The position numbers and the translations under genes are program-made. A stretch of DNA of 64,000 bases from contig CANJBQ010000012.1 of the NCBI GenBank assembly GCA_947472645.1, forward strand, positions 1 through 64,000, written 5' to 3'. Positions 1 to 64,000 of this stretch are shown here, one piece after another. The notes beneath the pieces were generated by a model. It did not search any database. It had not been told where the DNA came from and saw only the letters and a program-made list of their open reading frames with translations. Numbering within the stretch: the first letter of the stretch is position 1; each line of letters starts with the position of its first letter. This DNA comes from Burkholderiaceae bacterium. GTDB taxonomy: Bacteria; Pseudomonadota; Gammaproteobacteria; Burkholderiales; Burkholderiaceae.

Positions 1-436
1 GGGTGGTTGAAATAATAACGCCTGCAACCTCAAAAGTATCAAACTGTAGGTTGATATTTTTTTGCGTTGATCCCGCGAACTTCGCTGTTAAATCACTCAT
101 GATTAACAAAGCTCCTACGGTAATTAATACCGTACCTACAGTGGATTCAAAATGATTTCTTTTACTAAGAGGCTCAAGTAAATATTTAAAAAATAAATAT
201 CCATAGGCAAAAAATAAAGGTGTCATCAGCAACGAAATCAACCAAGGAGAAATACCCCACGTAGCATAAATGGTTGAAGCGAGAACACCTCCAATAGAAA
301 GGAGTGTGCCGTGGGAAAAATTCAATATTTTGACCACGCCATAAATTAATGACAGCCCAAATGCAACAAGTGCATATAAGCCTCCAATTAACACCCCCCC
401 CAACATCACTTGGGCTAAAACTTCAATAGATATCAT
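1..436 (-). CDS. livH: LivH-type ABC permease, 3' part beyond window
   Basis: Inner-membrane permease of a branched-chain-amino-acid-type (HAAT) ABC importer. The reading frame opens with ATG at 436 and stays open to base 1, giving about 145 residues. The N-terminus has the family layout: a hydrophobic first helix ending in GLYALVAFGLSLIYG, then the conserved NFSHG motif, which matches the NMSHG of the complete LivH at 4158-5042. The start lies 4 bp after the stop of the receptor gene at 441-1655, so the two are probably cotranscribed and form a second importer set next to the complete one at 1741-6233. The C-terminal half lies outside the window. The substrate cannot be read from the sequence. 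Confidence 0.85.
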   Translation of the reverse strand, partial: MISIEVLAQVMLGGVLIGGLYALVAFGLSLIYGVVKILNFSHGTLLSIGGVLASTIYATWGISPWLISLLMTPLFFAYGYLFFKYLLEPLSKRNHFESTVGTVLITVGALLIMSDLTAKFAGSTQKNINLQFDTFEVAGVIISTT

Positions 437-440
437 GTTC

Positions 441-1655
441 TTATTGCCAAGATGGTGAAGGCCAAGTTAATTTACCAGTGGCAGCTTCCTTAGGCCAGAC
501 AACAATAACTTGCCCACCTTTTTGCATTTGAACTGTAAAGGCGCCATTGTTCGGAAAACCTCTTTCATCAAACACAATATTCCCTGCTGGTGACTTAAAG
601 GTGCCTTTAAATAGAGCATTTTTAACTAATTCACGATCTATAGCGCCGGCTTTTTCAATCGCCTGAGTCATGGTCAAGTAAGCTCCAATGCGTCCCAAAC
701 TAAACGGATAGTCAAACATACTAACATTTGATTTAGTTAAGACAGCTTCGACAAACTCACTGTAATCACCTTTAACACCCGGATACCACGGCAACTCTCC
801 TGTCATACCCTGAATGTCGTCCCCAACTTGTTTGTAAAGAGCTCCAGATAAAAATGAATGGTGTACATCCATCACTTTAATTTTCATCTTCCGAATTTGC
901 TGCACTAACGAAACAGATGGGCCATCAAATGAGCTAATGTAAATAATATCCGGTTTAGCTGCACGCACTTTAGCTAACAGTGCAGTAAAGTCTTTGGTGT
1001 CCTGTGCAAATAGATCTTCACCGATTACCTTAATACCTTGAGCTTCTGCCTTTTTAGACCAAAAACCAGTGATTCCTTTTGTTACTGGATTGTCATGTGT
1101 AATAAAGTAAATACTTTTTGGTTTGGGCTCAACTGTTGCCAACATATCAAAATAACGTTCTGACCAACGCGGAACTACGGGATAAGGTGTGCCCCAGATA
1201 TACTTTAACCCGCGATCATAAACGGAAGGTGACGCAACGTTTGCCATCACCATTGGAATCTGATGCTTATCAGCTAACGGAGGAACTGGTCCACCCATAG
1301 AAGACCAATCAGGTCCTACGAAAAAATCAACATTATCAACAGTTGCCATTTTTTCGAAAAGTGATACTGCTGTAGCTGGTACACTTTGATCGTCATAGAT
1401 AACAAACTTAATAGGAACTTTCTTATTACAATTTTTTACAAATACTCCACCTGATTTATTTAACTCTTCAGCAAAAACTTCTGTCATTTTTCTCCACTTA
1501 TCTGCCAGCGTTGAAAATGGACCTGTTTCTGAGATGGTCGTACCTAATAAGATGGGATCATTACATGAACCCAGCTTTGCATAGCTATTAAAAGTAAAAC
1601 TAAGACATAAAAAACTCGAAATTACTACAGAAATTAATGTTCGGTAACTTTTCAT
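441..1655 (-). CDS. Branched-chain-type ABC transporter substrate-binding protein
   Basis: Periplasmic receptor of the Peripla_BP_6 (LivK/LivJ) family, 404 residues, a usual length. An N-terminal signal peptide is visible (MKSYRTLISVVISSFL, ending near SYA), followed by the typical opening LLGTTISETGPFS and a type I periplasmic binding fold. A strong ribosome binding site (AAGGGAG) precedes the ATG. It sits between the ATPase gene livF (1741-2454) and the permease at 1-436, so it may serve the second importer or act as an alternative receptor for the first. It is only distantly similar to the receptor at 5061-6233, which suggests a different ligand. Given the neighbouring CoA ligase, an aromatic or cyclic acid is a reasonable guess, but nothing proves it. 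Confidence 0.85.
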   Translation of the reverse strand: MKSYRTLISVVISSFLCLSFTFNSYAKLGSCNDPILLGTTISETGPFSTLADKWRKMTEVFAEELNKSGGVFVKNCNKKVPIKFVIYDDQSVPATAVSLFEKMATVDNVDFFVGPDWSSMGGPVPPLADKHQIPMVMANVASPSVYDRGLKYIWGTPYPVVPRWSERYFDMLATVEPKPKSIYFITHDNPVTKGITGFWSKKAEAQGIKVIGEDLFAQDTKDFTALLAKVRAAKPDIIYISSFDGPSVSLVQQIRKMKIKVMDVHHSFLSGALYKQVGDDIQGMTGELPWYPGVKGDYSEFVEAVLTKSNVSMFDYPFSLGRIGAYLTMTQAIEKAGAIDRELVKNALFKGTFKSPAGNIVFDERGFPNNGAFTVQMQKGGQVIVVWPKEAATGKLTWPSPSWQ

Positions 1656-1740
1656 ATTGCTCCCTTTTATGTTTTTATAAAAAATGTAAATCTAAAATCA
1701 ACTTCTTACTAATGCTTAAAAAAACTATCTTGTATTCCCA

Positions 1741-2454
1741 CTAAACAGCTATATTCTTCATTAATCTAGCAACATCTTCTTGCTGATTTGATCTTCCCTG
1801 GTCAACAACTCGACCTCGCTCAATCGCATAATGTCGATCACACAAATGTAAGGCCTTATGCACATTTTGCTCAATCAATAAAATAGATACACCTTGCTCG
1901 CGAAGTTTTTTTAACAAGGTAAAAATTTCATTCACAATCATTGGCGCAAGCCCTTCAGTTGGTTCATCAATTAAAATTAATCGTGGTGAACCCACCAAGG
2001 CTCTACCAATAGCCAACATTTGCTGCTCACCACCAGATAAAGTATTACCTAGCTGATTTTTACGCTCTAATAATCGAGGGAACTGCTCATATAATTCTGT
2101 AATTTTATGTTTATGCTTTGAGCGAACATTCGACGGCAGTTGCATTAAGCCCATTTTTAAATTATCTTCAACCGTCAATCCTGAAAAAATTCTCCGATCC
2201 TCAGGTACTAAAGCAATACCTAATCTAGCAATTTTTTCACTTGGCCACCCAGCGATATTCTGTCCCTGAAAAGTGATCTCGCCTTGACGAGGAGGTAACC
2301 AACCAGCAATAGTTTTAATAATGCTAGTTTTTCCAACTCCATTACGTCCAAATAAACCAACAACCTCACCTTCGGCAATTTCTAAGTCGACACCCTGTAA
2401 TATATGGGATAGACCAATATATGTATGTATGTCTTTAATTTGTAGGAGACTCAT
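1741..2454 (-). CDS. livF: ABC transporter ATP-binding protein, LivF type
   Basis: Cytoplasmic ATPase of the branched-chain-type importer, 237 residues as expected for LivF. Walker A GRNGVGKT lies at about residues 36-43, the ABC signature LSGGEQQ at about 139-145 and Walker B LILIDEP at about 159-165. The long interior segment with ALVPEDRRIF is characteristic of LivF. The start overlaps the stop of livG by 4 bp, so translation is probably coupled. With livG, livM, livH and the receptor at 5061-6233 it makes a complete importer. LivF names the family; the transported compound is probably not leucine in this context. Confidence 0.92.
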   Translation of the reverse strand: MSLLQIKDIHTYIGLSHILQGVDLEIAEGEVVGLFGRNGVGKTSIIKTIAGWLPPRQGEITFQGQNIAGWPSEKIARLGIALVPEDRRIFSGLTVEDNLKMGLMQLPSNVRSKHKHKITELYEQFPRLLERKNQLGNTLSGGEQQMLAIGRALVGSPRLILIDEPTEGLAPMIVNEIFTLLKKLREQGVSILLIEQNVHKALHLCDRHYAIERGRVVDQGRSNQQEDVARLMKNIAV

Positions 2455-3197
2455 ACGGCATCTCCAAAATAGGCGGTTTGAACGATTGGATTACTTCTTA
2501 CCTTTTGTGGACTTCCTTGCGCAATTTTTTCTCCTTGAGCCATCACTACAACTTGCTTGGATAAGTCCATAACAAGCTCAACATCATGCTCTATCAACAA
2601 AATCGTGACACTTTTACCTAAGTCGGCAATTAATTGAGAAGTCTCATGCGTATCACCTTGAGACATACCTTGAGTAGGCTCATCAAGCAATAAGATTTTA
2701 GGACGCAAAGCCATGGTGACGGCAATTTCAAGACGACGCTGCTCTCCATGAGAAAGGGCCCCCGCCTGCTCGTCCTTCTTTGAGTCTAATTGAAACACCT
2801 CTAAGAGTTCTTGTGCTCGATGAAGCGCTAATTGACTTTTATGAGTTACGCTAAACAATTTTGACCAGGATTCTAATTTTTGAGAGGCTAACAGTAAGTT
2901 TTGCTCTACAGTTAAATCGAAAAATAAATTCGTAATTTGAAAAGACCGTGCCATCCCTCGACTTAAACGCTCAACAGGTTCTAATAAAGTGACATCGTCG
3001 CCACCCATCAATAATTGACCTTCATCCGGCATGTATAAGCCACTCAACAAATTAAATAATGTTGTTTTACCTGCGCCATTAGGGCCAATAATCGAGGTAA
3101 CTCCTAAAGGCTCCACATCGAAAGAAACTCCTCCTACAGCACGTAAGCCACCGAAATATTTAGTTAAATTTTTAGCTTGAAGGATTGGCATGATCAC
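2451..3197 (-). CDS. livG: ABC transporter ATP-binding protein, LivG type
   Basis: Second ATPase of the importer, 248 residues. Walker A GPNGAGKTT is at about residues 38-46, the signature is LSHGEQRR, and Walker B reads ILLLDEPTQGMS. The LivG-type opening TKYFGGLRAV and the C-terminal YFGDAV are also present. Two in-frame ATG codons (3197 and 3191) are possible starts. The gene overlaps livM by 4 bp upstream and livF by 4 bp downstream, so the whole block is one translationally coupled operon. It is expected to form a heterodimer with LivF on the cytoplasmic face of LivHM. Confidence 0.92.
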   Translation of the reverse strand: MIMPILQAKNLTKYFGGLRAVGGVSFDVEPLGVTSIIGPNGAGKTTLFNLLSGLYMPDEGQLLMGGDDVTLLEPVERLSRGMARSFQITNLFFDLTVEQNLLLASQKLESWSKLFSVTHKSQLALHRAQELLEVFQLDSKKDEQAGALSHGEQRRLEIAVTMALRPKILLLDEPTQGMSQGDTHETSQLIADLGKSVTILLIEHDVELVMDLSKQVVVMAQGEKIAQGSPQKVRSNPIVQTAYFGDAV

Positions 3198-4165
3198 TGC
3201 GCATCCTTCATTTTTAGCTTAGCGCTTAGCATACCGACAATACCTTTTGGCGCAAATATCACAATGACAACAAACATAAGGCCGATCACAATATGATGAT
3301 GCAGAGTCAACGTGCCAATAACGGATTTCAATATCATGAGTAAGCTACTACCAAAAAGCGCTCCGATCAATGTGCCTACTCCACCTAACACTACAGTAAT
3401 TACAGCATTTCCTGAAACACTAAAGTACATTAGCTCAGGAGAGACAAAACCACGCAACATCGGATACAAAGCACCAGAGACTGCTGCTACTATCGCCGCC
3501 AGCACAAATGCAATACGTTTGGGTGCTTGCGTGTTATAGCCTAAATAAGGTAAGCGAGATTCATTAGAACGAACACCATTCCAGATCCTGCCTAATGGGG
3601 TATACAGAAAATATTTAAGTGTGAAATAAATAGTTGCCATGAATATAAAAGTAATGACAAAAAAAGTAATCGCATCACCAAGATTCAATGTAATAAAGGG
3701 AAAGGGGATTTGTATAATCGGTACGCCCACCATACCATCGGAGGCCCCCAATGATCGTGTGTTATAGACTGATTTCGCAAAAACTTGTGCAAGACCAAAA
3801 CTAATCAATGCAAAATATACACCTTTTGAGCGCAAGGCTATATAACTGGTTATCCACCCAAGAAATGCAGAAGTTATTGCTACAACAAAAATGCACAGCC
3901 AAAATGAGGGTATCCAGTCTCGCAATATGAGGGCGGATACATATGCTCCAAAACCAAAATAGAGTGCCTGACCAAGCGATAACAACCCTACAATACCGAG
4001 TAATAAGTCAACCGATAAAGCTAGGCCACCAAAGATTAAAGCTTCGGTTGCTAACCTGAGAAAAAATGTATCACCAGTTAGCTTTCCAATCACCACCAAA
4101 ATAATAGCTGCCGTGAGCATCAACCACTCCATGATACGGACTGCCTTTTGTTGATACTTATCCAT
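3194..4165 (-). CDS. livM: ABC transporter permease, LivM type
   Basis: Inner-membrane permease of the branched-chain-type importer, 323 residues with roughly nine or ten hydrophobic segments. The conserved LSLGQALYFGFGAY motif near residue 60-75 and the GGVGTLIGALFGS loop, which contacts the ATPase, identify LivM. The start overlaps the end of livH by 8 bp. The charged C-terminal tail (SAKLKMKD) is typical. It pairs with LivH (4158-5042) to form the channel. Confidence 0.9.
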   Translation of the reverse strand: MDKYQQKAVRIMEWLMLTAAIILVVIGKLTGDTFFLRLATEALIFGGLALSVDLLLGIVGLLSLGQALYFGFGAYVSALILRDWIPSFWLCIFVVAITSAFLGWITSYIALRSKGVYFALISFGLAQVFAKSVYNTRSLGASDGMVGVPIIQIPFPFITLNLGDAITFFVITFIFMATIYFTLKYFLYTPLGRIWNGVRSNESRLPYLGYNTQAPKRIAFVLAAIVAAVSGALYPMLRGFVSPELMYFSVSGNAVITVVLGGVGTLIGALFGSSLLMILKSVIGTLTLHHHIVIGLMFVVIVIFAPKGIVGMLSAKLKMKDAQ

Positions 4166-5042
4166 TTTTCATGCCCGCATATAAACCGCTAGGCTTAAAC
4201 ATGAGTACTAGTACCATGACAGAAAATACAATGGGGTCTGACCATACTGGCGAAATGTATAAAGAGGATAAGGACTGCAGTTGTGTTAATAGCAATCCAG
4301 CAATCACTGCGCCTTTAATGCTGCCTAATCCACCAACAATCACAACAGCAAAGGCTAACAAAATAAAATCTTTACCCATCGTTGGAAAAACAGAATAAAT
4401 TGGCGCCAATAACACTCCTGCCAAAGCTGCAAGAGCCACTCCAAAGGCAAAGGTTAATGCATAGACAGTATTGACCGGAATGCCTAGGGATGCGCTCATA
4501 TCGCGATCTAATGTCGCAGCTCGTACGATAGATCCAATGGATGTTTTATAAATTAATAACCAAACTGACAAAATTAATAAGGCTCCAAAAACCATCAGAA
4601 ATATTCGGTAATTCGGAAACATCACGCCTAAAACATCACTTGCACCAGTAATAGGAGTAGCGGGTTTAGCTGTATTCGCACCCCAGATAACTTTATATAA
4701 ATCCTCTAATATTGTTGCAACACCAAAAGTTAAGAGCAAAGTTAATATATGTCGATCTTTATGATGAAAAACCTTTTTAATCAGCAGTTCTTGCATCGCA
4801 ATACCAAACGGCACTAATAGCAAAGGAACAATCATCAACGTCCACCAAAAAGAAATGCCAAGGCTCATTAGAGATACACTAAGAAATGCACCTGCTGCGT
4901 AAAACTCACCATGCGACATATTAATGACATCGAGTAAGCCAAAGATAATGGTTAAACCCAATGCCATTAATATCACAGCAACCCCAATGGATAATCCATT
5001 GATGATTTGCGGTGCAAATATAAACTGCAAACTTTCTAACAT
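4158..5042 (-). CDS. livH: ABC transporter permease, LivH type
   Basis: Inner-membrane permease, 294 residues with about eight membrane segments. Diagnostic motifs are LGLTIIFGLLDVINMSHGEF near the N-terminus and GGLGSIKGAVIAG near residue 240. It starts 18 bp after the receptor gene ends and overlaps livM, so the order receptor-livH-livM-livG-livF is one operon downstream of the CoA ligase and hydratase genes. The arrangement suggests the importer brings in the compound those enzymes process. Confidence 0.9.
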   Translation of the reverse strand: MLESLQFIFAPQIINGLSIGVAVILMALGLTIIFGLLDVINMSHGEFYAAGAFLSVSLMSLGISFWWTLMIVPLLLVPFGIAMQELLIKKVFHHKDRHILTLLLTFGVATILEDLYKVIWGANTAKPATPITGASDVLGVMFPNYRIFLMVFGALLILSVWLLIYKTSIGSIVRAATLDRDMSASLGIPVNTVYALTFAFGVALAALAGVLLAPIYSVFPTMGKDFILLAFAVVIVGGLGSIKGAVIAGLLLTQLQSLSSLYISPVWSDPIVFSVMVLVLMFKPSGLYAGMKNG

Positions 5043-5060
5043 GCACAGCCTTTAATTAAA

Positions 5061-6233
5061 TTAGAAACGAGTACATGTGTCTGGACCAATCGCTTGCTCA
5101 GCAGGTACACGACTAATGACAATAAACTCACTTTTTTCAACCTTAACAGCATACATTTCTTGCATCGCCTGATGATCAGCGCCACGCATTTTTTTCATGC
5201 CTTGTGGTGTTGCCCATTCAAGATCTCTCATTGCTACACGCACTTTGTCAGTTTCAGTTGATTTTGCTTTCTCGACAGCCGCTTTATAAAAATAAATCAG
5301 GCCATATGAATCTGTGCCATATAAATCGGGTTGTGTTTTAAACTCACTTTGAAAGGCTGCAACAAACTTTTTATTAGCCGGAGTTTCAGCTTTGATGGAA
5401 TAACCTACCCCAGTCACATAACCTTCAGCCGCAGTTCCAATCGCGGTCATATTTTGCGATGTCACTGTCCCCGCAGCGCCGACCAAAGTAACTCCTTTAT
5501 TGACCCCATATTCACTCATTTGCGTTAACAAACGTACTGTGTCATTACCCGCAACAGAGGTATAAATTACGTTTGGTTTTGCTGCGCGAACTTGCCCGAA
5601 ATATGGTGAATAATCTTTATTATCCAATGGCGCAAAAATTTCACCTACAGATTTTGCACCCTTTTCTTCAGCTGCTTTTTTAAACGCAGCAACTGTTGAT
5701 CTCCCCATTTCATAGTCAGGTCCAATAAAAAACACACTTGCATTCGGTTTTTCTTTCGCAAGCCATGCTGCAAGTGCTGCTGATTGCATACCAGCACGTG
5801 CATTAACTCGAAATACGTTTGGAGAACACTTATCCCCTGTAATTGAATCCGCAAAAGAAACTGTTGTTGCAATCAATTTATTATTTCGTTCAGCTAATTG
5901 TCCAACAGCTAACGTAGATCCAGAATTAACTGTACCAGTTAAAAAGTCGACGTTTGAAACCTGAAATAACTTTTCTGCTTTTTGAGTAGCGACCGCAGGA
6001 TTGGCTTCTTCATCTTCAAAAATTAACTCGACTTTTCTTCCCATAATTCCGCCTGCAGCATTGACTTCTTTAGTAGCCAACTCCAAGCCCATTTTGACTT
6101 GTTGTCCAATTGGTGTATAGGTGCCGGATAAAGGTGTTACAACACCTATTTTAATAGGTCCATCTGCCGCCAATGCTAAGGATGTTCCCAATACGACTGA
6201 ACTCATGGCTATTACAATTTTTTTGATTTGCAT
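5061..6233 (-). CDS. Branched-chain-type ABC transporter substrate-binding protein
   Basis: Periplasmic receptor (Peripla_BP_6), 390 residues, with a signal peptide of about 22 residues (MQIKKIVIAMSSVVLGTS, cleaved after a run ending ALA). The mature part begins with the family's GPIKIGVVTPLSGTYTPIGQ and ends with a Cys-containing tail (GPDTCTRF); the other Cys, in DKCSPNVF, could form the usual disulfide. An AGGAGACAG ribosome binding site precedes the ATG. It lies between the enoyl-CoA hydratase gene and livH and is the natural receptor for the complete livHMGF set. Receptors of this subgroup often bind aromatic acids in Burkholderiales and Rhodopseudomonas; that assignment is an inference. 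Confidence 0.88.
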   Translation of the reverse strand: MQIKKIVIAMSSVVLGTSLALAADGPIKIGVVTPLSGTYTPIGQQVKMGLELATKEVNAAGGIMGRKVELIFEDEEANPAVATQKAEKLFQVSNVDFLTGTVNSGSTLAVGQLAERNNKLIATTVSFADSITGDKCSPNVFRVNARAGMQSAALAAWLAKEKPNASVFFIGPDYEMGRSTVAAFKKAAEEKGAKSVGEIFAPLDNKDYSPYFGQVRAAKPNVIYTSVAGNDTVRLLTQMSEYGVNKGVTLVGAAGTVTSQNMTAIGTAAEGYVTGVGYSIKAETPANKKFVAAFQSEFKTQPDLYGTDSYGLIYFYKAAVEKAKSTETDKVRVAMRDLEWATPQGMKKMRGADHQAMQEMYAVKVEKSEFIVISRVPAEQAIGPDTCTRF

Positions 6234-6253
6234 TTCTGTCTCCTTTAGTTAAA

Positions 6254-7060
6254 TTATTTCCCAGTGAAGTTGGGTGTGCGCTTACTATGAAAAGCTGTAA
6301 CTCCTTCTTTAAAATCTTCCGTCGTTCGTAACCGACTATACGAATGACCTTCTAATTCAATTGCCGTACTTAATAATGCATCATCTGTATCATTCAACAA
6401 TTTTTTGGCAGTTCTTTGAGCTATTGGCGAGAAAGCCAATAGTTCTGCCGCTAAAGAGTCAACTGAGGCAGATAACTCTGAATCATCAACAACCATCGTT
6501 GCGACTCCCCATTCATAAGCCTGCTGACCCGAAATACGCCTTGAGCGCATGACAATATCTTTGGTCCTAGTAATACCAACCATTTTTTGTAATCTAGCAG
6601 ACCCGCCTGAGCCAGGGATTTGCCCAAGTTTTTGTTCAGGTAGCGCGTATAAGGTAGATTGAGTGGCGATACGGAAATCACACGCTAATGAGATTTCAAA
6701 ACCAACACCAAAACAATATCCTTGATTAGCAGCAATCACTGGTTTAGTACACCTCGCCGGTGCTGCAATATTCCAAGCTAATTTAGATACATGTTCAGGG
6801 CTAGCTTCTAAAAATCCCTTAATATCTCCGCCACTTGAAAAATGCTCACCTTCTGAACGAAGGACAATAATACGTACACGTTCATCAGCGTCTAAAGCCT
6901 CAAAACAAGCTCTTAACTGATCACGTTGCGGCATCATAATTACATTAAATGGCGGACGCTTAAGAACAATGTCAGCACGCTTTTTCTCTTCATTGATTTC
7001 CACATAAAAACCATCAAGGTCTTTTAAAATATTGGCAAAGGGATGACTTATCAGACTCAT
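6254..7060 (-). CDS. Enoyl-CoA hydratase/isomerase family protein
   Basis: Crotonase-fold enzyme, 268 residues. The oxyanion-hole segment HFSSGGD is at residues 73-79 and the second oxyanion loop is around QGYCFGVG. The two catalytic glutamates expected in hydratases, spaced 20 residues apart, are present at E122 and E142 (LPEQKLGQIPGSGG). It should hydrate or isomerise an unsaturated acyl-CoA in the cytoplasm. It sits 13 bp after the acyl-CoA ligase gene and 20 bp before the receptor gene. With the molybdenum hydroxylase upstream it suggests breakdown of a cyclic or aromatic acyl-CoA. A dienoyl-CoA hydratase role is possible, but the exact substrate cannot be read. Confidence 0.88.
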   Translation of the reverse strand: MSLISHPFANILKDLDGFYVEINEEKKRADIVLKRPPFNVIMMPQRDQLRACFEALDADERVRIIVLRSEGEHFSSGGDIKGFLEASPEHVSKLAWNIAAPARCTKPVIAANQGYCFGVGFEISLACDFRIATQSTLYALPEQKLGQIPGSGGSARLQKMVGITRTKDIVMRSRRISGQQAYEWGVATMVVDDSELSASVDSLAAELLAFSPIAQRTAKKLLNDTDDALLSTAIELEGHSYSRLRTTEDFKEGVTAFHSKRTPNFTGK

Positions 7061-7073
7061 TTTTTTCCTATCG

Positions 7074-8621
7074 TTAACTTAATTCGTATTCACCAGCAAT
7101 TAATTTTCTTCTTAAAATTTTACCTACCGGAGATTTTGGTATTTCTTTAACAAATACATATTCTCTTGGACGCTTAAAGTTGAGTAATTCAGATTTTTTA
7201 CAATAATGATCTAACTCTTCTGCTAAAACATCTTGTTTCAGATGAATAAAGGCAACCACCTTTTGTCCAAGACGATCATCTTTCATGCCGGCGACAGCTA
7301 CTTCATCTACCGCAGGATGTAAGGACAAAAGAGATTCAATTTCTACTGGGGAAATATTCTCGCCCCCCGATATGATCATATCGTCTACGCGACCAGTTAC
7401 AAAAAGTTCGCCCTCTTGATCAAAATACCCAGTATCACCTGTAAAGTACCACTCACCACGTAATGATTTTTCGTTGGCGTCAGGCCTTTCCCAATATCCC
7501 GAAAAAGCTTCTTCACTTTGTAAGTCACAAATGATTTGCCCCTCTACCTCAGGCGGGAGAAGATCCTCACCAGTCATCTTTCGGTTTCCGTCATCCAATG
7601 CAACGACTCTGATACGCTCATTAAGTCCAGCCCTGCCTGCACTTCCCGGTTTTTCTACGGCCCATTGATTAATGGTGAAGGTGTATATTTCGCTAGAACC
7701 ATAATGATTAACAAATAACTCTGGCTGAAAAAGTTGATTGAGCTCTAGCAACAAGGCATCATGCATAGGAGCTCCAGCAAAACCAAGTTTAGTGGTCGTC
7801 TTTACTTTATCGCGGCTAAAATTACTTGCATTAATCAGGTCATGATACAAAGTTGGCACTAAATATAAATGAGAAACTTTTTCTTGAGCAATTAAGTCCA
7901 CCGCAGTAGGTGCATGCCATTTAGGTAAGGCAATATAGGCGCCATTACCTAAACATAACGCCAATAAAGTTCTAACACCCATCGTATGATACAAAGGCAT
8001 TACCCCTAAGGTTACTTCATAACTTCGGTACTGGTTCTGTGCAATATGAGCAATTCCCGCAGCACGTTCAGCAGCTTGCGTTCTAGGTACGCCTTTAGGC
8101 TTTCCAGTTGTCCCGGAGGTATACAACATCACCGAACAATCCGTTGCACTTGCATAAGAAATTGGCATTTGACGTTGCGCGACGCAATTTGAAAAAAGTG
8201 CCGAGTTGATCACAATACTCTCACCTGATCCACAAAATACTGAAGGAAATTCTTGATCTTTTAGTACCACAGCTAATTCAGCACTACTGGCAGATTCATA
8301 AAAAACGAGTTTGGATTGTGAGTTATTTAAATAAAAATCAATTTCATCTGCTTTAGCACGCCAATTAATCGGAACAATCGTAATACCAGCCATCTGGCAG
8401 GCCCAATGCAAAGTTGCCGCCTCAAATCGATTTTGTAAAATACTTAAAACACGATCTCCTTTTTTTAATCCTTGTTGCAAGAGATACTGCTCTAAGGCGC
8501 CTACAAGTAACGCCCACTCTTCATATGTATATCGAAGCTGGCCATCAACAATCGCCAAATGTCGAGGGCATCTTTCAACAGCTTGTAAAAAAGTTCTTCC
8601 TAGATCTAACAATTTAGGCAC
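7074..8621 (-). CDS. AMP-dependent acyl-CoA ligase, benzoate/chlorobenzoate-CoA ligase-like
   Basis: Adenylate-forming enzyme of the ANL superfamily, 515 residues, which activates a carboxylate with ATP and joins it to CoA. The phosphate loop YTSGTTGKPKG lies at residues 167-177, the A5 motif is YGSSEIYTF, and the hinge region contains YFTGDTGYFDQEGELF and GRVDDMIISGGENISPVEIE. The adenylation lysine is in PVGKILRRKL at about residue 501. Size and motifs resemble 4-chlorobenzoate-type ligases rather than long-chain fatty acid ligases. The start codon is GTG at 8621, overlapping the end of the iron-sulfur subunit gene by 8 bp. It is predicted to activate the acid imported by the adjacent ABC system. 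Confidence 0.85.
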   Translation of the reverse strand: MPKLLDLGRTFLQAVERCPRHLAIVDGQLRYTYEEWALLVGALEQYLLQQGLKKGDRVLSILQNRFEAATLHWACQMAGITIVPINWRAKADEIDFYLNNSQSKLVFYESASSAELAVVLKDQEFPSVFCGSGESIVINSALFSNCVAQRQMPISYASATDCSVMLYTSGTTGKPKGVPRTQAAERAAGIAHIAQNQYRSYEVTLGVMPLYHTMGVRTLLALCLGNGAYIALPKWHAPTAVDLIAQEKVSHLYLVPTLYHDLINASNFSRDKVKTTTKLGFAGAPMHDALLLELNQLFQPELFVNHYGSSEIYTFTINQWAVEKPGSAGRAGLNERIRVVALDDGNRKMTGEDLLPPEVEGQIICDLQSEEAFSGYWERPDANEKSLRGEWYFTGDTGYFDQEGELFVTGRVDDMIISGGENISPVEIESLLSLHPAVDEVAVAGMKDDRLGQKVVAFIHLKQDVLAEELDHYCKKSELLNFKRPREYVFVKEIPKSPVGKILRRKLIAGEYELS

Positions 8622-9114
8622 CTACCTTGCGTCGATGATTAGCAACATCTAATATAGCCTCAACAATTCCTTTATAACCTGTGCACCGACAGATATTTCC
8701 AGAAATTGCTTCACGCACCTGCGCTTCTGTTGGGCTTGGGGTATCGATTAAAAACTTAGCGCTTGTCATTAAAAATCCTGGGGTACAAAAACCGCATTGC
8801 AGGGCATGATGTTTTCTAAAGGCTGCTTGTAAATCACTAAGCTCCTTATCAGAAGACAACCCTTCCACCGTTTGAATATCTTTGCCATTAGCTTGATAAG
8901 CGAACATAAGGCATGACCTCACAGGCTCACCACTAACGTGAATCGTACAAGCTCCACATACTCCATGCTCACAACCATAATGGGTGCCAGTAAGTCCTAG
9001 TTCATGGCGTAAAAAATCACCCAAGGTAGTTCTATATTCGCAATCAGCGACACGTTGAACGCCATTCACAGTAATGGCTACAGTTATTTTTTGACTTAAG
9101 GGTAATTGTGACAT
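8614..9114 (-). CDS. Molybdenum hydroxylase small subunit, two [2Fe-2S] clusters (CoxS-like)
   Basis: Iron-sulfur subunit of a xanthine dehydrogenase-family enzyme, 166 residues. The N-terminal plant-ferredoxin domain has GCEHGVCGACTIHV and a distal Cys in VRSCL. The C-terminal helical domain has CGFCTPGFLM and ICRCTGY, the second [2Fe-2S] site. It carries electrons from the molybdenum site to the FAD subunit. The gene follows the FAD subunit gene by 9 bp and overlaps the CoA ligase gene. All eight cluster cysteines are present, so the enzyme should be functional. There is no signal peptide, so it acts in the cytoplasm. Confidence 0.93.
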   Translation of the reverse strand: MSQLPLSQKITVAITVNGVQRVADCEYRTTLGDFLRHELGLTGTHYGCEHGVCGACTIHVSGEPVRSCLMFAYQANGKDIQTVEGLSSDKELSDLQAAFRKHHALQCGFCTPGFLMTSAKFLIDTPSPTEAQVREAISGNICRCTGYKGIVEAILDVANHRRKVGA

Positions 9115-9123
9115 ATTTTCTAT

Positions 9124-9951
9124 TTACTCTTTCACCGTATCAAGTTGTTTAATCAACAATTCACTTTGACTTTGCATCAAATGTCTTCTCAAACCAGAAC
9201 TCGCCGTTGGATCTTCTCGCACATTGACGGTATTAGCTAAGTGAGCCGCAAATGTTAAGGCTTCATCTGTGGACGCTAACTTTTGCCTAAAGACGAGGGG
9301 CGTATCATCAATTCCGCCATAAGCAAAGATCCAGTCATGATCATTTTTGATGATAGCAACAGAGACGACCGCAAAATCACCATGTCGATATCCATACTCT
9401 GTAAACCCAAATTGTGAATTTTTCATTAATTTAGGGAAAACCACTTTTACTAAAACCTCATCCATCTGACGATCCGTCTGAAGCGCTCCAATAAAAAAAT
9501 CTTCGGCTAGAACTTTTCTTTGTTGACGATGATTCGCTAAAATCACCCATCCATTTAATGCTGATAATGCCAGTACTAATTCTGCACTCGGGTCTGCATG
9601 AGCGATTGAACCACCGATAGTTCCTCGATTACGAATTGGACGATGGGCAATCCAAGGAATCATTACAGCTAATAAAGAATGGGAGATATTTTTACTCAAA
9701 TAGTCTTCTAGTTGAGCTTGTGAAACAGCCGCCCCAACTTCAATACAATCCGCCTTTTCAACAATATCATTGAGTTCTTTTACTTCGTTGACATCAATTA
9801 AGATGGATGGGGTCGCAATACGCATCGCTAACATCGGCACTAAAGTTTGGCCACCAGCAATAATCTTAGCCTCTTCCCCATGCTGTGCAAAAAGCTTAAC
9901 TGCTTCGCTCAAGGACTTGGGTTGATGAACAACAAATGGGGCACTTTTCAT
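9124..9951 (-). CDS. Molybdenum hydroxylase FAD-binding medium subunit (CoxM-like)
   Basis: FAD subunit of the xanthine dehydrogenase family, about 275 residues. The preferred start is ATG at 9951, which overlaps the large-subunit stop as ATGA and gives the usual opening MKSAPFVVHQPKSLSEAV; a longer frame from 9990 is open but has no support. FAD-binding signatures AKIIAGGQTL and RNRGTIGGSIAHADPSAEL are present. The length fits CoxM-type subunits and leaves no room for the extra [4Fe-4S] loop found in 4-hydroxybenzoyl-CoA reductase beta subunits. That argues against a dearomatising reductase and for an oxidative hydroxylase. Confidence 0.9.
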   Translation of the reverse strand: MKSAPFVVHQPKSLSEAVKLFAQHGEEAKIIAGGQTLVPMLAMRIATPSILIDVNEVKELNDIVEKADCIEVGAAVSQAQLEDYLSKNISHSLLAVMIPWIAHRPIRNRGTIGGSIAHADPSAELVLALSALNGWVILANHRQQRKVLAEDFFIGALQTDRQMDEVLVKVVFPKLMKNSQFGFTEYGYRHGDFAVVSVAIIKNDHDWIFAYGGIDDTPLVFRQKLASTDEALTFAAHLANTVNVREDPTASSGLRRHLMQSQSELLIKQLDTVKE

Positions 9952-12908
9952 ACATCCCCAATCAGTTTTGTTTTCATTTTTGTTAACCAACTCGCTTTTT
10001 TTTCACCTGCTTCTTTTGCCAAAGACTTAAATAATTGATCTAGAACAATACGAATACTTCCTTCAAGGAGTCGACTTCCCACCGCAGATAATTTCCCTGA
10101 AATCTTAGCTTGATAGTCATACGATAATTGGGTATTTTGACCAATGCGTTTTAACTGAACTTTTCCGGATCCTTGAGCAAATCCAAGTGGCCCACGACCT
10201 TCCCCAGAAAGTACGAAATTGGTTGGCTCTTGAATCTCACTTAAACGTAAGTGTGCCGTGAATTTGGCTTTAATAATACCAATACGAACGACCGCTATAC
10301 ACTGATAAAGAATATCTGAGCCTTCCCTCGTTTGGTTCATAGACTCACATCCTGGAATCACGTTTTTCAGGCGCATCGGAACCATCAGCACTTGAAAAAT
10401 ACTTTCAGGACTAATTCCAAAATCGATGACTCCTTGCGCACCAAGTGGCATATCTGCCTGATTTGGCGCTGATTTAATCGTGTTAATGTTCCTTGCTTCT
10501 ATTTTTTTCGCCTTCACCAACCACTCATGAACACGCGTTGGTGTAGCAGGTAAGCGAATATCATCATAACCGATGGCATCAGCAATCGCATTCGCAATAC
10601 AAACTGGAGTACTCATATTATTTCCCTCACCCAATCCTTTTGCACCCAATGGCGTAAACGGACTAGGAGACTCCATATGAATAATCGTTGGTACCGGAAT
10701 CTCACTGGCTGTGGGGACTCGATAATCAGCAAATGTACCAGACAAGAAATTACCATCAGAGCTATAAACAAATTCTTCAAGCAATGCTGCGCCGACACCT
10801 TGACTAAACGCACCATAAATTTGTCCATCTGCAAGGGCCGGATTCAGAATAACGCCTGCATCATGCAGTGTGATGTATTGATCTATCTTCGCACTACAAG
10901 AAATAGGATCTATTTCAATCCCACATACATCTAACGCAAAACCATAAGCTGCTGATGTATTAATACGATCATTTTCATCTGTAGCATATAAAGTTGAAGC
11001 GCTCCAAAAAACGGTCTCACGAAGAGCAAACGATTGTTCATCGCCTAACGCTTGAGCAACCACAGCAGGCGCCCAATGAAAAGAGCCACAGATTCGTGAG
11101 AAAGGAGCGCTTTTATTTGTCTTTGGATCAGTAATAGTATCTTTTGCAAAAATCAATTCCTCATGATCCGCCGCTAATGCATGTTTTGCATATTTAAGGA
11201 TACGTTGCTTTAATTTAACTGCCGCTTGATGAGCAGTCCCAGCTACTGCTCCAGCAAACCGACTCGAATAATTTCCAGCCGCCACTGACCATGCATCTTT
11301 ATGCGTGTCAAAATCGACATTGACCACTATCGCTGCGGGTGAAATACCAAAAACATCAGCGACAACTTGTTGAATCACTGTTTGATGACCTTGTCCGGCT
11401 GGTGCTGAGGCAATATTAACGATCACTCCACCCATTGGATCAATACTGACCGTTGCCGAAGCAATGGCGCCATTTTTAGGGCCCGCCTTATCTCTTTGCT
11501 CTTTGGAGAGAACTGTGGCGATATATCCCATATTGGAAATGGATGGCTCCACAATTGAGGCATAACCTATACCGTACCAGCGTCCTTCTTTTTGAGCTTG
11601 ATGCTTTCTCTCAAGGATTCTTTGATAAGCATCTGATTTTTTTATAAGTTCTTGTGCTTGTAAATAATCACCTGAGTCTAGTAAAGCACCTGCTGCAGCC
11701 TGAAATGGGAACTGTTCTTTTTTGACGTAATTGAGTGCGGTAATTTCAAAATACGATTTATGAAGATCTTTAGCAATCTGGTGAACTAATCTCTCTAAAG
11801 CATAATAAACTTGGGGTCCACCAAAGCCTCTCACTAAACCTGAAGGCGTTTTATTAATGACCACCACACGATTTCGCACGAAAAGATGCTCAATATCGTA
11901 AGCACCCGTTAAACATCCGTGCATGCGATAGAGCGTTGCTGGCTCAGGAGCTCTTAAGTATGCTCCGCAATCCTCTAACTGATCATAGTCCAGCGCTAAT
12001 ATTCTGCCATCATTTCTTACTGCTGCTTTTATCGTTGTAGATCTTGCCGTCGCTGAAGTAGCTGCGACTAAATGCTCTAAACGGTCTTCAATAAATTTAA
12101 CCGGTCTTCCCACTTTGCGAGAAGCTAAGCAACATAAAACAATGTAAGGTAGTGATGATTGCTTAACGCCAAAACTACCTCCTGAATCTGGCGGGTATTG
12201 ATGACGCAGTTTATTTGCAGGGACATTCAACGCCATTGCCATCACCGTGTGTAATGAAAACGGCCCCATAAAACTAGAAGTAACGCTATATGACTCTTCT
12301 GCTTGCGACCAACTCGCAATGACTCCTGAGGTTTCAATCGGTGTGCAAGAATTTCGTGGATAATCAATATCAATACTAATGACATGATCTGACTTTGCAA
12401 AGATTTCTTCAGGATTGCCATAACAAAATGATCGATCAGAGACGCAATTACTTGGCGTGCCTGGATGTAAAATCACCGCATCCTCTTGGATGGCATCTTT
12501 CACATCCACAATAGCTGGCAAGGACTCAAATTCAATCTCAACTAATTCAACACCATCCTCTGCTAATGCTCTAGATTCAGCAATTACCATAGCAATAGGC
12601 TCACCAACATATCGAACTCGATCCATTGCTAAAACCCATTGACGCATCTCTGACTTCACCGCCCCTAGCAAAGGCTTAGAGAGTTTAGTAATGTCCTCTG
12701 GTAACAACACCTCACGAACCCCCTTCAGTAAAAGTGCTTTAGAGGCATCAATCGATAAGATATTAGCGTGCGGTAATGGTGATCGAACGATTGCGGCATA
12801 TAAAGTACCTGGATGAATAGGTAAATCATCCATATACTTACCTGCACCTCTTAAAAGTGCAGCATCTTCCACGCGCTCAATCGCTTGTCCCAACAACGGA
12901 GAATTCAA
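9948..12908 (-). CDS. Molybdenum hydroxylase large subunit with fused C-terminal CoxG domain
   Basis: Molybdopterin-binding catalytic subunit, 986 residues; ordinary members have about 770-800. The first about 800 residues show the family order: an Ald_Xan_dh_C-like N-domain (VEDAALLRGAGKYMDDL), VRGFGGPQ, GQGHQTVIQQVVADVFGI and GAKGLGEGNN with the likely catalytic Glu near residue 761. The CoxL form I motif AYRCSFR is absent, so this is not CO dehydrogenase. Residues from about 823 to 975 (bases about 9980-10442) match the CoxG family, with EGRGPLGFAQGSGKVQL and SGKLSAVGSRLLEG. The start is TTG at 12908, preceded by GGAGG. It heads the FAD, iron-sulfur, ligase and hydratase genes. The substrate is unknown and may be an aromatic acid or its CoA ester. 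Confidence 0.88.
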   Translation of the reverse strand: MNSPLLGQAIERVEDAALLRGAGKYMDDLPIHPGTLYAAIVRSPLPHANILSIDASKALLLKGVREVLLPEDITKLSKPLLGAVKSEMRQWVLAMDRVRYVGEPIAMVIAESRALAEDGVELVEIEFESLPAIVDVKDAIQEDAVILHPGTPSNCVSDRSFCYGNPEEIFAKSDHVISIDIDYPRNSCTPIETSGVIASWSQAEESYSVTSSFMGPFSLHTVMAMALNVPANKLRHQYPPDSGGSFGVKQSSLPYIVLCCLASRKVGRPVKFIEDRLEHLVAATSATARSTTIKAAVRNDGRILALDYDQLEDCGAYLRAPEPATLYRMHGCLTGAYDIEHLFVRNRVVVINKTPSGLVRGFGGPQVYYALERLVHQIAKDLHKSYFEITALNYVKKEQFPFQAAAGALLDSGDYLQAQELIKKSDAYQRILERKHQAQKEGRWYGIGYASIVEPSISNMGYIATVLSKEQRDKAGPKNGAIASATVSIDPMGGVIVNIASAPAGQGHQTVIQQVVADVFGISPAAIVVNVDFDTHKDAWSVAAGNYSSRFAGAVAGTAHQAAVKLKQRILKYAKHALAADHEELIFAKDTITDPKTNKSAPFSRICGSFHWAPAVVAQALGDEQSFALRETVFWSASTLYATDENDRINTSAAYGFALDVCGIEIDPISCSAKIDQYITLHDAGVILNPALADGQIYGAFSQGVGAALLEEFVYSSDGNFLSGTFADYRVPTASEIPVPTIIHMESPSPFTPLGAKGLGEGNNMSTPVCIANAIADAIGYDDIRLPATPTRVHEWLVKAKKIEARNINTIKSAPNQADMPLGAQGVIDFGISPESIFQVLMVPMRLKNVIPGCESMNQTREGSDILYQCIAVVRIGIIKAKFTAHLRLSEIQEPTNFVLSGEGRGPLGFAQGSGKVQLKRIGQNTQLSYDYQAKISGKLSAVGSRLLEGSIRIVLDQLFKSLAKEAGEKKASWLTKMKTKLIGDV

Positions 12909-13005
12909 ACTGCCTCCAACTATATTTATGATTGAGTAGAGTTTAAATCTTTTGAAAAATTTATATCAAAAATTCATCCGAAGATTAACCAATCAGTCCG
13001 ATTCT

Positions 13006-13863
13006 TTAAACGGAATGAGTCGATTTTTCGACTTGGCGGCGATAAAGGCTTGGTACAACGCCTTGATGCTGCCTAAAAAAGCGAGTGAAATGACTTTGTG
13101 TAGAAAATCCTAAAACATCACTAATTTCTATTAAGCTAGCGTCATCTGCAGCTAATGCCGTAAAGGCAAACTCCATCTTCAGGACGTTAGCATATAAAAG
13201 CGGAGATAAACCCGTACAGCGCTTGAACAATTCAAAAAAATGCGATCGGGATAAGTTCACCGCTGCAGCAATTGTCGTCAAGTCCTTTGGGGCGTCCTCG
13301 GATAAGCGCATCATTTGCATCGCACGACGAATTCTCGGATCCATATAGGCTAAATTACTACTAGGTGGCCTCACTATCGAAGCATTGATCACCACACGCG
13401 GGTCGACAAAAGAAAGGATTAAATTTAATAATAAATTATGTAAACGCTCCGTCGTAATGTCATCTGACCACCAAAGTTCTGTCACGACTTTTTCAATCGA
13501 TATTTTTTGTTCTTCAGATAATTTAATCGTCGACTCTAAAAAAAATTGAGGGTGATGACTATTAATAAAGCTTTTACTAAATTTAGCTAACCAAGCGGGC
13601 TCAAGGTAAAGTGCCAGTATCACAGTTTGGCCATCACCTTGAATCTCATGCAAATAAGAATGCTCTTCCCAAGCATTCACGAGAACCGCATTATCATTCG
13701 TTAATGGGTAACTTTGACCACGTACCCGAAAAGCCGTATCTGGTCCCGATGCTTTGATTAATAGGTGACAATGATGATGAGCGTGAGAAATTAAAGGCGC
13801 ATCCATTTCAAGAAGCGCAACGCGACCAAAATCACCGTGGAATAAACGAATTGGTATAGACAT
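13006..13863 (-). CDS. AraC-family transcriptional regulator
   Basis: DNA-binding regulator of 285 residues. The N-terminal part (about 1-150) looks like a cupin-type ligand-binding domain with clustered histidines (SHAHHHCHLL). The C-terminal about 100 residues are the two-helix-turn-helix AraC domain, with LTTIAAAVNLSRSHFFELFK and EISDVLGFSTQSHFTRFFRQ. It lies upstream of, and in the same direction as, the molybdenum hydroxylase operon, 97 bp before its TTG start. It is therefore the obvious candidate to sense the imported substrate and activate the operon. Its own 5' region (13864-14074) holds three palindromes, described separately. Confidence 0.9.
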   Translation of the reverse strand: MSIPIRLFHGDFGRVALLEMDAPLISHAHHHCHLLIKASGPDTAFRVRGQSYPLTNDNAVLVNAWEEHSYLHEIQGDGQTVILALYLEPAWLAKFSKSFINSHHPQFFLESTIKLSEEQKISIEKVVTELWWSDDITTERLHNLLLNLILSFVDPRVVINASIVRPPSSNLAYMDPRIRRAMQMMRLSEDAPKDLTTIAAAVNLSRSHFFELFKRCTGLSPLLYANVLKMEFAFTALAADDASLIEISDVLGFSTQSHFTRFFRQHQGVVPSLYRRQVEKSTHSV

Positions 13864-13894
13864 AAGACTCTAAGATACACACTGTATAAGAACT

Positions 13895-13977
13895 TAGGTA
13901 GTGATTTTACCTAGTAATTACCCTAAATAAAAGTAACAAATAACCCATTTGTCTGATTTATTGGGTTAATAAATCAG
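13895..13977. promoter_or_regulatory. Three inverted repeats upstream of the araC-type gene
   Basis: The 211-bp gap between moaE and the araC-type gene holds three perfect inverted repeats. One is TAGGTA/TACCTA at 13895-13913 with a 7-nt loop. The second is ACAAAT-AACCC-ATTTGT at 13936-13952. The third is CTGATTTATT-GGGTT-AATAAATCAG at 13953-13977. The second and third abut with no spacer, and their 5-nt loops are exact reverse complements. No U-tract follows on either strand, so they are not ordinary terminators. They may be operator sites or a folded 5' leader of the araC-type mRNA. No gene is seen in the gap. Confidence 0.5.
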
Positions 13978-14074
13978 GATGCCACCTGATAAAAGATATT
14001 TCTAAGATTGAAGCAATCCTTTTAGAAATTTCGATGACTGTTTTGGAGACAATATAACGACTAGTAAACTTGGA

Positions 14075-14527
14075 TTAAATCTGCCATTTTTTTAAACGAT
14101 CTTCATCACTCGTTCTAGCATCCACCCATCTAGATCCATTCGGGGTATATTCTTTTTTCCAAAATGGCGCTGAAGTTTTTAAATAATCCATTATAAATTC
14201 ACAGGCCGAGTATGCATCCCCACGATGAGAGCTAGCAACCGCAACAAATACAATTTGATCCATCGGCATTAATTTACCAACTCGATGAATAATCGTGGCA
14301 TTGAGCACCTCCCAACGCGCTTGAGCCTGTTGAATAATTGCTTCTAAAGCTTTTTCCGTCATGCCAGGGTAATGCTCTAACTCCATCGCTTGGACAACAT
14401 CGCCTTGATGGGTATCTCTAACTGTACCGACAAACATATTGATACCACCAATACCTGGTAAAGCTTTTCGTAAAAGACTTAACTCCTTAGAAACATCAAA
14501 ATCATTTTCTTGAATAGAAATTTTCAC
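14075..14527 (-). CDS. moaE: Molybdopterin synthase catalytic subunit MoaE
   Basis: Large subunit of molybdopterin synthase, 150 residues, which inserts dithiolene sulfur from MoaD into precursor Z (cPMP). Recognisable segments are GGINMFVGTVRD near residue 30, ELEHYPGMTEKAL, HRVGKL, SSHRGDAYSACEFIMDYLK and the catalytic-lysine region PFWKKEYTPNG near the C-terminus. It begins directly after the moaD stop, in the coupled order moeA-moaD-moaE. It supplies cofactor for both molybdenum enzyme systems in the window. Confidence 0.95.
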   Translation of the reverse strand: MKISIQENDFDVSKELSLLRKALPGIGGINMFVGTVRDTHQGDVVQAMELEHYPGMTEKALEAIIQQAQARWEVLNATIIHRVGKLMPMDQIVFVAVASSHRGDAYSACEFIMDYLKTSAPFWKKEYTPNGSRWVDARTSDEDRLKKWQI

Positions 14528-14785
14528 CTAACCTCCAGTAACCGGGGGGAAAAATGCAATTTCCGCTCCAGGAATAAGTTGGGTCTCAATCGACACCATC
14601 TCCAACTGTTGTGAGATACGAACATTTTTATGAGGTGCGAAAACATCCTCCCATCCTGGTTGATATAGGGATAAATAATGGCGTAAATCACCAATGGTTA
14701 CGACCGTTTCTGGCAAATCGATCGCCAATCGATCTAATTGCAAAGTTTCTTTGAGAGAGGCAAAAAATCGGATCGAAACTTTCAT
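14528..14785 (-). CDS. moaD: Molybdopterin synthase sulfur carrier subunit MoaD
   Basis: Ubiquitin-like sulfur carrier of 85 residues. It ends in the essential Gly-Gly (FFPPVTGG), which is thiocarboxylated and donates sulfur to MoaE. The N-terminus (KVSIRFFASLKETL) and the PGAEIAFFPPVTGG tail are typical. The gene starts 3 bp after moeA and is immediately followed by moaE. Confidence 0.95.
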   Translation of the reverse strand: MKVSIRFFASLKETLQLDRLAIDLPETVVTIGDLRHYLSLYQPGWEDVFAPHKNVRISQQLEMVSIETQLIPGAEIAFFPPVTGG

Positions 14786-14788
14786 CAG

Positions 14789-16030
14789 TTAACCATGAAG
14801 TAATTGGTTGAAAGGTATAAAGCGTATCTTATCGCCTTTACGAACGATTTGTCCTGGGGGTATATCTGCTAAACCATCACCCCAAGCGGCACTCGTCAAA
14901 ACTCCAGAACTTTGATTAGGAAATAAATCGAGTTTCCCATCTTGACGAATCTTGACTCTTAAAAATTCATTGCGCTTATCCGGTCTTAACCAATCAAAGT
15001 TAGACTCCAATAAGACATAAGGGTCATGTCGTTGTTCTCGTCCCTGCAATGCCAAAATGAATGGCCTGACAAATAATAAGAATGTGACAAAACTGGATAC
15101 AGGATTGCCCGGTAAACCCATAAACCATGCCGAACTCTCAGATTCTCTGCGCACACTTCCAAAAGCTAACGGCTTGCCAGGCTTAATGGCGATTTGCCAC
15201 ATATCTAATTGACCTTCTGCGGTAACTGCTGGCTTAATATGATCTTCTTCGCCAACTGAAACACCACCTGAAGTCACAATCAGGTCATGTTCTTTAGCTG
15301 CCGCTCGTAAAGTATTTCTCGTCGCATCGAGCGTGTCGGGAACAATGCCAAAATCTGTGTAATGACACCCTAGAGCTCTCACACAGGCAATCAAGGTATC
15401 ACGATTGGAGTTATAAATACCACCCGGTTTGAGTGCTTGTCCAGGCAAAGTGAGTTCATCACCCGTAAAAAACAAGGCCACTTTAATCCTTTTTTTGACC
15501 ATTAACTGGGTCATTCCGGCAGAAGCGGCAACACCTAACTCCTGAGGCCGCAAATAAGTACCCGCTTGGAGAACGATAGATTTTTCACGAATATCCTCAC
15601 CTTTTTCGCGAATCCATTCACCCGACTTTGGTATGTGATTTACTTTGATCTGATAACCAATACCACTTTCACTTGGCTTACCAATCACCTCACAATCCTC
15701 TTGCATCACCACAGCTGTTGCGTTGGGTGGGATACTAGCGCCAGTAAAGATTCGTGCCGCTGTCCCTGCCTGTAGAGGTTGGCCCACATATCCAGCTGGA
15801 ATTCTTTGCGTCACAGTTATCACTATGCCCTCTTCAGTGATATCTTGCGCACGCAACACATAACCATCCATCTGCGTGTTATCCATTGGAGGCACATTAA
15901 CTGAGCTGACTAAATCTTGAGCCAAAACTCGTCCAAGACTTTCTTGTAAAGAAACCATCTCTCCAAGTGGAGAGGGTATCGCGTGCGCTAATAAGATCTC
16001 TAACGCCTGAGATGCTGTTTTCATACTCAT
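14789..16030 (-). CDS. moeA: Molybdopterin molybdenumtransferase MoeA
   Basis: Inserts molybdate into adenylylated molybdopterin, the last step of Moco synthesis; 413 residues, the standard size. Markers are SLGRVLAQDL, VPPMDNTQMDGYVLRA, GGIYNSNRDTLIAC and the MPT-binding motif TSGGVSVGEEDHIK, then GKPLAFG and GLPGNPVSSFVTF. The ATG overlaps the thrC stop (ATGA), so it is translated with thrC. The thrC-moeA-moaD-moaE order is common in Burkholderiales. Confidence 0.95.
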   Translation of the reverse strand: MSMKTASQALEILLAHAIPSPLGEMVSLQESLGRVLAQDLVSSVNVPPMDNTQMDGYVLRAQDITEEGIVITVTQRIPAGYVGQPLQAGTAARIFTGASIPPNATAVVMQEDCEVIGKPSESGIGYQIKVNHIPKSGEWIREKGEDIREKSIVLQAGTYLRPQELGVAASAGMTQLMVKKRIKVALFFTGDELTLPGQALKPGGIYNSNRDTLIACVRALGCHYTDFGIVPDTLDATRNTLRAAAKEHDLIVTSGGVSVGEEDHIKPAVTAEGQLDMWQIAIKPGKPLAFGSVRRESESSAWFMGLPGNPVSSFVTFLLFVRPFILALQGREQRHDPYVLLESNFDWLRPDKRNEFLRVKIRQDGKLDLFPNQSSGVLTSAAWGDGLADIPPGQIVRKGDKIRFIPFNQLLHG

Positions 16031-17469
16031 GACGTATGACTAACAATAAATTCTTTAATCGCAGAAACCTCGGGCGATATTTCATAAATCCGCTGAGGTA
16101 ATTTCTCAATCCCCATAAAAGCATCTGGGCGCTCAGGCAAATACCCTAAAGCTTCTTCAATCGTCTCAGAAAACTTGACTGGCAACGCTGTCTCAAGAAC
16201 CAACATTTTTACGTGCGGCTCTAAATATTCTCTAGCAACCTTGACACCATCCGCAGTGTGCGTATCAATTACTACCCCGTATACCCGAGAGATTTGCTGA
16301 ATTGTTTTTAAGCGGTCTTCATGGGCACTTCTCCCGGAGACAAAACCAAACTGTTGAATCATCTTTTTCGCTGGATGACCAGAATAATCAAATCCACCGA
16401 CAGTTTCTACCTGAGCAAATAACTCTTTTACCAAAGCTCCATCTCGCCCTAACCAATCAAAGACAAACCGTTCAAAATTACTCGCCTTTGAAATATCCAT
16501 AGAAGGGCTCGAGGTATGAAAAGTCTCATCAGACTTTCGAGCGCGATAGTGGCCAGTTTTAAAAAATTCATCTAAGACATTATTTTCATTGGTTGCAACA
16601 ATGAGTTTGTGAATCGGCAAACCCATCATGCGCGCAATGTGGCCGGCACAGACATTACCAAAATTTCCAGAAGGAACACAAAAAGATACCTTTTCCTCAC
16701 TAGATGAAGTTGCCCTTAAGTAACCAGCAAAGTAATAGACAACTTGAGCAACCACTCGAGCCCAATTGATAGAATTCACCGTACCAATCTTATAAGTCGA
16801 TTTGAAATTTAGGTCATTACTAACCGCTTTGACAATATCTTGGGCATCGTCAAAGACACCTTGAATAGCAATGTTAAAAATATTAGCATCTTGTAATGAA
16901 TACATTTGAGCGCACTGGAAAGGACTCATCTTGCCAGATGGGGAGAGCATAAATACCCGTATCCCTTTTTTTCCCCGCATAGCATATTCTGCAGCACTTC
17001 CAGTATCTCCAGAAGTAGCCCCTAAAATATTGAGCTCAAGATTTTTCTTCTCTAATGCATACTCAAATAAATTCCCAAGTAATTGCATTGCCATATCTTT
17101 AAAAGCCAACGTAGGCCCGTTTGATAAGGATAAAAGTCCTATCTCAGTACCAGATTCATTTCCCAGCCAATGAATTGGGGTAATGTCATTCGCATTATCA
17201 TATTGACGGCCATGACAATATACTTTAGCGGTGTATGTTTTATGGGTAATTGCTTTTAAATCTTCGACAGGAATATCGTCAGTAAATAATTGAAGTACCT
17301 CAAGAGCTAAATCAGCATAAGATAAACTCCGCCACTGATCTAAGGTTTCTTTCGAAATTTTTGGATAAGATTTTGGCATATACAAGCCACCATCAGGAGC
17401 TAATCCAGCGAGCAATATTTCAAGAAAGGAAAGTTCTTGAGATCCACCGCGTGTCGAAATATATTTCAT
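16027..17469 (-). CDS. thrC: Threonine synthase
   Basis: PLP enzyme converting O-phosphohomoserine to threonine, 480 residues, the long ThrC form found in proteobacteria. The N-terminal motif MKYISTRGG and the PLP-lysine segment LSNGPTLAFKDMAMQ are clear, followed by the phosphate-binding ATSGDTGSAAEYAMRGK. It follows hom by 5 bp and overlaps moeA by 4 bp. It completes the homoserine-to-threonine branch apart from homoserine kinase, which is not in the window. Confidence 0.96.
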   Translation of the reverse strand: MKYISTRGGSQELSFLEILLAGLAPDGGLYMPKSYPKISKETLDQWRSLSYADLALEVLQLFTDDIPVEDLKAITHKTYTAKVYCHGRQYDNANDITPIHWLGNESGTEIGLLSLSNGPTLAFKDMAMQLLGNLFEYALEKKNLELNILGATSGDTGSAAEYAMRGKKGIRVFMLSPSGKMSPFQCAQMYSLQDANIFNIAIQGVFDDAQDIVKAVSNDLNFKSTYKIGTVNSINWARVVAQVVYYFAGYLRATSSSEEKVSFCVPSGNFGNVCAGHIARMMGLPIHKLIVATNENNVLDEFFKTGHYRARKSDETFHTSSPSMDISKASNFERFVFDWLGRDGALVKELFAQVETVGGFDYSGHPAKKMIQQFGFVSGRSAHEDRLKTIQQISRVYGVVIDTHTADGVKVAREYLEPHVKMLVLETALPVKFSETIEEALGYLPERPDAFMGIEKLPQRIYEISPEVSAIKEFIVSHTS

Positions 17470-17474
17470 GCAGA

Positions 17475-18797
17475 TTAACTCAACTCTTCTAAACGAATTT
17501 TCGTTACTGATCCTTTAACCGTCGGCAATAATTCTATATCACTGATTGCTTGAATCATGAACTTCTCTTGAGTTTGATGTGTCAATATCACTAAATCCGT
17601 CTGACTCTCACCAGCATCCGCTTCTTTTTGCAAAAGAGCGTCAATCGAAATAATATTATCAGCTAAGATTTTTGTTATTTTTGCCAGTACTCCAGTCTCA
17701 TCAGAGACCTTAAGTCGCAAATAATAACTCGTAGTAATCTCACCAATGGGCATCACTACCGTATTCATTACCTTATCTTCTTGAAACGCAAGATAAGGTA
17801 CGCGTTTATTTTGCTCGACAGAGTCATACCGAATAATGTCGACCAAGTCAGCAATCACAGCAGATGCTGTAGCTTCTGAGCCTGCACCTTTACCGTAATA
17901 AAGTGTCGTTCCAACAGCATCACCTTGAACTTGAACTGCATTCATGGCGCCCTCAACACTGGCGATCAATCGTTTTGCCGGAATCAAGGTTGGATGAACT
18001 CTGAGCTCAATACCATGACTCGTCCTTTTTGTAATTCCAAGTAATTTAATGCGATAACCTAATTGCTCTGCATACTGAATATCAATAGGTTCTAATTTTG
18101 TGATGCCCTCAATATGCGCTTTATCAAATTGGACTGGCACACCAAAAGCGATGGCGCTCATGATCGATGCTTTATGTGCTGCATCAATTCCTTCAATATC
18201 AAATGTTGGATCAGCTTCTGCATAACCTAAGCATTGAGCCTCTTTTAAAACCTCATCAAATGAAGATCCTTTATCTCGCATTTCTGAAAGAATAAAATTG
18301 GTCGTACCATTAATAATGCCGACGATCCACTCAATCCGGTTAGCAGTTAAGCCCTCTCGCAAGGCTTTAATAATCGGAATACCACCAGCTACTGCAGCCT
18401 CAAATGCGACGATAACGCCTTGCTTTTTTGCCGCTGCAAAGATCTCATTGCCGTGAACTGCGATGAGTGCCTTATTCGCCGTAACCACATGCTTACCTGT
18501 AGCGATAGCCGCCAATACCAATTCTTTAGCAATACCATAACCACCAATTAATTCGATAACAACATCAATCTCGGGATTATTAATAATTTGGTAAGCGTCG
18601 TTCACAATCTGTGCGCGGCCCTGCACAATCTCTTGAGCCCGCTCAGTATTAATATCAGCAACCATGCTAATTTGAATTTGACGACCAGCACGACGTTCAA
18701 TTTCTAATTGATTACGCTGCAAGACGGTAAAAACACCGCCGCCCACTGTTCCTGCACCGAGAAGACCAACTTGTAGAGGTTTCATACCATTAACCAT
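17475..18797 (-). CDS. hom: Homoserine dehydrogenase
   Basis: NAD(P)H-dependent reduction of aspartate semialdehyde to homoserine; 440 residues. The Rossmann motif GLLGAGTVGGGVF is at the N-terminus, the catalytic domain contains GIINGTTNFILSEM and AEADPTFDIEGIDAAHK, and the C-terminus is an ACT domain (LRLKVSDETGVLAKI), the usual site of feedback control. Two in-frame ATGs (18797 and 18785) are possible starts. The gene lies between the aminotransferase gene and thrC in the same operon. Confidence 0.96.
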   Translation of the reverse strand: MVNGMKPLQVGLLGAGTVGGGVFTVLQRNQLEIERRAGRQIQISMVADINTERAQEIVQGRAQIVNDAYQIINNPEIDVVIELIGGYGIAKELVLAAIATGKHVVTANKALIAVHGNEIFAAAKKQGVIVAFEAAVAGGIPIIKALREGLTANRIEWIVGIINGTTNFILSEMRDKGSSFDEVLKEAQCLGYAEADPTFDIEGIDAAHKASIMSAIAFGVPVQFDKAHIEGITKLEPIDIQYAEQLGYRIKLLGITKRTSHGIELRVHPTLIPAKRLIASVEGAMNAVQVQGDAVGTTLYYGKGAGSEATASAVIADLVDIIRYDSVEQNKRVPYLAFQEDKVMNTVVMPIGEITTSYYLRLKVSDETGVLAKITKILADNIISIDALLQKEADAGESQTDLVILTHQTQEKFMIQAISDIELLPTVKGSVTKIRLEELS

Positions 18798-18824
18798 TAA
18801 ATGACTGAGGAATTTTAAAGCGTA

Positions 18825-20075
18825 TTATTTCATTGCCATGTTAAGGGAGTCAGCACTCGTGCGCTGACGATAGCGCTCCAAAAAGCGCCCAAGCCGAGCA
18901 ATTGCCTCCCGCAAAACATCTTCAGTCGGCAAAAATACAAGGCGAAAATGGTCTGGATGCGGCCAGTTAAATCCTGAACCTTGCACCAACAAGACTTTTT
19001 CTTCTTTTAAAAATTCCGCGATAAAGTTCTGATCATTTTGGATGGGATACATCTGTGGATCAAGTTTTGGAAATAAGTACAAGGCTGCTTCTGGCTTCAC
19101 ACAAGTTACCCCAGGAATCTTAGTAATCAAGTCATAAGCAAGATCTCGCTGTCGGCGCAGCCGACCACCTTCTCCCACTAACTCGTCAATACTTTGATAG
19201 CCACCTAAGGCAGTCTGAATCGCCCATTGCCCTGGAACATTAGCGCATAAGCGCATCGATGAAAGCATGTTTAAGCCTTCTATGTAATCCTTAGCAGGAG
19301 TCTTATCTCCAGAAACAATCATCCAACCAGCACGATAACCACAAGAACGATAATTTTTGGATAATCCATTGAACGTAATCATCAAAACATCAGTTGATAA
19401 TGAAGCCACTGAAGTATGTGTTTTGCCGTCATACAAGGTCTTATCATAAATTTCATCGGCAAAAATAATGAGCCCAAACTCTCGTGCTAAAAGCACAATT
19501 TGCTGTAAAACTTCATCCGAATAAATGGCGCCCGTCGGATTATTCGGGTTAATAATTACAATACCTTTAGTGCGTGGCGTAATCTTCGCCTTAATATCCT
19601 CAATGTTAGGTGACCAGTTTTTTGTCTCATCACACAGATAATGAACTGGCGTGCCACTCGATAAACTAACTGCAGCCGTCCACAAAGGATAGTCTGGTGC
19701 TGGTACCAAAATTTCATCCCCTTGGTTCAGTAAGGCATTCATGGCTAAGACAATCAGTTCTGAAACACCGTTACCTGTATAAATATCATCAATTCCAACA
19801 CCCTGAATGTTCTTTTGTTGGCAATAATGCATGATGGCTTTGCGTGCAGTAAAAATCCCCTTAGAGTCTGAATAAGCCGCCGAATTGACTAAGTTACGAA
19901 TCATGTCTTGCTGAATTTCTTCAGGTGGATCAAAGCCAAAGACCCCAACATTACCAATATTGAGTTTGATAATCTTCTGCCCTTCTTCTTCCATCTTAGA
20001 AGCAAGCTCTAATACTGGTCCCCGAATGTCATAACAAACATTATTCAATTTGTCAGATTTAAGAAAATTTTTCAC
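18825..20075 (-). CDS. alaA: Alanine-type aminotransferase (AlaA-like), class I/II
   Basis: PLP-dependent aminotransferase of fold type I. The sequence follows E. coli AlaA closely, with NVCYDIRGPVL near the N-terminus, GNGVSELIVLAMNALLNQGD, PAPDYPLWTAAVSLSSG, IINPNNPTGAIYS and the PLP lysine in FNGLSKNYRS. The frame is open from a TTG at 20093, but GTG at 20075 gives a start (MKNFLKSDKL) that matches the family length of about 410; no strong ribosome binding site decides between them. It probably interconverts glutamate/pyruvate and alanine/2-oxoglutarate. It lies 27 bp upstream of hom in the same operon. Confidence 0.88.
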   Translation of the reverse strand: MKNFLKSDKLNNVCYDIRGPVLELASKMEEEGQKIIKLNIGNVGVFGFDPPEEIQQDMIRNLVNSAAYSDSKGIFTARKAIMHYCQQKNIQGVGIDDIYTGNGVSELIVLAMNALLNQGDEILVPAPDYPLWTAAVSLSSGTPVHYLCDETKNWSPNIEDIKAKITPRTKGIVIINPNNPTGAIYSDEVLQQIVLLAREFGLIIFADEIYDKTLYDGKTHTSVASLSTDVLMITFNGLSKNYRSCGYRAGWMIVSGDKTPAKDYIEGLNMLSSMRLCANVPGQWAIQTALGGYQSIDELVGEGGRLRRQRDLAYDLITKIPGVTCVKPEAALYLFPKLDPQMYPIQNDQNFIAEFLKEEKVLLVQGSGFNWPHPDHFRLVFLPTEDVLREAIARLGRFLERYRQRTSADSLNMAMK

Positions 20076-20095
20076 TATATCCACACAATTCAAAG

Positions 20096-20125
20096 TTAAT
20101 GAGCGACTTTAACGCTCGCTATAAT
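20096..20125 (+). promoter_or_regulatory. Possible promoter of the arn cluster
   Basis: A perfect TATAAT lies at 20120-20125, 26 bp before the first GTG of the plus-strand operon. The best -35 match at 18 bp spacing (TTAATG at 20096-20101) is weak. An inverted repeat GAGCG/CGCTC (20101-20105 and 20113-20117) sits in the spacer and could be an operator in this short divergent region. A six-codon leader frame (20135-20155) ends with TGA overlapping the GTG start. Confidence 0.4.
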
Positions 20126-20151
20126 AACTATATTATGACAGAGCTGACGCC

Positions 20152-20529
20152 GTGAAACTACAACCCGACCCAAAAGAAGCACTCAATACAGTAACTCGTT
20201 ACGATGCTCGATATATCGAAATCAACGAAAAACGCTTTAATCAGTCGATTATGTTGATGCCACAGGGTGTTGTCGAAGAATGGCAGGTACAAAGCTTTGA
20301 CGACTTAAGTCGTCAAGATTTCTCTAAAATGATTGAGAAAAAACCGGCTCTCGTCATTTTTGGAAGCGGTCAACGCATTCGGTTTCCAGTACCTAGTCTC
20401 ATACAAGACCTTATCCAGGCACGTATTGGCTTTGAAACCATGGATACCCAAGCAGCTTGCAGAACGTATAACATTCTCATGAGTGAGGGACGATTAGTCC
20501 TTGGCGCTTTTTTAATTGAGCACGCATGA
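20152..20529 (+). CDS. Mth938-like domain protein
   Basis: Small protein of 125 residues in the Mth938/AAMDC (DUF498) family. It shows the family features IEINEKRFNQSIMLMP and PALVIFGSGQRIRFP, and a C-terminal segment with TQAACRTYNILMSEGR. The molecular function of the family in bacteria is not settled. The start is GTG at 20152 and the stop overlaps the arnT ATG as ATGA, so it is translated with the aminoarabinose genes. Whether it contributes to lipid A modification or merely shares the transcript is unknown. Confidence 0.85.
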   Translation: MKLQPDPKEALNTVTRYDARYIEINEKRFNQSIMLMPQGVVEEWQVQSFDDLSRQDFSKMIEKKPALVIFGSGQRIRFPVPSLIQDLIQARIGFETMDTQAACRTYNILMSEGRLVLGAFLIEHA

Positions 20530-22250
20530 ACTCTCCATCTTTCAAATCCGAAGCTTCGTTGTTTTCTAATAAAACCTGGGGAATGCAGCATCTCCTGTGG
20601 TTAAGCATACTCTCCATCATTTGGCTTGGTACCCTCGGTTGGCGACACCTCATTCCATCGGATGAAGGACGTTACGCAGAAATCGCTCGAGAAATGCTCA
20701 TGAGTGGTAATTGGATTGTGCCACGCTATAACGATTATTTGTATTTTGAAAAACCACCTTTACAAATGTGGGCAACAGCATTGGCTTTTAAATTATTTGG
20801 TATTGGAGATTGGCAAGCGCGCTTGTGGAGTGGCTTAACCTCTCTGATGAGTATTATTCTCGTGGGCATTACTTGTGGCCGCATCTGGGGTTTAAGGGTT
20901 GGGACAATTTCAGCACTGATCCTGGCTTCATCCCCTCTATGGATCATCGGTGGCCACTTTAACTCCCTCGATATGGGGGTGGCATTTTTTATGTCGAGTG
21001 CTTTATGTTGTTTAATGCTTGCTCTTCATGCGCCAACCCGCTCAAAACAAGAACGGAGTTGGATGCTAGCCTGCTGGGTCATGATGGCTCTTTCAGTACT
21101 CTCTAAAGGCCTAATTGGTATTGTTTTACCAAGTTTCGTTTTGGTGTGTTATTCCCTAACAGCAATGGACTGGGCTTCTTGGAAAAGAATGCATTGGATC
21201 AAGGGACTCATCGTATTTTTTATCATTGTCACGCCTTGGTTTGTGCTGATTATTCAAAGCCATCCAAGCTTCTATCAGTTTTTCTTTATTCATGAACACT
21301 TCGATCGCTTCACGACGAATGAACACCAACGAACAGCCCCCTGGCACTTTTTTTTACCGTTGCTCGCCGTAGGATTCTTACCTTGGTTAATCCAATTACC
21401 CTCAGCTATTTCCTGCGCCCTCAAAGATCGTCAAACTGAAGGCGGGTTTAAACCCATTTGGTTATGCTTTTGCTGGGTCTTTGCTATCACCTTCTTTTTT
21501 AGCTTTTCTAAATCTAAACTACCAGGGTATATATTACCCGTCTTACCAGCTTTAGCCATCATCACAGGGGTCTCAGTAGCTCGACTTTTTGAAAAGAAAA
21601 ATCAATTAAGTCGGCAAGGTGCAACACTTTGGCGACTTCAACTGATCGCCTTTGGACTTTTATTTACAGCTGGATTCTTTTTTATCTCTAAGGTTCGTGA
21701 AACAGGTGAATATTATGAGGTCGCTTTATATGCTAAATACGCTCAAATCGTCACAGCAGCCTTACTGATTGGGGTCATCGGATCTCTCGGAGCTTGGGTC
21801 TATCGCCATAATACGATAAAGAGTTTCTTGATTTTTTCTATGTCTGTCATTACCTTATCCCTAACAGCGGGTATTGGGCACGAAGCTGTTGGTAGACTCT
21901 TATCAGGCTACGATATGGCTCAAAAAGCCAAGCCACTTATCCAACCCACCGACCCACTTTATAGCATTGGAATGTTAGACCATACAGTTCCTTACTATTT
22001 ACAACATACGGTCATTATGGTCAATCACAAGGATGAATTGGAATTCGGCATTACCCAAGAACCCGACCGATGGATCCCTTCCGAAGAAGCATGGATAGAA
22101 ATTTGGCAACAATATCCTGATCAAAAAGCTTTTGCTATCATGAGTTTGTTAACCTATAACCAACTCTTGAAAAAGGGTGTAAAAATGCAAGTGATTTCAC
22201 AAGATCCATTGCGTATTTTGGTGGGTAAACGCAACCTCTCCTCCCCTTGA
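20526..22250 (+). CDS. arnT: Undecaprenyl phosphate-aminoarabinose lipid A transferase ArnT
   Basis: Integral inner-membrane glycosyltransferase of the PMT family, 574 residues with about a dozen membrane segments. It should transfer 4-amino-4-deoxy-L-arabinose from undecaprenyl phosphate to lipid A on the periplasmic side, lowering negative charge and giving resistance to polymyxin-like peptides. The first periplasmic loop carries the catalytic-acid motif PSDEGRYAEIAREML followed by FEKPPLQMW, both diagnostic. The C-terminal part is soluble. It heads arnB, arnC, the two arnA genes and arnD, which supports the specific assignment over other PMT-family enzymes. Confidence 0.9.
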   Translation: MNSPSFKSEASLFSNKTWGMQHLLWLSILSIIWLGTLGWRHLIPSDEGRYAEIAREMLMSGNWIVPRYNDYLYFEKPPLQMWATALAFKLFGIGDWQARLWSGLTSLMSIILVGITCGRIWGLRVGTISALILASSPLWIIGGHFNSLDMGVAFFMSSALCCLMLALHAPTRSKQERSWMLACWVMMALSVLSKGLIGIVLPSFVLVCYSLTAMDWASWKRMHWIKGLIVFFIIVTPWFVLIIQSHPSFYQFFFIHEHFDRFTTNEHQRTAPWHFFLPLLAVGFLPWLIQLPSAISCALKDRQTEGGFKPIWLCFCWVFAITFFFSFSKSKLPGYILPVLPALAIITGVSVARLFEKKNQLSRQGATLWRLQLIAFGLLFTAGFFFISKVRETGEYYEVALYAKYAQIVTAALLIGVIGSLGAWVYRHNTIKSFLIFSMSVITLSLTAGIGHEAVGRLLSGYDMAQKAKPLIQPTDPLYSIGMLDHTVPYYLQHTVIMVNHKDELEFGITQEPDRWIPSEEAWIEIWQQYPDQKAFAIMSLLTYNQLLKKGVKMQVISQDPLRILVGKRNLSSP

Positions 22251-22288
22251 TTCGGGCCACTTTTATACATATCTAAAATACATCTCAT

Positions 22289-23455
22289 ATGACCCCTCAA
22301 AACCATGTGTTTTTACCATTCACCAAGCCAAGTATCGATGAAGCTACTATTGCAGCGGTGGGGGATGTTTTAAGATCTGGATGGATTACGACAGGTCCCA
22401 AATGTACCGAGTTTGAAAAAATACTCTCGGAGTATTTTGGTGGCAGACCAGTGCGCTGTTTCTCAAATGGTACCGCAACGATGGAGGTGGCCCTTCGCGT
22501 TGCGGGTATTGGCCGTGGAGACGAAGTCATTACAACGCCAATTTCTTGGGTCTCCACCTCAAATGTGATTTTAGGAGTTGGTGCTAAACCTGTTTTTGTG
22601 GATGTTGATCCATTGACCCGCAACCTTGATTTAAATCTTGTGGAAGCCGCAATCACCCCTCAAACAAAAGCCATCATGCCAGTCTATCTTTCCGGCTTGC
22701 CTGTAGATATTGACCGCCTTTACCAAATTGCCCATCAACATCATTTACGCGTGATTGAAGATGCGGCTCAAGCACTTGGCTCGATGTGGCGAGGTGATCC
22801 CATCGGAAGCTCTCGCAACATCCCCTCAGACCTTGTCAGTTTTAGTTTTCAGGCAAATAAAAACGTGACCACCATCGAAGGCGGGTGCCTCGTCATGTCA
22901 ACTGAAGCAGAGGCTATTCTTGCTCAAAAATTACGGTTACAAGGGGTGACGCGTACCGGCCTCGACCACATTGAAGTTGATGTTTTAGGAGGTAAATCTA
23001 ACCTCACAGATATTAATGCCGTCATTGGGATTCATCAAATTCAACAATTACCGCATTTCAATAATCAGCGTAAAGAGCTCGCAAAGCATTATTTTAAGTG
23101 CTTTGAAAAAACTAATCTTGTCAAAGGTGGTCTAGAACTACCAATCCCAGATTTTATCAATAGCAACTGGCATATGTTTCAAGTCGTGCTACCTATTGAA
23201 AAATTAAAAAGACTGGGCATGAGTCGCTCAACGATTATGCAAAAACTCAAAGATATGAATATCGGAACCGGCGTTCATTACCCGCTGATTACCCAATTCA
23301 AACTCTATAAAGACCTTGGCTACCTCCCTGCACATACGCCTATTGCTCAGCGTATTGGTGAGTCCATCCTTACTTTACCGCTCTTCCCACTCATGTCTAA
23401 TAATGATGTTGAAAGAGTCGTTCTTGGCTTGGAAACAGCCCTTCTTGAGGTCTAA
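22289..23455 (+). CDS. arnB: UDP-4-amino-4-deoxy-L-arabinose aminotransferase ArnB
   Basis: PLP-dependent sugar aminotransferase of the DegT/DnrJ/EryC1 family, 388 residues. It converts UDP-4-keto-arabinose to UDP-L-Ara4N with glutamate as amino donor. The N-terminus PFTKPSIDEATIAAVGDVLRSGWITTGP is family-typical (here in two parts: PFTKPSIDEA and RSGWITTGP). EDAAQALGS and the PLP lysine in SFQANKN are present. It sits between arnT and arnC. Confidence 0.92.
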   Translation: MTPQNHVFLPFTKPSIDEATIAAVGDVLRSGWITTGPKCTEFEKILSEYFGGRPVRCFSNGTATMEVALRVAGIGRGDEVITTPISWVSTSNVILGVGAKPVFVDVDPLTRNLDLNLVEAAITPQTKAIMPVYLSGLPVDIDRLYQIAHQHHLRVIEDAAQALGSMWRGDPIGSSRNIPSDLVSFSFQANKNVTTIEGGCLVMSTEAEAILAQKLRLQGVTRTGLDHIEVDVLGGKSNLTDINAVIGIHQIQQLPHFNNQRKELAKHYFKCFEKTNLVKGGLELPIPDFINSNWHMFQVVLPIEKLKRLGMSRSTIMQKLKDMNIGTGVHYPLITQFKLYKDLGYLPAHTPIAQRIGESILTLPLFPLMSNNDVERVVLGLETALLEV

Positions 23456-23500
23456 TCTCGCGTTTTTCCTATTTTTATAAAACCGTCATAAAATCAGACT

Positions 23501-24502
23501 ATGCAGATCATTTCTGACTCATTACGTCAATTAACCCCTCCGCCTCCATTAAATCCGTTGATTTCAGTGGTTATTCCTGTTTATAACGAAGAAGCTGGAT
23601 TAGAGGAGCTCTTTACACGCCTATACAAAGCACTCGACCTCATGGTCACAGAGCTTTGCGTGCGGTATGAAGTTGTGTTTGTTAATGATGGCAGTCGTGA
23701 TCACTCTGCCGCTTTGCTAGCAGCGCAGTTTGATAAACGTCCAGAATCAACTAAAGTTGTTTTATTTAACGGTAACTTTGGTCAACATATGGCGATTATG
23801 GCGGGCTTTAGTTATGCCAAAGGTGATTTTATTGTCACGCTCGACGCGGACTTACAAAACCCTCCCGAAGAAATTAGCAAAATCGTCAAACAAATGTTAG
23901 ACGGGCATGACTATGTTGGTACGATCCGTGTCGCTAGAAAAGATTCCCATTTTCGTCGGTACGCATCTAAAGCAATGAATCAATTACGTGACCGGATTAC
24001 GAAAATAACGATGACTGATCAAGGTTGTATGATGCGTGGCTACAATCGCCGCATTGTCAATCTCATGAAAAAAAGTAAAGAATTAAATACCTTTATTCCA
24101 GCCCTTGGGTTCACCTATTCTAGCAACCCCATCGAGATTGAAATTAACCATGAAGAACGCTTCGCAGGTGAGTCTAAATATTCTTTTTACCAATTAATCC
24201 GCCTGAATTTTGATTTAGTGACCGGCTTTTCCGTATTGCCTTTACAAGCTTTTTCTCTGATTGGAATCTTATTAGCCTTAGCATCTGCAACTCTCTTTAT
24301 CTATCTCATCATCAGGCGCTTTTTAATTGGCGCTGAAGTAGAAGGCGTCTTTACTTTATTTGCTTTAAATTTTTTCCTCTTGGGAGTTATTTTGTTTGGA
24401 TTAGGCCTGCTAGGAGAATACGTCGGGCGTATCTATCAACAAGTTCGCAAGCGACCCCGTTACGTCGTGATGGGGGTTTTGGAAAGTGATGCAAAAGAAT
24501 AA
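23501..24502 (+). CDS. arnC: Undecaprenyl-phosphate Ara4FN transferase ArnC
   Basis: GT2-family inner-membrane glycosyltransferase, 333 residues. It joins formylated Ara4N from its UDP donor to undecaprenyl phosphate on the cytoplasmic face. The N-terminal domain has SVVIPVYNEEAGLEELF, the metal-binding DADLQNPPEEI and the family's TDQGCMMRGY. Two C-terminal membrane helices follow after about residue 235. It overlaps the next gene by 14 bp, consistent with coupled translation. Confidence 0.92.
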   Translation: MQIISDSLRQLTPPPPLNPLISVVIPVYNEEAGLEELFTRLYKALDLMVTELCVRYEVVFVNDGSRDHSAALLAAQFDKRPESTKVVLFNGNFGQHMAIMAGFSYAKGDFIVTLDADLQNPPEEISKIVKQMLDGHDYVGTIRVARKDSHFRRYASKAMNQLRDRITKITMTDQGCMMRGYNRRIVNLMKKSKELNTFIPALGFTYSSNPIEIEINHEERFAGESKYSFYQLIRLNFDLVTGFSVLPLQAFSLIGILLALASATLFIYLIIRRFLIGAEVEGVFTLFALNFFLLGVILFGLGLLGEYVGRIYQQVRKRPRYVVMGVLESDAKE

Positions 24503-25415
24503 GGCAGTTGTATTTGCATACCATACAGTAGGCGTTAATTGCCTAAAGACACTGCTTAACCATGGTTTTGATATACCCCTCGTCCTAACCCACGAAGACT
24601 CTGTGAGTGAAAATATATGGTTTAACTCGGTTCGAGATCTATGTTCTGAATACCAAATACCCTTCATAACACCTACTCGTTTAGATGATCCACAACTCAT
24701 CCTTCAACTCGAGACCATCGCCCCAGATTATATTTTTTCTTTTTATTACCGACATATGATCCCCAGCAATATCTTGATGATGGCTAAGGTAGCCGCTCTC
24801 AATATGCACGGCTCATTACTGCCAAAGTATCGTGGTCGCGTCCCCATTAATTGGGCGGTATTAAATGGCGAGACAAAAACTGGTGCAACACTTCATGTGA
24901 TGGAAGCAAAACCTGATGCGGGGGATATCGTTCATCAAAAATCCGTAACCATACTTCCCGATGAAACCGCTTATGAGATTTTTTTAAAAGTAGCAGAAAT
25001 TGCTGCCTCAACTCTCGAAGAAGTCTTGCCAGATCTTTTAGAAGGCCATGTTCCAAAACGTCCTAATCGAATCCAAGAGGGTAGCTATTTTGGCGCAAGA
25101 ACACCCGAAGATGGCAGAATCGATTGGCAAAATGACGCCTATTATATCTATAATCTGGTCCGCGCAGTTGCACCGCCCTATCCAGGGGCCTTTACCGAGA
25201 TAGATGGGAAAAAACTAATCATCACCAAGGCGATGCTCGCAAGTCTTCCAAATCGACTGATCAACTCTCGACTTGGATTAGATGTTGTTGATCAACGAAT
25301 TTATGGATTTTGTGGTGATGGTCGTGCACTTTTGATCTCTCAGCTTATCCTTGAGGCAGATGAGGTTTCTCCTTCAGAACTTCAACAAATTCTTTTTAAC
25401 TCCACAAGAGAATAA
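24489..25415 (+). CDS. arnA: UDP-Ara4N formyltransferase (ArnA N-terminal activity)
   Basis: Formyltransferase equivalent of the first half of E. coli ArnA, 308 residues. It formylates UDP-L-Ara4N with 10-formyl-tetrahydrofolate. The catalytic set is visible: Asn and His in LNMHGSLLPKYRGR and Asp in PDAGDIVHQ. The preferred start is ATG at 24489; a GTG directly upstream is also in frame. In E. coli this domain is fused to the decarboxylase, but here a separate gene encodes that activity, starting 31 bp downstream. Confidence 0.9.
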   Translation: MQKNKAVVFAYHTVGVNCLKTLLNHGFDIPLVLTHEDSVSENIWFNSVRDLCSEYQIPFITPTRLDDPQLILQLETIAPDYIFSFYYRHMIPSNILMMAKVAALNMHGSLLPKYRGRVPINWAVLNGETKTGATLHVMEAKPDAGDIVHQKSVTILPDETAYEIFLKVAEIAASTLEEVLPDLLEGHVPKRPNRIQEGSYFGARTPEDGRIDWQNDAYYIYNLVRAVAPPYPGAFTEIDGKKLIITKAMLASLPNRLINSRLGLDVVDQRIYGFCGDGRALLISQLILEADEVSPSELQQILFNSTRE

Positions 25416-25446
25416 AATAAGCGTTATTACCAAACGGAATTCATTT

Positions 25447-26493
25447 ATGAGCAAAAAGATTTTAATCCTAGGTGTGAACGGTTTTATTGGTCACCATTTA
25501 TCAAAACGTATCTTAGAAACTACCGATTGGGACATTTATGGCATGGATATGCAAAATGATCGCTTAGGAGATATGGCACAACACCCAAGAATGCATTTCT
25601 TTGAAGGTGATATTACGATCAATAAAGAATGGGTTGAATACCACGTCCGTAAATGTGATGTAATTCTTCCCCTGGTGGCCATTGCGACCCCAGCAACTTA
25701 TGTCAAACAACCACTGAAGGTCTTTGAGCTCGATTTTGAAGCTAACTTACCGATTGTTCGTTCCGCTCATAAATACGGCAAACACCTCGTTTTCCCATCC
25801 ACCTCTGAAGTCTACGGAATGAGTACTGATACTGAGTTCGACTCTGCATCTTCGCCACTGATTTATGGTCCCATCAATAAACCACGTTGGATTTATGCTT
25901 GCGCTAAACAACTCATGGATCGTGTGATTTGGGGTTATGGGATGGAAGGACTTCGCTTTACCTTGTTCAGACCATTCAATTGGATTGGTCCTGGTCTAGA
26001 TAGTATCTATACCGCAAAAGAAGGCTCATCAAGGGTAGTAACACAATTTTTAGGACATATTGTTCGTGGAGAACCGATCAATCTCGTCGATGGTGGAGCA
26101 CAAAAACGAGCCTTTACCTATATCGATGATGGTATCAAAGCATTAACTTTAATCATCGAAAATAAAAATGATATTGCTAATGGAAAGATCTATAACATCG
26201 GCAACCCGAGCAATAATCATTCCATTAAGGACCTCGCTAAAATGATGATGGATATCGCTCACCGTGTTCCAGAATATCAGGCCTCGGCCAAACAAGTTGT
26301 TATCCAAGAAACCACCTCTACGGAGTATTACGGAACAGGATACCAAGATGTTCAAAATCGTGTCCCAAAAATCGATAATACGATGCAAGAGTTAGGCTGG
26401 AAACCTGAAACAAATATGGCAAATGCATTAGAGCATATCTTCGAAGCATATCGTCACGACGTTGTTAAAGCTCGTCATTTAGTCGATCATTAA
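25447..26493 (+). CDS. arnA: UDP-glucuronate oxidative decarboxylase (ArnA C-terminal activity)
   Basis: NAD-dependent extended SDR of 348 residues, equivalent to the second half of ArnA. It oxidises and decarboxylates UDP-glucuronic acid to the 4-keto-pentose used by ArnB. It has the Rossmann GVNGFIGHHL, the active-site PSTSEVYGM and the catalytic Tyr-Lys pair in IYACAKQL. The frame is open upstream to 25351, but ATG at 25447 gives the natural start MSKKILILGVNG. No UDP-glucose dehydrogenase gene (ugd) lies nearby to make its substrate. Confidence 0.92.
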   Translation: MSKKILILGVNGFIGHHLSKRILETTDWDIYGMDMQNDRLGDMAQHPRMHFFEGDITINKEWVEYHVRKCDVILPLVAIATPATYVKQPLKVFELDFEANLPIVRSAHKYGKHLVFPSTSEVYGMSTDTEFDSASSPLIYGPINKPRWIYACAKQLMDRVIWGYGMEGLRFTLFRPFNWIGPGLDSIYTAKEGSSRVVTQFLGHIVRGEPINLVDGGAQKRAFTYIDDGIKALTLIIENKNDIANGKIYNIGNPSNNHSIKDLAKMMMDIAHRVPEYQASAKQVVIQETTSTEYYGTGYQDVQNRVPKIDNTMQELGWKPETNMANALEHIFEAYRHDVVKARHLVDH

Positions 26494-26497
26494 CGCC

Positions 26498-27418
26498 ATG
26501 GGGAGTATTGCTCTCAAAGTAGATGTAGATACACTGCGAGGTACTCTTGAGGGAGTACCTCGCCTGCAAAAACTACTCGAACAACTTGATATTAAGGCAA
26601 CTTTTTTATTTAGCCTAGGTCCAGACCATACAGGTTGGGCGCTAAAGCGTATCTTCAGACCAGGTTTTTTAAAAAAGGTCTCCCGTACTTCTGTCATTGA
26701 ACACTATGGACTTAAAACACTGAGTTATGGTGTACTTTTACCCGCCCCAGATATTGGTATAAAAGCAAGAACGACATTACAGTCCATCTCGCAAGCAGGA
26801 TTTGAAGTCGGTATCCATACTTGGGATCATATCGTTTGGCATGATCAAGTTCGTCATCAAAATGCGCAGTGGACAACTGAACAAATGAAAAAGTCGTTTG
26901 ATCGATTTACTGATATTTTTGGAACCTCACCAACAACACATGGTGCAGCCGGTTGGCAAATGAATCAATTTGCGATCGAACAATTAGATCTTTGGCAAAT
27001 GCAATATGCCTCCGATGGTCGTGCGCCACTCAATCTAGTACCATTTCGCTACCAACTAGAGCATGGGCCTGCAAAACACATTCAATATCCAACAACGCTA
27101 CCAACTTTTGATGAATTACTTGGTGTTAATGACATGGATGGTGATGATGCCGTCAACCATATCCTTAGTCTAACCGCAAATAATCCCAATGACCAGGTCT
27201 TTACCCTCCACGCAGAATTAGAAGGTCAAAAACTTTTACCCTACTTCTCCAAACTACTCACTGGATGGTTAAAGCAAAATCACCATTGTGTTGATATGCG
27301 CAGCCTTCATCAATCTTGGGTAGCAACAGGTCAAGCTCGACATTTGATTACGCTACCACTTGAATTTGGTTCTATTCCCAACCGAAGTGGTGAACTCTTA
27401 ACCATGGCTACCCACTGA
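26498..27418 (+). CDS. arnD: 4-deoxy-4-formamido-L-arabinose-phosphoundecaprenol deformylase ArnD
   Basis: NodB-fold metal-dependent deformylase, 306 residues. It removes the formyl group from undecaprenyl-phosphate-Ara4FN before transfer to lipid A. The first metal motif is in KVDVDTLRG, the His motif is HTWDH (GIHTWDHIVW), and THGAAGWQMN and LHAEL follow in the ArnD order. It starts 4 bp after the decarboxylase gene. It is the last arn gene; no arnE/arnF flippase genes follow. Confidence 0.92.
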   Translation: MGSIALKVDVDTLRGTLEGVPRLQKLLEQLDIKATFLFSLGPDHTGWALKRIFRPGFLKKVSRTSVIEHYGLKTLSYGVLLPAPDIGIKARTTLQSISQAGFEVGIHTWDHIVWHDQVRHQNAQWTTEQMKKSFDRFTDIFGTSPTTHGAAGWQMNQFAIEQLDLWQMQYASDGRAPLNLVPFRYQLEHGPAKHIQYPTTLPTFDELLGVNDMDGDDAVNHILSLTANNPNDQVFTLHAELEGQKLLPYFSKLLTGWLKQNHHCVDMRSLHQSWVATGQARHLITLPLEFGSIPNRSGELLTMATH

Positions 27419-27479
27419 AATCATTACCTGTCATCAAATGATGGCAAAATAGGGAAATATTTTTTAGGAGATAAACTCA

Positions 27480-27947
27480 ATGAGCATCAAAATTGGCGAT
27501 ACCATACCCGAATGTACTTTACCGGCCACCTCAGGATTGGCCTTTAGCTCAGCGTCCAGTCTAGGTAAAAACTTGGTTTTGTATTTTTATCCGAAGGATG
27601 CCACTCCAGGTTGTACGATCGAAGCCGGGAACTTTAGAGATCTGATTGATGATTTTACTAAAGCTAATACCATAGTCATCGGAGTATCAAGAGACTCCCT
27701 GAAGTCCCATGAAAGTTTTAAATCAAAATATGATTTACCTTTCGAACTCATTTCAGATACAGACGAGACTTTGTGTCAGATTTTTGGCGTTATCAAAATG
27801 AAAAATATGTACGGAAAGATCGTTCAAGGTATCGAAAGAAGTACATTTGTATTTGATTCTAAAGGAGTTTTACGTCATGAATGGCGTGGTTTAAAGGTTG
27901 CAGGTCATGTTGAAGAAGTTTTAAAGTCGGTGCTTGCAATGTCTTGA
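27480..27947 (+). CDS. bcp: Thioredoxin-dependent peroxiredoxin Bcp (PrxQ type)
   Basis: Peroxide-reducing enzyme of 155 residues with the AhpC/TSA fold. The peroxidatic Cys is in YPKDATPGCTIEAGNFRD. The nearby resolving Cys found in E. coli Bcp (five residues later) is Gly here, so this is the variant that depends on another thiol. A later Cys (ETLCQIFG) exists. An AGGAG ribosome binding site precedes the ATG. It may have its own promoter in the 61-bp gap after arnD. Confidence 0.93.
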   Translation: MSIKIGDTIPECTLPATSGLAFSSASSLGKNLVLYFYPKDATPGCTIEAGNFRDLIDDFTKANTIVIGVSRDSLKSHESFKSKYDLPFELISDTDETLCQIFGVIKMKNMYGKIVQGIERSTFVFDSKGVLRHEWRGLKVAGHVEEVLKSVLAMS

Positions 27948-28094
27948 AAAGTAGGTTAACTTATAGTTAATGCACAGAAATAGATGTTCTTTCACTGTTT
28001 TTAAAAATCTTGACCACATTTCTCGAGATTGGGATACTTCCCCCCTCAATTTACTATCTGATTTCCCGATCTTCTTTACGAACATACTAAAAAG

Positions 28095-28122
28095 TCGCTG
28101 CTTAATGTCAGCGATTTTTTTT
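28095..28122 (+). terminator. Rho-independent terminator
   Basis: A 6-bp stem TCGCTG/CAGCGA with loop CTTAATGT is followed directly by eight T residues. It lies 148 bp after the bcp stop and 52 bp before the PIN-PhoH gene and should end the arn/bcp transcript. The rest of the 226-bp gap shows no convincing gene. Confidence 0.75.
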
Positions 28123-28173
28123 GCCACACTTTCCTCATCCATTTTCCCAATAATTACCTTAAGGAGCTAGTGA

Positions 28174-29847
28174 ATGCCACTCCCCCCAGCACCAACACAA
28201 ACAGCTGATGAATTAAATATTCCCAGAATTAAAAAATTAGATCTCAATAAGCCACCAGCTCCCCTAGTTGTTGCAACCTTTGCTGAGGACGAAGTTGAAC
28301 TAGAAGAAACTCACCCTGAAACTGTAGAGGTGAATGCGGCGCCACAAGCAAGTCATATTGCCCTTGAAACCATCAACAAAATGAAGCAAGTAACGCCAGC
28401 CAAACCAACTCGTAGTAATAATAAAAATCGTCGGTCCTCTGTCGATGCCAAGTTACGCCTATTTGTTTTGGATACGAATGTTTTAATGCATGATCCTTCC
28501 TCATTGTTTCGCTTCGAAGAACATGATGTCTACTTGCCAATGACTACCCTAGAAGAGTTAGATAATCATAAAAAAGGGATGAGTGAAGTTGCTAGAAATG
28601 CGCGTATGGTCAGTCGTGCTCTAGATGGTCTCATTGATGACACAAGCGGCTTACTCGATGAAGGTATACTGCTCTCAAAATTAGGTAACAAAGATGCTAC
28701 GGGAAAATTATTTTTCCAAACAGATTTAAAAGAAATGAAATTGCCTGAAGGACTTCCCGAAGGAAAAGGCGATAACATGATTTTGAGCGTGGTTCGCTCA
28801 CTTCAAGAATCACATAAACATTATGATGAAGTCGTCTTGGTATCTAAAGATATTAATATGCGGATTAAGGCAAGAGCCCTTGGCTTACCCGCTGAAGATT
28901 ACTTTAACGATCAAGTTTTAGAAGATCGTGATTTGATGTATGCGGGAGTACTCGCACTTCCTTTAGATTTTTGGCCCAAGCATGGAAAAGGGATGGAAAG
29001 CTGGAGTGATGGAAAATCAGGTACGATGTATTACCGTATTACTGGACCAATCGTACCCGCAATGATGGTCAATCAATTTGTGTATCAAGAAAATACGGAT
29101 GGCAGCACACCCTTTTATGCACAAGTAAAAGAAATCAACGGTAAAACCGCCCTACTGCATACATTAAAAGACTTTTCACATCAAAAAAATAACGTATGGA
29201 GTATCACTGCGCGAAATCGTGAACAAAATTTTGCACTTAACCTGCTCATGAACCCTGAGGTTGATTTTGTGTCCCTTCTCGGGCAGGCCGGAACTGGTAA
29301 AACTTTGTTAGCTTTAGCCGCCGGCCTAGAACAAGTTTTAGATAGCAAACGCTATAACGAAATTATTATTACTAGAGCAACAGTTCCAGTCGGCGAGGAT
29401 ATAGGATTCTTACCAGGCACTGAAGAAGAAAAGATGCAACCTTGGATGGGCGCATTTGATGATAATTTAGAGGTTCTTCACCGCAGTGACGACTCCGCTG
29501 GAGAATGGGGTCGTGCCGCGACACAAGAACTGATTCGGTCACGCATTAAAGTAAAAAGTATGAACTTTATGCGAGGCAGAACATTTGTCAGTAAATTTGT
29601 CATTATTGACGAAGCCCAGAACTTAACTCCAAAGCAAATGAAAACACTTATTACCCGTGCCGGACCTGGGACCAAAATGATTTGTCTTGGGAACATCGCT
29701 CAAATTGATACTCCTTACTTAACTGAGGGTTCATCCGGATTAACCTATGTGGTTGATCGATTCAAAGGTTGGCGTCATGGTGGTCACGTAACACTGGCGC
29801 GAGGCGAGCGTTCTCGCTTGGCAGATCATGCGGCAGATATCCTATAG
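28174..29847 (+). CDS. PIN domain plus PhoH-like ATPase (PhoH2/YlaK type)
   Basis: Two-domain protein of 557 residues. After a low-complexity N-terminal extension of about 85 residues, a PIN ribonuclease domain begins at LFVLDTNVLMHDPSS with acidic residues in TTLEELDNHKKG and SKDINMRIKARALG. The C-terminal PhoH domain has Walker A GQAGTGKTLLALAAG and Walker B KFVIIDEAQNLTP. Such proteins are thought to act as RNA helicase/ribonuclease. An AAGGAG site precedes the ATG. The NlpC/P60 gene begins inside its last codons. Confidence 0.92.
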   Translation: MPLPPAPTQTADELNIPRIKKLDLNKPPAPLVVATFAEDEVELEETHPETVEVNAAPQASHIALETINKMKQVTPAKPTRSNNKNRRSSVDAKLRLFVLDTNVLMHDPSSLFRFEEHDVYLPMTTLEELDNHKKGMSEVARNARMVSRALDGLIDDTSGLLDEGILLSKLGNKDATGKLFFQTDLKEMKLPEGLPEGKGDNMILSVVRSLQESHKHYDEVVLVSKDINMRIKARALGLPAEDYFNDQVLEDRDLMYAGVLALPLDFWPKHGKGMESWSDGKSGTMYYRITGPIVPAMMVNQFVYQENTDGSTPFYAQVKEINGKTALLHTLKDFSHQKNNVWSITARNREQNFALNLLMNPEVDFVSLLGQAGTGKTLLALAAGLEQVLDSKRYNEIIITRATVPVGEDIGFLPGTEEEKMQPWMGAFDDNLEVLHRSDDSAGEWGRAATQELIRSRIKVKSMNFMRGRTFVSKFVIIDEAQNLTPKQMKTLITRAGPGTKMICLGNIAQIDTPYLTEGSSGLTYVVDRFKGWRHGGHVTLARGERSRLADHAADIL

Positions 29848-30352
29848 ATGTACTTTCCTAGCAGTCCTGATAGCTCTACTATCAGGCTGCACTTCATTGA
29901 CATCGAATAAGGTTTCTAAATCATCGCTTAGTCATACTCAGTTACCTGATTTTTCGAAAGATACTAGTGCTGGTCTAGACGATATTTCTGTGGCGGCAGT
30001 TAGTCTCATCGGCACCCCTTATCGCTGGGGTGGTAATACGCCACAGAGTGGTTTTGATTGTAGTGGTCTAGTAGGGTATGTTGTCCAAGTGACCAGAAAA
30101 AAAAGGCTGCCACGCACTACCATCGATCTGGGTCAGTATGGTGTATCTCTCAATCTTCAAACGCCAGCACCAGGAGATCTTGTATTTTTTAATACTCTAG
30201 GTGATACCCACTCACATGTCGGCATTTATGTCGGGCAAGGACGATTTGTGCATGCCCCCTCAACGGGCGGAACTGTAAGGATTGATGACATTAAAAATCC
30301 CTACTGGGCTGCACGTTATACCGAAGCCCGTAGGGTGGTGGTGAATAATTAA
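29828..30352 (+). CDS. NlpC/P60 family cell-wall hydrolase, lipoprotein
   Basis: Peptidoglycan endopeptidase of 174 residues. A lipoprotein signal is seen, MRQISYRCTFLAVLIALLSGC, with lipobox LSGC; the lipidated Cys is residue 21. The NlpC/P60 domain has the catalytic Cys in FDCSGLVGYV, the first His in SHVGIYVG and the second in FVHAP. The gene begins 20 bp inside the 3' end of the PhoH gene, in another frame, suggesting coupled translation. Its stop overlaps the stop of the convergent hydrolase gene (TTAA). Confidence 0.92.
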   Translation: MRQISYRCTFLAVLIALLSGCTSLTSNKVSKSSLSHTQLPDFSKDTSAGLDDISVAAVSLIGTPYRWGGNTPQSGFDCSGLVGYVVQVTRKKRLPRTTIDLGQYGVSLNLQTPAPGDLVFFNTLGDTHSHVGIYVGQGRFVHAPSTGGTVRIDDIKNPYWAARYTEARRVVVNN

Positions 30353-31164
30353 TCTTCTTCGTATTCAGACTCGCCAAAAATATCATCTTCTAAACCGAAA
30401 AACTCCGTTAAATGCTGATTAAATAATTCAGTTTGCTCAACATTAGAAATATGCGAAGCATTTGGAATGATATGTAAGACTGAATCATGAATCTGCGAAT
30501 GGATTTTTTTAGCCATCTCAGGAGGGGTGCCATGGTCGTGCTCACCAACAATAATCATCGTTGGGCAATTGATCTCTTTTAAGCGATCAAAAGTATTAAT
30601 ATGCGCAATCGCAGCACTACATCCCGCAAAACCTTCAACCGGCGTCGCTAAAATGCCATTGGCAATTTTTTGCAATGCCGGTGATTTAGCATTTTTATAT
30701 TCTTCAGTAAACCACCTAGTCAAAGTACTCTCAAGTAGGCCTTGCATACCTTGATCACGTGCAATTTGAGCACGGTCACCCCACATTTGAACAGCGTTTT
30801 CAGGGCGACGACTTGTCGTATCTGCTAGAACGATTGATAAAAATACTTGTGGGAGCTTGAGTATCATTGTCTGACCAATCATCCCACCCATCGATAAACC
30901 CATCCAATGCATTCTCTGGATGCCCAACTCTAGCATCAACTCAAATGCATCATTGGCTAATTCATCTAAGGTATAAGGTGCTGTTGTAACAATACTCTTA
31001 CCGTGTCCCCTTGTGTCAAAACGAAGCACTTTAAAATGCTTTTTGAGCAACTCCATTTGGGGATCCCACATATGCAAGTCACATGCTAAAGAATGAGATA
31101 AGATCAGCCAAGGACCTTCACCTTCAATTTCGTAATACAAACCATTTTTACTCGTTCCTTGCAT
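30349..31164 (-). CDS. Alpha/beta hydrolase, 3-oxoadipate enol-lactonase-like
   Basis: Alpha/beta-fold hydrolase of 271 residues with Ser nucleophile in MGLSMGGMIG, a likely acid in VGEHDHGTP and His in NASHISN. The best family match by eye is PcaD, the enol-lactonase of the beta-ketoadipate pathway, but no other pca gene is nearby. The second ATG (31164) is preferred because GGAG at 31171-31174 is then 6 nt away; the first ATG (31170) touches it. The C-terminus is unusually acidic (EDDIFGESEYEED). It follows a Bug receptor gene by 15 bp. Confidence 0.82.
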   Translation of the reverse strand: MQGTSKNGLYYEIEGEGPWLILSHSLACDLHMWDPQMELLKKHFKVLRFDTRGHGKSIVTTAPYTLDELANDAFELMLELGIQRMHWMGLSMGGMIGQTMILKLPQVFLSIVLADTTSRRPENAVQMWGDRAQIARDQGMQGLLESTLTRWFTEEYKNAKSPALQKIANGILATPVEGFAGCSAAIAHINTFDRLKEINCPTMIIVGEHDHGTPPEMAKKIHSQIHDSVLHIIPNASHISNVEQTELFNQHLTEFFGLEDDIFGESEYEED

Positions 31165-31179
31165 CTGCATCTCCTTTAT

Positions 31180-32154
31180 TTATTCAGCTGTAATCTTTGC
31201 GGCTTTAGCAATACGTATAAATTCATTCACTTGTTGTTTAATCATTTTATCGAAATCATCAGGAGTATTCGAGATAGGCTCGAGTCCTAAACTAGAATAT
31301 CGTTCCTTAACATCCGGTAATTGATTAATTCTTTTTACTTCTTGAGAAATTTGCACCAAGATATCTTTAGGTGTCCCCATGGGGGCGATGAGCCCGTACC
31401 AAAATTCCCATTGGTAACCAGGTACTGTTTCTGCAACAGTCGGCAGGTTTGGAAATTCTTTCCCTCTTTGTAATGAAGTAATAGCAATGGCTCTAGCACG
31501 CCCATCACGAACCATATTAATGGCGCTTGCGTAGGGGCTAATAAAAAAGTCGACGCGCCCCGATAAAACCTCCGTGATACCCTCTGGAATGCCTTTAGTC
31601 GGGACATGTAAGAACTCAACGCCAGTTTTTGCTTGCAAAATCTCTGCCGCAAAGTGAGAACCACTTCCAACACCAGCTGAACTGTAGGTATATTTACCCG
31701 GATCTTTTTTAGCTAGAGCGATAAATTCGGCGATGGTGTTCACTTTTAAATTTGGAGAAACTAACACGAGTGCAGAACCAGTTGCCGTTAAAGTAATCCC
31801 CTCTAAATCTTTCAAAGTATCAAAAGGTAACTTACTATAAATTGCAGGGGATATCGCAAAAGCATTCGAGACAGACAAAATGGTGTATCCATCGGGTTTG
31901 GAGCTGGCAACAACTTGAGTAGCAATATTAGCTCCAGCGCCAGGGCGGTTTTCAACCACGACACTTTGGCCCCATTTTTCAGTCAACTTTTGACCAATCA
32001 CACGTGCCGAAATATCAGGGCCTCCTCCAGGAGAAAAGCCTACGACAATCTTAATTGACTTATTTGGATAAGTTTGTGCCGCTACATATACAGCACCAAA
32101 AATCAAAAGAAATGCTATAAATCCGCGGATTGGTTGAAATACATATTTTTTCAT
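31180..32154 (-). CDS. Bug-family tripartite tricarboxylate receptor
   Basis: Periplasmic receptor of the TctC/Bug family, 324 residues, with an N-terminal signal peptide ending near YVAAQTYP. The family motif block KIVVGFSPGGGPDISARVIGQ and VENRPGAGANIATQVVA is clear, as is AKKDPGKYTYSSAGVGSGSH. Such receptors bind carboxylates for TctAB transporters or sense them; no tctA/tctB is in the window. It is cotranscribed with the downstream alpha/beta hydrolase and diverges from another Bug gene at 32249. Confidence 0.92.
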   Translation of the reverse strand: MKKYVFQPIRGFIAFLLIFGAVYVAAQTYPNKSIKIVVGFSPGGGPDISARVIGQKLTEKWGQSVVVENRPGAGANIATQVVASSKPDGYTILSVSNAFAISPAIYSKLPFDTLKDLEGITLTATGSALVLVSPNLKVNTIAEFIALAKKDPGKYTYSSAGVGSGSHFAAEILQAKTGVEFLHVPTKGIPEGITEVLSGRVDFFISPYASAINMVRDGRARAIAITSLQRGKEFPNLPTVAETVPGYQWEFWYGLIAPMGTPKDILVQISQEVKRINQLPDVKERYSSLGLEPISNTPDDFDKMIKQQVNEFIRIAKAAKITAE

Positions 32155-32248
32155 GTAAGCCCCTATGGAAAGACTCTATGATAACCAATGATTTATTCTT
32201 TCTAACAATCTAAAAGGTCTAAAATACTAAAACTCACAAAGAAAGAAA

Positions 32249-33235
32249 ATGATGGCCTTAAAACAATTACTCAAGAATAAATTTTTGATGTTCATCTGGA
32301 TAGCTCTATCCTTTAGTACTAATGCTGCTCAAGCCGATACCTTTCCCTCAAAAACTATCACGATTGTTGTACCCACAGCCCCCGGTGGTGCCAATGATGC
32401 AATGGCACGAATCATTGCTCAAGGACTCAGTCAAAAGTTAGGTCAATCAGTGATTGTTGAAAATCGTGCTGGCGCTAATGGTGCTATCGCTAGTGAATTT
32501 GTTGCAAGAGCAAGCCCAGATGGCTATACCTTGATGTTTGGCTATATTGGTACCCATGGCATTAATCCGGTATTACAAAAGCTTCGTTATGATCCGGTGA
32601 AAAGTTTTGAACCGATTTCGATGGTGGCGACATCACCAACTCTCGTTGTGGTCAATATGAATCTGCCTGTCAAAAACGCCAAAGAATTAGTGACTCTTTT
32701 AAAGTCGGAGCCAGGAAAGTATTCGTATGCATCTGCGGGTAAAGGTACCGCGCCCCATCTGACTGGTGAACTATTTAAATTAAATACGGGAACAGAGATA
32801 TTGCACGTTCCCTATAAAGGTTCATCTCCAGCCATTCTTGATACGATTGGTGGCACCACCCAAGTGATGTTCCCAAGCCTTTTTACTGCCTTTCCACAAA
32901 TTAAAGGTGGTAAATTAAAAGCCTTAGGTATTGCAGGTAAAAAAAGATCCCCCGTCTTGCCTGATGTGCCTACTCTTGCAGAACAAGGCATACCGAATAT
33001 TGATGTCGATCAGTGGTACGCCATGTTCGCTCCAGCAGGTACCCCTAAACCAATTATTCAATTACTCAACAAAAGCCTGATTGCTGTCTTAAATGAAAAG
33101 GTGAATGAACAAAAAATTGAAGAGCAAGGTGCTACGGTAGATACCTCAACACCTGAAGAACTCCATGAATTTGTTAAAAAAGAAGCTATTCGATGGAAAA
33201 AAGTCGTCGATACTGCCAAAATCACTGTGGATTAA
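32249..33235 (+). CDS. Bug-family tripartite tricarboxylate receptor
   Basis: TctC/Bug-type periplasmic receptor, 328 residues. A signal peptide (LMFIWIALSFSTNAAQA) precedes FPSKTITIVVPTAPGGANDA and VENRAGANGAIASEFVA. Two adjacent ATGs are possible starts. Divergent from the Bug gene at 31180-32154 across a 94-bp gap. Only 2 bp separate it from the ModA-like gene downstream, so the two are almost certainly an operon. The ligand is unknown. Confidence 0.92.
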   Translation: MMALKQLLKNKFLMFIWIALSFSTNAAQADTFPSKTITIVVPTAPGGANDAMARIIAQGLSQKLGQSVIVENRAGANGAIASEFVARASPDGYTLMFGYIGTHGINPVLQKLRYDPVKSFEPISMVATSPTLVVVNMNLPVKNAKELVTLLKSEPGKYSYASAGKGTAPHLTGELFKLNTGTEILHVPYKGSSPAILDTIGGTTQVMFPSLFTAFPQIKGGKLKALGIAGKKRSPVLPDVPTLAEQGIPNIDVDQWYAMFAPAGTPKPIIQLLNKSLIAVLNEKVNEQKIEEQGATVDTSTPEELHEFVKKEAIRWKKVVDTAKITVD

Positions 33236-33237
33236 TC

Positions 33238-33966
33238 ATGTCAAAACAAACTCTATCTGTTATTACATCTGGGGCTTTTGCTGCTGCCCTAAAACTTTTA
33301 GCTCCTATGTATGAGAAGAAGACTGGAAACACCATCCAACTCTCTTTTGGTTCATCCATGGGAACTGCCGTAGACTCTATTCCTACGCGACTATCCCAAG
33401 GTGAAGTATTTGATGTATTAGTTTTGGCTGGACCAGCGCTAGATAGCTTTATCAAAGAAGGTGTTATTACCATTGGCACGAAAGTTGATCTTGCAGGTTC
33501 AAGAATGGCTGCTGCTGTTAGAACAGGTGACAAGATTCCCAATCTATCCACTTTAGAGGGCTTTAAAAATACCCTGCTAAGCACCCCAAGAATTGCCTAT
33601 TCTGCAAGTGCAAGTGGTACCTACCTATCAGAGGAGGTTTTCCCTAAAATTGGAGTGGCTGATCAAATGACCAAGGCCGCTAAAAAGATTTTTGGGGAAC
33701 GTGTTGGGACGATTCTGATGCGAAATGAAACTGATTTAGGATTTCAACAGTACTCAGAACTGCTCCCCATTGACGGTATCGATATTATTCGGGAACTCCC
33801 CCCAGAAATCCAAAAGACTTTTTACTTTACAGCAGGGATAGGGGCGAAAACAACCCAATTAGCCCTAGCACAAGAGTTGATTGCCTTCCTCGCCTCCCAA
33901 GAAGCTGCCCCAACCATTCAAGAAACCGGTCTAGATGCCGTTTTAGCCCCTCTACCCTGGAAATAA
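33238..33966 (+). CDS. ModA-like substrate-binding protein lacking a signal peptide
   Basis: A 242-residue protein with the type II periplasmic binding fold of ModA-type molybdate receptors: LSVITSGAFAAALKLLAPMY, TGNTIQLSFGSSMGTA, GEVFDVLVLAG and YSASASGTYLSE. Unlike true ModA it has no signal peptide: the mature-type sequence starts at residue 5. The upstream extension to 33193 lies inside the Bug gene and is not hydrophobic. It may therefore work in the cytoplasm, perhaps as a sensor or scavenger. It is tightly linked to a Bug receptor. Binding of molybdate is not assured. Confidence 0.8.
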   Translation: MSKQTLSVITSGAFAAALKLLAPMYEKKTGNTIQLSFGSSMGTAVDSIPTRLSQGEVFDVLVLAGPALDSFIKEGVITIGTKVDLAGSRMAAAVRTGDKIPNLSTLEGFKNTLLSTPRIAYSASASGTYLSEEVFPKIGVADQMTKAAKKIFGERVGTILMRNETDLGFQQYSELLPIDGIDIIRELPPEIQKTFYFTAGIGAKTTQLALAQELIAFLASQEAAPTIQETGLDAVLAPLPWK

Positions 33967-34008
33967 TGTCGGCGTAATAGCCACTCCTTGGTTGTAGTAG
34001 TATCACTA

Positions 34009-34025
34009 ATAGGTAATCTACCTAT
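34009..34025 (+). terminator. Short hairpin after the ModA-like gene
   Basis: A 7-bp perfect stem ATAGGTA/TACCTAT with a 3-nt loop lies 42 bp after the ModA-like stop and is followed by AGTTTTAG. The U-tract is short, so termination is only possible. A second, nested imperfect repeat (TCTCAA/TTGAGA, about 34048-34079) follows before the truncated iron-sulfur gene. Confidence 0.35.
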
Positions 34026-34091
34026 AGTTTTAGACTGTTTTCTCAATTAAATTAATCCCTTATTTAATATTCTTGAGAAAAAGTATTGATC

Positions 34092-34376
34092 ATGACGACT
34101 CTTCAAGTCAACGGACACATCGTAGAAGTCACTGCTGAGCTAAATACTCCACTGATTTGGATTTTGCGCGAACAACTCGGACTCGTGTCAACCAAATACG
34201 GGTGTGACACAGGCTTATGCGGTGCTTGCTCAATTCTTGTCAATGGTGAGTTAGTCAGTTCATGCTCTTTTCCTTTATCCGCCATCAAGGAAAATGATCA
34301 GATTATGACGGTCGAAGGTATTTCCCAAGAAAAATATAATCAATCAAACTCTAGGAACTACCGAGCAAATATTTGA
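34092..34376 (+). pseudogene. Truncated [2Fe-2S] subunit of a molybdenum hydroxylase
   Basis: The 94-residue frame encodes only the plant-ferredoxin half of an IorA/CoxS-type small subunit. It has STKYGCDTGLCGACSILVNG and SSCSF, giving the four Cys of one [2Fe-2S] cluster. Family members continue for about 75 more residues, with a CGFC/CRC motif for a second cluster; here similarity stops after MTVEGISQ and the frame ends within 16 unrelated residues. No FAD or molybdenum subunit follows; the next gene is convergent. Most likely a decayed remnant, though a stand-alone ferredoxin domain cannot be excluded. Confidence 0.7.
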
Positions 34377-34378
34377 AA

Positions 34379-34777
34379 TTAAGGTCGTTCTTGATGCTGA
34401 GTTGCATCATCCAAAATATCGAACCACTCCGCCTTACTTCCCACATAAATATGTGAGCTCACTTTCGTATCGATTTTGACGTCTAAGGTGCCTAAACGCA
34501 CGCGCATAATGAGTGGCGTTGTTGCACGTTGACTGAAAAGTTGAGACCCACAATGCGAACAAAAAAATCGATCAACTTTGCCTGGGTTATCAAATTTCTT
34601 AATTAAATCCTGCCCCCTAGTCACCTCAAAATTTGATCTCAAAATTTCTGTGGATGTCACAAATGCTGAACCACTAGATTTTCGACAACGCTGACAGTGA
34701 CAAAAAATAATAGGGCCGATTCGATCATGAATCTGATATTCAATTCCGCCACATAAACAACTACCTTGAACTGTCAT
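34379..34777 (-). CDS. GFA family zinc-binding protein
   Basis: Protein of 132 residues in the glutathione-dependent formaldehyde-activating enzyme (GFA/CENP-V) family. The zinc-binding cysteines are in GSCLCGGIEYQI, FCHCQRCRKSSGSAF and FFCSHCGSQL. Most members bind structural and catalytic zinc; the substrate is usually a glutathione adduct, but many are uncharacterised. It starts 9 bp after the amidase gene ends and is the last gene of the aldolase-deacetylase-amidase run. Confidence 0.9.
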   Translation of the reverse strand: MTVQGSCLCGGIEYQIHDRIGPIIFCHCQRCRKSSGSAFVTSTEILRSNFEVTRGQDLIKKFDNPGKVDRFFCSHCGSQLFSQRATTPLIMRVRLGTLDVKIDTKVSSHIYVGSKAEWFDILDDATQHQERP

Positions 34778-34786
34778 ATTTTTTCC

Positions 34787-36166
34787 TCAAGCAGTAGGTG
34801 GTAACTGACGATGCCAAAGTGTTTGGCTCTGATAAGCATTCGCAATTCGTAAGAGAACCTCTTCAGAAAACGCTTTTCCTACCAATTGGAAGCCAACTGG
34901 CATCTTCCGTGATGAAAATCCCCCCGGCACGCTAATCGATGGAAAACCTAAATAATTAATACCCTTTGTGACGTGAGTAATTTTTCCTACACCCTTTAAA
35001 ACTTCATCCAAGGTACCGCGAGTACTCTCTTCTATAGATGGTGTATGCACCTGTATGGTTGGTATGAACATCACATCACAATGTGCAAATACTTGATCAT
35101 CAAATTGAGCTTGATACCTTTTGATCTGCGTAAGTGCATTTTGATACTCTTCATTAGAGTACTGATAACCAGCTTCAATTCTAGCTCTGACTTGATCTGC
35201 ATACGCATCCGGTGATTGCTTCAGCCACTCATGGTGAACTTGTAAAGATTCAACCCCCATTAAGATTCCCATCATTTGATTAATGGGCGCCATCTCAGGA
35301 TTATCCAATTCCACAATTTCAATACCTAAACTTTTAAATACAGCAACATTTTCTAAGAGGACTTTTTCAATCTCTGAATCAACTCCCTCCCAATAATAAT
35401 GCTTAGGTATCCCAATCCGCATCGCTTTTACTGGCTCTTTTAAACTGAGCTCATAATCAGTCTGTTGATTCATTAATACGGTGAGCATCCTTGCACAATC
35501 GCGTGCATTTTGAGCAATAGGTCCAACACAGTCCAGAGTGTGCGCTAACGGAAAAACTCTCTCCGCACTCACCAAGTTACGAGTTGGCTTTAATCCCGTA
35601 ACACCACACATGGTCGATGGATGACGAATCGATCCTCCAGTGTCACTTCCAATCGCACCAAAAACCATGCGGGCACTGACTGTAATGGCAGAGCCACTCG
35701 AAGAACCACCACAAACCATGAGCTCATTCCATGGGTTTTTGGCGTGTCCATAATACTGATTAAATCCCGTTGGCCCCATCGCAAATTCAGTCATGTGCAA
35801 TGACCCTGTATAGACCTGTCCTGCAGCTTCAAAATAGTCCATGACAACTGAGCTTTTTTCAGGAACATGGTTTTTCAAGATTTTGGATCCGATATGTGCA
35901 GTTCTACCTGCCATAAAGATCAAATCTTTATGGGCAAGAGGAACACCATGCAAAAGACCTAAAGGACGATGATGCGCTTGCAAATCATCAAGAACTAAAG
36001 CACGCTTTAAAGCACTCTCTTCGTCAAGTCGAAATACCGCATTGAGTTGCCCACCAATCCGTTTTAAGCGCTCAATGGACCATTGCGTGAGTTCATAAGA
36101 ACTAATTTGACGACTTTTTACTGCATCAACAGCCGTGCATAAATCCCAATGCAAAATATCATTCAT
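34787..36166 (-). CDS. Amidase signature family amidohydrolase
   Basis: Amidase of 459 residues that hydrolyses a carboxamide. The Ser-cisSer-Lys triad is complete: Lys80 in PLAHKDLIF, cis-Ser155 in CGGSSSGSA and nucleophile Ser179 in GSDTGGSIRHP. Length and motifs resemble GatA-like amidases and allophanate or malonamide hydrolases. No GatB or GatC is nearby, so a catabolic role is favoured over tRNA amidation. It follows the polysaccharide-deacetylase-like gene by 3 bp. Confidence 0.9.
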   Translation of the reverse strand: MNDILHWDLCTAVDAVKSRQISSYELTQWSIERLKRIGGQLNAVFRLDEESALKRALVLDDLQAHHRPLGLLHGVPLAHKDLIFMAGRTAHIGSKILKNHVPEKSSVVMDYFEAAGQVYTGSLHMTEFAMGPTGFNQYYGHAKNPWNELMVCGGSSSGSAITVSARMVFGAIGSDTGGSIRHPSTMCGVTGLKPTRNLVSAERVFPLAHTLDCVGPIAQNARDCARMLTVLMNQQTDYELSLKEPVKAMRIGIPKHYYWEGVDSEIEKVLLENVAVFKSLGIEIVELDNPEMAPINQMMGILMGVESLQVHHEWLKQSPDAYADQVRARIEAGYQYSNEEYQNALTQIKRYQAQFDDQVFAHCDVMFIPTIQVHTPSIEESTRGTLDEVLKGVGKITHVTKGINYLGFPSISVPGGFSSRKMPVGFQLVGKAFSEEVLLRIANAYQSQTLWHRQLPPTA

Positions 36167-36169
36167 GAT

Positions 36170-37051
36170 TTATTTCTCTGGATAAGCTTCGTTGTACCAC
36201 TCATAAATTTCTTCCCCAGTCATATGGATGACGTCTGCGTGACGGTTAATATGCTCATAAACTTTTTTCAAATAAGCAATTCTAAAAGGCATTCCACTAA
36301 TGTAAGGATGTATGGCAATCGATAAGATCTTCGGACGTTCATTGGCCTCTTCATAATATTGATCAAATGTGTCGATACATTTTTGTGTCCAATAATTTGC
36401 TTCATGATGTTGAACAATCATCATTGGAATATCATTATTTTCAACAGTATAAGGTAATGTGACTAATGATCCGTGCTCTGTTTTGACTCTGGTAGGTTCA
36501 TCATCATACGGAAAATCACCAACATACTTAACGCCCGCTTTGGCCAGCAAGTCAGGGGTTTCGAAGGTTTGCGTCAGTCCGGGGCCTAACCAACCCACGG
36601 GCCGTTTACCCGTAAATTTTTCAATTGTATCCATCGATTTAGCGATCATTTCTGCTTGATTCTCGACTTTATGAATAGGCATCTGTTCATAAGAGTGCCC
36701 CATAAATTCCCAGCCTGCATCTAGGCAAGCTTGAGCAACTCTTGGGTAATCAATACAAACACGTGCATTCAGTGCCAACGTCGGCTTGATATTGAGTGAG
36801 TCATATAAGCTTTTAAACCGCCAAAAACCTACTCGCATCCCGTACTCATGCCATGCCCAATTTGGCACATCAGGGAGTAATGGCACACCTGTTGGCGCAG
36901 GAATCACTTGACGCGCCATGGGTCTAGAGATGTCCCAAACTTCTAAATTGACAATACTCCAAATGATCACTTTTGCTTTTTTCGGAAACTTCAGCGGCGG
37001 ACGATCAACAATTGCTGAAAAAGTGGTTCTCTCTGTAGGTGACATGGGCAT
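36170..37051 (-). CDS. Polysaccharide deacetylase-like protein, PuuE/allantoinase type
   Basis: NodB-homology protein of 293 residues most like the PuuE subgroup. It has VIIWSIVNLEVWD near the N-terminus, then WHEYGMRVGFWR, the His motif MGHSYEQMP, GPGLTQTFETPDLL and LSIAIHPYISGMP. PuuE is a cofactor-independent allantoinase, and related proteins act on other cyclic amides or N-acyl compounds. The adjacent amidase supports a role in breaking down an amide- or ureide-type compound. True polysaccharide deacetylation is less likely because the usual metal-binding Asp pair is not seen. Confidence 0.8.
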   Translation of the reverse strand: MPMSPTERTTFSAIVDRPPLKFPKKAKVIIWSIVNLEVWDISRPMARQVIPAPTGVPLLPDVPNWAWHEYGMRVGFWRFKSLYDSLNIKPTLALNARVCIDYPRVAQACLDAGWEFMGHSYEQMPIHKVENQAEMIAKSMDTIEKFTGKRPVGWLGPGLTQTFETPDLLAKAGVKYVGDFPYDDEPTRVKTEHGSLVTLPYTVENNDIPMMIVQHHEANYWTQKCIDTFDQYYEEANERPKILSIAIHPYISGMPFRIAYLKKVYEHINRHADVIHMTGEEIYEWYNEAYPEK

Positions 37052-37062
37052 GATTCGGCTTC

Positions 37063-37740
37063 CTATTTTGTGGATATGTTAAATGTTTTAAAACCAGTTT
37101 GAATGATTTGTGAGAGCGTACAGTATAAAAAACGTGCGCCTTGTGAAGCTAATTTTTCCTGCGTACTAGGCAAACCTGGAAGCCCCCAAAGCCTCTGATA
37201 CTTTTGTAATTCCTGGATGACGCCATCAACCGCTTGCCATAAGGACTCTACTTCAAGATCCCCCTTAAACCCCATACTATGCGAAAGATCATTGGGGCCA
37301 ATCAAAAAACTATTGACAGCAGTTGAATTCGCCATCTTGGTGATATTCTTGACAGCTGTCTGAGACTCAATTTGAGCAATACTCATGAATTTTTCAGGCT
37401 GACCTTTACTGACATAATCAATAATTTGAGCAATCTGCTCTAACTCTTCAACAGTGTCCGTATGTGGCACAACAATGCCATCAATCCCTCGGTCAAGGTA
37501 ACGAATCAATACCTCTGGTTGCTTGGACTCACTCCTGAGCATCGTGAACATGCCATGATTTTTAGCACTTCTAACCATCGGCCCAATACTTTCTATACCA
37601 ATAGCAGTCCGCTCACAATCAATGAACAAGCACTTTGCCCCTTCAGTTGCTAGCATGTCAATAGTATCGAGTGAGGGGCCACCAACATTAATTGCCCAAG
37701 TCAAGTGATGAGATGACAAGTGCTTAAATAAAGAATTCAT
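37063..37740 (-). CDS. HpcH/HpaI-family aldolase-like protein, catalytic His replaced
   Basis: TIM-barrel protein of 225 residues in the HpcH/HpaI aldolase/citrate lyase family. The metal-binding Glu (IAQIESQTAV) and Asp (IGPNDLSHSMG) and the substrate-binding Arg (TMLRSES) are conserved. The position of the catalytic His of HpaI (DGEHAP) reads DCERTA here, so Arg44 replaces it. It may catalyse a different reaction or be impaired. A strong hairpin lies 20 bp before the start, and the ribosome binding site is weak. It begins the run aldolase, deacetylase, amidase, GFA. Confidence 0.82.
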   Translation of the reverse strand: MNSLFKHLSSHHLTWAINVGGPSLDTIDMLATEGAKCLFIDCERTAIGIESIGPMVRSAKNHGMFTMLRSESKQPEVLIRYLDRGIDGIVVPHTDTVEELEQIAQIIDYVSKGQPEKFMSIAQIESQTAVKNITKMANSTAVNSFLIGPNDLSHSMGFKGDLEVESLWQAVDGVIQELQKYQRLWGLPGLPSTQEKLASQGARFLYCTLSQIIQTGFKTFNISTK

Positions 37741-37760
37741 AAATTTTCACTAAAAATTAA

Positions 37761-37794
37761 ATACCTCACAAAGATATATTACTTTGTGAGGTAT
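37761..37794 (-). terminator. Strong 13-bp hairpin terminator after iorB-like gene
   Basis: A perfect 13-bp inverted repeat (ATACCTCACAAAG and its complement, 8-nt loop) lies 23 bp after the stop of the molybdenum dehydrogenase gene. On the minus strand it is followed by TTAATTTTTAG, a fair U-tract. It should end the iorAB-type transcript. Because it sits 20 bp before the aldolase ATG it could also act as an attenuator for that gene. Confidence 0.7.
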
Positions 37795-37816
37795 TAGATT
37801 ACACCATTAAAACAAA

Positions 37817-40102
37817 TTAGACCATTAATGGCTTAATCCGCTGGGGTGAAAGAGGGTATTGACGAATACGCACTTGGGTCGCATTGAATACAGCGTTAGC
37901 AATTGCAGCAGGCAATGACACCAACCCCGGCTCAGCAACACCACCTGAAGGTTTATCAGGGCGGTTAAGTAGGACAATATCTACTTTACCAGGGACATCC
38001 TTCATGGAAGCGATTCGATAAGTATTCCAGTCAACACTCAATACCCGATTATCATCAAAAGTGACTTCCTCGTATAAGGCACGACTAATCCCTTGCATAA
38101 TTTGCCCCTCAAGCGAAGCACGAACTCCTGATGGATTTATCACTAATCCACAATCCATTCCAACCACAATGCGCTTCACCCAAACTCGACCCGTCGCTTT
38201 ATTGACTTCAACTTCACAAGCAACCGCAGCAAAGGATTGATAACCGGTATATAAGGCAAACCCACGCCCGGTAGAAATCTTTCCAGTTGTAGTGGGTTTG
38301 TAATTACTATCCCAACCAAATTTCTTAGTAACCGCCTCTAAAATATCTTTTTCCCGAGGATCTTGAATATGCTTTAATCGAAATGCTACGGGATCCATTT
38401 GACTCGCTAAAGCCACTTCATCCGCAAAACACTCCTGCGCAAATCGGGTTTGCATCTCTTGAGGAGCACGCAAATGGGCTGTTCTCATGGGAGAAGCTTG
38501 CTCAACATAAGGCGCAACCGTTTCCCACCAATGCACATGATTCGGAAATTTATAAGTTTCCTCTGGGATATTAAAATTAAAAGCTGTCCATTTTTTGTGA
38601 CCAGTTTGCATACCAACTAAAGTATGTTCAGGGCTTTCGGCATTAAATTTAATATCCCAACCGTTAAAACCTTTAGCCTTAAATAACCAAGCAGTCACAT
38701 TGTTTTTATCATCCAAGCCCGCTTTCATACTCATGATCGCAGCCGGTGCTTTTGGACCCCAAGCCGTCCCCTCTTCTCGAGACCACTGCACACGAACAGG
38801 GCGACCATACTCCTGAGATAGTAAAGCAGCTTCATAAGGAGCTTCATCAGCATCACTGCGGCCATATGATCCGGCACCATGCATCCATTTGGCCTGCACA
38901 TTAGCAGGATCAACTTTTAATAACTTAGCGATACCTTGTCTTTGAAAATGTGGTTTTTGGGTATCCGTCCAAATTTGAACGCTATCTGCCTTAACATCAA
39001 CCACACCACAAGAAGGAGCAATTCGAGCATGCGTCTGAAAGGGCGCGAAATATTCTGCTTCAATCACTTTGGTGGAAGTTTTTAACGCTGCATTGGTTGG
39101 CTCTACGTTGTAATCTTTTTTACCAAAAAACATCGGTACGGCATTCACAAAAGTTGGAGTAGCATTTTTGATGTAATCAAACACTTTCTTATCCCCGCCT
39201 TGAAGGGGTCGAAATTCTTTTGTCCAAACGACTTTTAACATGCGCGCAGCTTTTACTGCGTCCCATTCATTTTCAGCAACAACTGCAATAAAGTTATCTT
39301 TTTTGAAAACCTTCACACCAGGTATAGATGAAACCGACTTCTCGTCAACGGAGATCGGTGTCGCTCCTGCCTGGGGTGGCCGAATTGCGCGACCATGTAA
39401 AAGGTTATCTGGTCGAATATGCGCAGTGAAATGTTCAGCGCCAATCACTTTATCTTTAATGTCACGGCGCGGGGCATCTTTACCAACAATAGTGTATTCA
39501 CTTGGATTTTTCGGTTTAGCAAGGCCTATCACATTGAGGTCATTGCCAATCTTTTTATTCCACTCTAAATTAGTGGCAAAGTTTTTATCACCCACGAGTT
39601 GTGCATACGTTACTGATTGACTTGGATTTCCCTTAACAAAGACTTTACCGTCGACTACTTGTAAATTATCTGGTGTTGTATTTAACTCTTTTGCGGCCAG
39701 GTCAACTAAAACTCTTCTCGCTTCAGCTGCCGCATTGCGAATCGGGATTGCGCCTTGCCGAACTCCAGAACTCGCACTTCCACCACCTTGATTAGCTGAA
39801 GATTTAGTATCTCCTAACAAGACGAGAACTTTTGCAAGCGAAACATCTAACTCTTCGGCGGCAACTTGAGCATAAGCTACGTCAAGGCCTTGACCACAAT
39901 CCATCTTGCCAGAATTAATCGTGACTAATCCATCTCGACCAATCTTAATCCACGTATCGAGCGCAGAGGGATCAGGACCGAGCAATTTAGGAGCAACCGC
40001 TTGCGCCGCCGCATCCAAGATGGGATAAACTCCAGAGAATCCTACGACCAAAGCTCCTGAGCTTTGTAAAAATTCGCGTCGTGTAATATGTGTCGAGCTC
40101 AT
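37817..40102 (-). CDS. IorB-type molybdopterin dehydrogenase large subunit, Tat-exported
   Basis: Catalytic subunit of the isoquinoline 1-oxidoreductase/aldehyde dehydrogenase family of xanthine oxidoreductases, 761 residues. The N-terminus is a twin-arginine signal (Arg8-Arg9 in THITRREFLQS) with a hydrophobic stretch ending near residue 35, so the folded enzyme is exported. Family segments include KMDCGQGLDVAYAQVAAEEL, GSASSGVRQGAI, HGAGSYGRSDADEAPYEA and, near the end, SGGVAEPGLVSLPAAIANAV with the likely catalytic Glu. It follows the small subunit gene by 10 bp. Substrates in this family are N-heterocycles or aldehydes; which one is unknown. Confidence 0.9.
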   Translation of the reverse strand: MSSTHITRREFLQSSGALVVGFSGVYPILDAAAQAVAPKLLGPDPSALDTWIKIGRDGLVTINSGKMDCGQGLDVAYAQVAAEELDVSLAKVLVLLGDTKSSANQGGGSASSGVRQGAIPIRNAAAEARRVLVDLAAKELNTTPDNLQVVDGKVFVKGNPSQSVTYAQLVGDKNFATNLEWNKKIGNDLNVIGLAKPKNPSEYTIVGKDAPRRDIKDKVIGAEHFTAHIRPDNLLHGRAIRPPQAGATPISVDEKSVSSIPGVKVFKKDNFIAVVAENEWDAVKAARMLKVVWTKEFRPLQGGDKKVFDYIKNATPTFVNAVPMFFGKKDYNVEPTNAALKTSTKVIEAEYFAPFQTHARIAPSCGVVDVKADSVQIWTDTQKPHFQRQGIAKLLKVDPANVQAKWMHGAGSYGRSDADEAPYEAALLSQEYGRPVRVQWSREEGTAWGPKAPAAIMSMKAGLDDKNNVTAWLFKAKGFNGWDIKFNAESPEHTLVGMQTGHKKWTAFNFNIPEETYKFPNHVHWWETVAPYVEQASPMRTAHLRAPQEMQTRFAQECFADEVALASQMDPVAFRLKHIQDPREKDILEAVTKKFGWDSNYKPTTTGKISTGRGFALYTGYQSFAAVACEVEVNKATGRVWVKRIVVGMDCGLVINPSGVRASLEGQIMQGISRALYEEVTFDDNRVLSVDWNTYRIASMKDVPGKVDIVLLNRPDKPSGGVAEPGLVSLPAAIANAVFNATQVRIRQYPLSPQRIKPLMV

Positions 40103-40112
40103 TATTTTCCCC

Positions 40113-40586
40113 TTAAGCTTTCATGGTTTCACGAGCTTTTTTGACAGCTCTCAAAATAGCAATATGTGTGCCACAACGACATTGCAAATTATCTAAACCA
40201 CTCACAATTTGCTCATCAGTAGCGCGTGGATTTTTTTCTAAAAGTGCAATCGATTGCATAATCCAACCATTGGCGCAATATCCACACTGCGAGGCCTGCT
40301 CTTCAATAAAAGCAGTTTGCATAGGATGAAGTTGATCGCCTTTAGCAAGGCCATCAAGTGTACGAATCGTAAAATTGGAATTCGCTACTGAACTCGTTGG
40401 TGTCACGCATGAACGTACCGCTTGATTGTTAACCAACACCGTACAGGTTCCACATTGAGCGAGCCCACAACCGAATCTAGGACCTTTCAATTTGAGTTGA
40501 TCAGTTAATGTATACAGTAGAGGTTGGTCTGCAGGCACATCAACTTCTCGTTTGGTGCCGTCGATTTGCAAAGTGTACTTTGGCAT
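40113..40586 (-). CDS. IorA-type [2Fe-2S] small subunit
   Basis: Iron-sulfur subunit of 157 residues with both clusters. The plant-ferredoxin half has GCGLAQCGTCTVLV and VRSC; the second half has QCGYCANGWIMQ and LQCRCGTH. There is no signal peptide; it is expected to be co-exported with the Tat-targeted large subunit. Two-subunit enzymes of this type pass electrons to a cytochrome c, often encoded nearby, but none is seen here. A good ribosome binding site (AGGAGAC) precedes the ATG. Confidence 0.93.
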   Translation of the reverse strand: MPKYTLQIDGTKREVDVPADQPLLYTLTDQLKLKGPRFGCGLAQCGTCTVLVNNQAVRSCVTPTSSVANSNFTIRTLDGLAKGDQLHPMQTAFIEEQASQCGYCANGWIMQSIALLEKNPRATDEQIVSGLDNLQCRCGTHIAILRAVKKARETMKA

Positions 40587-40650
40587 ATTGTCTCCTAACT
40601 AAAATGGTATTTTCTTTTATATGATACTAATAAATATTAATCATAATGCT

Positions 40651-41526
40651 TTATGCCACAGGTAAATATTTTGCCAGCCATAGGGTAATTACTGACTCTA
40701 CCCGAGGATCAGCTTCTCCCATCATAAAATGCTCTACATCATCAAAGAGATGTAATTCAGTAGGTTTTTTGGCTTTTTTAAACATCTCAATTGACTCCGA
40801 GGTCGGCGTCACTGAATCAATCGCAGCATGTAATAGTAATAATGGTCGTGGCGCCAAAGCAGCCAACTTCGTTTCCGGCATAAAGTCAAAAATACTTTGT
40901 GCTGTATCGACTGAAAAATCCATCACTGAATTACTTGGCAATCCCTGGCGTAAGTGCGGCGGAATCGGAACAATATCAAATCTAGATACCATCATGGGTT
41001 TGCCATGTTCGGCTCGGTAAGCCTTACCTTGGGCTAACATATTTTTAAATTTAATCCATGCCTCTTGTCCAGGGTGTTGACCTTGTAATTTACGATCACC
41101 ATTTCCCCATCCTCCAGCACAAATTACCGCGGCAACCCTTGGATCATCTCCCCCAGTATAAATAGAGACCGCCCCTCCAAAACTTGATCCAGATAAGCCA
41201 ATTTTTTGTGGGTTAATCTCAGGACGTTTCTCAAGATAAGTAATCACATCTTTCGTATTTTTCACTTGATCTTCACACAAAACCATCCCAGGAAGACCAC
41301 CACTAAGTCCGCAAGATTGCATATCAAAACGCAATGCAAAATACCCCAAACGTGTGTATAAGTCACAAGGAACTTTAACGTTAGCACCGTCTTTATTCGA
41401 TCCAAAACCATGTAAAACAGCAATACAAGGATATTTTTTACCCTCAATGTAGTCAACTGGGTAATGTAAAACGGCGGAGAGTTCTATGCCATTCGAGGGA
41501 ATTAAAAGATTTTGTTGCATAGTCAA
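40651..41526 (-). CDS. Alpha/beta hydrolase, dienelactone hydrolase-like
   Basis: Serine hydrolase of 291 residues. The nucleophile elbow is GLSGSSFGGAVS and a C-terminal His lies in VEHFMMGEAD; a likely acid is in HAAIDSVTPT. The N-terminal segment with AVLHGFGSNKDGAN forms the oxyanion region. Similar proteins act on esters or acyl-peptides; no substrate can be assigned. It lies 64 bp downstream of the iorA-type gene and is divergent from the Bug gene at 41639, separated by 112 bp. Confidence 0.8.
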   Translation of the reverse strand: MTMQQNLLIPSNGIELSAVLHYPVDYIEGKKYPCIAVLHGFGSNKDGANVKVPCDLYTRLGYFALRFDMQSCGLSGGLPGMVLCEDQVKNTKDVITYLEKRPEINPQKIGLSGSSFGGAVSIYTGGDDPRVAAVICAGGWGNGDRKLQGQHPGQEAWIKFKNMLAQGKAYRAEHGKPMMVSRFDIVPIPPHLRQGLPSNSVMDFSVDTAQSIFDFMPETKLAALAPRPLLLLHAAIDSVTPTSESIEMFKKAKKPTELHLFDDVEHFMMGEADPRVESVITLWLAKYLPVA

Positions 41527-41638
41527 GTCTCCTTATGTAATGATACAAATCTTAATACAAAAAACATGGCGCTCGAATAATTCAATCATTTTGATGCCAA
41601 ATTGTTTGAATCACATCGTCAAACGGGACTTTATCATT

Positions 41639-42601
41639 ATGAGAATCATCCAGTGTGCGTTGATCAGCTTATTATTGTTCACGACTCTGACTTCCTATAG
41701 TCAAGAGTACCCATCAAGACCTATCAAAATTATTCAGCCATTAGGTGTTGGTACTCCTGCAGATCTTTTTTCTCGGGCAATTGCTCAACAGCTTTCAGAA
41801 AAATTTGGTCATGCAGTCATCGTCGAAAATAAAGTTGGTGCTAACGGACTGATTGGGATGGATGCCTGTGCAAAAGCGGCGCCCGATGGATATACGATCT
41901 GCGTACCCAGCTTTAGTCAAGTCTCCTTAAACCCAGTAGTTTATCCCAACATCCCCTATGAACCTTTGAAAGATTTAGCGCCTGTTGTTTTCGTTGGTTT
42001 TATCACCTCTTCTATCTCGGTTAACTCTACTTTACCTGCTCTCTCCATTAAAGAACTCGTCGAATTAGCTAAGGCTAAACCAGAGTCCATCAATTGGAGT
42101 TCTTGGGGAGTTGGTAGCTTTTCACATCTTTATATGTCTTGGTTAGAAAGTACTACAGGTGCAAAATTTAAACACATCCCCTTTAAAACGATTGATCAGG
42201 CATTAACCGCGACACTTGCTGGTGAAACACAAGTATTTATGAATACTCCAGGACTTGTATTGCCTCATGTGAAATCAGGAAAACTAAGAATCCTGGCCAT
42301 CGCAGGACCCAAACGATCGCCACTGCTAGACGCTCCAACGCTAAAAGAGCAAGGCTATAACGCAGACTTTTTAAGTTGGATTGGAGTGACTGTTCCAACA
42401 GGAACACCTAAAGATATTATTCAAAAACTCAACGTGGAAATGAATAAAGCTATCACAGATTCAAAATTTGTAGAAAGAGTCTTGACGCCAGCCTCCGTAG
42501 AAGCTGTCGGTGGAACACCTGAAGAGTTCGGTGCCTTCATGAAATCAGATCGTGAAGTTGCTACTAAGCTGGCTAAAATTGCAAAAATTACATTTAACTA
42601 A
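41639..42601 (+). CDS. Bug-family tripartite tricarboxylate receptor
   Basis: TctC/Bug-type receptor of 320 residues. The frame is open from 41486, but ATG at 41639 gives a clean signal peptide (MRIIQCALISLLLFTTLTSY) directly before SQEYPSRPIKIIQPLG. Family motifs IVENKVGANGLIG and APTLKEQGYNADFL are present. The usual PxGP/PGG phosphate-like loop reads PLGVGTPADL, a divergence from most Bug proteins. Divergent from the alpha/beta hydrolase gene; no tctAB partner is seen. Confidence 0.9.
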   Translation: MRIIQCALISLLLFTTLTSYSQEYPSRPIKIIQPLGVGTPADLFSRAIAQQLSEKFGHAVIVENKVGANGLIGMDACAKAAPDGYTICVPSFSQVSLNPVVYPNIPYEPLKDLAPVVFVGFITSSISVNSTLPALSIKELVELAKAKPESINWSSWGVGSFSHLYMSWLESTTGAKFKHIPFKTIDQALTATLAGETQVFMNTPGLVLPHVKSGKLRILAIAGPKRSPLLDAPTLKEQGYNADFLSWIGVTVPTGTPKDIIQKLNVEMNKAITDSKFVERVLTPASVEAVGGTPEEFGAFMKSDREVATKLAKIAKITFN

Positions 42602-42630
42602 TAAAAACATATCTCATTACGGATCCTTAA

Positions 42631-44493
42631 CTATTCCTTGAAATTTTCAAAAACCTTCTCTGAACCGACTACGGTTAAGTAACCTCTATTTCTATACAGT
42701 AAGTTGTCTTTATCTCTAATATTACAAACTTTATCTCGACAAATATTGGGGTAAGTATCATAATTTTTTATTTTGAGTGAATCGATTTCAGTCATTAACT
42801 GCCGTCGATCTTGAAAATACTTTTCCTCGATCTCATGTTCATGCATGACACATTGCTGATTCATCACTGGCCGAAATGGCGGTAGTCCAATGCAATCCAA
42901 TGGGTCAAAAGATAAGGTAGGCGGAGGGTAAATAAAAATCACTTGCTTTTGATGCTCTTCAAAATAACGGATGGTACGCTGGAGTTGAGTTTTCAAATCT
43001 TGAGTAACTTTAGGTTGTCTCATCGTAAGAAAAATGATTTTAATGTCGGAGTTATCCGCTAAATCACGAATCAATTGATTCATCTTTTCTGAAATATTGA
43101 GCTCATAACCTTCTTCTGGAGGCTGTTTCAATAAAGGTTGCATCCCAGGCCAACCAAACATCGCAAAGTTGATCTGCTCTTTCTGATAATGATGTGCAAG
43201 TCCCTCGAAATTATTGTGAGCAATACTGTCACCAATCATCACCCTTTCTAAAGCTTTAGTTGGGTGAGAAATCCGGCAAAACCTTGGGTCATATCGATGA
43301 AATAATTTTAAACAAGCTTGATCTGTTTCTGGAGGGCGCCCGCCATAATGATTGATAACGTGTTTTTCTCTTATTTTCAAGCCGTCCCTAACCCAAGCGT
43401 TCCAACCTATATATCCTATCAACATCATGAGCGCTATGAGTATTAATGCACTCTTATTCGATTGATACCGAATAGACTTCTCTAAAAAGCGATAACTAAA
43501 ATAGGCTAGAACAAATGCGGCAAGAATTAAAAGCCAGATAGCCATCACGGATAGTTGTCCTTGAGCAATGATCTGTCCAAAACTAATCAGTGGCCAATGC
43601 CATAAATACAGTGGATAACTAATTAATCCTACCCAAACCATACTCCTCATGGATAAGATGTTTTTACTCACCCATGAATTTTCTCCGGCGAAGATCAGTA
43701 ATAAAACACCGAATGTGGGAAGTACAGCCCTCCAACTAGGATAGGGATCACTGGAATCGATGGTCATCACAGCAAATGCAATAAAACATAATCCCATGCT
43801 AGATATCCAAGTTGCATACTTCAACTTCAATTGCTGTGCAAAGTCTCTTCGGAAAATTTCTTGATAAGCCAGTAAGGCACCAAGCAATAACTCCCAAACT
43901 CGGTTAATCGGCGAATAAAACGCAGTAATAGGATTGATTTGAACTTGGAGCATATTCACTAAAAAAGAAATACCAATCAATCCACAAATCGCTGTTAAAT
44001 AGCCCCATTTTTTTTGGTATAAGAACCATATGATGAGAGGCCAGACAATATAAAATTGCTCTTCCACGGCTAATGACCATAAATGTAATAACGGTTTTTT
44101 TTCTTGAGCCTCATCAAAATAACCACTCTCGAACATCAGCACAAAGTTTTGTACGAAACCAGCACTACCAGCAATATGCCTACCTAATTCTTTATATTCA
44201 GCAGCATATAACGCATACCAACCAAATATATAGCAGGAAAAAAGAACGAGTAATAACGAGGGGAAAAGACGACGTATTCTACGGCTATAAAAATCAATAA
44301 AAGAAAATTGATTTATCTCTAAATGGGTATAAATAATTGCGGAAATTAAATAACCACTAATGACATAAAAAATGTCTACTCCGATAAATCCGCCCGAAAA
44401 GGACCTCGGGAATGCATGGAAAAATATCACCATGAGAACTGCTAGAGCCCTGATGCCATTAATATAATTTTTATAGATTAGCTGATGGGTCAA
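42631..44493 (-). CDS. Acyltransferase 3 / SGNH-domain envelope O-acyltransferase (OafA-like)
   Basis: Integral membrane acyltransferase of 620 residues. The N-terminal about 360 residues have ten or so hydrophobic segments and the family motifs IRALAVLMVIFFHAFP, FIGVDIFYVISGYLIS and LHLWSLAVEEQFYIVWP. The C-terminal about 240 residues form an SGNH-like periplasmic domain with VMIGDSIAHNNFEG. Such proteins O-acetylate LPS O-antigen or other surface glycans. It stands alone between dnaB and a convergent Bug gene. The 148-bp gap to dnaB contains no gene. Confidence 0.88.
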   Translation of the reverse strand: MTHQLIYKNYINGIRALAVLMVIFFHAFPRSFSGGFIGVDIFYVISGYLISAIIYTHLEINQFSFIDFYSRRIRRLFPSLLLVLFSCYIFGWYALYAAEYKELGRHIAGSAGFVQNFVLMFESGYFDEAQEKKPLLHLWSLAVEEQFYIVWPLIIWFLYQKKWGYLTAICGLIGISFLVNMLQVQINPITAFYSPINRVWELLLGALLAYQEIFRRDFAQQLKLKYATWISSMGLCFIAFAVMTIDSSDPYPSWRAVLPTFGVLLLIFAGENSWVSKNILSMRSMVWVGLISYPLYLWHWPLISFGQIIAQGQLSVMAIWLLILAAFVLAYFSYRFLEKSIRYQSNKSALILIALMMLIGYIGWNAWVRDGLKIREKHVINHYGGRPPETDQACLKLFHRYDPRFCRISHPTKALERVMIGDSIAHNNFEGLAHHYQKEQINFAMFGWPGMQPLLKQPPEEGYELNISEKMNQLIRDLADNSDIKIIFLTMRQPKVTQDLKTQLQRTIRYFEEHQKQVIFIYPPPTLSFDPLDCIGLPPFRPVMNQQCVMHEHEIEEKYFQDRRQLMTEIDSLKIKNYDTYPNICRDKVCNIRDKDNLLYRNRGYLTVVGSEKVFENFKE

Positions 44494-44641
44494 AATAGGA
44501 GCTCAATGATTTAATTAAAAAATCGATTCAATATCATAACCTTTATTAAAAGCGAAGTATTTATAACTGCTTTAAGTGCTCACCAAATGGGTGAATAAAT
44601 AACGCCGTCATCTTTGAACATCAACAAAGTCAGATTAAGCG

Positions 44642-46087
44642 TCAAAAAGGAACGTTAGAATTTGGGGGTGAGTTCGGCTTTTGAAATGGAGGTGTATACC
44701 CAAGAGCTAAGTTGTCAAACTTCGTAAACTCACCCTGCCAACACAATTTAACAGGGCCGATTGGTCCGTTACGTTGCTTACCAATAATAATCTCAGCAAT
44801 ACCGACAGCATCAGTTTCTGGATGATAAACCTCATCACGATAGATAAATAGAATCACATCCGCATCTTGTTCAATCGCGCCCGATTCTCGTAAATCAGAC
44901 ATCATGGGACGCTTGTTTTCACGTCCCTCTAAACCACGATTGAGTTGAGATAGAGCAATAACTGGACATTGCATTTCCTTGGCTAAAGACTTTAAAGATC
45001 GAGAAATTTCAGAAATCTCATTCGTGCGATTTTCGTTCGAATTAGTTCCCCTACCAGACATCAGTTGTAAGTAATCAATGACAATTAATCCAACATTGCC
45101 ATATTTTCTGGCCATCCTCCTCGCTCTTGAGCGTAACTCTAAAGAATTTAAAGATCCTGTTTCATCAATCAACATGGGTGCCTTACTTAGATACCCAATC
45201 GATTGAATAACTCTTGGCCACTCTTCATCAGATAATCGACCAGTTCGGAGTCGACCTTGATTGACCCGACCTACCGAACCCAACATTCTAGAAGCTAACT
45301 GAGTCGCGGACATTTCCATTGAGAAAATGAGGACAGGTAATCCCTCTTTGATAGCCACATGCTCAGCAATGTTCATAGCAAAAGATGTTTTGCCCATACT
45401 CGGACGACCCGCAACAATCACTAAATCACCTTTTTGCAAACCACTGGTCATCTTATCTAATTCAATAAAGCCGGTGGCAACTCCAGTAATTTCATTTGAA
45501 CCACCGCGATCATACAACTCCTGTATTCGATTGACAGTCTCTGTCATGAGCGGTTCAATTTCAAAAAATTCATTTTGACGTCCGCCTTCACCAATCGCAA
45601 GGATGCGAGCCTCAGCCTCATCTAAAATATTTCTAACCCCTTTTTCAGGAAAGAAAGCTTCATTAGCAATATTGTCGGCGGTTTGTATCAAACGACGCAA
45701 TATACTTCGGTCACTAATAATTTGAGCGTAACCACGGACATTGGCAGAGCTCGGCGTATTGGAGGCTAATTGATTAAGGTAAGAAATACCGTAATTTTCA
45801 GAAAGACCAAAGGACTTTAACTCTTCATGAATTGTTAAAACATCCGCCGGCTTATTCTCATTAATAAGTTTAGAAATACATTGAAAAATAATCCCATGCT
45901 CAGAACGATAAAAGTCAATCTCCCGAAGAATGGGCGCAACATAATCGAGGGATGAGTTATCTAATAGAAGAGCGCCTAGGAGTGACTGTTCAGCCTCCAC
46001 AGAGTGTGGTGGAACCTTTAAACCTTGCACAGCCCGATCCTCTTCTCCTGTTGGAGTAATTAATCGGAGCGGGCCTGCTTCAGGCAT
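44642..46087 (-). CDS. dnaB: Replicative DNA helicase DnaB
   Basis: Hexameric replication fork helicase, 481 residues. The N-terminal DnaB domain (PPHSVEAEQSLLGALLLDN) is followed by the RecA-like core with Walker A GRPSMGKTSFA, Walker B LIVIDYLQLMSG and LRESGAIEQDADVI. No intein interrupts it. It is the last gene after rpsF-priB-rpsR-rplI, the usual order in beta- and gammaproteobacteria. Confidence 0.97.
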   Translation of the reverse strand: MPEAGPLRLITPTGEEDRAVQGLKVPPHSVEAEQSLLGALLLDNSSLDYVAPILREIDFYRSEHGIIFQCISKLINENKPADVLTIHEELKSFGLSENYGISYLNQLASNTPSSANVRGYAQIISDRSILRRLIQTADNIANEAFFPEKGVRNILDEAEARILAIGEGGRQNEFFEIEPLMTETVNRIQELYDRGGSNEITGVATGFIELDKMTSGLQKGDLVIVAGRPSMGKTSFAMNIAEHVAIKEGLPVLIFSMEMSATQLASRMLGSVGRVNQGRLRTGRLSDEEWPRVIQSIGYLSKAPMLIDETGSLNSLELRSRARRMARKYGNVGLIVIDYLQLMSGRGTNSNENRTNEISEISRSLKSLAKEMQCPVIALSQLNRGLEGRENKRPMMSDLRESGAIEQDADVILFIYRDEVYHPETDAVGIAEIIIGKQRNGPIGPVKLCWQGEFTKFDNLALGYTPPFQKPNSPPNSNVPF

Positions 46088-46119
46088 TTAGGGACTCTTT
46101 ATCGTAGTGAATAAAACGA

Positions 46120-46572
46120 TTAAACAGCTTCGCCAATCACTTTCACAACCACTTCAGAAACAACATCGGTGTGGATTGCGATAGAAACTGGATACTCACC
46201 AACAGCTTTTAAAGGACCATTGGGTAAACGTACGGCACCTTTTTCAATCGTAAAGCCTTTTGCAACTAATTGCTCAGCAATATCATGATTAGTGACAGAC
46301 CCAAACAAACGGCCATCAACACCCGCTTTTTGGCGAATCTCAACGACAGTACCCTGCATTTTTTCACCAACAGCTTGGCTAGCAGCTAACTTTTCAGCGG
46401 CAATTTTTTCTAATTCAGCACGGCGTGCTTCAAACTCTGCAATCGCAGTATCTGTGGCACGACGAGCCATACGTTGTGGAATTAAAAAGTTGCGCGCAAA
46501 TCCATCTTTTACGCGTACGACATCGCCCAAATTACCTAAATTGGCGACTTTTTCAAGAAGAATGACTTGCAT
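46120..46572 (-). CDS. rplI: 50S ribosomal protein L9
   Basis: Ribosomal protein of 150 residues. The N-terminal rRNA-binding domain [19 protein letters not shown] with [10 protein letters not shown] and the C-terminal domain joined by a long Ala/Glu-rich helix ([19 protein letters not shown]) match L9. Lies between rpsR and dnaB. Confidence 0.98.
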
Positions 46573-46586
46573 GAATATAACTCCAA

Positions 46587-46862
46587 TTAGTGTTTATGTT
46601 GATCAGTGAATGGCAAAAATGCTAAAAAACGAGCACGTTTAATCGCCGTATCCAATTGACGCTGATATTTAGCTTTGGTACCCGTCAAACGTGCTGGAGT
46701 AATTTTGCCGTTCTCACCAATAAAATCTTTTAATGTATCAATATCTTTGTAATCGATCTCTTTAACGTTACCAACTGTAAAACGGCAGAAACGCTTACGC
46801 TTAAACAGCGGATTTTGAGCCGGCTTCTTTTTAAGATCTACATTTTTTTTACCAAATGCCAT
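46587..46862 (-). CDS. rpsR: 30S ribosomal protein S18
   Basis: Ribosomal protein of 91 residues with a lysine-rich N-terminus, the segment [20 protein letters not shown] and [20 protein letters not shown]. It binds S6 in the platform of the small subunit. It follows priB by 10 bp. Confidence 0.98.
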
Positions 46863-46872
46863 ATAAGTTCCT

Positions 46873-47181
46873 TTAACTAGAAATATTTGTAATGTGAAAG
46901 ACTAGCGCCTTTTGACGTACTGATTGGTGAGCCATAAATCCCTCAAAATTTCTCAACTGCCCTATCTCCATTTGATGTAACGCATTTACTTCTGTTCCAA
47001 TGGCAATCGCCAAGATTTGCATTTGTACTTTTCGCTCTGTCCCTGCTTCACAAACCGTTCCAGAGTAATCTAATTGACATTCTAGAACTGCCTGCCCTGC
47101 TGGTGTATATCGAATCGTATCTTTATTGACTAATCTTGCCGTCAGTCGAAATTCATTGATTGGCTGACCCAATTCCGTCAT
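46873..47181 (-). CDS. priB: Primosomal replication protein N, PriB
   Basis: Single-stranded-DNA-binding OB-fold protein of 102 residues used in replication restart with PriA and DnaT. The sequence ([33 protein letters not shown]) is typical of the betaproteobacterial form. Its location between rpsF and rpsR is diagnostic. The start touches the rpsF stop. Confidence 0.95.
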
Positions 47182-47552
47182 TAAGCTGCAGGAGCCTCCA
47201 CTTGTTGATTTTTACGGGACTCTTCTCTTTGAACTTCTTTCATCATGATTGAAGGCTCAGTCTCTGCTTTTTTCATTTGAATAATCAAATGACGCAAAAC
47301 AGCATCATTAAATTTAAATGCATGCTCTAACTCAGAAAGAGTCGGCTGATCACATTCAATATTCATGCATACGTAATGAGCTTTAGCCAATTTGTTGATC
47401 AGGTAAGCCATCTGGCGACGACCCCAATCTTCGATACGATGAACTTTACCGTTAGCCGCTGTTAATACAGCTTTGTAACGATCAATCATCGCAGGCACTT
47501 GCTCGCTTTGGTCCGGATGGACGATAAAAACGATTTCGTAATGACGCATCAA
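47181..47552 (-). CDS. rpsF: 30S ribosomal protein S6
   Basis: Ribosomal protein of 123 residues with the S6 opening [18 protein letters not shown] and [20 protein letters not shown]. The C-terminal tail is extended and charged. AAGGAG lies 7-8 bp before the ATG. First gene of the rpsF-priB-rpsR-rplI-dnaB operon, divergent from lexA. Confidence 0.98.
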
Positions 47553-47630
47553 ACACTCCTTATGGTTGTAGCTACCTGAGCGTCAGTTCTCTGTTTAAGA
47601 ACAGTCAGTGTAGCAAGGGTGAAAATTAAA

Positions 47631-47650
47631 AATTTGCAAAACCGCAAATT
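47631..47650 (-). other. Stem-loop at the 5' end of the rpsF leader
   Basis: A perfect 7-bp stem AATTTGC/GCAAATT with a 6-nt loop lies just after the predicted rpsF transcription start. On the minus strand it is followed by a T-rich stretch. It may protect the 5' end of the mRNA; it is too close to the start to be a usual attenuator. Confidence 0.4.
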
Positions 47651-47658
47651 AGCCCTCT

Positions 47659-47687
47659 ATTCTATCAACATCCTTGTTGTTATCCAA
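47659..47687 (-). promoter_or_regulatory. Predicted sigma70 promoter of the rpsF operon
   Basis: On the minus strand, TTGGAT (47687-47682) and TAGAAT (47664-47659) are separated by 17 bp. This gives a leader of about 100 nt before rpsF. I found no clear S6:S18-binding CCG bulge in the leader. Confidence 0.55.
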
Positions 47688-47725
47688 GCCATTTATACAT
47701 TTAAGACACATTTCTTATAAAAAAC

Positions 47726-47753
47726 TTGCGCTTAGCGAATAACTGTATATAAT
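47726..47753 (+). promoter_or_regulatory. lexA: Predicted lexA promoter
   Basis: TTGCGC at 47726-47731 and TATAAT at 47748-47753 are separated by 16 bp, 32 bp before the lexA ATG. The -10 element lies inside the LexA box, as expected for autorepression. Confidence 0.65.
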
Positions 47754-47758
47754 AACAG
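47743..47758 (+). promoter_or_regulatory. LexA box in the lexA promoter
   Basis: CTGTATATAATAACAG is an exact CTGT-N8-ACAG SOS operator overlapping the -10 hexamer. It shows that LexA in this organism uses the enterobacterial-type motif, which supports the other boxes called in this window. Confidence 0.9.
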
Positions 47759-47759
47759 C

Positions 47760-47775
47760 GTGTATATACATTCAG
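47760..47775 (+). promoter_or_regulatory. Possible second, degenerate LexA box
   Basis: GTGTATATACATTCAG keeps the spacing and AT-rich centre of a LexA box but has one mismatch in each half-site. E. coli lexA also has two boxes. It ends 10 bp before the lexA start. Confidence 0.4.
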
Positions 47776-47785
47776 GTGGAGATTT

Positions 47786-48463
47786 ATGATGAATCAGCCC
47801 TTACCGAAGTTAACCGCTCGTCAAGAAGAAATTTTGCAACTTGTTCATGACTCTATTTCCGAAAATGGGGCTCCTCCCACACGTTCAGAAATTGCTCAAA
47901 AACTGGGCTTTGCATCCGCAAATGCCGCTGAAGAACATCTTAAAGCCTTAGCTAAAAAAGGCTATCTAGAACTTAGTCCAGGGACATCTCGCGGCATACG
48001 CATTCGGGAATCGATTCGCCAAACTGCAAAGCAGTTAAGCCTTCCATCCCAAATGCTTGCGCAGCTTACACTCCCCTTAATTGGACGCGTCGCTGCCGGG
48101 GCGCCAATCATGGCTATCGAACATGTGGAGCAACAAATTCCCGTGGATCCGAATTTATTTAAAAATGGCGCTGACTATCTGCTGAAAGTAAAAGGCCTTA
48201 GCATGCGAGATGCTGGGATACTTGATGGAGACTATCTCGCTGTGAAAAAATCTTCCGAGGCTCACAATGGGGATATTGTAGTTGCCAGAATTGACGATGA
48301 AGTTACTGTAAAAAGATGGATGAAAGTGAAAACTAGCTCAGGAATCCAAATCCAACTCATCGCTGAAAATCCAGACTTTGAACCAATTATTATTAATGAT
48401 GATCATCTAGACTTTGCCATTGAAGGACTCGCGGTTGGCCTGATTCGACCTAACGGACTGTAA
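47786..48463 (+). CDS. lexA: SOS response repressor LexA
   Basis: Transcriptional repressor and self-cleaving S24 peptidase, 225 residues. The N-terminal winged helix has [29 protein letters not shown] and [16 protein letters not shown]. The cleavage site is Ala104-Gly105 ([10 protein letters not shown]); the Ser-Lys dyad is Ser139 (GLSMRDAGI) and Lys176 (VTVKRWMK), the same 37-residue spacing as in E. coli. The linker is somewhat longer than in E. coli LexA (202 residues). It controls itself and, by sequence, the small gene at 58441-58551. Confidence 0.97.
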
Positions 48464-48495
48464 ACAACTAGACCCCCATCAGTCGGGTTGTTTAC
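48460..48495. terminator. Hairpin between convergent lexA and lpoB-like genes
   Basis: A 9-bp perfect stem GTAAACAAC/GTTGTTTAC starts in the last lexA codon and encloses a smaller GACCC/CGGGT pairing. No U-tract follows on either side, so it may be a weak bidirectional terminator or an mRNA 3' end stabiliser. Confidence 0.4.
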
Positions 48496-48514
48496 GCATC
48501 AAATTCTCTAACGA

Positions 48515-49105
48515 CTAACGCTTCTCTTGCTTAGTAATTTCTTTCTCATCCTGCCATTCATAGACACCGGTACTCGTATTCAATAAACGTAAAGTTAAGT
48601 TGTAATAAACTTCTTTCATTTTTTTATCGGATTGAGGAATACTGACAATCTCACCCTCTAAAAGATACTTTGCACCCTCAAAATTACCTATCTTAGTGGA
48701 AGTTTCTTTGTTATACATCCCTGAATTTTGTCTTGTTAGCTCTCCAGTAATATTCGTCATACCATCCGCTTTTGCCGCAAACTGAACTTGACCACTTTTT
48801 AATAGCTGAGTCTCTATTTTGCTAGTAATCAAGGCGGTATCAATATATTGATCCGTTTTATTTTTAACAGGAGCAACCGTAATGAGTGGGGGCGTAGGTG
48901 AATTCATGACAATTCGTGTTTGTAACAGAGAACGTGTCATTGACTCAGCCAACATTTGCAAATCCGTAATCCCATAGCTCGTAGAGCGCACCTGAACTCG
49001 GTTCGAATCCACGTAGGAAACCGCAGGTTCTGAAGCACAACCAAATAAAAGAACACTAGCAACGCTAAGGGTGGCTAACTTCAAAAAACGGTCATTATTT
49101 TGCAT
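48515..49105 (-). CDS. lpoB: LpoB-like penicillin-binding protein activator, lipoprotein
   Basis: Outer-membrane lipoprotein of 196 residues. The signal ends in lipobox LLFGC with Cys23. The mature part matches the LpoB/YcfM family: VDSNRVQVRSTSYGITDLQM, LITVAPVKNKTDQYIDTALI, NITGELTRQNSG and KYLLEGEIVSI. In E. coli LpoB reaches through the periplasm to stimulate PBP1B. The long disordered linker of E. coli LpoB is absent here. It is last in an operon with a YcfL-like and a COG3014-like lipoprotein. Confidence 0.85.
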   Translation of the reverse strand: MQNNDRFLKLATLSVASVLLFGCASEPAVSYVDSNRVQVRSTSYGITDLQMLAESMTRSLLQTRIVMNSPTPPLITVAPVKNKTDQYIDTALITSKIETQLLKSGQVQFAAKADGMTNITGELTRQNSGMYNKETSTKIGNFEGAKYLLEGEIVSIPQSDKKMKEVYYNLTLRLLNTSTGVYEWQDEKEITKQEKR

Positions 49106-49117
49106 AAATTACCTCTA

Positions 49118-49477
49118 TTAATAGGAATCAAGTTGAATTTTAAATTCTGTTGCTTCAATGGTTGGGGCAACCCCCTCAATCACGGCAGTTCTTCCATCTG
49201 GAATAATGAGGGGTTTCCATGCCTCATCTCCCCATACCTGCTCACCTTGAGACCCTAGCCACTGAAAACGATACTGAACAGGCTTAGAATTCCCATTATT
49301 TTTAATGGTTGCCTGTGCAATTAATAAACCATTGCGATCAAAACTTTTTAAATCCTCAATTTTCATGTCACTCGTCTTACCCATTCGAAATGAGTGCTTA
49401 TCAATAAAAGATGAGCAGGATGTCAATAAAAGCATCGTAATCACAAAAATTAGTCGTGTATTGAAGTTTTTTCTCAT
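49118..49477 (-). CDS. ycfL: YcfL-like lipoprotein (DUF1425)
   Basis: Small periplasmic lipoprotein of about 119 residues. The preferred start is ATG at 49477, preceded by GAGAAG at proper distance, giving RKNFNTRLIFVITMLLLTSC with lipobox LTSC; the frame is open to a TTG at 49504. The mature domain has the DUF1425 pattern YRFQWLGSQGEQVW and ATEFKIQL. In enterobacteria ycfL is next to lpoB, as here. Its biochemical role is unknown. Confidence 0.82.
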   Translation of the reverse strand: MRKNFNTRLIFVITMLLLTSCSSFIDKHSFRMGKTSDMKIEDLKSFDRNGLLIAQATIKNNGNSKPVQYRFQWLGSQGEQVWGDEAWKPLIIPDGRTAVIEGVAPTIEATEFKIQLDSY

Positions 49478-49531
49478 TTTGGTCATCTTCTCATTTACAT
49501 TCAAAAAGTTTTCAGTAGTAGTTCTATCATA

Positions 49532-51082
49532 TTAACGTGTTGGCGCCACGTTAGGTTGACTTGGAGTCATATTTAAAGGCGCAGGAATATCTTTTATGAC
49601 TGAAGAGATGGGTTGCCCTAGATTGATCGCCCCCACACCAACATCATTGCTTGACATCACTGAGGCGCGGTCTCGAAAAACCCGAATATAAACCACCATT
49701 TTATCGCCATTAAAAGCTATTTGACGACCAACCAAAGACCCAGTTTGGGTTCGGGCCAAAATTCCTCTAGTCCCATTAGGGATCTGAGCTCTTGCTAAGT
49801 AAATATTAGCTGGTAAATTAGACCAATGCCTTACATCCGCTGAACTAACTTCTGACATAGTGATACCCGTGATAAGGCCTGCAATCGCTCCAAGCGTAGC
49901 TTGATTAGAGTTATTAGAGTTATTGCCCTGCACAGCCCGCTGTGTTGCCACCTGAGCCAAAACTTGTGCCACAGCCCTGCTGCCAGCTCTTAAAATATAT
50001 CCCGGCATCTCATCTCTTAAATCGCGACGCGCCATACTATCAATGTTTGTGACCATACTAAGGTTGATTAATTGCCCATCGACCGCAAGTTGACCCGGAT
50101 TAAAACGCTCGGTATTATTTGCGATATGTGGGTAAGACACCGTAGCAAAACGTAACTGACCATCAATTGGAATAGGTATATTCACCTTAAAGTTATCGAT
50201 GATTGGCAAAAAACCTGTCTCAACGACAAACAAGGTATCTGTAGTTCCTGAAACAGAGGAATTAATCGGTAGATTGATATTGGCATCTACATTTTTTAAA
50301 CCTTCTTGTAGGAACGGTACATCAGGTCTTAACTCAATAGCCAATCGATAACCTGGAGCCGCTAAAGAAGGCTCACGTAATTTTTCAAAAATAAAAGCCG
50401 CTAAATAATGCGCTGTTGCACTTTGATAAGAATTTTTTAAACTCAGAACCTCAGGGTCCGATAATGTGTTGACTGGATAGCCACTAATCACAGGATTTCC
50501 TTGCATGAATCGATTATCAATCGACCCTTGCATTCCTTTTATACCTTTATTTTTTTCCACTGAAATGGCGCGATATTTAGCTTCATTAAAACTTGCGAGG
50601 TCTTGTTCGCGCTTGACCATCTTCATGACTTCGACACGCGCATTATTCCAATCCCCTAACAACAAATGATTTAATGCAATTGAATATGCTAAAAGAGACC
50701 CTTCGTAACCTTTCATTTCGTAGTCTTTGCCGATCCCCTCTGCAAGTAGGTATCCGCCAAGATTAGAAAGGGATGATTTGAGAGTTGCCCTTTTTATCTC
50801 GCTTTGACGCAAAACCTCATCAGCAGATAAAAACTGGCGCGTACTATCTGGAATACGTGACGTTCCCATTAAACGAAAAATACTCCCCTGCTCCAGGTTG
50901 TAAACGTTATTTTTTGAGGGAATGGCTTGATCTATTCCTAAGGAGGCGGCCGGTAAATTCCCCATCGCAAATATTTGATGCGCTTGATTCACTTTCGTTT
51001 GCTGAGACACACAACCACTCAAACAGAATATGAATAGTAGGATCAACCGGGTCATGGATGAAGGTTTCAGAGGTTCTTTCAT
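49532..51082 (-). CDS. COG3014-like lipoprotein of unknown function
   Basis: Lipoprotein of about 516 residues with signal ending in LFIFCLSGC. Start choice is uncertain: ATG at 51082 is used, ATG at 51055 would give a shorter signal, and a TTG at 51112 also opens the frame; none has a clear ribosome binding site. The N-terminal half looks helical and TPR-like (LAYSIALNHLLLGDWNNARVE is split by repeats of this type), and a later part holds GAIAGLITGITM, a short Gly-rich hydrophobic stretch. The family occurs beside YcfL and LpoB in several proteobacteria. Function unknown; an envelope or PBP-related role is inferred from context. Confidence 0.75.
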   Translation of the reverse strand: MKEPLKPSSMTRLILLFIFCLSGCVSQQTKVNQAHQIFAMGNLPAASLGIDQAIPSKNNVYNLEQGSIFRLMGTSRIPDSTRQFLSADEVLRQSEIKRATLKSSLSNLGGYLLAEGIGKDYEMKGYEGSLLAYSIALNHLLLGDWNNARVEVMKMVKREQDLASFNEAKYRAISVEKNKGIKGMQGSIDNRFMQGNPVISGYPVNTLSDPEVLSLKNSYQSATAHYLAAFIFEKLREPSLAAPGYRLAIELRPDVPFLQEGLKNVDANINLPINSSVSGTTDTLFVVETGFLPIIDNFKVNIPIPIDGQLRFATVSYPHIANNTERFNPGQLAVDGQLINLSMVTNIDSMARRDLRDEMPGYILRAGSRAVAQVLAQVATQRAVQGNNSNNSNQATLGAIAGLITGITMSEVSSADVRHWSNLPANIYLARAQIPNGTRGILARTQTGSLVGRQIAFNGDKMVVYIRVFRDRASVMSSNDVGVGAINLGQPISSVIKDIPAPLNMTPSQPNVAPTR

Positions 51083-51196
51083 GAGGTTAAGTGACAATGA
51101 ACATTGCTTCAAAGGTTCTTAAATGTAACACTTTTGATTTCAATATAGCAACCAAACAACCATTCATGTCTTTAATGGCTTAAAATATGGTCAACC

Positions 51197-53533
51197 ATGA
51201 ATGCGCCTCGCTCGATTTTTTCGATTCCTTCTGCACCACACCTAAATTCTTATCCTAAATATTGGGCAGAATGCTTTGGTCGCGCGCCCTTTTTACCAAT
51301 GTCTCGGCAAGAAATGGACGTTCTTGGGTGGGATACATGTGACATTATTTTGGTGACTGGCGATGCCTATGTGGACCACCCAAGTTTTGGTATGGCTATT
51401 ATTGGTCGACTTCTCGAGTCACAAGGCTTTCGTGTAGGCATCATTGCCCAACCTGATTGGCAATCTGCAGATCCCTACAAAACGCTAGGTCAACCAAACC
51501 TGTATTTTGGTGTAACAGCCGGCAATATGGATTCCATGATTAATGGTTACACTGCCGATCGCAAAATTCGTAAAGATGATGCTTATACGGCTGGTGGCGT
51601 GAGTGGGAAACGGCCTGATCGTTGTTCTTTAGTTTATGCACAACGCTGTAAAGAAGCTTATCCGCAAACACCTATCGTGATGGGTGGTATCGAGGCCTCG
51701 CTACGCCGTATCGCACATTATGATTATTGGCAAGATAAAGTAAGACGCTCTATTTTGGTTGATGCAAAAGCCGATATTTTGCTCTATGGAAATGCTGAGC
51801 GTGCACTTGTAGAAATCACACATCGCTTAGCGCGCGGTGAGAAAATTCAAGAGATCACCGATGTTCGAGGTACTGCCTTTATTCGACGCACATCCGCTAA
51901 GAATTTTATCGAAATCGATTCAACGCAAATCGATGAGCCTGGCAAAATCGACCCTGCTATCAACCCTTACCTGATGCCAGATGAACAAGCTGCAGCACAA
52001 GGTCAAACTTGCGCTAAATCATCCCCTGACGCAACAGAAGTTGCTGTTAAAGAGCAACCAATACAAATCCATCTATCACCCAAACAAAAATTACACAGAG
52101 ACTTAACGGTCATTCGATTGCCAAGTTATGAGGCTGTCAAACGTGACCAAGTACTTTATGCTCATGCCAACCGTATTTTGCATCTTGAAACAAACCCTGG
52201 CAATGCAAGGGCTCTCGTGCAACAGCATGGTGAAGGTGCCTCCATCAGAGATGTATGGCTCAATGCTCCACCAATTCCCTTAACCACCGAAGAAATGGAT
52301 TTTGTTTTTGATCAACCTTATGCTAGAGCCCCTCATCCTAGTTATGGTGATGCGAAAATACCAGCTTGGGACATGATACGGTTTTCAGTCAATATCATGC
52401 GCGGTTGTTTCGGTGGGTGTACTTTTTGCTCTATCACGGAACATGAAGGTCGAATCATACAAAATCGATCCTCGGATTCCATCATTCGCGAAATCGAGGA
52501 TATCCGCGATAAAGTGCCCGGCTTTACAGGAATCATTTCTGATTTAGGTGGCCCAACCGCGAATATGTATCGGATAGCCTGTAAATCGAAAGAGATTGAA
52601 GCTCATTGTCGCAAACCTTCTTGCGTCTATCCAGATATTTGCCCCAACCTCAATACTGACCATACACCACTGATTCAGTTATACCGTCGTGCGCGAGCTA
52701 TTAAAGGTGTTAAAAAGATTTTAATAAGCTCTGGTCTAAGGTATGACTTGGCCATTAAAGCCCCCGCCTATATTAAAGAATTGGTGACCCACCATGTCGG
52801 CGGCTATCTCAAAATAGCACCGGAACACACTGAGGGTGGTCCATTATCAAAAATGATGAAGCCAGGTATTGGTAGCTACGACAAATTCAAAGAGTTATTC
52901 GATCGGTTTTCTAAAGAGGCCGGTAAAGAACAATATTTAATTCCATACTTTATCGCTGCTCACCCAGGCACTAGTGATGAAGATATGATGCACTTAGCTC
53001 TTTGGTTAAAACAAAACGGTTTTCGAGCCGATCAAGTACAAACTTTTTATCCATCACCAATGGCTACAGCCACGGCGATGTATCACACGAATAAAAACCC
53101 TCTTCGTAAAGTGACGCGTGAAAGTGAAACCGTCGATATTGTTCGTGGTGAAAAGCGTCGTCGCTTACATAAAGCTTTTTTACGTTATCACGATTCCAAC
53201 AATTGGCCTTTACTGCGTGAAGCATTAAAAAACATGGGGCGTGCAGACTTAATCGGCAATGGTAAACAACATTTAATACCAAGTTATCAACCGCGCCTCG
53301 ATGGCAGTTACCAAAGTGCACGCCGCAAAAATTCGACGCCCATGTCAAATGCTAATCCAGTGATGAAATCCAGAATTTCCACCAAGATGGTGAATAACCC
53401 TCGCGACTTTACGATTCCTGAAGCAACTCCTCGTTCCAAACCAAGGACTTCGAAGGGCAGTATCTTGACACAGCATACTGGACTTCCACCACGAGCATCA
53501 GCAAGATCGTCTTCTAAAAAGAGTAAGGTCTAG
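51197..53533 (+). CDS. ygiQ: YgiQ family radical SAM protein
   Basis: Large radical SAM enzyme of 778 residues. The N-terminal region ([37 protein letters not shown]) is the cobalamin-binding-like UPF0313 part. The radical SAM cluster motif CxxxCxxC is in [19 protein letters not shown] basic C-terminal tail of about 80 residues follows. The reaction is not established for the family. Monocistronic or with the Nudix gene 8 bp downstream. Confidence 0.93.
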
Positions 53534-53541
53534 TTCCTTTT

Positions 53542-54063
53542 ATGTGGGAAGTGATTCGTCGGTATTGTGCGCTATACCCTAAGGAGTCCGAATTATTATT
53601 CAAAAAAACGGCTTTTCTTGAACATCTAAAAAATCCATTTCCGCGTGCTCTTTTACCAGGACATATAACCGCTAGTGGCATTGTGATTCAGCATCAAGAA
53701 ATGTTACTCATTAAACATCGTTATATCGGTGAATGGTTTCAGCCAGGTGGGCATGTTGACTCTGAAGAAGAGCCGCTCCAGGCGGCAATACGTGAGGTTG
53801 CTGAAGAAACTGGGTGGCAAACCACCCCCTCAAGCTTCCATGACCAAACAATACCCATTGATATCGATGTTCATCTGATTCCAGCAAACCCTAAAAAAAA
53901 TGAGCAGCAACATCTTCATATAGATTTTGCCTATTTATTAGAACCTATCCAGCTTGGTATCGCTACTGACCCTGAGGCGGTTATGTGGGCAAAGCTAACA
54001 GATTGCGACGCGCCACGCTTAGCCAGGTGCGTCAAAAAATATATTACCCTAACGCATCCCTAA
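53542..54063 (+). CDS. Nudix hydrolase
   Basis: Protein of 173 residues with a full Nudix box, GGHVDSEEEPLQAAIREVAEETGW, read here as the pattern GX5EX7REVAEETGW starting near residue 71. The REVAEETG core is intact, so it should cleave a nucleoside-diphosphate-linked substrate using Mg2+. The target is unknown. It follows ygiQ closely and overlaps the end of the convergent chromate transporter gene by 15 bp. Confidence 0.9.
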   Translation: MWEVIRRYCALYPKESELLFKKTAFLEHLKNPFPRALLPGHITASGIVIQHQEMLLIKHRYIGEWFQPGGHVDSEEEPLQAAIREVAEETGWQTTPSSFHDQTIPIDIDVHLIPANPKKNEQQHLHIDFAYLLEPIQLGIATDPEAVMWAKLTDCDAPRLARCVKKYITLTHP

Positions 54064-54639
54064 GAAACCGCTAGCACCCACTGCGGCTCCAAAAGCAAGT
54101 AACCATAAAATATGGATGCGGGTTACCCAAACTAAAATGGCTGTAATAAAAGCGACTAGCCATATTTGCCAATTATGACCCAGGACAAAGTCTCCGCGCA
54201 CAATAACCCAACTTGAGACCAGCATCGAGCCAATGACCACCGGTGCTAAACCTTGCTTAAAGGCAATCACACCCATCTTCTCACTATTTTTCTGGACCCA
54301 ACGGGTGGCCGTGTACGTCAAAATACAAGAGGGAGTTAAAGCACAAACCAAACACATCACAAAACCCATTAAGGCATAGATGTAGTGAGATTGTCCAAGT
54401 GGTGTTGCATTAATTCCAAAATTCCAACCCATCATTGCCATCATCAAAGCATTAGGGCCAGGTGATGCTTGAGCAAGTGAAATCCCTGAAGAAAACTGAG
54501 CCTCAGTTAGCCAACTATGCTCATTGATAAAGAATCGATGAAATTCGGGGATGAGTGCGATGGCCCCCCCTATTGCAAAAAATGACATAGTAGAAAATTG
54601 AAAGGCTACTGTCAACCAATCAGAAATATCAATGGTCAC
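54049..54639 (-). CDS. chrA: Chromate transporter, short-chain ChrA subunit
   Basis: Membrane protein of 196 residues, one half of a split CHR-family chromate/anion exporter. Motifs are FFAIGGAIALIPEFHRF, EAQFSSGISLAQASPGPNA. The start is GTG at 54639, overlapping the stop of the partner gene (GTGA); a longer frame to 54693 lies inside the partner. The two halves are expected to insert with opposite topology and work as a heterodimer. Confidence 0.88.
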   Translation of the reverse strand: MTIDISDWLTVAFQFSTMSFFAIGGAIALIPEFHRFFINEHSWLTEAQFSSGISLAQASPGPNALMMAMMGWNFGINATPLGQSHYIYALMGFVMCLVCALTPSCILTYTATRWVQKNSEKMGVIAFKQGLAPVVIGSMLVSSWVIVRGDFVLGHNWQIWLVAFITAILVWVTRIHILWLLAFGAAVGASGFLGMR

Positions 54640-55241
54640 GCTGAGGAACCTTTCTGATGTTGGCGAATAATGCACCAATACGTTGAAAGGCAAGAAGATG
54701 TGCCCATTACTAGTAATACCGGAATTAAAGGAAACTTAAAAACAGCCAGCAATATAAAAGTAATGATCGAAAAAAATAGTGCTATTACAAAGCTTAAAGG
54801 ATGAGTGCGAAAGCTACTGGCCATCTTCAGAGAGGTGCCGGTAATTAATCCTGCAGAAACAGCCCCCATACCCTGCAAGGCAGAAGCAACTTCGGGATAC
54901 TCACGAAACTGTTCAAAAAAGATGGCCACCAGAATCAACAAAAGTGATGGAAAAGTGAAGACTCCTAAAACAGCAACCAATGCACCCATGGCACCAAATG
55001 ATCTTGAACCGAGCATGACTAATAAATTAACAATATTTGGCCCAGGTAAAACTTGTGCAACGGCCCATTCCTCTAGGAATATTTGTTCGGTGAACCATTG
55101 ACGCTCTTCCACTAAGACGCGGCGAGCTACCGGGAAAACCCCGCCAAAGCCCTGCAATGCCAGCCAAGTCATCGCCCAAAAGAGTTCACTAAGAGATTTG
55201 GGGCTTTGTGGACCGGATGCGAGTTTTTGTTCCATAATCAA
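54636..55241 (-). CDS. chrA: Chromate transporter, short-chain ChrA subunit
   Basis: Partner half of the split CHR exporter, 201 residues with six or so membrane segments. The N-terminal family motif FGGVFPVARRVLVEERQW and AVAQVLPGPNIVNLLVMLG are clear. Overlaps the downstream chrA by 4 bp. Divergent from the receptor gene at 55281 across 39 bp. Physiological substrate could be chromate or another oxyanion. Confidence 0.9.
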   Translation of the reverse strand: MIMEQKLASGPQSPKSLSELFWAMTWLALQGFGGVFPVARRVLVEERQWFTEQIFLEEWAVAQVLPGPNIVNLLVMLGSRSFGAMGALVAVLGVFTFPSLLLILVAIFFEQFREYPEVASALQGMGAVSAGLITGTSLKMASSFRTHPLSFVIALFFSIITFILLAVFKFPLIPVLLVMGTSSCLSTYWCIIRQHQKGSSA

Positions 55242-55280
55242 GTTTTTAACGAATCAACTAAGAGAATACATTAAGATAAT

Positions 55281-56081
55281 ATGAGAGCACTAATAATTCT
55301 TATTCTTCTAACATTTTTATCTACCGAATCTTCTATGGCACATACTCCCGCATCCCCAATCGTCAAATCTGAATTAGCCCCTACAGGAAAAATTCGGGCA
55401 TCCATTAATGTTGGAAATCCTATTTTGGCAAAGCGTGATAGTGAACATACAAAGCCCTATGGCGTCTCTATCGATTTGGCAACGAATTTAGCCAAGGAAT
55501 TAGGGCTTGAACTTGAACTGGTGGTTTTTGACTCAGCAGGTAAGTCAGTAGATGCTGTTTCAAATAAAAAAGCAGATTTTGGATTTTTTGCCATTGATCC
55601 AGTTCGCGGAAAAGAAATTACTTTCACGCATGCCTATATCGTTATCGAGGGCGCGTATGTAGTCCCAAATAACTCACCCATCCAAAAAAATGAAGAGGTC
55701 GATCAATCGAAAAATCGCATTGTGGTTGGCAAAGGAAGTGCTTATGATCTTTACCTCACTCGTGAGATTAAAAACGCACAAATTGTTCACGCACCAACCT
55801 CACCGAAAGTCGTTGAGTTTTTTGTCAGTGGGGGCTATGAAGTTGGGGCCGGAGTGAAACAGCAGCTCGAGATGGACCTCAGAAACTATCCAACGATACG
55901 AATATTACCAGGTCGATTTATGGAGATTAATCAATCAATGGGAGTCAACAAAGATCTTAGCGAAGAAACTAAATCCTATCTCAAGGACTATGTGGAGCGG
56001 ATGAAAGCCTCCGGCTTTGTTGCTGAAGCTTTAGTCAGGCACAAGATTCAAGGAGCCAGTGTTGCGCCTGCCGGTAATTAA
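55281..56081 (+). CDS. Family 3 extracellular solute-binding protein
   Basis: Periplasmic binding protein of 266 residues of the polar amino acid type (SBP_bac_3). A signal peptide (RALIILILLTFLSTESSMA) precedes the binding domain, which shows YGVSIDLATNLAKELGLELE and KKADFGFFAIDPVRGKEITF. No ABC permease or ATPase gene is adjacent, so it either uses another system's membrane parts or acts in sensing. Confidence 0.87.
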   Translation: MRALIILILLTFLSTESSMAHTPASPIVKSELAPTGKIRASINVGNPILAKRDSEHTKPYGVSIDLATNLAKELGLELELVVFDSAGKSVDAVSNKKADFGFFAIDPVRGKEITFTHAYIVIEGAYVVPNNSPIQKNEEVDQSKNRIVVGKGSAYDLYLTREIKNAQIVHAPTSPKVVEFFVSGGYEVGAGVKQQLEMDLRNYPTIRILPGRFMEINQSMGVNKDLSEETKSYLKDYVERMKASGFVAEALVRHKIQGASVAPAGN

Positions 56082-56108
56082 GTTTCTTCCTCAACGACCT
56101 AGCTATTT

Positions 56109-56870
56109 TTAATATAGGTAATTGTCCAACAGATGTAATACAAAAAAATCTTTAGCCATTTCAACATGCTTTTTATTACTAAAAAAACTTCTCTTAGAGT
56201 AGGTGATCCATTTTTTTTCTTCACTGCGAAAAGTATCTAGTAACGTTTTTTGGTGGATGAGATTAGGGTCTTTTTCAAAGGCGTAAAAATCTACCGGACA
56301 ATTAATTCTCTTGGCATTTTTTAAAACTCTTTCATGATGGGCATAATGAGAACCCCACTGCCCAAATATTGCAGCGCCTATTCTCATGTCGGTTGCAACT
56401 ACCTCAATCCCATAAGCCGTTCCCATGGATAATCCAAAATAGCCAATATGACGTGCATCAACCTCTGCCAGCTCACAAAGCGCATCAACGGTGATTTTCC
56501 AGTCCATCACCATGGGTGTAATCGTTTCTTCCCCATCGATCCACGCTTGATCAAATTCATGTTTCATCATACTTTGATCAACAGTTCCCACTCGGCGCGC
56601 TCCATGCATGGGTCCATCGATGGCCGCAACAACAAAACCATATTTACCACACATGAGACTCATAAAATCCATTAAATCAGGAGATTGACGATCCTCATCC
56701 TCTTGATGAGCCAAAAGAAGTAATGGGCGAACACCTGAAGATGCTCTTGAATGCCAAACGGTTCCAGAGAAATCTTTTTTCTCATGTTCATTAAGAATCG
56801 TAAATTCCCTTGCAATGATGCGGGGTTTTAAGGAATAAACTATAGGTGTGGAGATTGTTTGAAATGGCAT
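56109..56870 (-). CDS. Alpha/beta hydrolase
   Basis: Serine hydrolase of 253 residues. The nucleophile elbow is GYFGLSMGTAYG; acid and base are likely in FYAFEKDPN and NKKHVEMAKDF. It resembles dienelactone-hydrolase/dipeptidyl-type hydrolases with no defined substrate. It is convergent with the receptor gene at 55281-56081. Confidence 0.78.
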   Translation of the reverse strand: MPFQTISTPIVYSLKPRIIAREFTILNEHEKKDFSGTVWHSRASSGVRPLLLLAHQEDEDRQSPDLMDFMSLMCGKYGFVVAAIDGPMHGARRVGTVDQSMMKHEFDQAWIDGEETITPMVMDWKITVDALCELAEVDARHIGYFGLSMGTAYGIEVVATDMRIGAAIFGQWGSHYAHHERVLKNAKRINCPVDFYAFEKDPNLIHQKTLLDTFRSEEKKWITYSKRSFFSNKKHVEMAKDFFVLHLLDNYLY

Positions 56871-56950
56871 TCGTTAATGTAAACCAATCAGTCGATTTAA
56901 AGTTAATTTTTGAATCATAAAATCATATCAGTCAAATTCTAAATTACAAG

Positions 56951-57109
56951 ATGAAAAAACCGATTGTTAAAAACCCTGTAGCAAAAAATCTAGCGAAACT
57001 AAACAAGAAAGCTGGAGCTCATGGCAAAACAGAAAAGGCACAACGTCGTGGCGCTTCAGTAGCGCTTCAGAATAAGCTGATAGATGAGTTATCTAACAAG
57101 AAAAAATAA
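56951..57109 (+). CDS. Small basic hypothetical protein, 52 residues
   Basis: Frame ATG 56951 to TAA 57107-57109, encoding 52 residues starting MKKPIVKNPVAKNLAKLNKK and ending in a lysine-rich tail. It has about 14 Lys/Arg and few acidic residues, so it may bind nucleic acid or ribosomes. The ribosome binding site is weak. It lies between divergent and convergent neighbours and fills an otherwise empty 240-bp interval. I do not recognise a family with certainty; similar short KNPVAK-type proteins are seen in Burkholderiales by memory only. Confidence 0.65.
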   Translation: MKKPIVKNPVAKNLAKLNKKAGAHGKTEKAQRRGASVALQNKLIDELSNKKK

Positions 57110-57111
57110 AT

Positions 57112-57657
57112 CTAAAAAGAAGATCCTGGTTGATTAAGAAACTCCAACTCCTCTAGTGTTGAAGTTCTACCTAAAATGGCATTACGATGCGGATATCGAT
57201 TAAATCGATTAATTACCTCAGAATGCCTAGCGAGTGAACGAGCATATGAGTCCAACCCAACAGATTGAAAGTAAGGCTGGGCAAATTGATGAATAACCTT
57301 TGACTCACTATGCATCATCGGCATATATAAAAATCCCTTTTCATCTGGCATCAGCCCCGTATTTTTACCTTGGAAAATAGCGTCTTGCGTGAGAACAAGC
57401 GCCATCGGATCGCTAGCAAAAGATGATGGAAGATGCCGATACATATTGCGTGAAAACTGATCCAAAACAATAATTTCCGCTAAGCGGCCTAAAGGGTTTT
57501 CACGCCAATCAAACAACTCGCCCTGATATGCCTGAGTATGAGTATTTTGAAAACGTTGCAAAATCATCTGATCAAAAGCATCTGATTTTTCCCACCACTG
57601 TTTTGGTGAAATCTCAACGAACCAAAATCGTAGAATATCTTCAAAGTGAATTTTCAT
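57112..57657 (-). CDS. DUF924 family protein
   Basis: Protein of 181 residues with the DUF924 pattern: ILRFWFVEISPKQWWEKSDAFD near the N-terminus (as FWFVE and WWEKSDAFD), EIIVLDQFSRNMYRH, and HRNAILGRTSTLEELEFL at the C-terminus. The family is a TPR-like helical fold of unknown function. Convergent with the 52-residue gene, leaving 2 bp. Confidence 0.88.
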   Translation of the reverse strand: MKIHFEDILRFWFVEISPKQWWEKSDAFDQMILQRFQNTHTQAYQGELFDWRENPLGRLAEIIVLDQFSRNMYRHLPSSFASDPMALVLTQDAIFQGKNTGLMPDEKGFLYMPMMHSESKVIHQFAQPYFQSVGLDSYARSLARHSEVINRFNRYPHRNAILGRTSTLEELEFLNQPGSSF

Positions 57658-57771
57658 ACTGGGTTACTACCTAAATGATGATTAAACAGATTCTTTTTTC
57701 GAGGGATAAAACAGCTCTAATAGAAAACATTCAGTATAGAATATGATTATCGTCAACACAAAGGTTATCCT

Positions 57772-58251
57772 ATGTCAGATCATCACACCCCTACCGATTG
57801 GAAACATGATGGTGTGAGGGTCGTTCCCGGTAATCAGCTTGACACTAACACCCCACAAACGCCCGGCATGAATCGTGCTGCCGCAATCAACTTTGCACGT
57901 GTTGGGGCACAAAAATTGTGGGCAGGTACAGTAACGATTCACGCTAATGCGAAAACTGGCGCTCATCACCACGGAGCTTTAGAAAGTGTTATTTATGTCA
58001 TCAAAGGTAAAGCCAGAATGCGCTGGGGTGATCATCTAGAATTTACTGCTGAAGCTGGTCCGGGTGACTTTATTTATGTGCCACCCTATGTTCCCCATCA
58101 AGAAATCAATGCAAGCCCTGATGAAGCGCTAGAGTGTGTTTTAGTGCGCAGTGACAACGAAGCAATCGTCATGAATTTAGATATTGAGCCCATTGAACAT
58201 CCTGAAAATGTCTTCTGGATAGACCCAATCCACAAGGATCCAAAAATGTAA
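57772..58251 (+). CDS. Cupin domain protein
   Basis: Single-domain cupin of 159 residues. The metal-binding motifs are GAHHHGALESVIYVIKG (two His and a Glu) and YVPPYVPHQEIN (third His). It may be a small dioxygenase, isomerase or sensor. It stands alone with a 114-bp upstream gap and tRNA-His downstream on the other strand. Confidence 0.85.
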   Translation: MSDHHTPTDWKHDGVRVVPGNQLDTNTPQTPGMNRAAAINFARVGAQKLWAGTVTIHANAKTGAHHHGALESVIYVIKGKARMRWGDHLEFTAEAGPGDFIYVPPYVPHQEINASPDEALECVLVRSDNEAIVMNLDIEPIEHPENVFWIDPIHKDPKM

Positions 58252-58309
58252 TTGAAGGAAGTTTGAGTTGCCGTTTCAGCAACTTATATAGCCTTTAAAG
58301 CAACAATTT

Positions 58310-58386
58310 TGGGGTGGCTGATGGGGCTCGAACCCACGACAACAGGAATCACAATCCTGGACTCTACCGACTGAGCTACAGCCACC
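58310..58386 (-). tRNA. tRNA-His (anticodon GTG), CCA encoded
   Basis: The minus strand folds as a standard tRNA: 5' GGTGGCTGTAGCTCAG, anticodon arm CAGGA-TTGTGAT-TCCTG with anticodon GTG, T arm with GGTTCGAGCC. The extra 5' G (position -1) opposite C73, the identity feature of tRNA-His, is encoded, and the 3' CCA is genomic (58312-58310). Confidence 0.97.
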
Positions 58387-58401
58387 GTAGAAAAGACTAC
58401 T

Positions 58402-58429
58402 ATTCTACATCAAGATAGCTGTTTTCAAC
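58402..58429 (-). promoter_or_regulatory. Possible tRNA-His promoter
   Basis: On the minus strand GTTGAA (58429-58424) and TAGAAT (58407-58402) are 16 bp apart, placing a start about 8-10 bp before the tRNA 5' end. It lies between the tRNA and the small SOS gene, so the two can be transcribed separately. Confidence 0.45.
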
Positions 58430-58440
58430 AATGGCGGCGA

Positions 58441-58551
58441 TTAAAAACTCGTGTCTTTACAAACCCATTCTTTTTGATGAAACTCACCAAGGCTCTCATC
58501 AAAAATCAACCAAACTAAAAATGATTTCAAACCAAATGTCATCGTCTTCAT
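58441..58551 (-). CDS. SOS-regulated small protein, 36 residues, unknown family
   Basis: Frame ATG 58551 to TAA 58443-58441, encoding 36 residues. The first half is MKTMTFGLKSFLVWLIF, mildly basic then hydrophobic, and the second half, from DESLGEFHQKEW, is polar with a single Cys near the end. A GAGGAG ribosome binding site (58564-58559) lies 7 nt before the ATG, an ideal spacing. A strong sigma70-like promoter with LexA boxes lies upstream. The hydrophobic stretch of about 10 residues is short for a membrane span. A TisB-like membrane peptide, a SulA-like division inhibitor or a leader peptide are all conceivable; I do not recognise homologues. Confidence 0.7.
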   Translation of the reverse strand: MKTMTFGLKSFLVWLIFDESLGEFHQKEWVCKDTSF

Positions 58552-58580
58552 GCTGTATCTCCTCGAACTATTGAGATACC

Positions 58581-58609
58581 AATATACTGTATATTTATAC
58601 AGTATTCAA
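58581..58609 (-). promoter_or_regulatory. Sigma70 promoter of the small SOS gene
   Basis: On the minus strand TTGAAT (58609-58604) and TATATT (58586-58581) have exactly 17 bp between them. The start site would be near 58573, giving a leader of about 22 nt that contains the GAGGAG site. The LexA box occupies the spacer and touches both hexamers. Confidence 0.75.
58585..58604. promoter_or_regulatory. LexA box 1 of the small SOS gene
   Basis: TACTGTATATTTATACAGTA is a CTGT-N8-ACAG operator with both TA flanks, one base from the E. coli consensus TACTGTATATATATACAGTA. It lies between the -35 and -10 hexamers, the classic position for full repression. Confidence 0.92.
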
Positions 58610-58637
58610 GTAATTTATAACAGTACTGTTGTTTTTT

Positions 58638-58657
58638 TACTGTTTATATCCACAGTA
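58638..58657. promoter_or_regulatory. LexA box 2, upstream
   Basis: TACTGTTTATATCCACAGTA also fits CTGT-N8-ACAG with TA flanks. It is 53 bp from box 1, about five helical turns. It overlaps nothing but the region just before the end of the acyltransferase gene (stop at 58659). A 12-bp palindrome AACAGTACTGTT (58619-58630) lies between the boxes. Confidence 0.85.
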
Positions 58658-58658
58658 T

Positions 58659-59285
58659 TCAATATACACCCTTTTTCTGCTTCGAAGGGCTCCAAAACTC
58701 AATAGGGGCCATGTTTTGTGGCAAACGCCCCACAGTTCCTTGATAAGCTTGGCGAATTATCCCTAAATCAATTTCCTCATCACCCGTCATATAGGCAAAT
58801 TCGGTGACTCCAATTTGTTTTTTACCGTAATCAATACATGCAAAACCCACCGGATATCCGGTCATTAAGGTTAATCGATAAAAACCGCTTCTCCAACCTG
58901 GTGTTTTTTTTCGAGTCCCTTCAGGGGTAATGACTAACCAAAATTGATTCGCATACCGCATCTCATTAGCCAATTCAGATACATAACCCTGCGGACTATT
59001 CCGGATTACAGGTCGGCCACCAACATATTTGAGCCACCATCCTACGATAGGAATCCTAAATAAACTATCTTTCGCCAAATAATAGACAGGTAACTGTATC
59101 GCCCATTTAGCTAATATCCCCAACAAAAAATCGACATTAGACGTGTGGGGATAAACAATCAGAATGCCGTGCGTCCCAGGTAAGCCCTCAAACTTGACCT
59201 TCCAACCCCATATCCTCAGGATCAAATGGCTGAGTTTTCCACGGGGGAATTGAAGCCAATTTTCTTTATCAATGATTTTTGTCAT
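58659..59285 (-). CDS. PlsC-like glycerophospholipid acyltransferase
   Basis: Acyltransferase of 208 residues. The catalytic HX4D motif is in YPHTSNVDFLLG, and the substrate motif is ITPEGTRKKTPGWRSGFY. The family includes 1-acyl-sn-glycerol-3-phosphate acyltransferases, but this short subgroup is often of uncertain substrate. It follows the DUF2244 gene by 8 bp. Downstream lies the LexA-controlled small gene. Confidence 0.88.
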   Translation of the reverse strand: MTKIIDKENWLQFPRGKLSHLILRIWGWKVKFEGLPGTHGILIVYPHTSNVDFLLGILAKWAIQLPVYYLAKDSLFRIPIVGWWLKYVGGRPVIRNSPQGYVSELANEMRYANQFWLVITPEGTRKKTPGWRSGFYRLTLMTGYPVGFACIDYGKKQIGVTEFAYMTGDEEIDLGIIRQAYQGTVGRLPQNMAPIEFWSPSKQKKGVY

Positions 59286-59293
59286 TTATTGGA

Positions 59294-59755
59294 TTATGTA
59301 CTCAGACGCAAATATCGTTGAAGCTCTCGTAAAAAATCCTCCCTTAAAGAGGCGTGTAAAAATTTTCCAATTTCAATCGTTTTACCTTGATAACCAATTC
59401 GAATCATTTTTTTATCCGTTAACATATGACTCAATTGGACCCAGGAAGAGTTAAAAACCATCAATCGGTTTTTGCCAGCCTCCGAAATTTCGATTTCTAA
59501 TTGCCCCTTTTTTAGGGTAATGACCTCAAAGTCAGTCGCATGGCGAGCATACAACAACAAAGCAAATGCCAAAACAACCAATTCAAGAAACGTAAATGGT
59601 AAAACGATCCAAATACCCTGAATCAGAAAAAAACCAGCAACTAATAGTGAGAAAGTGGCTTGTGCGATATAGAATAAAAGAACTTGTCGGGGTGTAAAAG
59701 AACAGTTTTTTTTGAAAATCCATTGATGGAGGGGCACAACAAGATGGTTACTCAT
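59294..59755 (-). CDS. DUF2244 family membrane protein
   Basis: Protein of 153 residues with a hydrophobic hairpin of two membrane segments (about 28-50 and 52-70) followed by a cytoplasmic beta-rich part (FEVITLKKGQLEIEI). This is the DUF2244 layout, found near cytochrome oxidase genes in many proteobacteria, but no cox gene is here. Its start overlaps the start of the divergent lipoprotein gene by 12 bp. Confidence 0.85.
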   Translation of the reverse strand: MSNHLVVPLHQWIFKKNCSFTPRQVLLFYIAQATFSLLVAGFFLIQGIWIVLPFTFLELVVLAFALLLYARHATDFEVITLKKGQLEIEISEAGKNRLMVFNSSWVQLSHMLTDKKMIRIGYQGKTIEIGKFLHASLREDFLRELQRYLRLST

Positions 59756-60067
59756 TATTTATCTCATTATCTAAAATCCAGTTCTATGGTTATTGTGACA
59801 TTATTTTTAATAGGCTGTGATCGGAACGACTACGTAACATGGAAATGCTCTTCTGCAGATCCTCAGGAAAAAGCATTTAGCTTCATTCTGGAAGGCTCTA
59901 AAATGACTCTGGTAGGAACGCCCTATTCTTTTTGTGGTAGTTATGGGGCAAACAGTTTTTTTGATACCCCTTGCCCACCTACCCCCACAGATGCGCATAT
60001 TATGTTTCATCAAAAATCTGGTGCATTGTTTATTAATAGCAAACCTTATAGGTGTAAATCCCTTTAA
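59744..60067 (+). CDS. Small lipoprotein of unknown function
   Basis: Protein of about 107 residues. The start at ATG 59744 is preferred because GGAGGGG precedes it; the signal sequence (SSSMVIVTLFLIGC) ends in lipobox LIGC at Cys25. The mature part has five more Cys (WKCSS, SFCGSY, TPCPPT, YRCKS), which may form disulfides. No family recognised. It is followed 3 bp later by the CoA-binding protein gene. Confidence 0.7.
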   Translation: MVTHYLSHYLKSSSMVIVTLFLIGCDRNDYVTWKCSSADPQEKAFSFILEGSKMTLVGTPYSFCGSYGANSFFDTPCPPTPTDAHIMFHQKSGALFINSKPYRCKSL

Positions 60068-60070
60068 AAC

Positions 60071-60457
60071 ATGACGAATATTCGCTCTTTATTAGATAAA
60101 ACAGAGTTTATTGCCGTTGTAGGTCTTTCCAATGACCCCAATAAAGCATCTCACCGTGTAGCGGAATTTATGCAATACCATGGCTATAAAATCATTCCTG
60201 TAAATCCCAATGAAACTAATATTCTTGGTGAAAAATGCTACCCTAATTTAGAATCCATTCCCTTTGCTATTGATATGGTCAATATTTTTCGACCCGCCAA
60301 AGATTGTCCCCATATCGCGACGAGCGCAATTGCTATCGGGGCTAAATCTGTTTGGTTACAACTGGGTATCGTAAGCGACGAGACCAGAGAAATGGTTGAA
60401 AAAGCAGGGATAGATTTTGTGATGGACCGCTGCTTAAAAATTGAATACATTGCATAA
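60071..60457 (+). CDS. CoA-binding domain protein (YccU-like)
   Basis: Rossmann-type CoA-binding protein of 128 residues. Family features are IAVVGLSNDPNKASHRVAEF with KIIPVNPNE and GAKSVWLQLGIVSDETREM, and a C-terminal FVMDRCLKIEY. YccU-type proteins are widespread, and their precise role is unknown. Confidence 0.9.
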   Translation: MTNIRSLLDKTEFIAVVGLSNDPNKASHRVAEFMQYHGYKIIPVNPNETNILGEKCYPNLESIPFAIDMVNIFRPAKDCPHIATSAIAIGAKSVWLQLGIVSDETREMVEKAGIDFVMDRCLKIEYIA

Positions 60458-60464
60458 TCGCTCA

Positions 60465-61043
60465 ATGAACAAGACACTTTGGTTAAAAACCCTGACTACT
60501 GTTGTCTTTAGCCTATCCATATACCTGCCCTACTCATCAAGCTTTGCGAATGATTCACCTCTTCAAGAAATAAAACCCTTTCTACCGAATGCACGGCAAG
60601 TTGGTCAAGGCCCTTTTACTTATTTAGGCTTTAAAGTATATGATGCGAAATATTTTGTGAATGATGATCAAGGTAAAACAGGTTTTGCGATTCGTCTTGA
60701 CTACACCAGAAAAATTTTAGGTACGGAATTATCACGGGCAACAGCTCGTCAATTGGAGCGACTAGGCGCCTCGGAAAAAGATGTCGCCATTTGGGAACAA
60801 GAACTCAACAAACTATATCCCAATGTCGATAGTGGTCACCATATCACCGCTATCTATCAACCCAATGATGCAACATTTTTTTTTCATAACGGGAAACAAA
60901 TTGGCAAGATTTCTAATGAGAATTTTTCTAAATACTTCTTTAGCATCTGGCTAGATCCAAAAACAAATCGCCCCGAATTACGCCTTCAGCTTTTAGGGGA
61001 TTTATGTTCTCCTAGCATTATCTCTACAATTTGTTTAAGATGA
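60465..61043 (+). CDS. Chalcone isomerase-like periplasmic protein
   Basis: Exported protein of about 192 residues with a signal peptide ending near SSSFAND. The remaining domain matches bacterial chalcone-isomerase-like proteins: [47 protein letters not shown] and [16 protein letters not shown]. These proteins are not flavonoid enzymes; some are thought to handle small hydrophobic molecules. The start at ATG 60465 is preferred over the upstream TTG at 60441 because it gives a normal signal peptide. Confidence 0.85.
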
Positions 61044-61047
61044 GTGT

Positions 61048-61350
61048 ATGAATACTCTTCTAACTTCTCTAGAAAGAAAAGACCTTCGTAAAAACATGCC
61101 TACCTGGGAATGTATTGAAGGGGTAGATGCCATTCATAAAAATTTTGCATTCAAAGACTTTAAAGAAGCATTTGGTTTTATGACGAAGGTTGCCGAAGTG
61201 GCAGAGCAACAAAATCATCATCCAGAATGGTTTAACGTTTGGAACCGTGTTGAAATTCGATTATCAACACACGATAGTGGTGGTTTGACTCACAAGGATG
61301 TTGAGCTTGCCAAACAGATTGACGAGATTTTTGAGTCATCTAAAAACTAA
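61048..61350 (+). CDS. phhB: Pterin-4a-carbinolamine dehydratase
   Basis: Enzyme of 100 residues that dehydrates 4a-hydroxytetrahydropterin, supporting phenylalanine hydroxylase and other pterin reactions. Catalytic His residues are in [19 protein letters not shown], and [19 protein letters not shown] precedes them; [19 protein letters not shown] completes the family pattern. It follows the chalcone-isomerase-like gene by 4 bp. No phhA is seen. Confidence 0.94.
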
Positions 61351-61366
61351 GCACTTCTTGATGATT

Positions 61367-61397
61367 ATCTTTATCTGAAATTATTGTAGATAAAGAT
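61367..61397. terminator. AT-rich hairpin between convergent genes
   Basis: A 10-bp perfect stem ATCTTTATCT/AGATAAAGAT with an 11-nt loop lies between phhB and the convergent Lon-domain gene. It lacks a clear U-tract but its place suggests a bidirectional terminator. Confidence 0.4.
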
Positions 61398-61403
61398 GAA
61401 TTA

Positions 61404-62051
61404 TCACGACGAATTTTGGTCGTTAGATATTCCCATATCCTCAAGGAAATCAAATACCAAATCCAGCCTCAATCTTGGATTAGACAAACCTAAAAGGTGT
61501 TCTTTTTGTCCCGCAGTAAGTGGCAAGAGCTCACACCAGCGATTCGCCACCCAACCACAATCATCAAATAAATGAGGCTGATTAAATGGCATCTGATCTT
61601 CAGAAACACCTTGCATCATCATAGAATCAATCACTTTTTTCAAGGTATCTGCTGCCACTTTTAATTCGTTAGGAATAGACATCAGTGGATCTTTCTCCAT
61701 TACTTCTACATCAGCTACCCAAAGACCATTTTTTTTACGCTCACATCCTCTGATAGTGAACCGCTGACTACCTGAACATTGAATAACAAATAAGCTCGGT
61801 TGAACAGCATCAAAATGAGTGATATTCGCCAATGTACCCACTCGAGAAAAACTAATTTTTTCGGTAGGAGTTCTCACCTCTCCCCCTTGATCAAGTGTCA
61901 CAATCCCAAAAGGTGCCATGTCCTTTACACATGACTTAATCATGTCCAGATAACGTACCTCAAAAATTTTTAAATCAATCACACCATCAGGGTATAAAGT
62001 TGTTCCCAATGGAAAAAGTGGCAATGTTAAAAACTCTGTGTCATTCATCAT
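61404..62051 (-). CDS. Lon N-terminal (substrate-binding) domain protein
   Basis: Stand-alone LON domain protein of 215 residues. The opening LPLFPLGTTLYPDGVIDLKIFEVRYLDM is diagnostic (seen as LFPLGTTLYPDG and FEVRYLDM). Helical bundle residues follow with LLPLTAGQKEHLLGL. It has no ATPase or peptidase domain. Homologues are common in Burkholderiales; function unknown. Cotranscribed with the GST gene 18 bp upstream. Confidence 0.9.
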   Translation of the reverse strand: MMNDTEFLTLPLFPLGTTLYPDGVIDLKIFEVRYLDMIKSCVKDMAPFGIVTLDQGGEVRTPTEKISFSRVGTLANITHFDAVQPSLFVIQCSGSQRFTIRGCERKKNGLWVADVEVMEKDPLMSIPNELKVAADTLKKVIDSMMMQGVSEDQMPFNQPHLFDDCGWVANRWCELLPLTAGQKEHLLGLSNPRLRLDLVFDFLEDMGISNDQNSS

Positions 62052-62069
62052 TCGATTTCTCCCTAAGCG

Positions 62070-62675
62070 TTACTTTGCCATAACCTTATGAAACAAATCC
62101 GACTGAAGAAAGAAATTTAGCCAATCAAGAAGTTGTTTGATAGGTAATTGATGACATTTTTGAATATCAACATTAATAAACTGTCTTATAAAAGGGAAAA
62201 TAGCTACATCCAAGAGGGAGATATTCTGACCCAATAAAAAAGGCTGATCTTTTAAGCGTTGATTTAGTGGGAATACATATATCTCCAATGCTTCCTCAAA
62301 AATCTTTTGTGTATCTTCCTGCGGGTAACGCTGAGGATACTTATAGATATCAAGTAAGCGCTTAAAAGGACCATCATTCATATCAATCCAATGATCCGTC
62401 AATTGCTTTTGTTCAGTGCTCGGCACTGGCAACCAAGCTTGAGGATCATGTTGATGTAGGGCCCAGTACATAATATCAAGGCTTTGATCAATCACTGTTT
62501 GCTCAGCCGTTAATAAAACGGGCACAGTTCCTTTTGGAGATAATTGCAACATCTGTTCTGGCTTATTCCGTAACTCAATCTCTCGCAGTTCAAAAGGTAT
62601 TTGAGAATAAATTAGTGTAAACCTTGCGCGCATAGCATAAGGACAACGTCTATATGAGTATAAAGTCGCTAGCAA
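62070..62675 (-). CDS. Glutathione S-transferase family protein
   Basis: Protein of 201 residues with an N-terminal thioredoxin fold, motif YSYRRCPYAMRARF and the cis-Pro segment KGTVPVLL, and an all-helical C-terminal domain. The CPYA motif resembles glutaredoxin-like/omega-type enzymes. The start is TTG at 62675, immediately after the stop of the upstream nuclease gene, with GAGG in that gene's last codons. Confidence 0.85.
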   Translation of the reverse strand: MLATLYSYRRCPYAMRARFTLIYSQIPFELREIELRNKPEQMLQLSPKGTVPVLLTAEQTVIDQSLDIMYWALHQHDPQAWLPVPSTEQKQLTDHWIDMNDGPFKRLLDIYKYPQRYPQEDTQKIFEEALEIYVFPLNQRLKDQPFLLGQNISLLDVAIFPFIRQFINVDIQKCHQLPIKQLLDWLNFFLQSDLFHKVMAK

Positions 62676-64000
62676 TTAATCAAAAGCCTCTGAGCCTTGA
62701 TGCATTCTTGGTAGATGAATGAATTTTTCTCGGGGTAACTTTAACAAATGTTTTTTTATGATTTTATAAATATCTAAATCAAATTCTGCTTTTCCACTAC
62801 CGAGTAATTCATAGACTTCTTCTTCATTCATGGCCGAACCTAAATAACACCATTGATCAATAATATGTAAACTTTCGCCTTCCTGAATTCCTATGGGTCC
62901 AGAATGGGGCCAAATGGAGACCTTAAATTTTGCAAGAACACTGTGTAATCTCAAATGATGCTGCGCTAGAGATTCCTCCCCAACACATGCCCCAAAACAT
63001 TGTTTGACTTGATAACCAAAACAAGACTTCCCAGGAACCATTTTTTCTAACCCTAGCAACCCTTCACATAGTTGGTTCTTTTTAGCTAAATTCTGCAGTA
63101 TCTGTAATGCTTCTCTACGACTATAAAAAAGCCCAAATAGATCCTCTTGTACACCTGGCCTTAAATCATCATGACGCACTAATTGAGGAGTAAGAACACC
63201 TTTCTCATTAGCGCGCAATTGCCAAGCACACAAGTCCTTTGAGCGCCTCAATTTCACATTCATACTAGGTAACTTCTCTTTAATCAATCTAGACTCTAAG
63301 AGTAAAGCTCCAATTTCACCTTCGGTCTCAATCCAGTCAATATCTTTAATTTGTAGAGCAAGCTTCATTTCTTTTCGCAGAGTTAATGCACTCGAAAAAT
63401 GCCCCATGATCCTCGATTTGATTGAATTACTCTTGCCGATATACAGCGGTCGACGATTTTCAGCATAAAAGATATAGACTCCAGGCTTATCAGGAAGGTT
63501 CTCAACTAATTTTGCATCGATATTCGGTGGTAAAGAAGGTGTTTGTAATAACTCTTTTACTGCAGAGTGTAATTTTTGAGCACCAAAATGTGTAATACAT
63601 TTTTGCCAAAACTGCACTAAGAGTTCTGCATCACCCAATGCTCGATGACGCGCACTCACTTCTAGGCCATGAACTGCAATCAACGTATCTAAATTATGTC
63701 TTGCTTGGTCAGGGAAAAGGAGCCGAGATAATTTAACCGTACAAATCACCTTTGCACGGAAATCAATCCCCATTCTTTTAAAAGATGCTTTGATAAAGCC
63801 ATAATCGAAACGTGCATTGTGAGCGATAAAAATCTTATCTTTTAATTGCATCAGGATCTCTGGAGCAATATCATCGAACCGGGGTTGATGAACAACCATT
63901 TGCGGGGTTATCCCCGTCAAGCGCTGAATATTGAATGGGATATTGATTTCTGGGTTAATCAGCTGGGACCAAGAAGAAGATTGTCCATCTTGTATGGTTA
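62676..64000 (-). CDS. DEDDh exonuclease fused to GIY-YIG nuclease domain, 5' part beyond window
   Basis: About 440 residues are visible and the frame is open to the right edge, so the start is missing. The N-terminal part is a DnaQ-like 3'-5' exonuclease: IAHNARFDYGFI (Exo II) and RHRALGDAELL (Exo III) are present, and Exo I is outside the window. A GIY-YIG domain follows (KPGVYIFYAENRRPLYIGKS), like UvrC and Cho. The C-terminal region contains Cys-rich CFGYQVKQCFGACVGEE, similar to the UvrC Cys motif. It may incise damaged DNA. It is joined to the GST gene. Confidence 0.88.
   Translation of the reverse strand, partial: TIQDGQSSSWSQLINPEINIPFNIQRLTGITPQMVVHQPRFDDIAPEILMQLKDKIFIAHNARFDYGFIKASFKRMGIDFRAKVICTVKLSRLLFPDQARHNLDTLIAVHGLEVSARHRALGDAELLVQFWQKCITHFGAQKLHSAVKELLQTPSLPPNIDAKLVENLPDKPGVYIFYAENRRPLYIGKSNSIKSRIMGHFSSALTLRKEMKLALQIKDIDWIETEGEIGALLLESRLIKEKLPSMNVKLRRSKDLCAWQLRANEKGVLTPQLVRHDDLRPGVQEDLFGLFYSRREALQILQNLAKKNQLCEGLLGLEKMVPGKSCFGYQVKQCFGACVGEESLAQHHLRLHSVLAKFKVSIWPHSGPIGIQEGESLHIIDQWCYLGSAMNEEEVYELLGSGKAEFDLDIYKIIKKHLLKLPREKFIHLPRMHQGSEAFD

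Follow-up and report, generated by a model that had tools for sequence, protein, structure and literature searches.

The peptide gene and its relatives

The window (the whole stretch of DNA that was analysed, 64,000 nucleotides from a member of the Burkholderiaceae) carries on its minus strand a small gene for which an earlier note had described a 36-codon frame, a GAGGAG sequence, a TTGAAT-17-TATATT promoter and two CTGT-N8-ACAG boxes 53 bp apart, together with the same motif at lexA. All of these are present, the box at lexA lying at 47743-47758. The features of the locus, and those of lexA, are:

58441..58551, minus strand: micropeptide ORF (group A), MKTMTFGLKSFLVWLIFDESLGEFHQKEWVCKDTSF, 36 codons, ATG to TAA
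58559..58564, minus strand: GAGGAG ribosome-binding site, 7 nt before the peptide ATG
58581..58609, minus strand: sigma-70-like promoter TTGAAT-17-TATATT, from a promoter scan
58587..58602, no strand assigned: LexA box 1, CTGTATATTTATACAG, CTGT-N8-ACAG, filling the promoter spacer
58640..58655, no strand assigned: LexA box 2, CTGTTTATATCCACAG, CTGT-N8-ACAG, 53 bp upstream of box 1
58310..58385, minus strand: tRNA-His (gtg), next gene downstream of the ORF, on the same strand
58659..59285, minus strand: acyltransferase-like gene (by sequence reading), upstream of the ORF; the group A neighbour of the peptide
47743..47758, no strand assigned: LexA box of lexA, CTGT-N8-ACAG
47786..48463, plus strand: lexA (NCBIfam TIGR00498, E 3.8e-69, over the cut-off)

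Since 58250-58720 holds two promoter-like sites against a mean of 1.4 in shuffled sequence, the promoter match alone is weak evidence. Of the 14 group A loci (the window's kind, defined below), 12 have TTGA at the -35 position, and a purine-rich stretch stands at the place of the ribosome-binding site in all 28 group A and B loci. No promoter-like site was found on the plus strand of 58250-58720, and a sequence scan found no terminator-like site between the ORF and tRNA-His. An Rfam scan of 57000-60000 matched tRNA as its sole family; kinds of RNA foreign to the scan would escape it. Comparison of neighbourhoods showed that tRNA-His is not a conserved neighbour of the peptide family. The peptide gene lies ~8-15 kb from lexA in four group A genomes (G000, G146, G183, and G196).

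Relatives of the peptide in the genus were first obtained by a single-sequence search. A profile rebuilt on 19 rows (E 0.02) placed them in 49 of 186 genus genomes, the window genome counted; an earlier profile had given 51/186 at E 0.05, and the figure of 49 is used here. Among 249 genomes of the family, seven matched, all from the same genus (1 of 25 genera), and no relative was found in the other genera sampled. At the level of the order (399 genomes), the only convincing match was in the window genome (G000), and the remaining 12 matches (E 0.016-0.049) extended over 10-20 residues, eight of them inside frames of more than 100 codons. Loci L008-L015 and L017 were set aside as chance matches, and a truncated second copy in G003 (L016), G197, G021, and the second matches of G082 and G091 were dropped before counting.

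The frame itself is conserved, not the boxes alone, and the claim that it encodes a protein was borne out by purifying selection: pN was lower than pS in 169 of 169 pairs of peptide genes, with pooled pN/pS values over five length classes of 0.29, 0.25, 0.17, 0.10, and 0.09 (group A, 0.25-0.29). This sample consisted of 41 distinct sequences of the 49, the omitted ones being four group C sequences of other length or start, three of group D, and one duplicate. Members of the family are 31-40 residues long and have the core FxExxGE[WF]xxxEW[VI]C. In 19 aligned members M1, F17, E19, E28, W29, and C31 are invariant and W14, G22, and E23 nearly so; the best-conserved half of the peptide is therefore the polar, Trp-rich, C-terminal tail and not the hydrophobic half. 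Judged by its sequence, the frame at 58441-58551 (minus strand) is a real, selected, lineage-restricted protein gene. That it is a chance frame next to a regulatory element or an RNA, as its shortness might suggest, is scarcely credible in view of its occurrence in 49 genomes, the conservation of its start and ribosome-binding site, and pN below pS in all pairs compared, and on this last ground we rejected both a chance frame and a regulatory RNA alone.

The 49 genomes were sorted by peptide sequence into group A (n = 14; peptides of 35-36 residues, the window's kind), group B (n = 14; 40 residues), group C (n = 18; 31-34 residues), and the divergent group D (n = 3; 37 residues). With neighbouring genes named by sequence reading, the group A peptide lies beside an acyltransferase-like gene, that of group B mostly near SUI1-like and 2-hydroxyacid dehydrogenase-like genes, and that of group C, at most loci, after a YqiA-like gene or beside a molybdopterin-oxidoreductase-like gene and before an HNH gene. 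Since the neighbourhoods of A, B, and C differ, the peptide appears to be a stand-alone gene, and we rejected for the same reason a leader peptide for tRNA-His or another downstream gene. The peptide is dispensable, since 137 of 186 genus genomes are without a match although 164 have lexA.

Cargo of a prophage or plasmid was likewise rejected, since searches of plasmids with a group B peptide and of phages with the window peptide gave matches only at E ~4-5. One degenerate pattern that covers GEWxRKEWVC forms, and not the window peptide's kind, had no match in viral contigs. Five members of the family were scanned: Pfam gave no family, NCBIfam a single weak match (E 0.092, far short of the cut-off), and PHROGs likewise a single weak match (E 0.071), its function unknown. 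Among the papers listed, titles and the opening of abstracts yielded nothing on the peptide, either for SOS/LexA, WYL regulators, damage, inhibitors, small proteins, and umuD in Polynucleobacter or for SOS small membrane proteins and betaproteobacterial SOS division inhibitors. Two LexA-linked hypothetical genes, hypA and hypB, were described in a 2012 comparison of the SOS response among betaproteobacteria that carry several chromosomes (PMC3323433).

LexA boxes at the peptide and elsewhere

The CTGT-N8-ACAG motif occurs three times in the window against 0.55 expected, a count reached by 3 of 100 shuffles. Over the whole window genome the loose motif is not enriched (12 sites versus 22 for the reversed control). 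Since the window count is only moderately rare and the genome-wide pattern not enriched, the real evidence for the LexA boxes is comparative. Nine of the 12 sites were inspected: five precede SOS genes (lexA, recA, umuD, and two at the peptide) and four precede genes with no evident tie to SOS.

The 18-mer of the inner box, ACTGTATATNTATACAGT, was found at 58 distinct sites, spread over 44 of the 186 genus genomes; its reversed control was found at none. With genes identified by reading N-termini, 30 of these places lie before umuD, 21 at the peptide, three before a Y-family polymerase, three before other genes, and one at a contig edge in a group B neighbourhood. Family models were applied to two of these kinds of gene: the window genome's umuD, which stands behind a close but not identical form of the 18-mer, passes its cut-off, and one Y-family polymerase behind the 18-mer matches DNA polymerase IV models below their cut-offs. 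In one genome the 18-mer stands before a gene that reads as DNA methyltransferase-like (L139, G135:C2:430529).

A perfect CTGT-N8-ACAG box was found within 200 bp upstream of the peptide in 14/14 group A and 14/14 group B loci, and in 0/18 of group C and 0/3 of group D. Its position relative to the peptide start differs between the first two groups. In group A the box fills the promoter spacer and ends 33-39 bp before the ATG (35 bp at the window gene), and 13 of the 14 loci carry another box further upstream, at either 51-53 bp (six loci) or 62-63 bp (seven loci); these spacings correspond to about five or six helical turns, several of the loci being close relatives. Group B has a single box, 41-79 bp before the ATG.

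Degenerate boxes in groups C and D were considered and rejected: with a matrix derived from 41 boxes of groups A and B, the best scores there were -4.1 or lower versus 26.6-32.8 in A and B, and the best of them (L039) was reached by 13 of 200 shuffles. A switch of LexA motif in group C was also rejected, since CTGT-N8-ACAG was still seen at lexA or umuD in 11 genomes of the 18 in that group. Control of the peptide by LexA, as had been claimed for the window's promoter, is therefore well supported at the sequence level in groups A and B, with a box in 28/28 loci. The broader description of the gene as SOS-inducible holds for these two groups in so far as they have LexA boxes, and is not true of the whole family, since the 18 group C genomes are without a box at the peptide and have a different, WYL-linked palindrome instead. 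The gene, its conservation, its LexA boxes, and the set of SOS genes that share them can be read directly from the DNA compared here.

Two side observations concern the boxes. In 7 of 14 lexA promoters inspected (L078, L080, L081, L084, L087, L088, and L091), CTGT-N8-CCAG stands in place of CTGT-N8-ACAG, which suggests weaker LexA autoregulation in those genomes. In G044 (L118, ~1500-1560), an exact LexA 18-mer is followed by a ribosome-binding site and ATG-AAT-TAA, ~45 bp from a palindrome of the WYL type; this stretch briefly resembles the start of a group C gene and is perhaps a decayed copy of the peptide gene.

A palindrome and a WYL-domain regulator in group C

Upstream of the peptide, GCTCA-N5-TGAGC was found in 18/18 group C loci and in 0/31 other loci; the three group D members have neither this palindrome nor a LexA box. 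A hexamer of the form xAxxxT (CATACT, CACAAT, CAAACT, or AATACT) follows the palindrome by 11 bp in all 17 distinct group C promoters. The same palindrome precedes the gene of a WYL-domain regulator at 25 of the 30 best loci of that gene. At offset 11, xAxxxT was present in 17/24 distinct WYL promoters and in 25/28 further sites, the latter chosen for a plausible start behind them and hence no random sample; overall it was present in 59 of 69 sites, versus at most 14 of 69 at any other offset from 3 to 27. Since the palindrome recurs with different upstream genes and at a fixed 11 bp from a -10-like hexamer, its reading as a terminator of the upstream gene is disfavoured. GCTCA-N5-TGAGC is, as far as sequence can tell, the likely operator of the WYL regulator.

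The regulator has Pfam WYL and WCX domains. Its nearest solved chains are PafBC (3.4e-19), PafC (1.4e-11), and WYL-domain proteins (1.6e-8 to 7.1e-8), including structure 8tp8, which we take to be DriD. Both DriD and PafBC are sensors of DNA damage. At E 1e-40 its gene was found in 70 of 186 genus genomes, and no match was found in the window genome. By group, the gene is present in 17/18 of C (G193 by a partial match; not found in G082, which is 80% complete), 6/28 of A and B, and 1/3 of D; the comparison of C with A and B gave a Fisher p of 1.7e-6, with kinship ignored and a group C sequence as the query. The peptide has the WYL gene as its immediate downstream neighbour, in convergent orientation, in two genomes of group C (G156 and G057). 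There a palindrome stands before the WYL start as well, ~50 bp from it in G057 and, unlike the usual spacing, ~13 bp from it in G156. A preprint describes a comparable promoter layout for the WYL activator DriD (PMC12340889): a palindrome takes the position of the -35 and keeps a set distance from a poor -10. The DriD consensus given there is ATACGAC-N7-GTCGTAT; GCTCA-N5-TGAGC is unlike it.

Beyond the peptide, the palindrome was seen in the -35 place with a -10 11 bp on, sometimes on both sides, at L171, L172, L174, L181, L183-L212, and L213-L224. The genes behind it include the WYL gene, small secreted proteins rich in Asn, Ser, and Pro, small membrane peptides, and others, and in the genomes inspected they cluster in islands around the WYL gene. 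In 18 genomes with the WYL gene and without the peptide, 4-15 palindromes each were counted versus 0-4 for the reversed control. Taken together, the sites look like a genus-wide regulon of the WYL regulator. The eight group C genomes searched showed weak enrichment (4-9 versus 0-4 for the reversed control, with one genome at 4 versus 4), and several copies lie inside coding frames (L167-L170, L225-L230), in group C genomes and elsewhere; both points speak against a broad regulon within group C.

Peptides of 33-47 residues with one hydrophobic stretch (MEFINNFNGLTLLMLVGLSYLS-like) lie behind the same palindrome at L215 (~13987), L216 (~14711), and L218 (~516), in genomes without the peptide family studied here; they are possible functional stand-ins for the micropeptide. 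A separate stretch resembling TTGAT-N4-ATCA, seen by eye between the peptide and a divergent molybdopterin-oxidoreductase-like gene at L064, L065, L066, L070, and L071, lies upstream of those peptide ATGs and is presumably of the FNR type.

To place the groups, a tree of LexA proteins was built from 55 rows (7/14 of A, 12/14 of B, 11/18 of C, 3/3 of D, and 22 peptide-less genomes), without an outgroup and drawn with a midpoint root. Group A formed one clade (100/98) and group B another (99/95), and the C rows fell into three pieces within a third clade (97/93), shared with D and sampled peptide-less genomes; a single origin of group C would be compatible with the supported branches. The separation of A and B from the clade containing C would fit LexA control as the older state, provided that the midpoint root is correct. 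We consider it possible, and put it forward tentatively, that within one genus the same damage-response micropeptide passed from LexA to a WYL activator resembling DriD and PafBC, or in the opposite direction. Such a hand-over would comprise a promoter gated by a repressor in two clades, one of activator type in part of a third clade, and, in two genomes, a convergent two-gene unit of the peptide and the WYL gene.

Possible function of the peptide

In E. coli and other bacteria, small SOS-induced proteins of several kinds are available for comparison. SidA of Caulobacter, an SOS-induced division inhibitor unrelated to SulA, has 29 residues and acts on FtsW (PMC4211646). SidA lies in the inner membrane, and inhibitors of its type bind FtsW/FtsN and block constriction. 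The peptide resembles SidA in size, in predicted LexA control, in having a hydrophobic segment, and in the lack of SulA; like SidA it is tiny, stand-alone, and, at the level of its promoter sequence, SOS-controlled. We set the peptide beside SidA by size, control, and hydrophobicity and not by sequence, and the two differ in that the peptide's LexA motif is of the beta/gamma type and in that a membrane span appears not to be general in its family. Indeed, the best 19-residue hydropathy in 15 representatives was 1.59-1.85 in B (three), 0.81-1.53 in A (five), -0.05 to 0.71 in C (six), and 0.46 in D (one). Only group B reaches transmembrane-like values, with a hydrophobic run of 19-20 residues that is shorter in A and C, and since the usual threshold is reached there alone, a SidA-like membrane span is apparently not a trait of the family.

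The same paper indicates that in Caulobacter control of division inhibitors by LexA and by a WYL protein both occur, in two proteins, SidA and DidA, the latter under DriD (PMC4211646). DidA is SOS-independent and stands under a WYL-domain activator; the group C peptide is similar in that its promoter has, where a -35 would be, a palindrome that keeps a constant distance from the -10 and also occurs at the gene of a WYL regulator. The difference is that here one peptide family stands behind either LexA boxes or the WYL-linked palindrome, whereas SidA and DidA are two proteins.

SulA is also SOS-induced and offers a parallel in the possible role in division, but the peptide has no Pfam match. 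The SulA model (PF03846) found 0 of 186 genus genomes over its curated cut-off and two below it (E ~9e-4), which agrees with the earlier note's statement that no SulA-like gene lies next to lexA. The division checkpoint that it proposed would be a plausible role. YneA of Bacillus and SosA of Staphylococcus are single-span membrane proteins. They are SOS-induced division inhibitors outside E. coli; they belong to Gram-positive bacteria and are likened to the peptide by description, not by sequence.

The explanation that we favour, with reserve, is that the peptide may well be a damage-induced micropeptide that works like Caulobacter SidA by arresting division or another membrane-linked process. 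LexA bound on the promoter spacer and at a second site about five helical turns upstream would keep the gene off, and upon DNA damage RecA-stimulated cleavage of LexA would release the peptide together with lexA, recA, and umuD. The peptide would act alone, as a single-gene effector. Through its short hydrophobic N-terminal segment it would dock either at the membrane itself or at a hydrophobic site on a membrane protein, a mode preferred over a pore since hydropathy in the transmembrane range is found in group B only. The conserved FxExxGE[WF]xxxEWVC tail would bind one partner, which most likely belongs to the machinery of division or of the cell envelope, and division would be held back during DNA repair, as with SidA. 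We infer LexA binding and induction, docking to the membrane or a partner, and division arrest from several features: the conserved codons and core, a LexA box in 28/28 A and B loci, the spacing of paired boxes close to whole helical turns in group A, the stand-alone gene, the absence of SulA over its cut-off, the precedent of SidA, and an 18-mer found elsewhere mainly before umuD and Y-family polymerase genes. Against this explanation stand the absence of a LexA box in group C, membrane-range hydropathy that is limited to B, the dispensability of the peptide, and the lack of genome-wide enrichment of the loose box motif.

The main rival is a direct modulator of the SOS or translesion machinery, a partner of RecA, LexA, or UmuD whose aromatic, acidic tail binds and tunes the response. 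DinI and DdrR are modulators of that kind. The peptide does have LexA boxes like those of umuD and recA, and its tail is more conserved than its hydrophobic part. However, in the 11 group C genomes (of 18) examined on this point, lexA or umuD retains a LexA box while the peptide has none, so that in these genomes it need not be made with the SOS proteins, and a hydrophobic N-terminus would be unexpected in such a partner; we regard this role as unlikely. We are similarly doubtful of a more general stress peptide (for envelope, phage, or competitor stress), whose control fell to LexA in certain lineages and to a WYL regulator in others and for which DNA damage would be just one trigger. The WYL-linked palindrome in group C favours it, as does the grouping of WYL sites, in the genomes inspected, into islands that also hold small secreted proteins and small membrane proteins, an arrangement that phage or competitor stress would fit too; WYL regulators are linked to phage-defence islands as well (PMC9122601). 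At the window gene, however, LexA boxes are the only operators seen.

Least probable of the three is a membrane-depolarising toxin that drives dormancy after damage, of the kind of TisB or DinQ, the SOS-induced membrane peptides of E. coli. Small size, LexA control, a hydrophobic N-terminus, and the run of 19-20 residues in group B would suit it, but the run is shorter in A and C, the conserved part is the polar, Trp-rich tail, and neither the plus strand of 58250-58720 (no promoter-like site) nor the Rfam scan of 57000-60000 (tRNA only) gave a sign of an antisense RNA. TisB has a long regulatory leader, and with 33-39 bp from the last box to the ATG in group A there is no room for one. The likeness to TisB that had been suggested for the window's peptide is thus not sustained beyond size and LexA control: transmembrane-like hydropathy occurs in B only, and the conserved half is the C-terminal one.

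To our knowledge, what stops division after DNA damage in the lack of SulA is an open question for many groups, betaproteobacteria among them. For a response of this kind, the micropeptide is a concrete candidate for a small effector, with its invariant residues named, and it indicates that SOS genes can be as short as 31-40 codons and still have boxes of the same quality as those of umuD. One small effector has apparently moved between LexA and WYL control within one genus, where SOS-dependent and SOS-independent checkpoints could therefore be compared. If the hand-over is true, selection would keep the effector rather than the regulator, and an SOS-independent damage checkpoint would exist outside Caulobacter.
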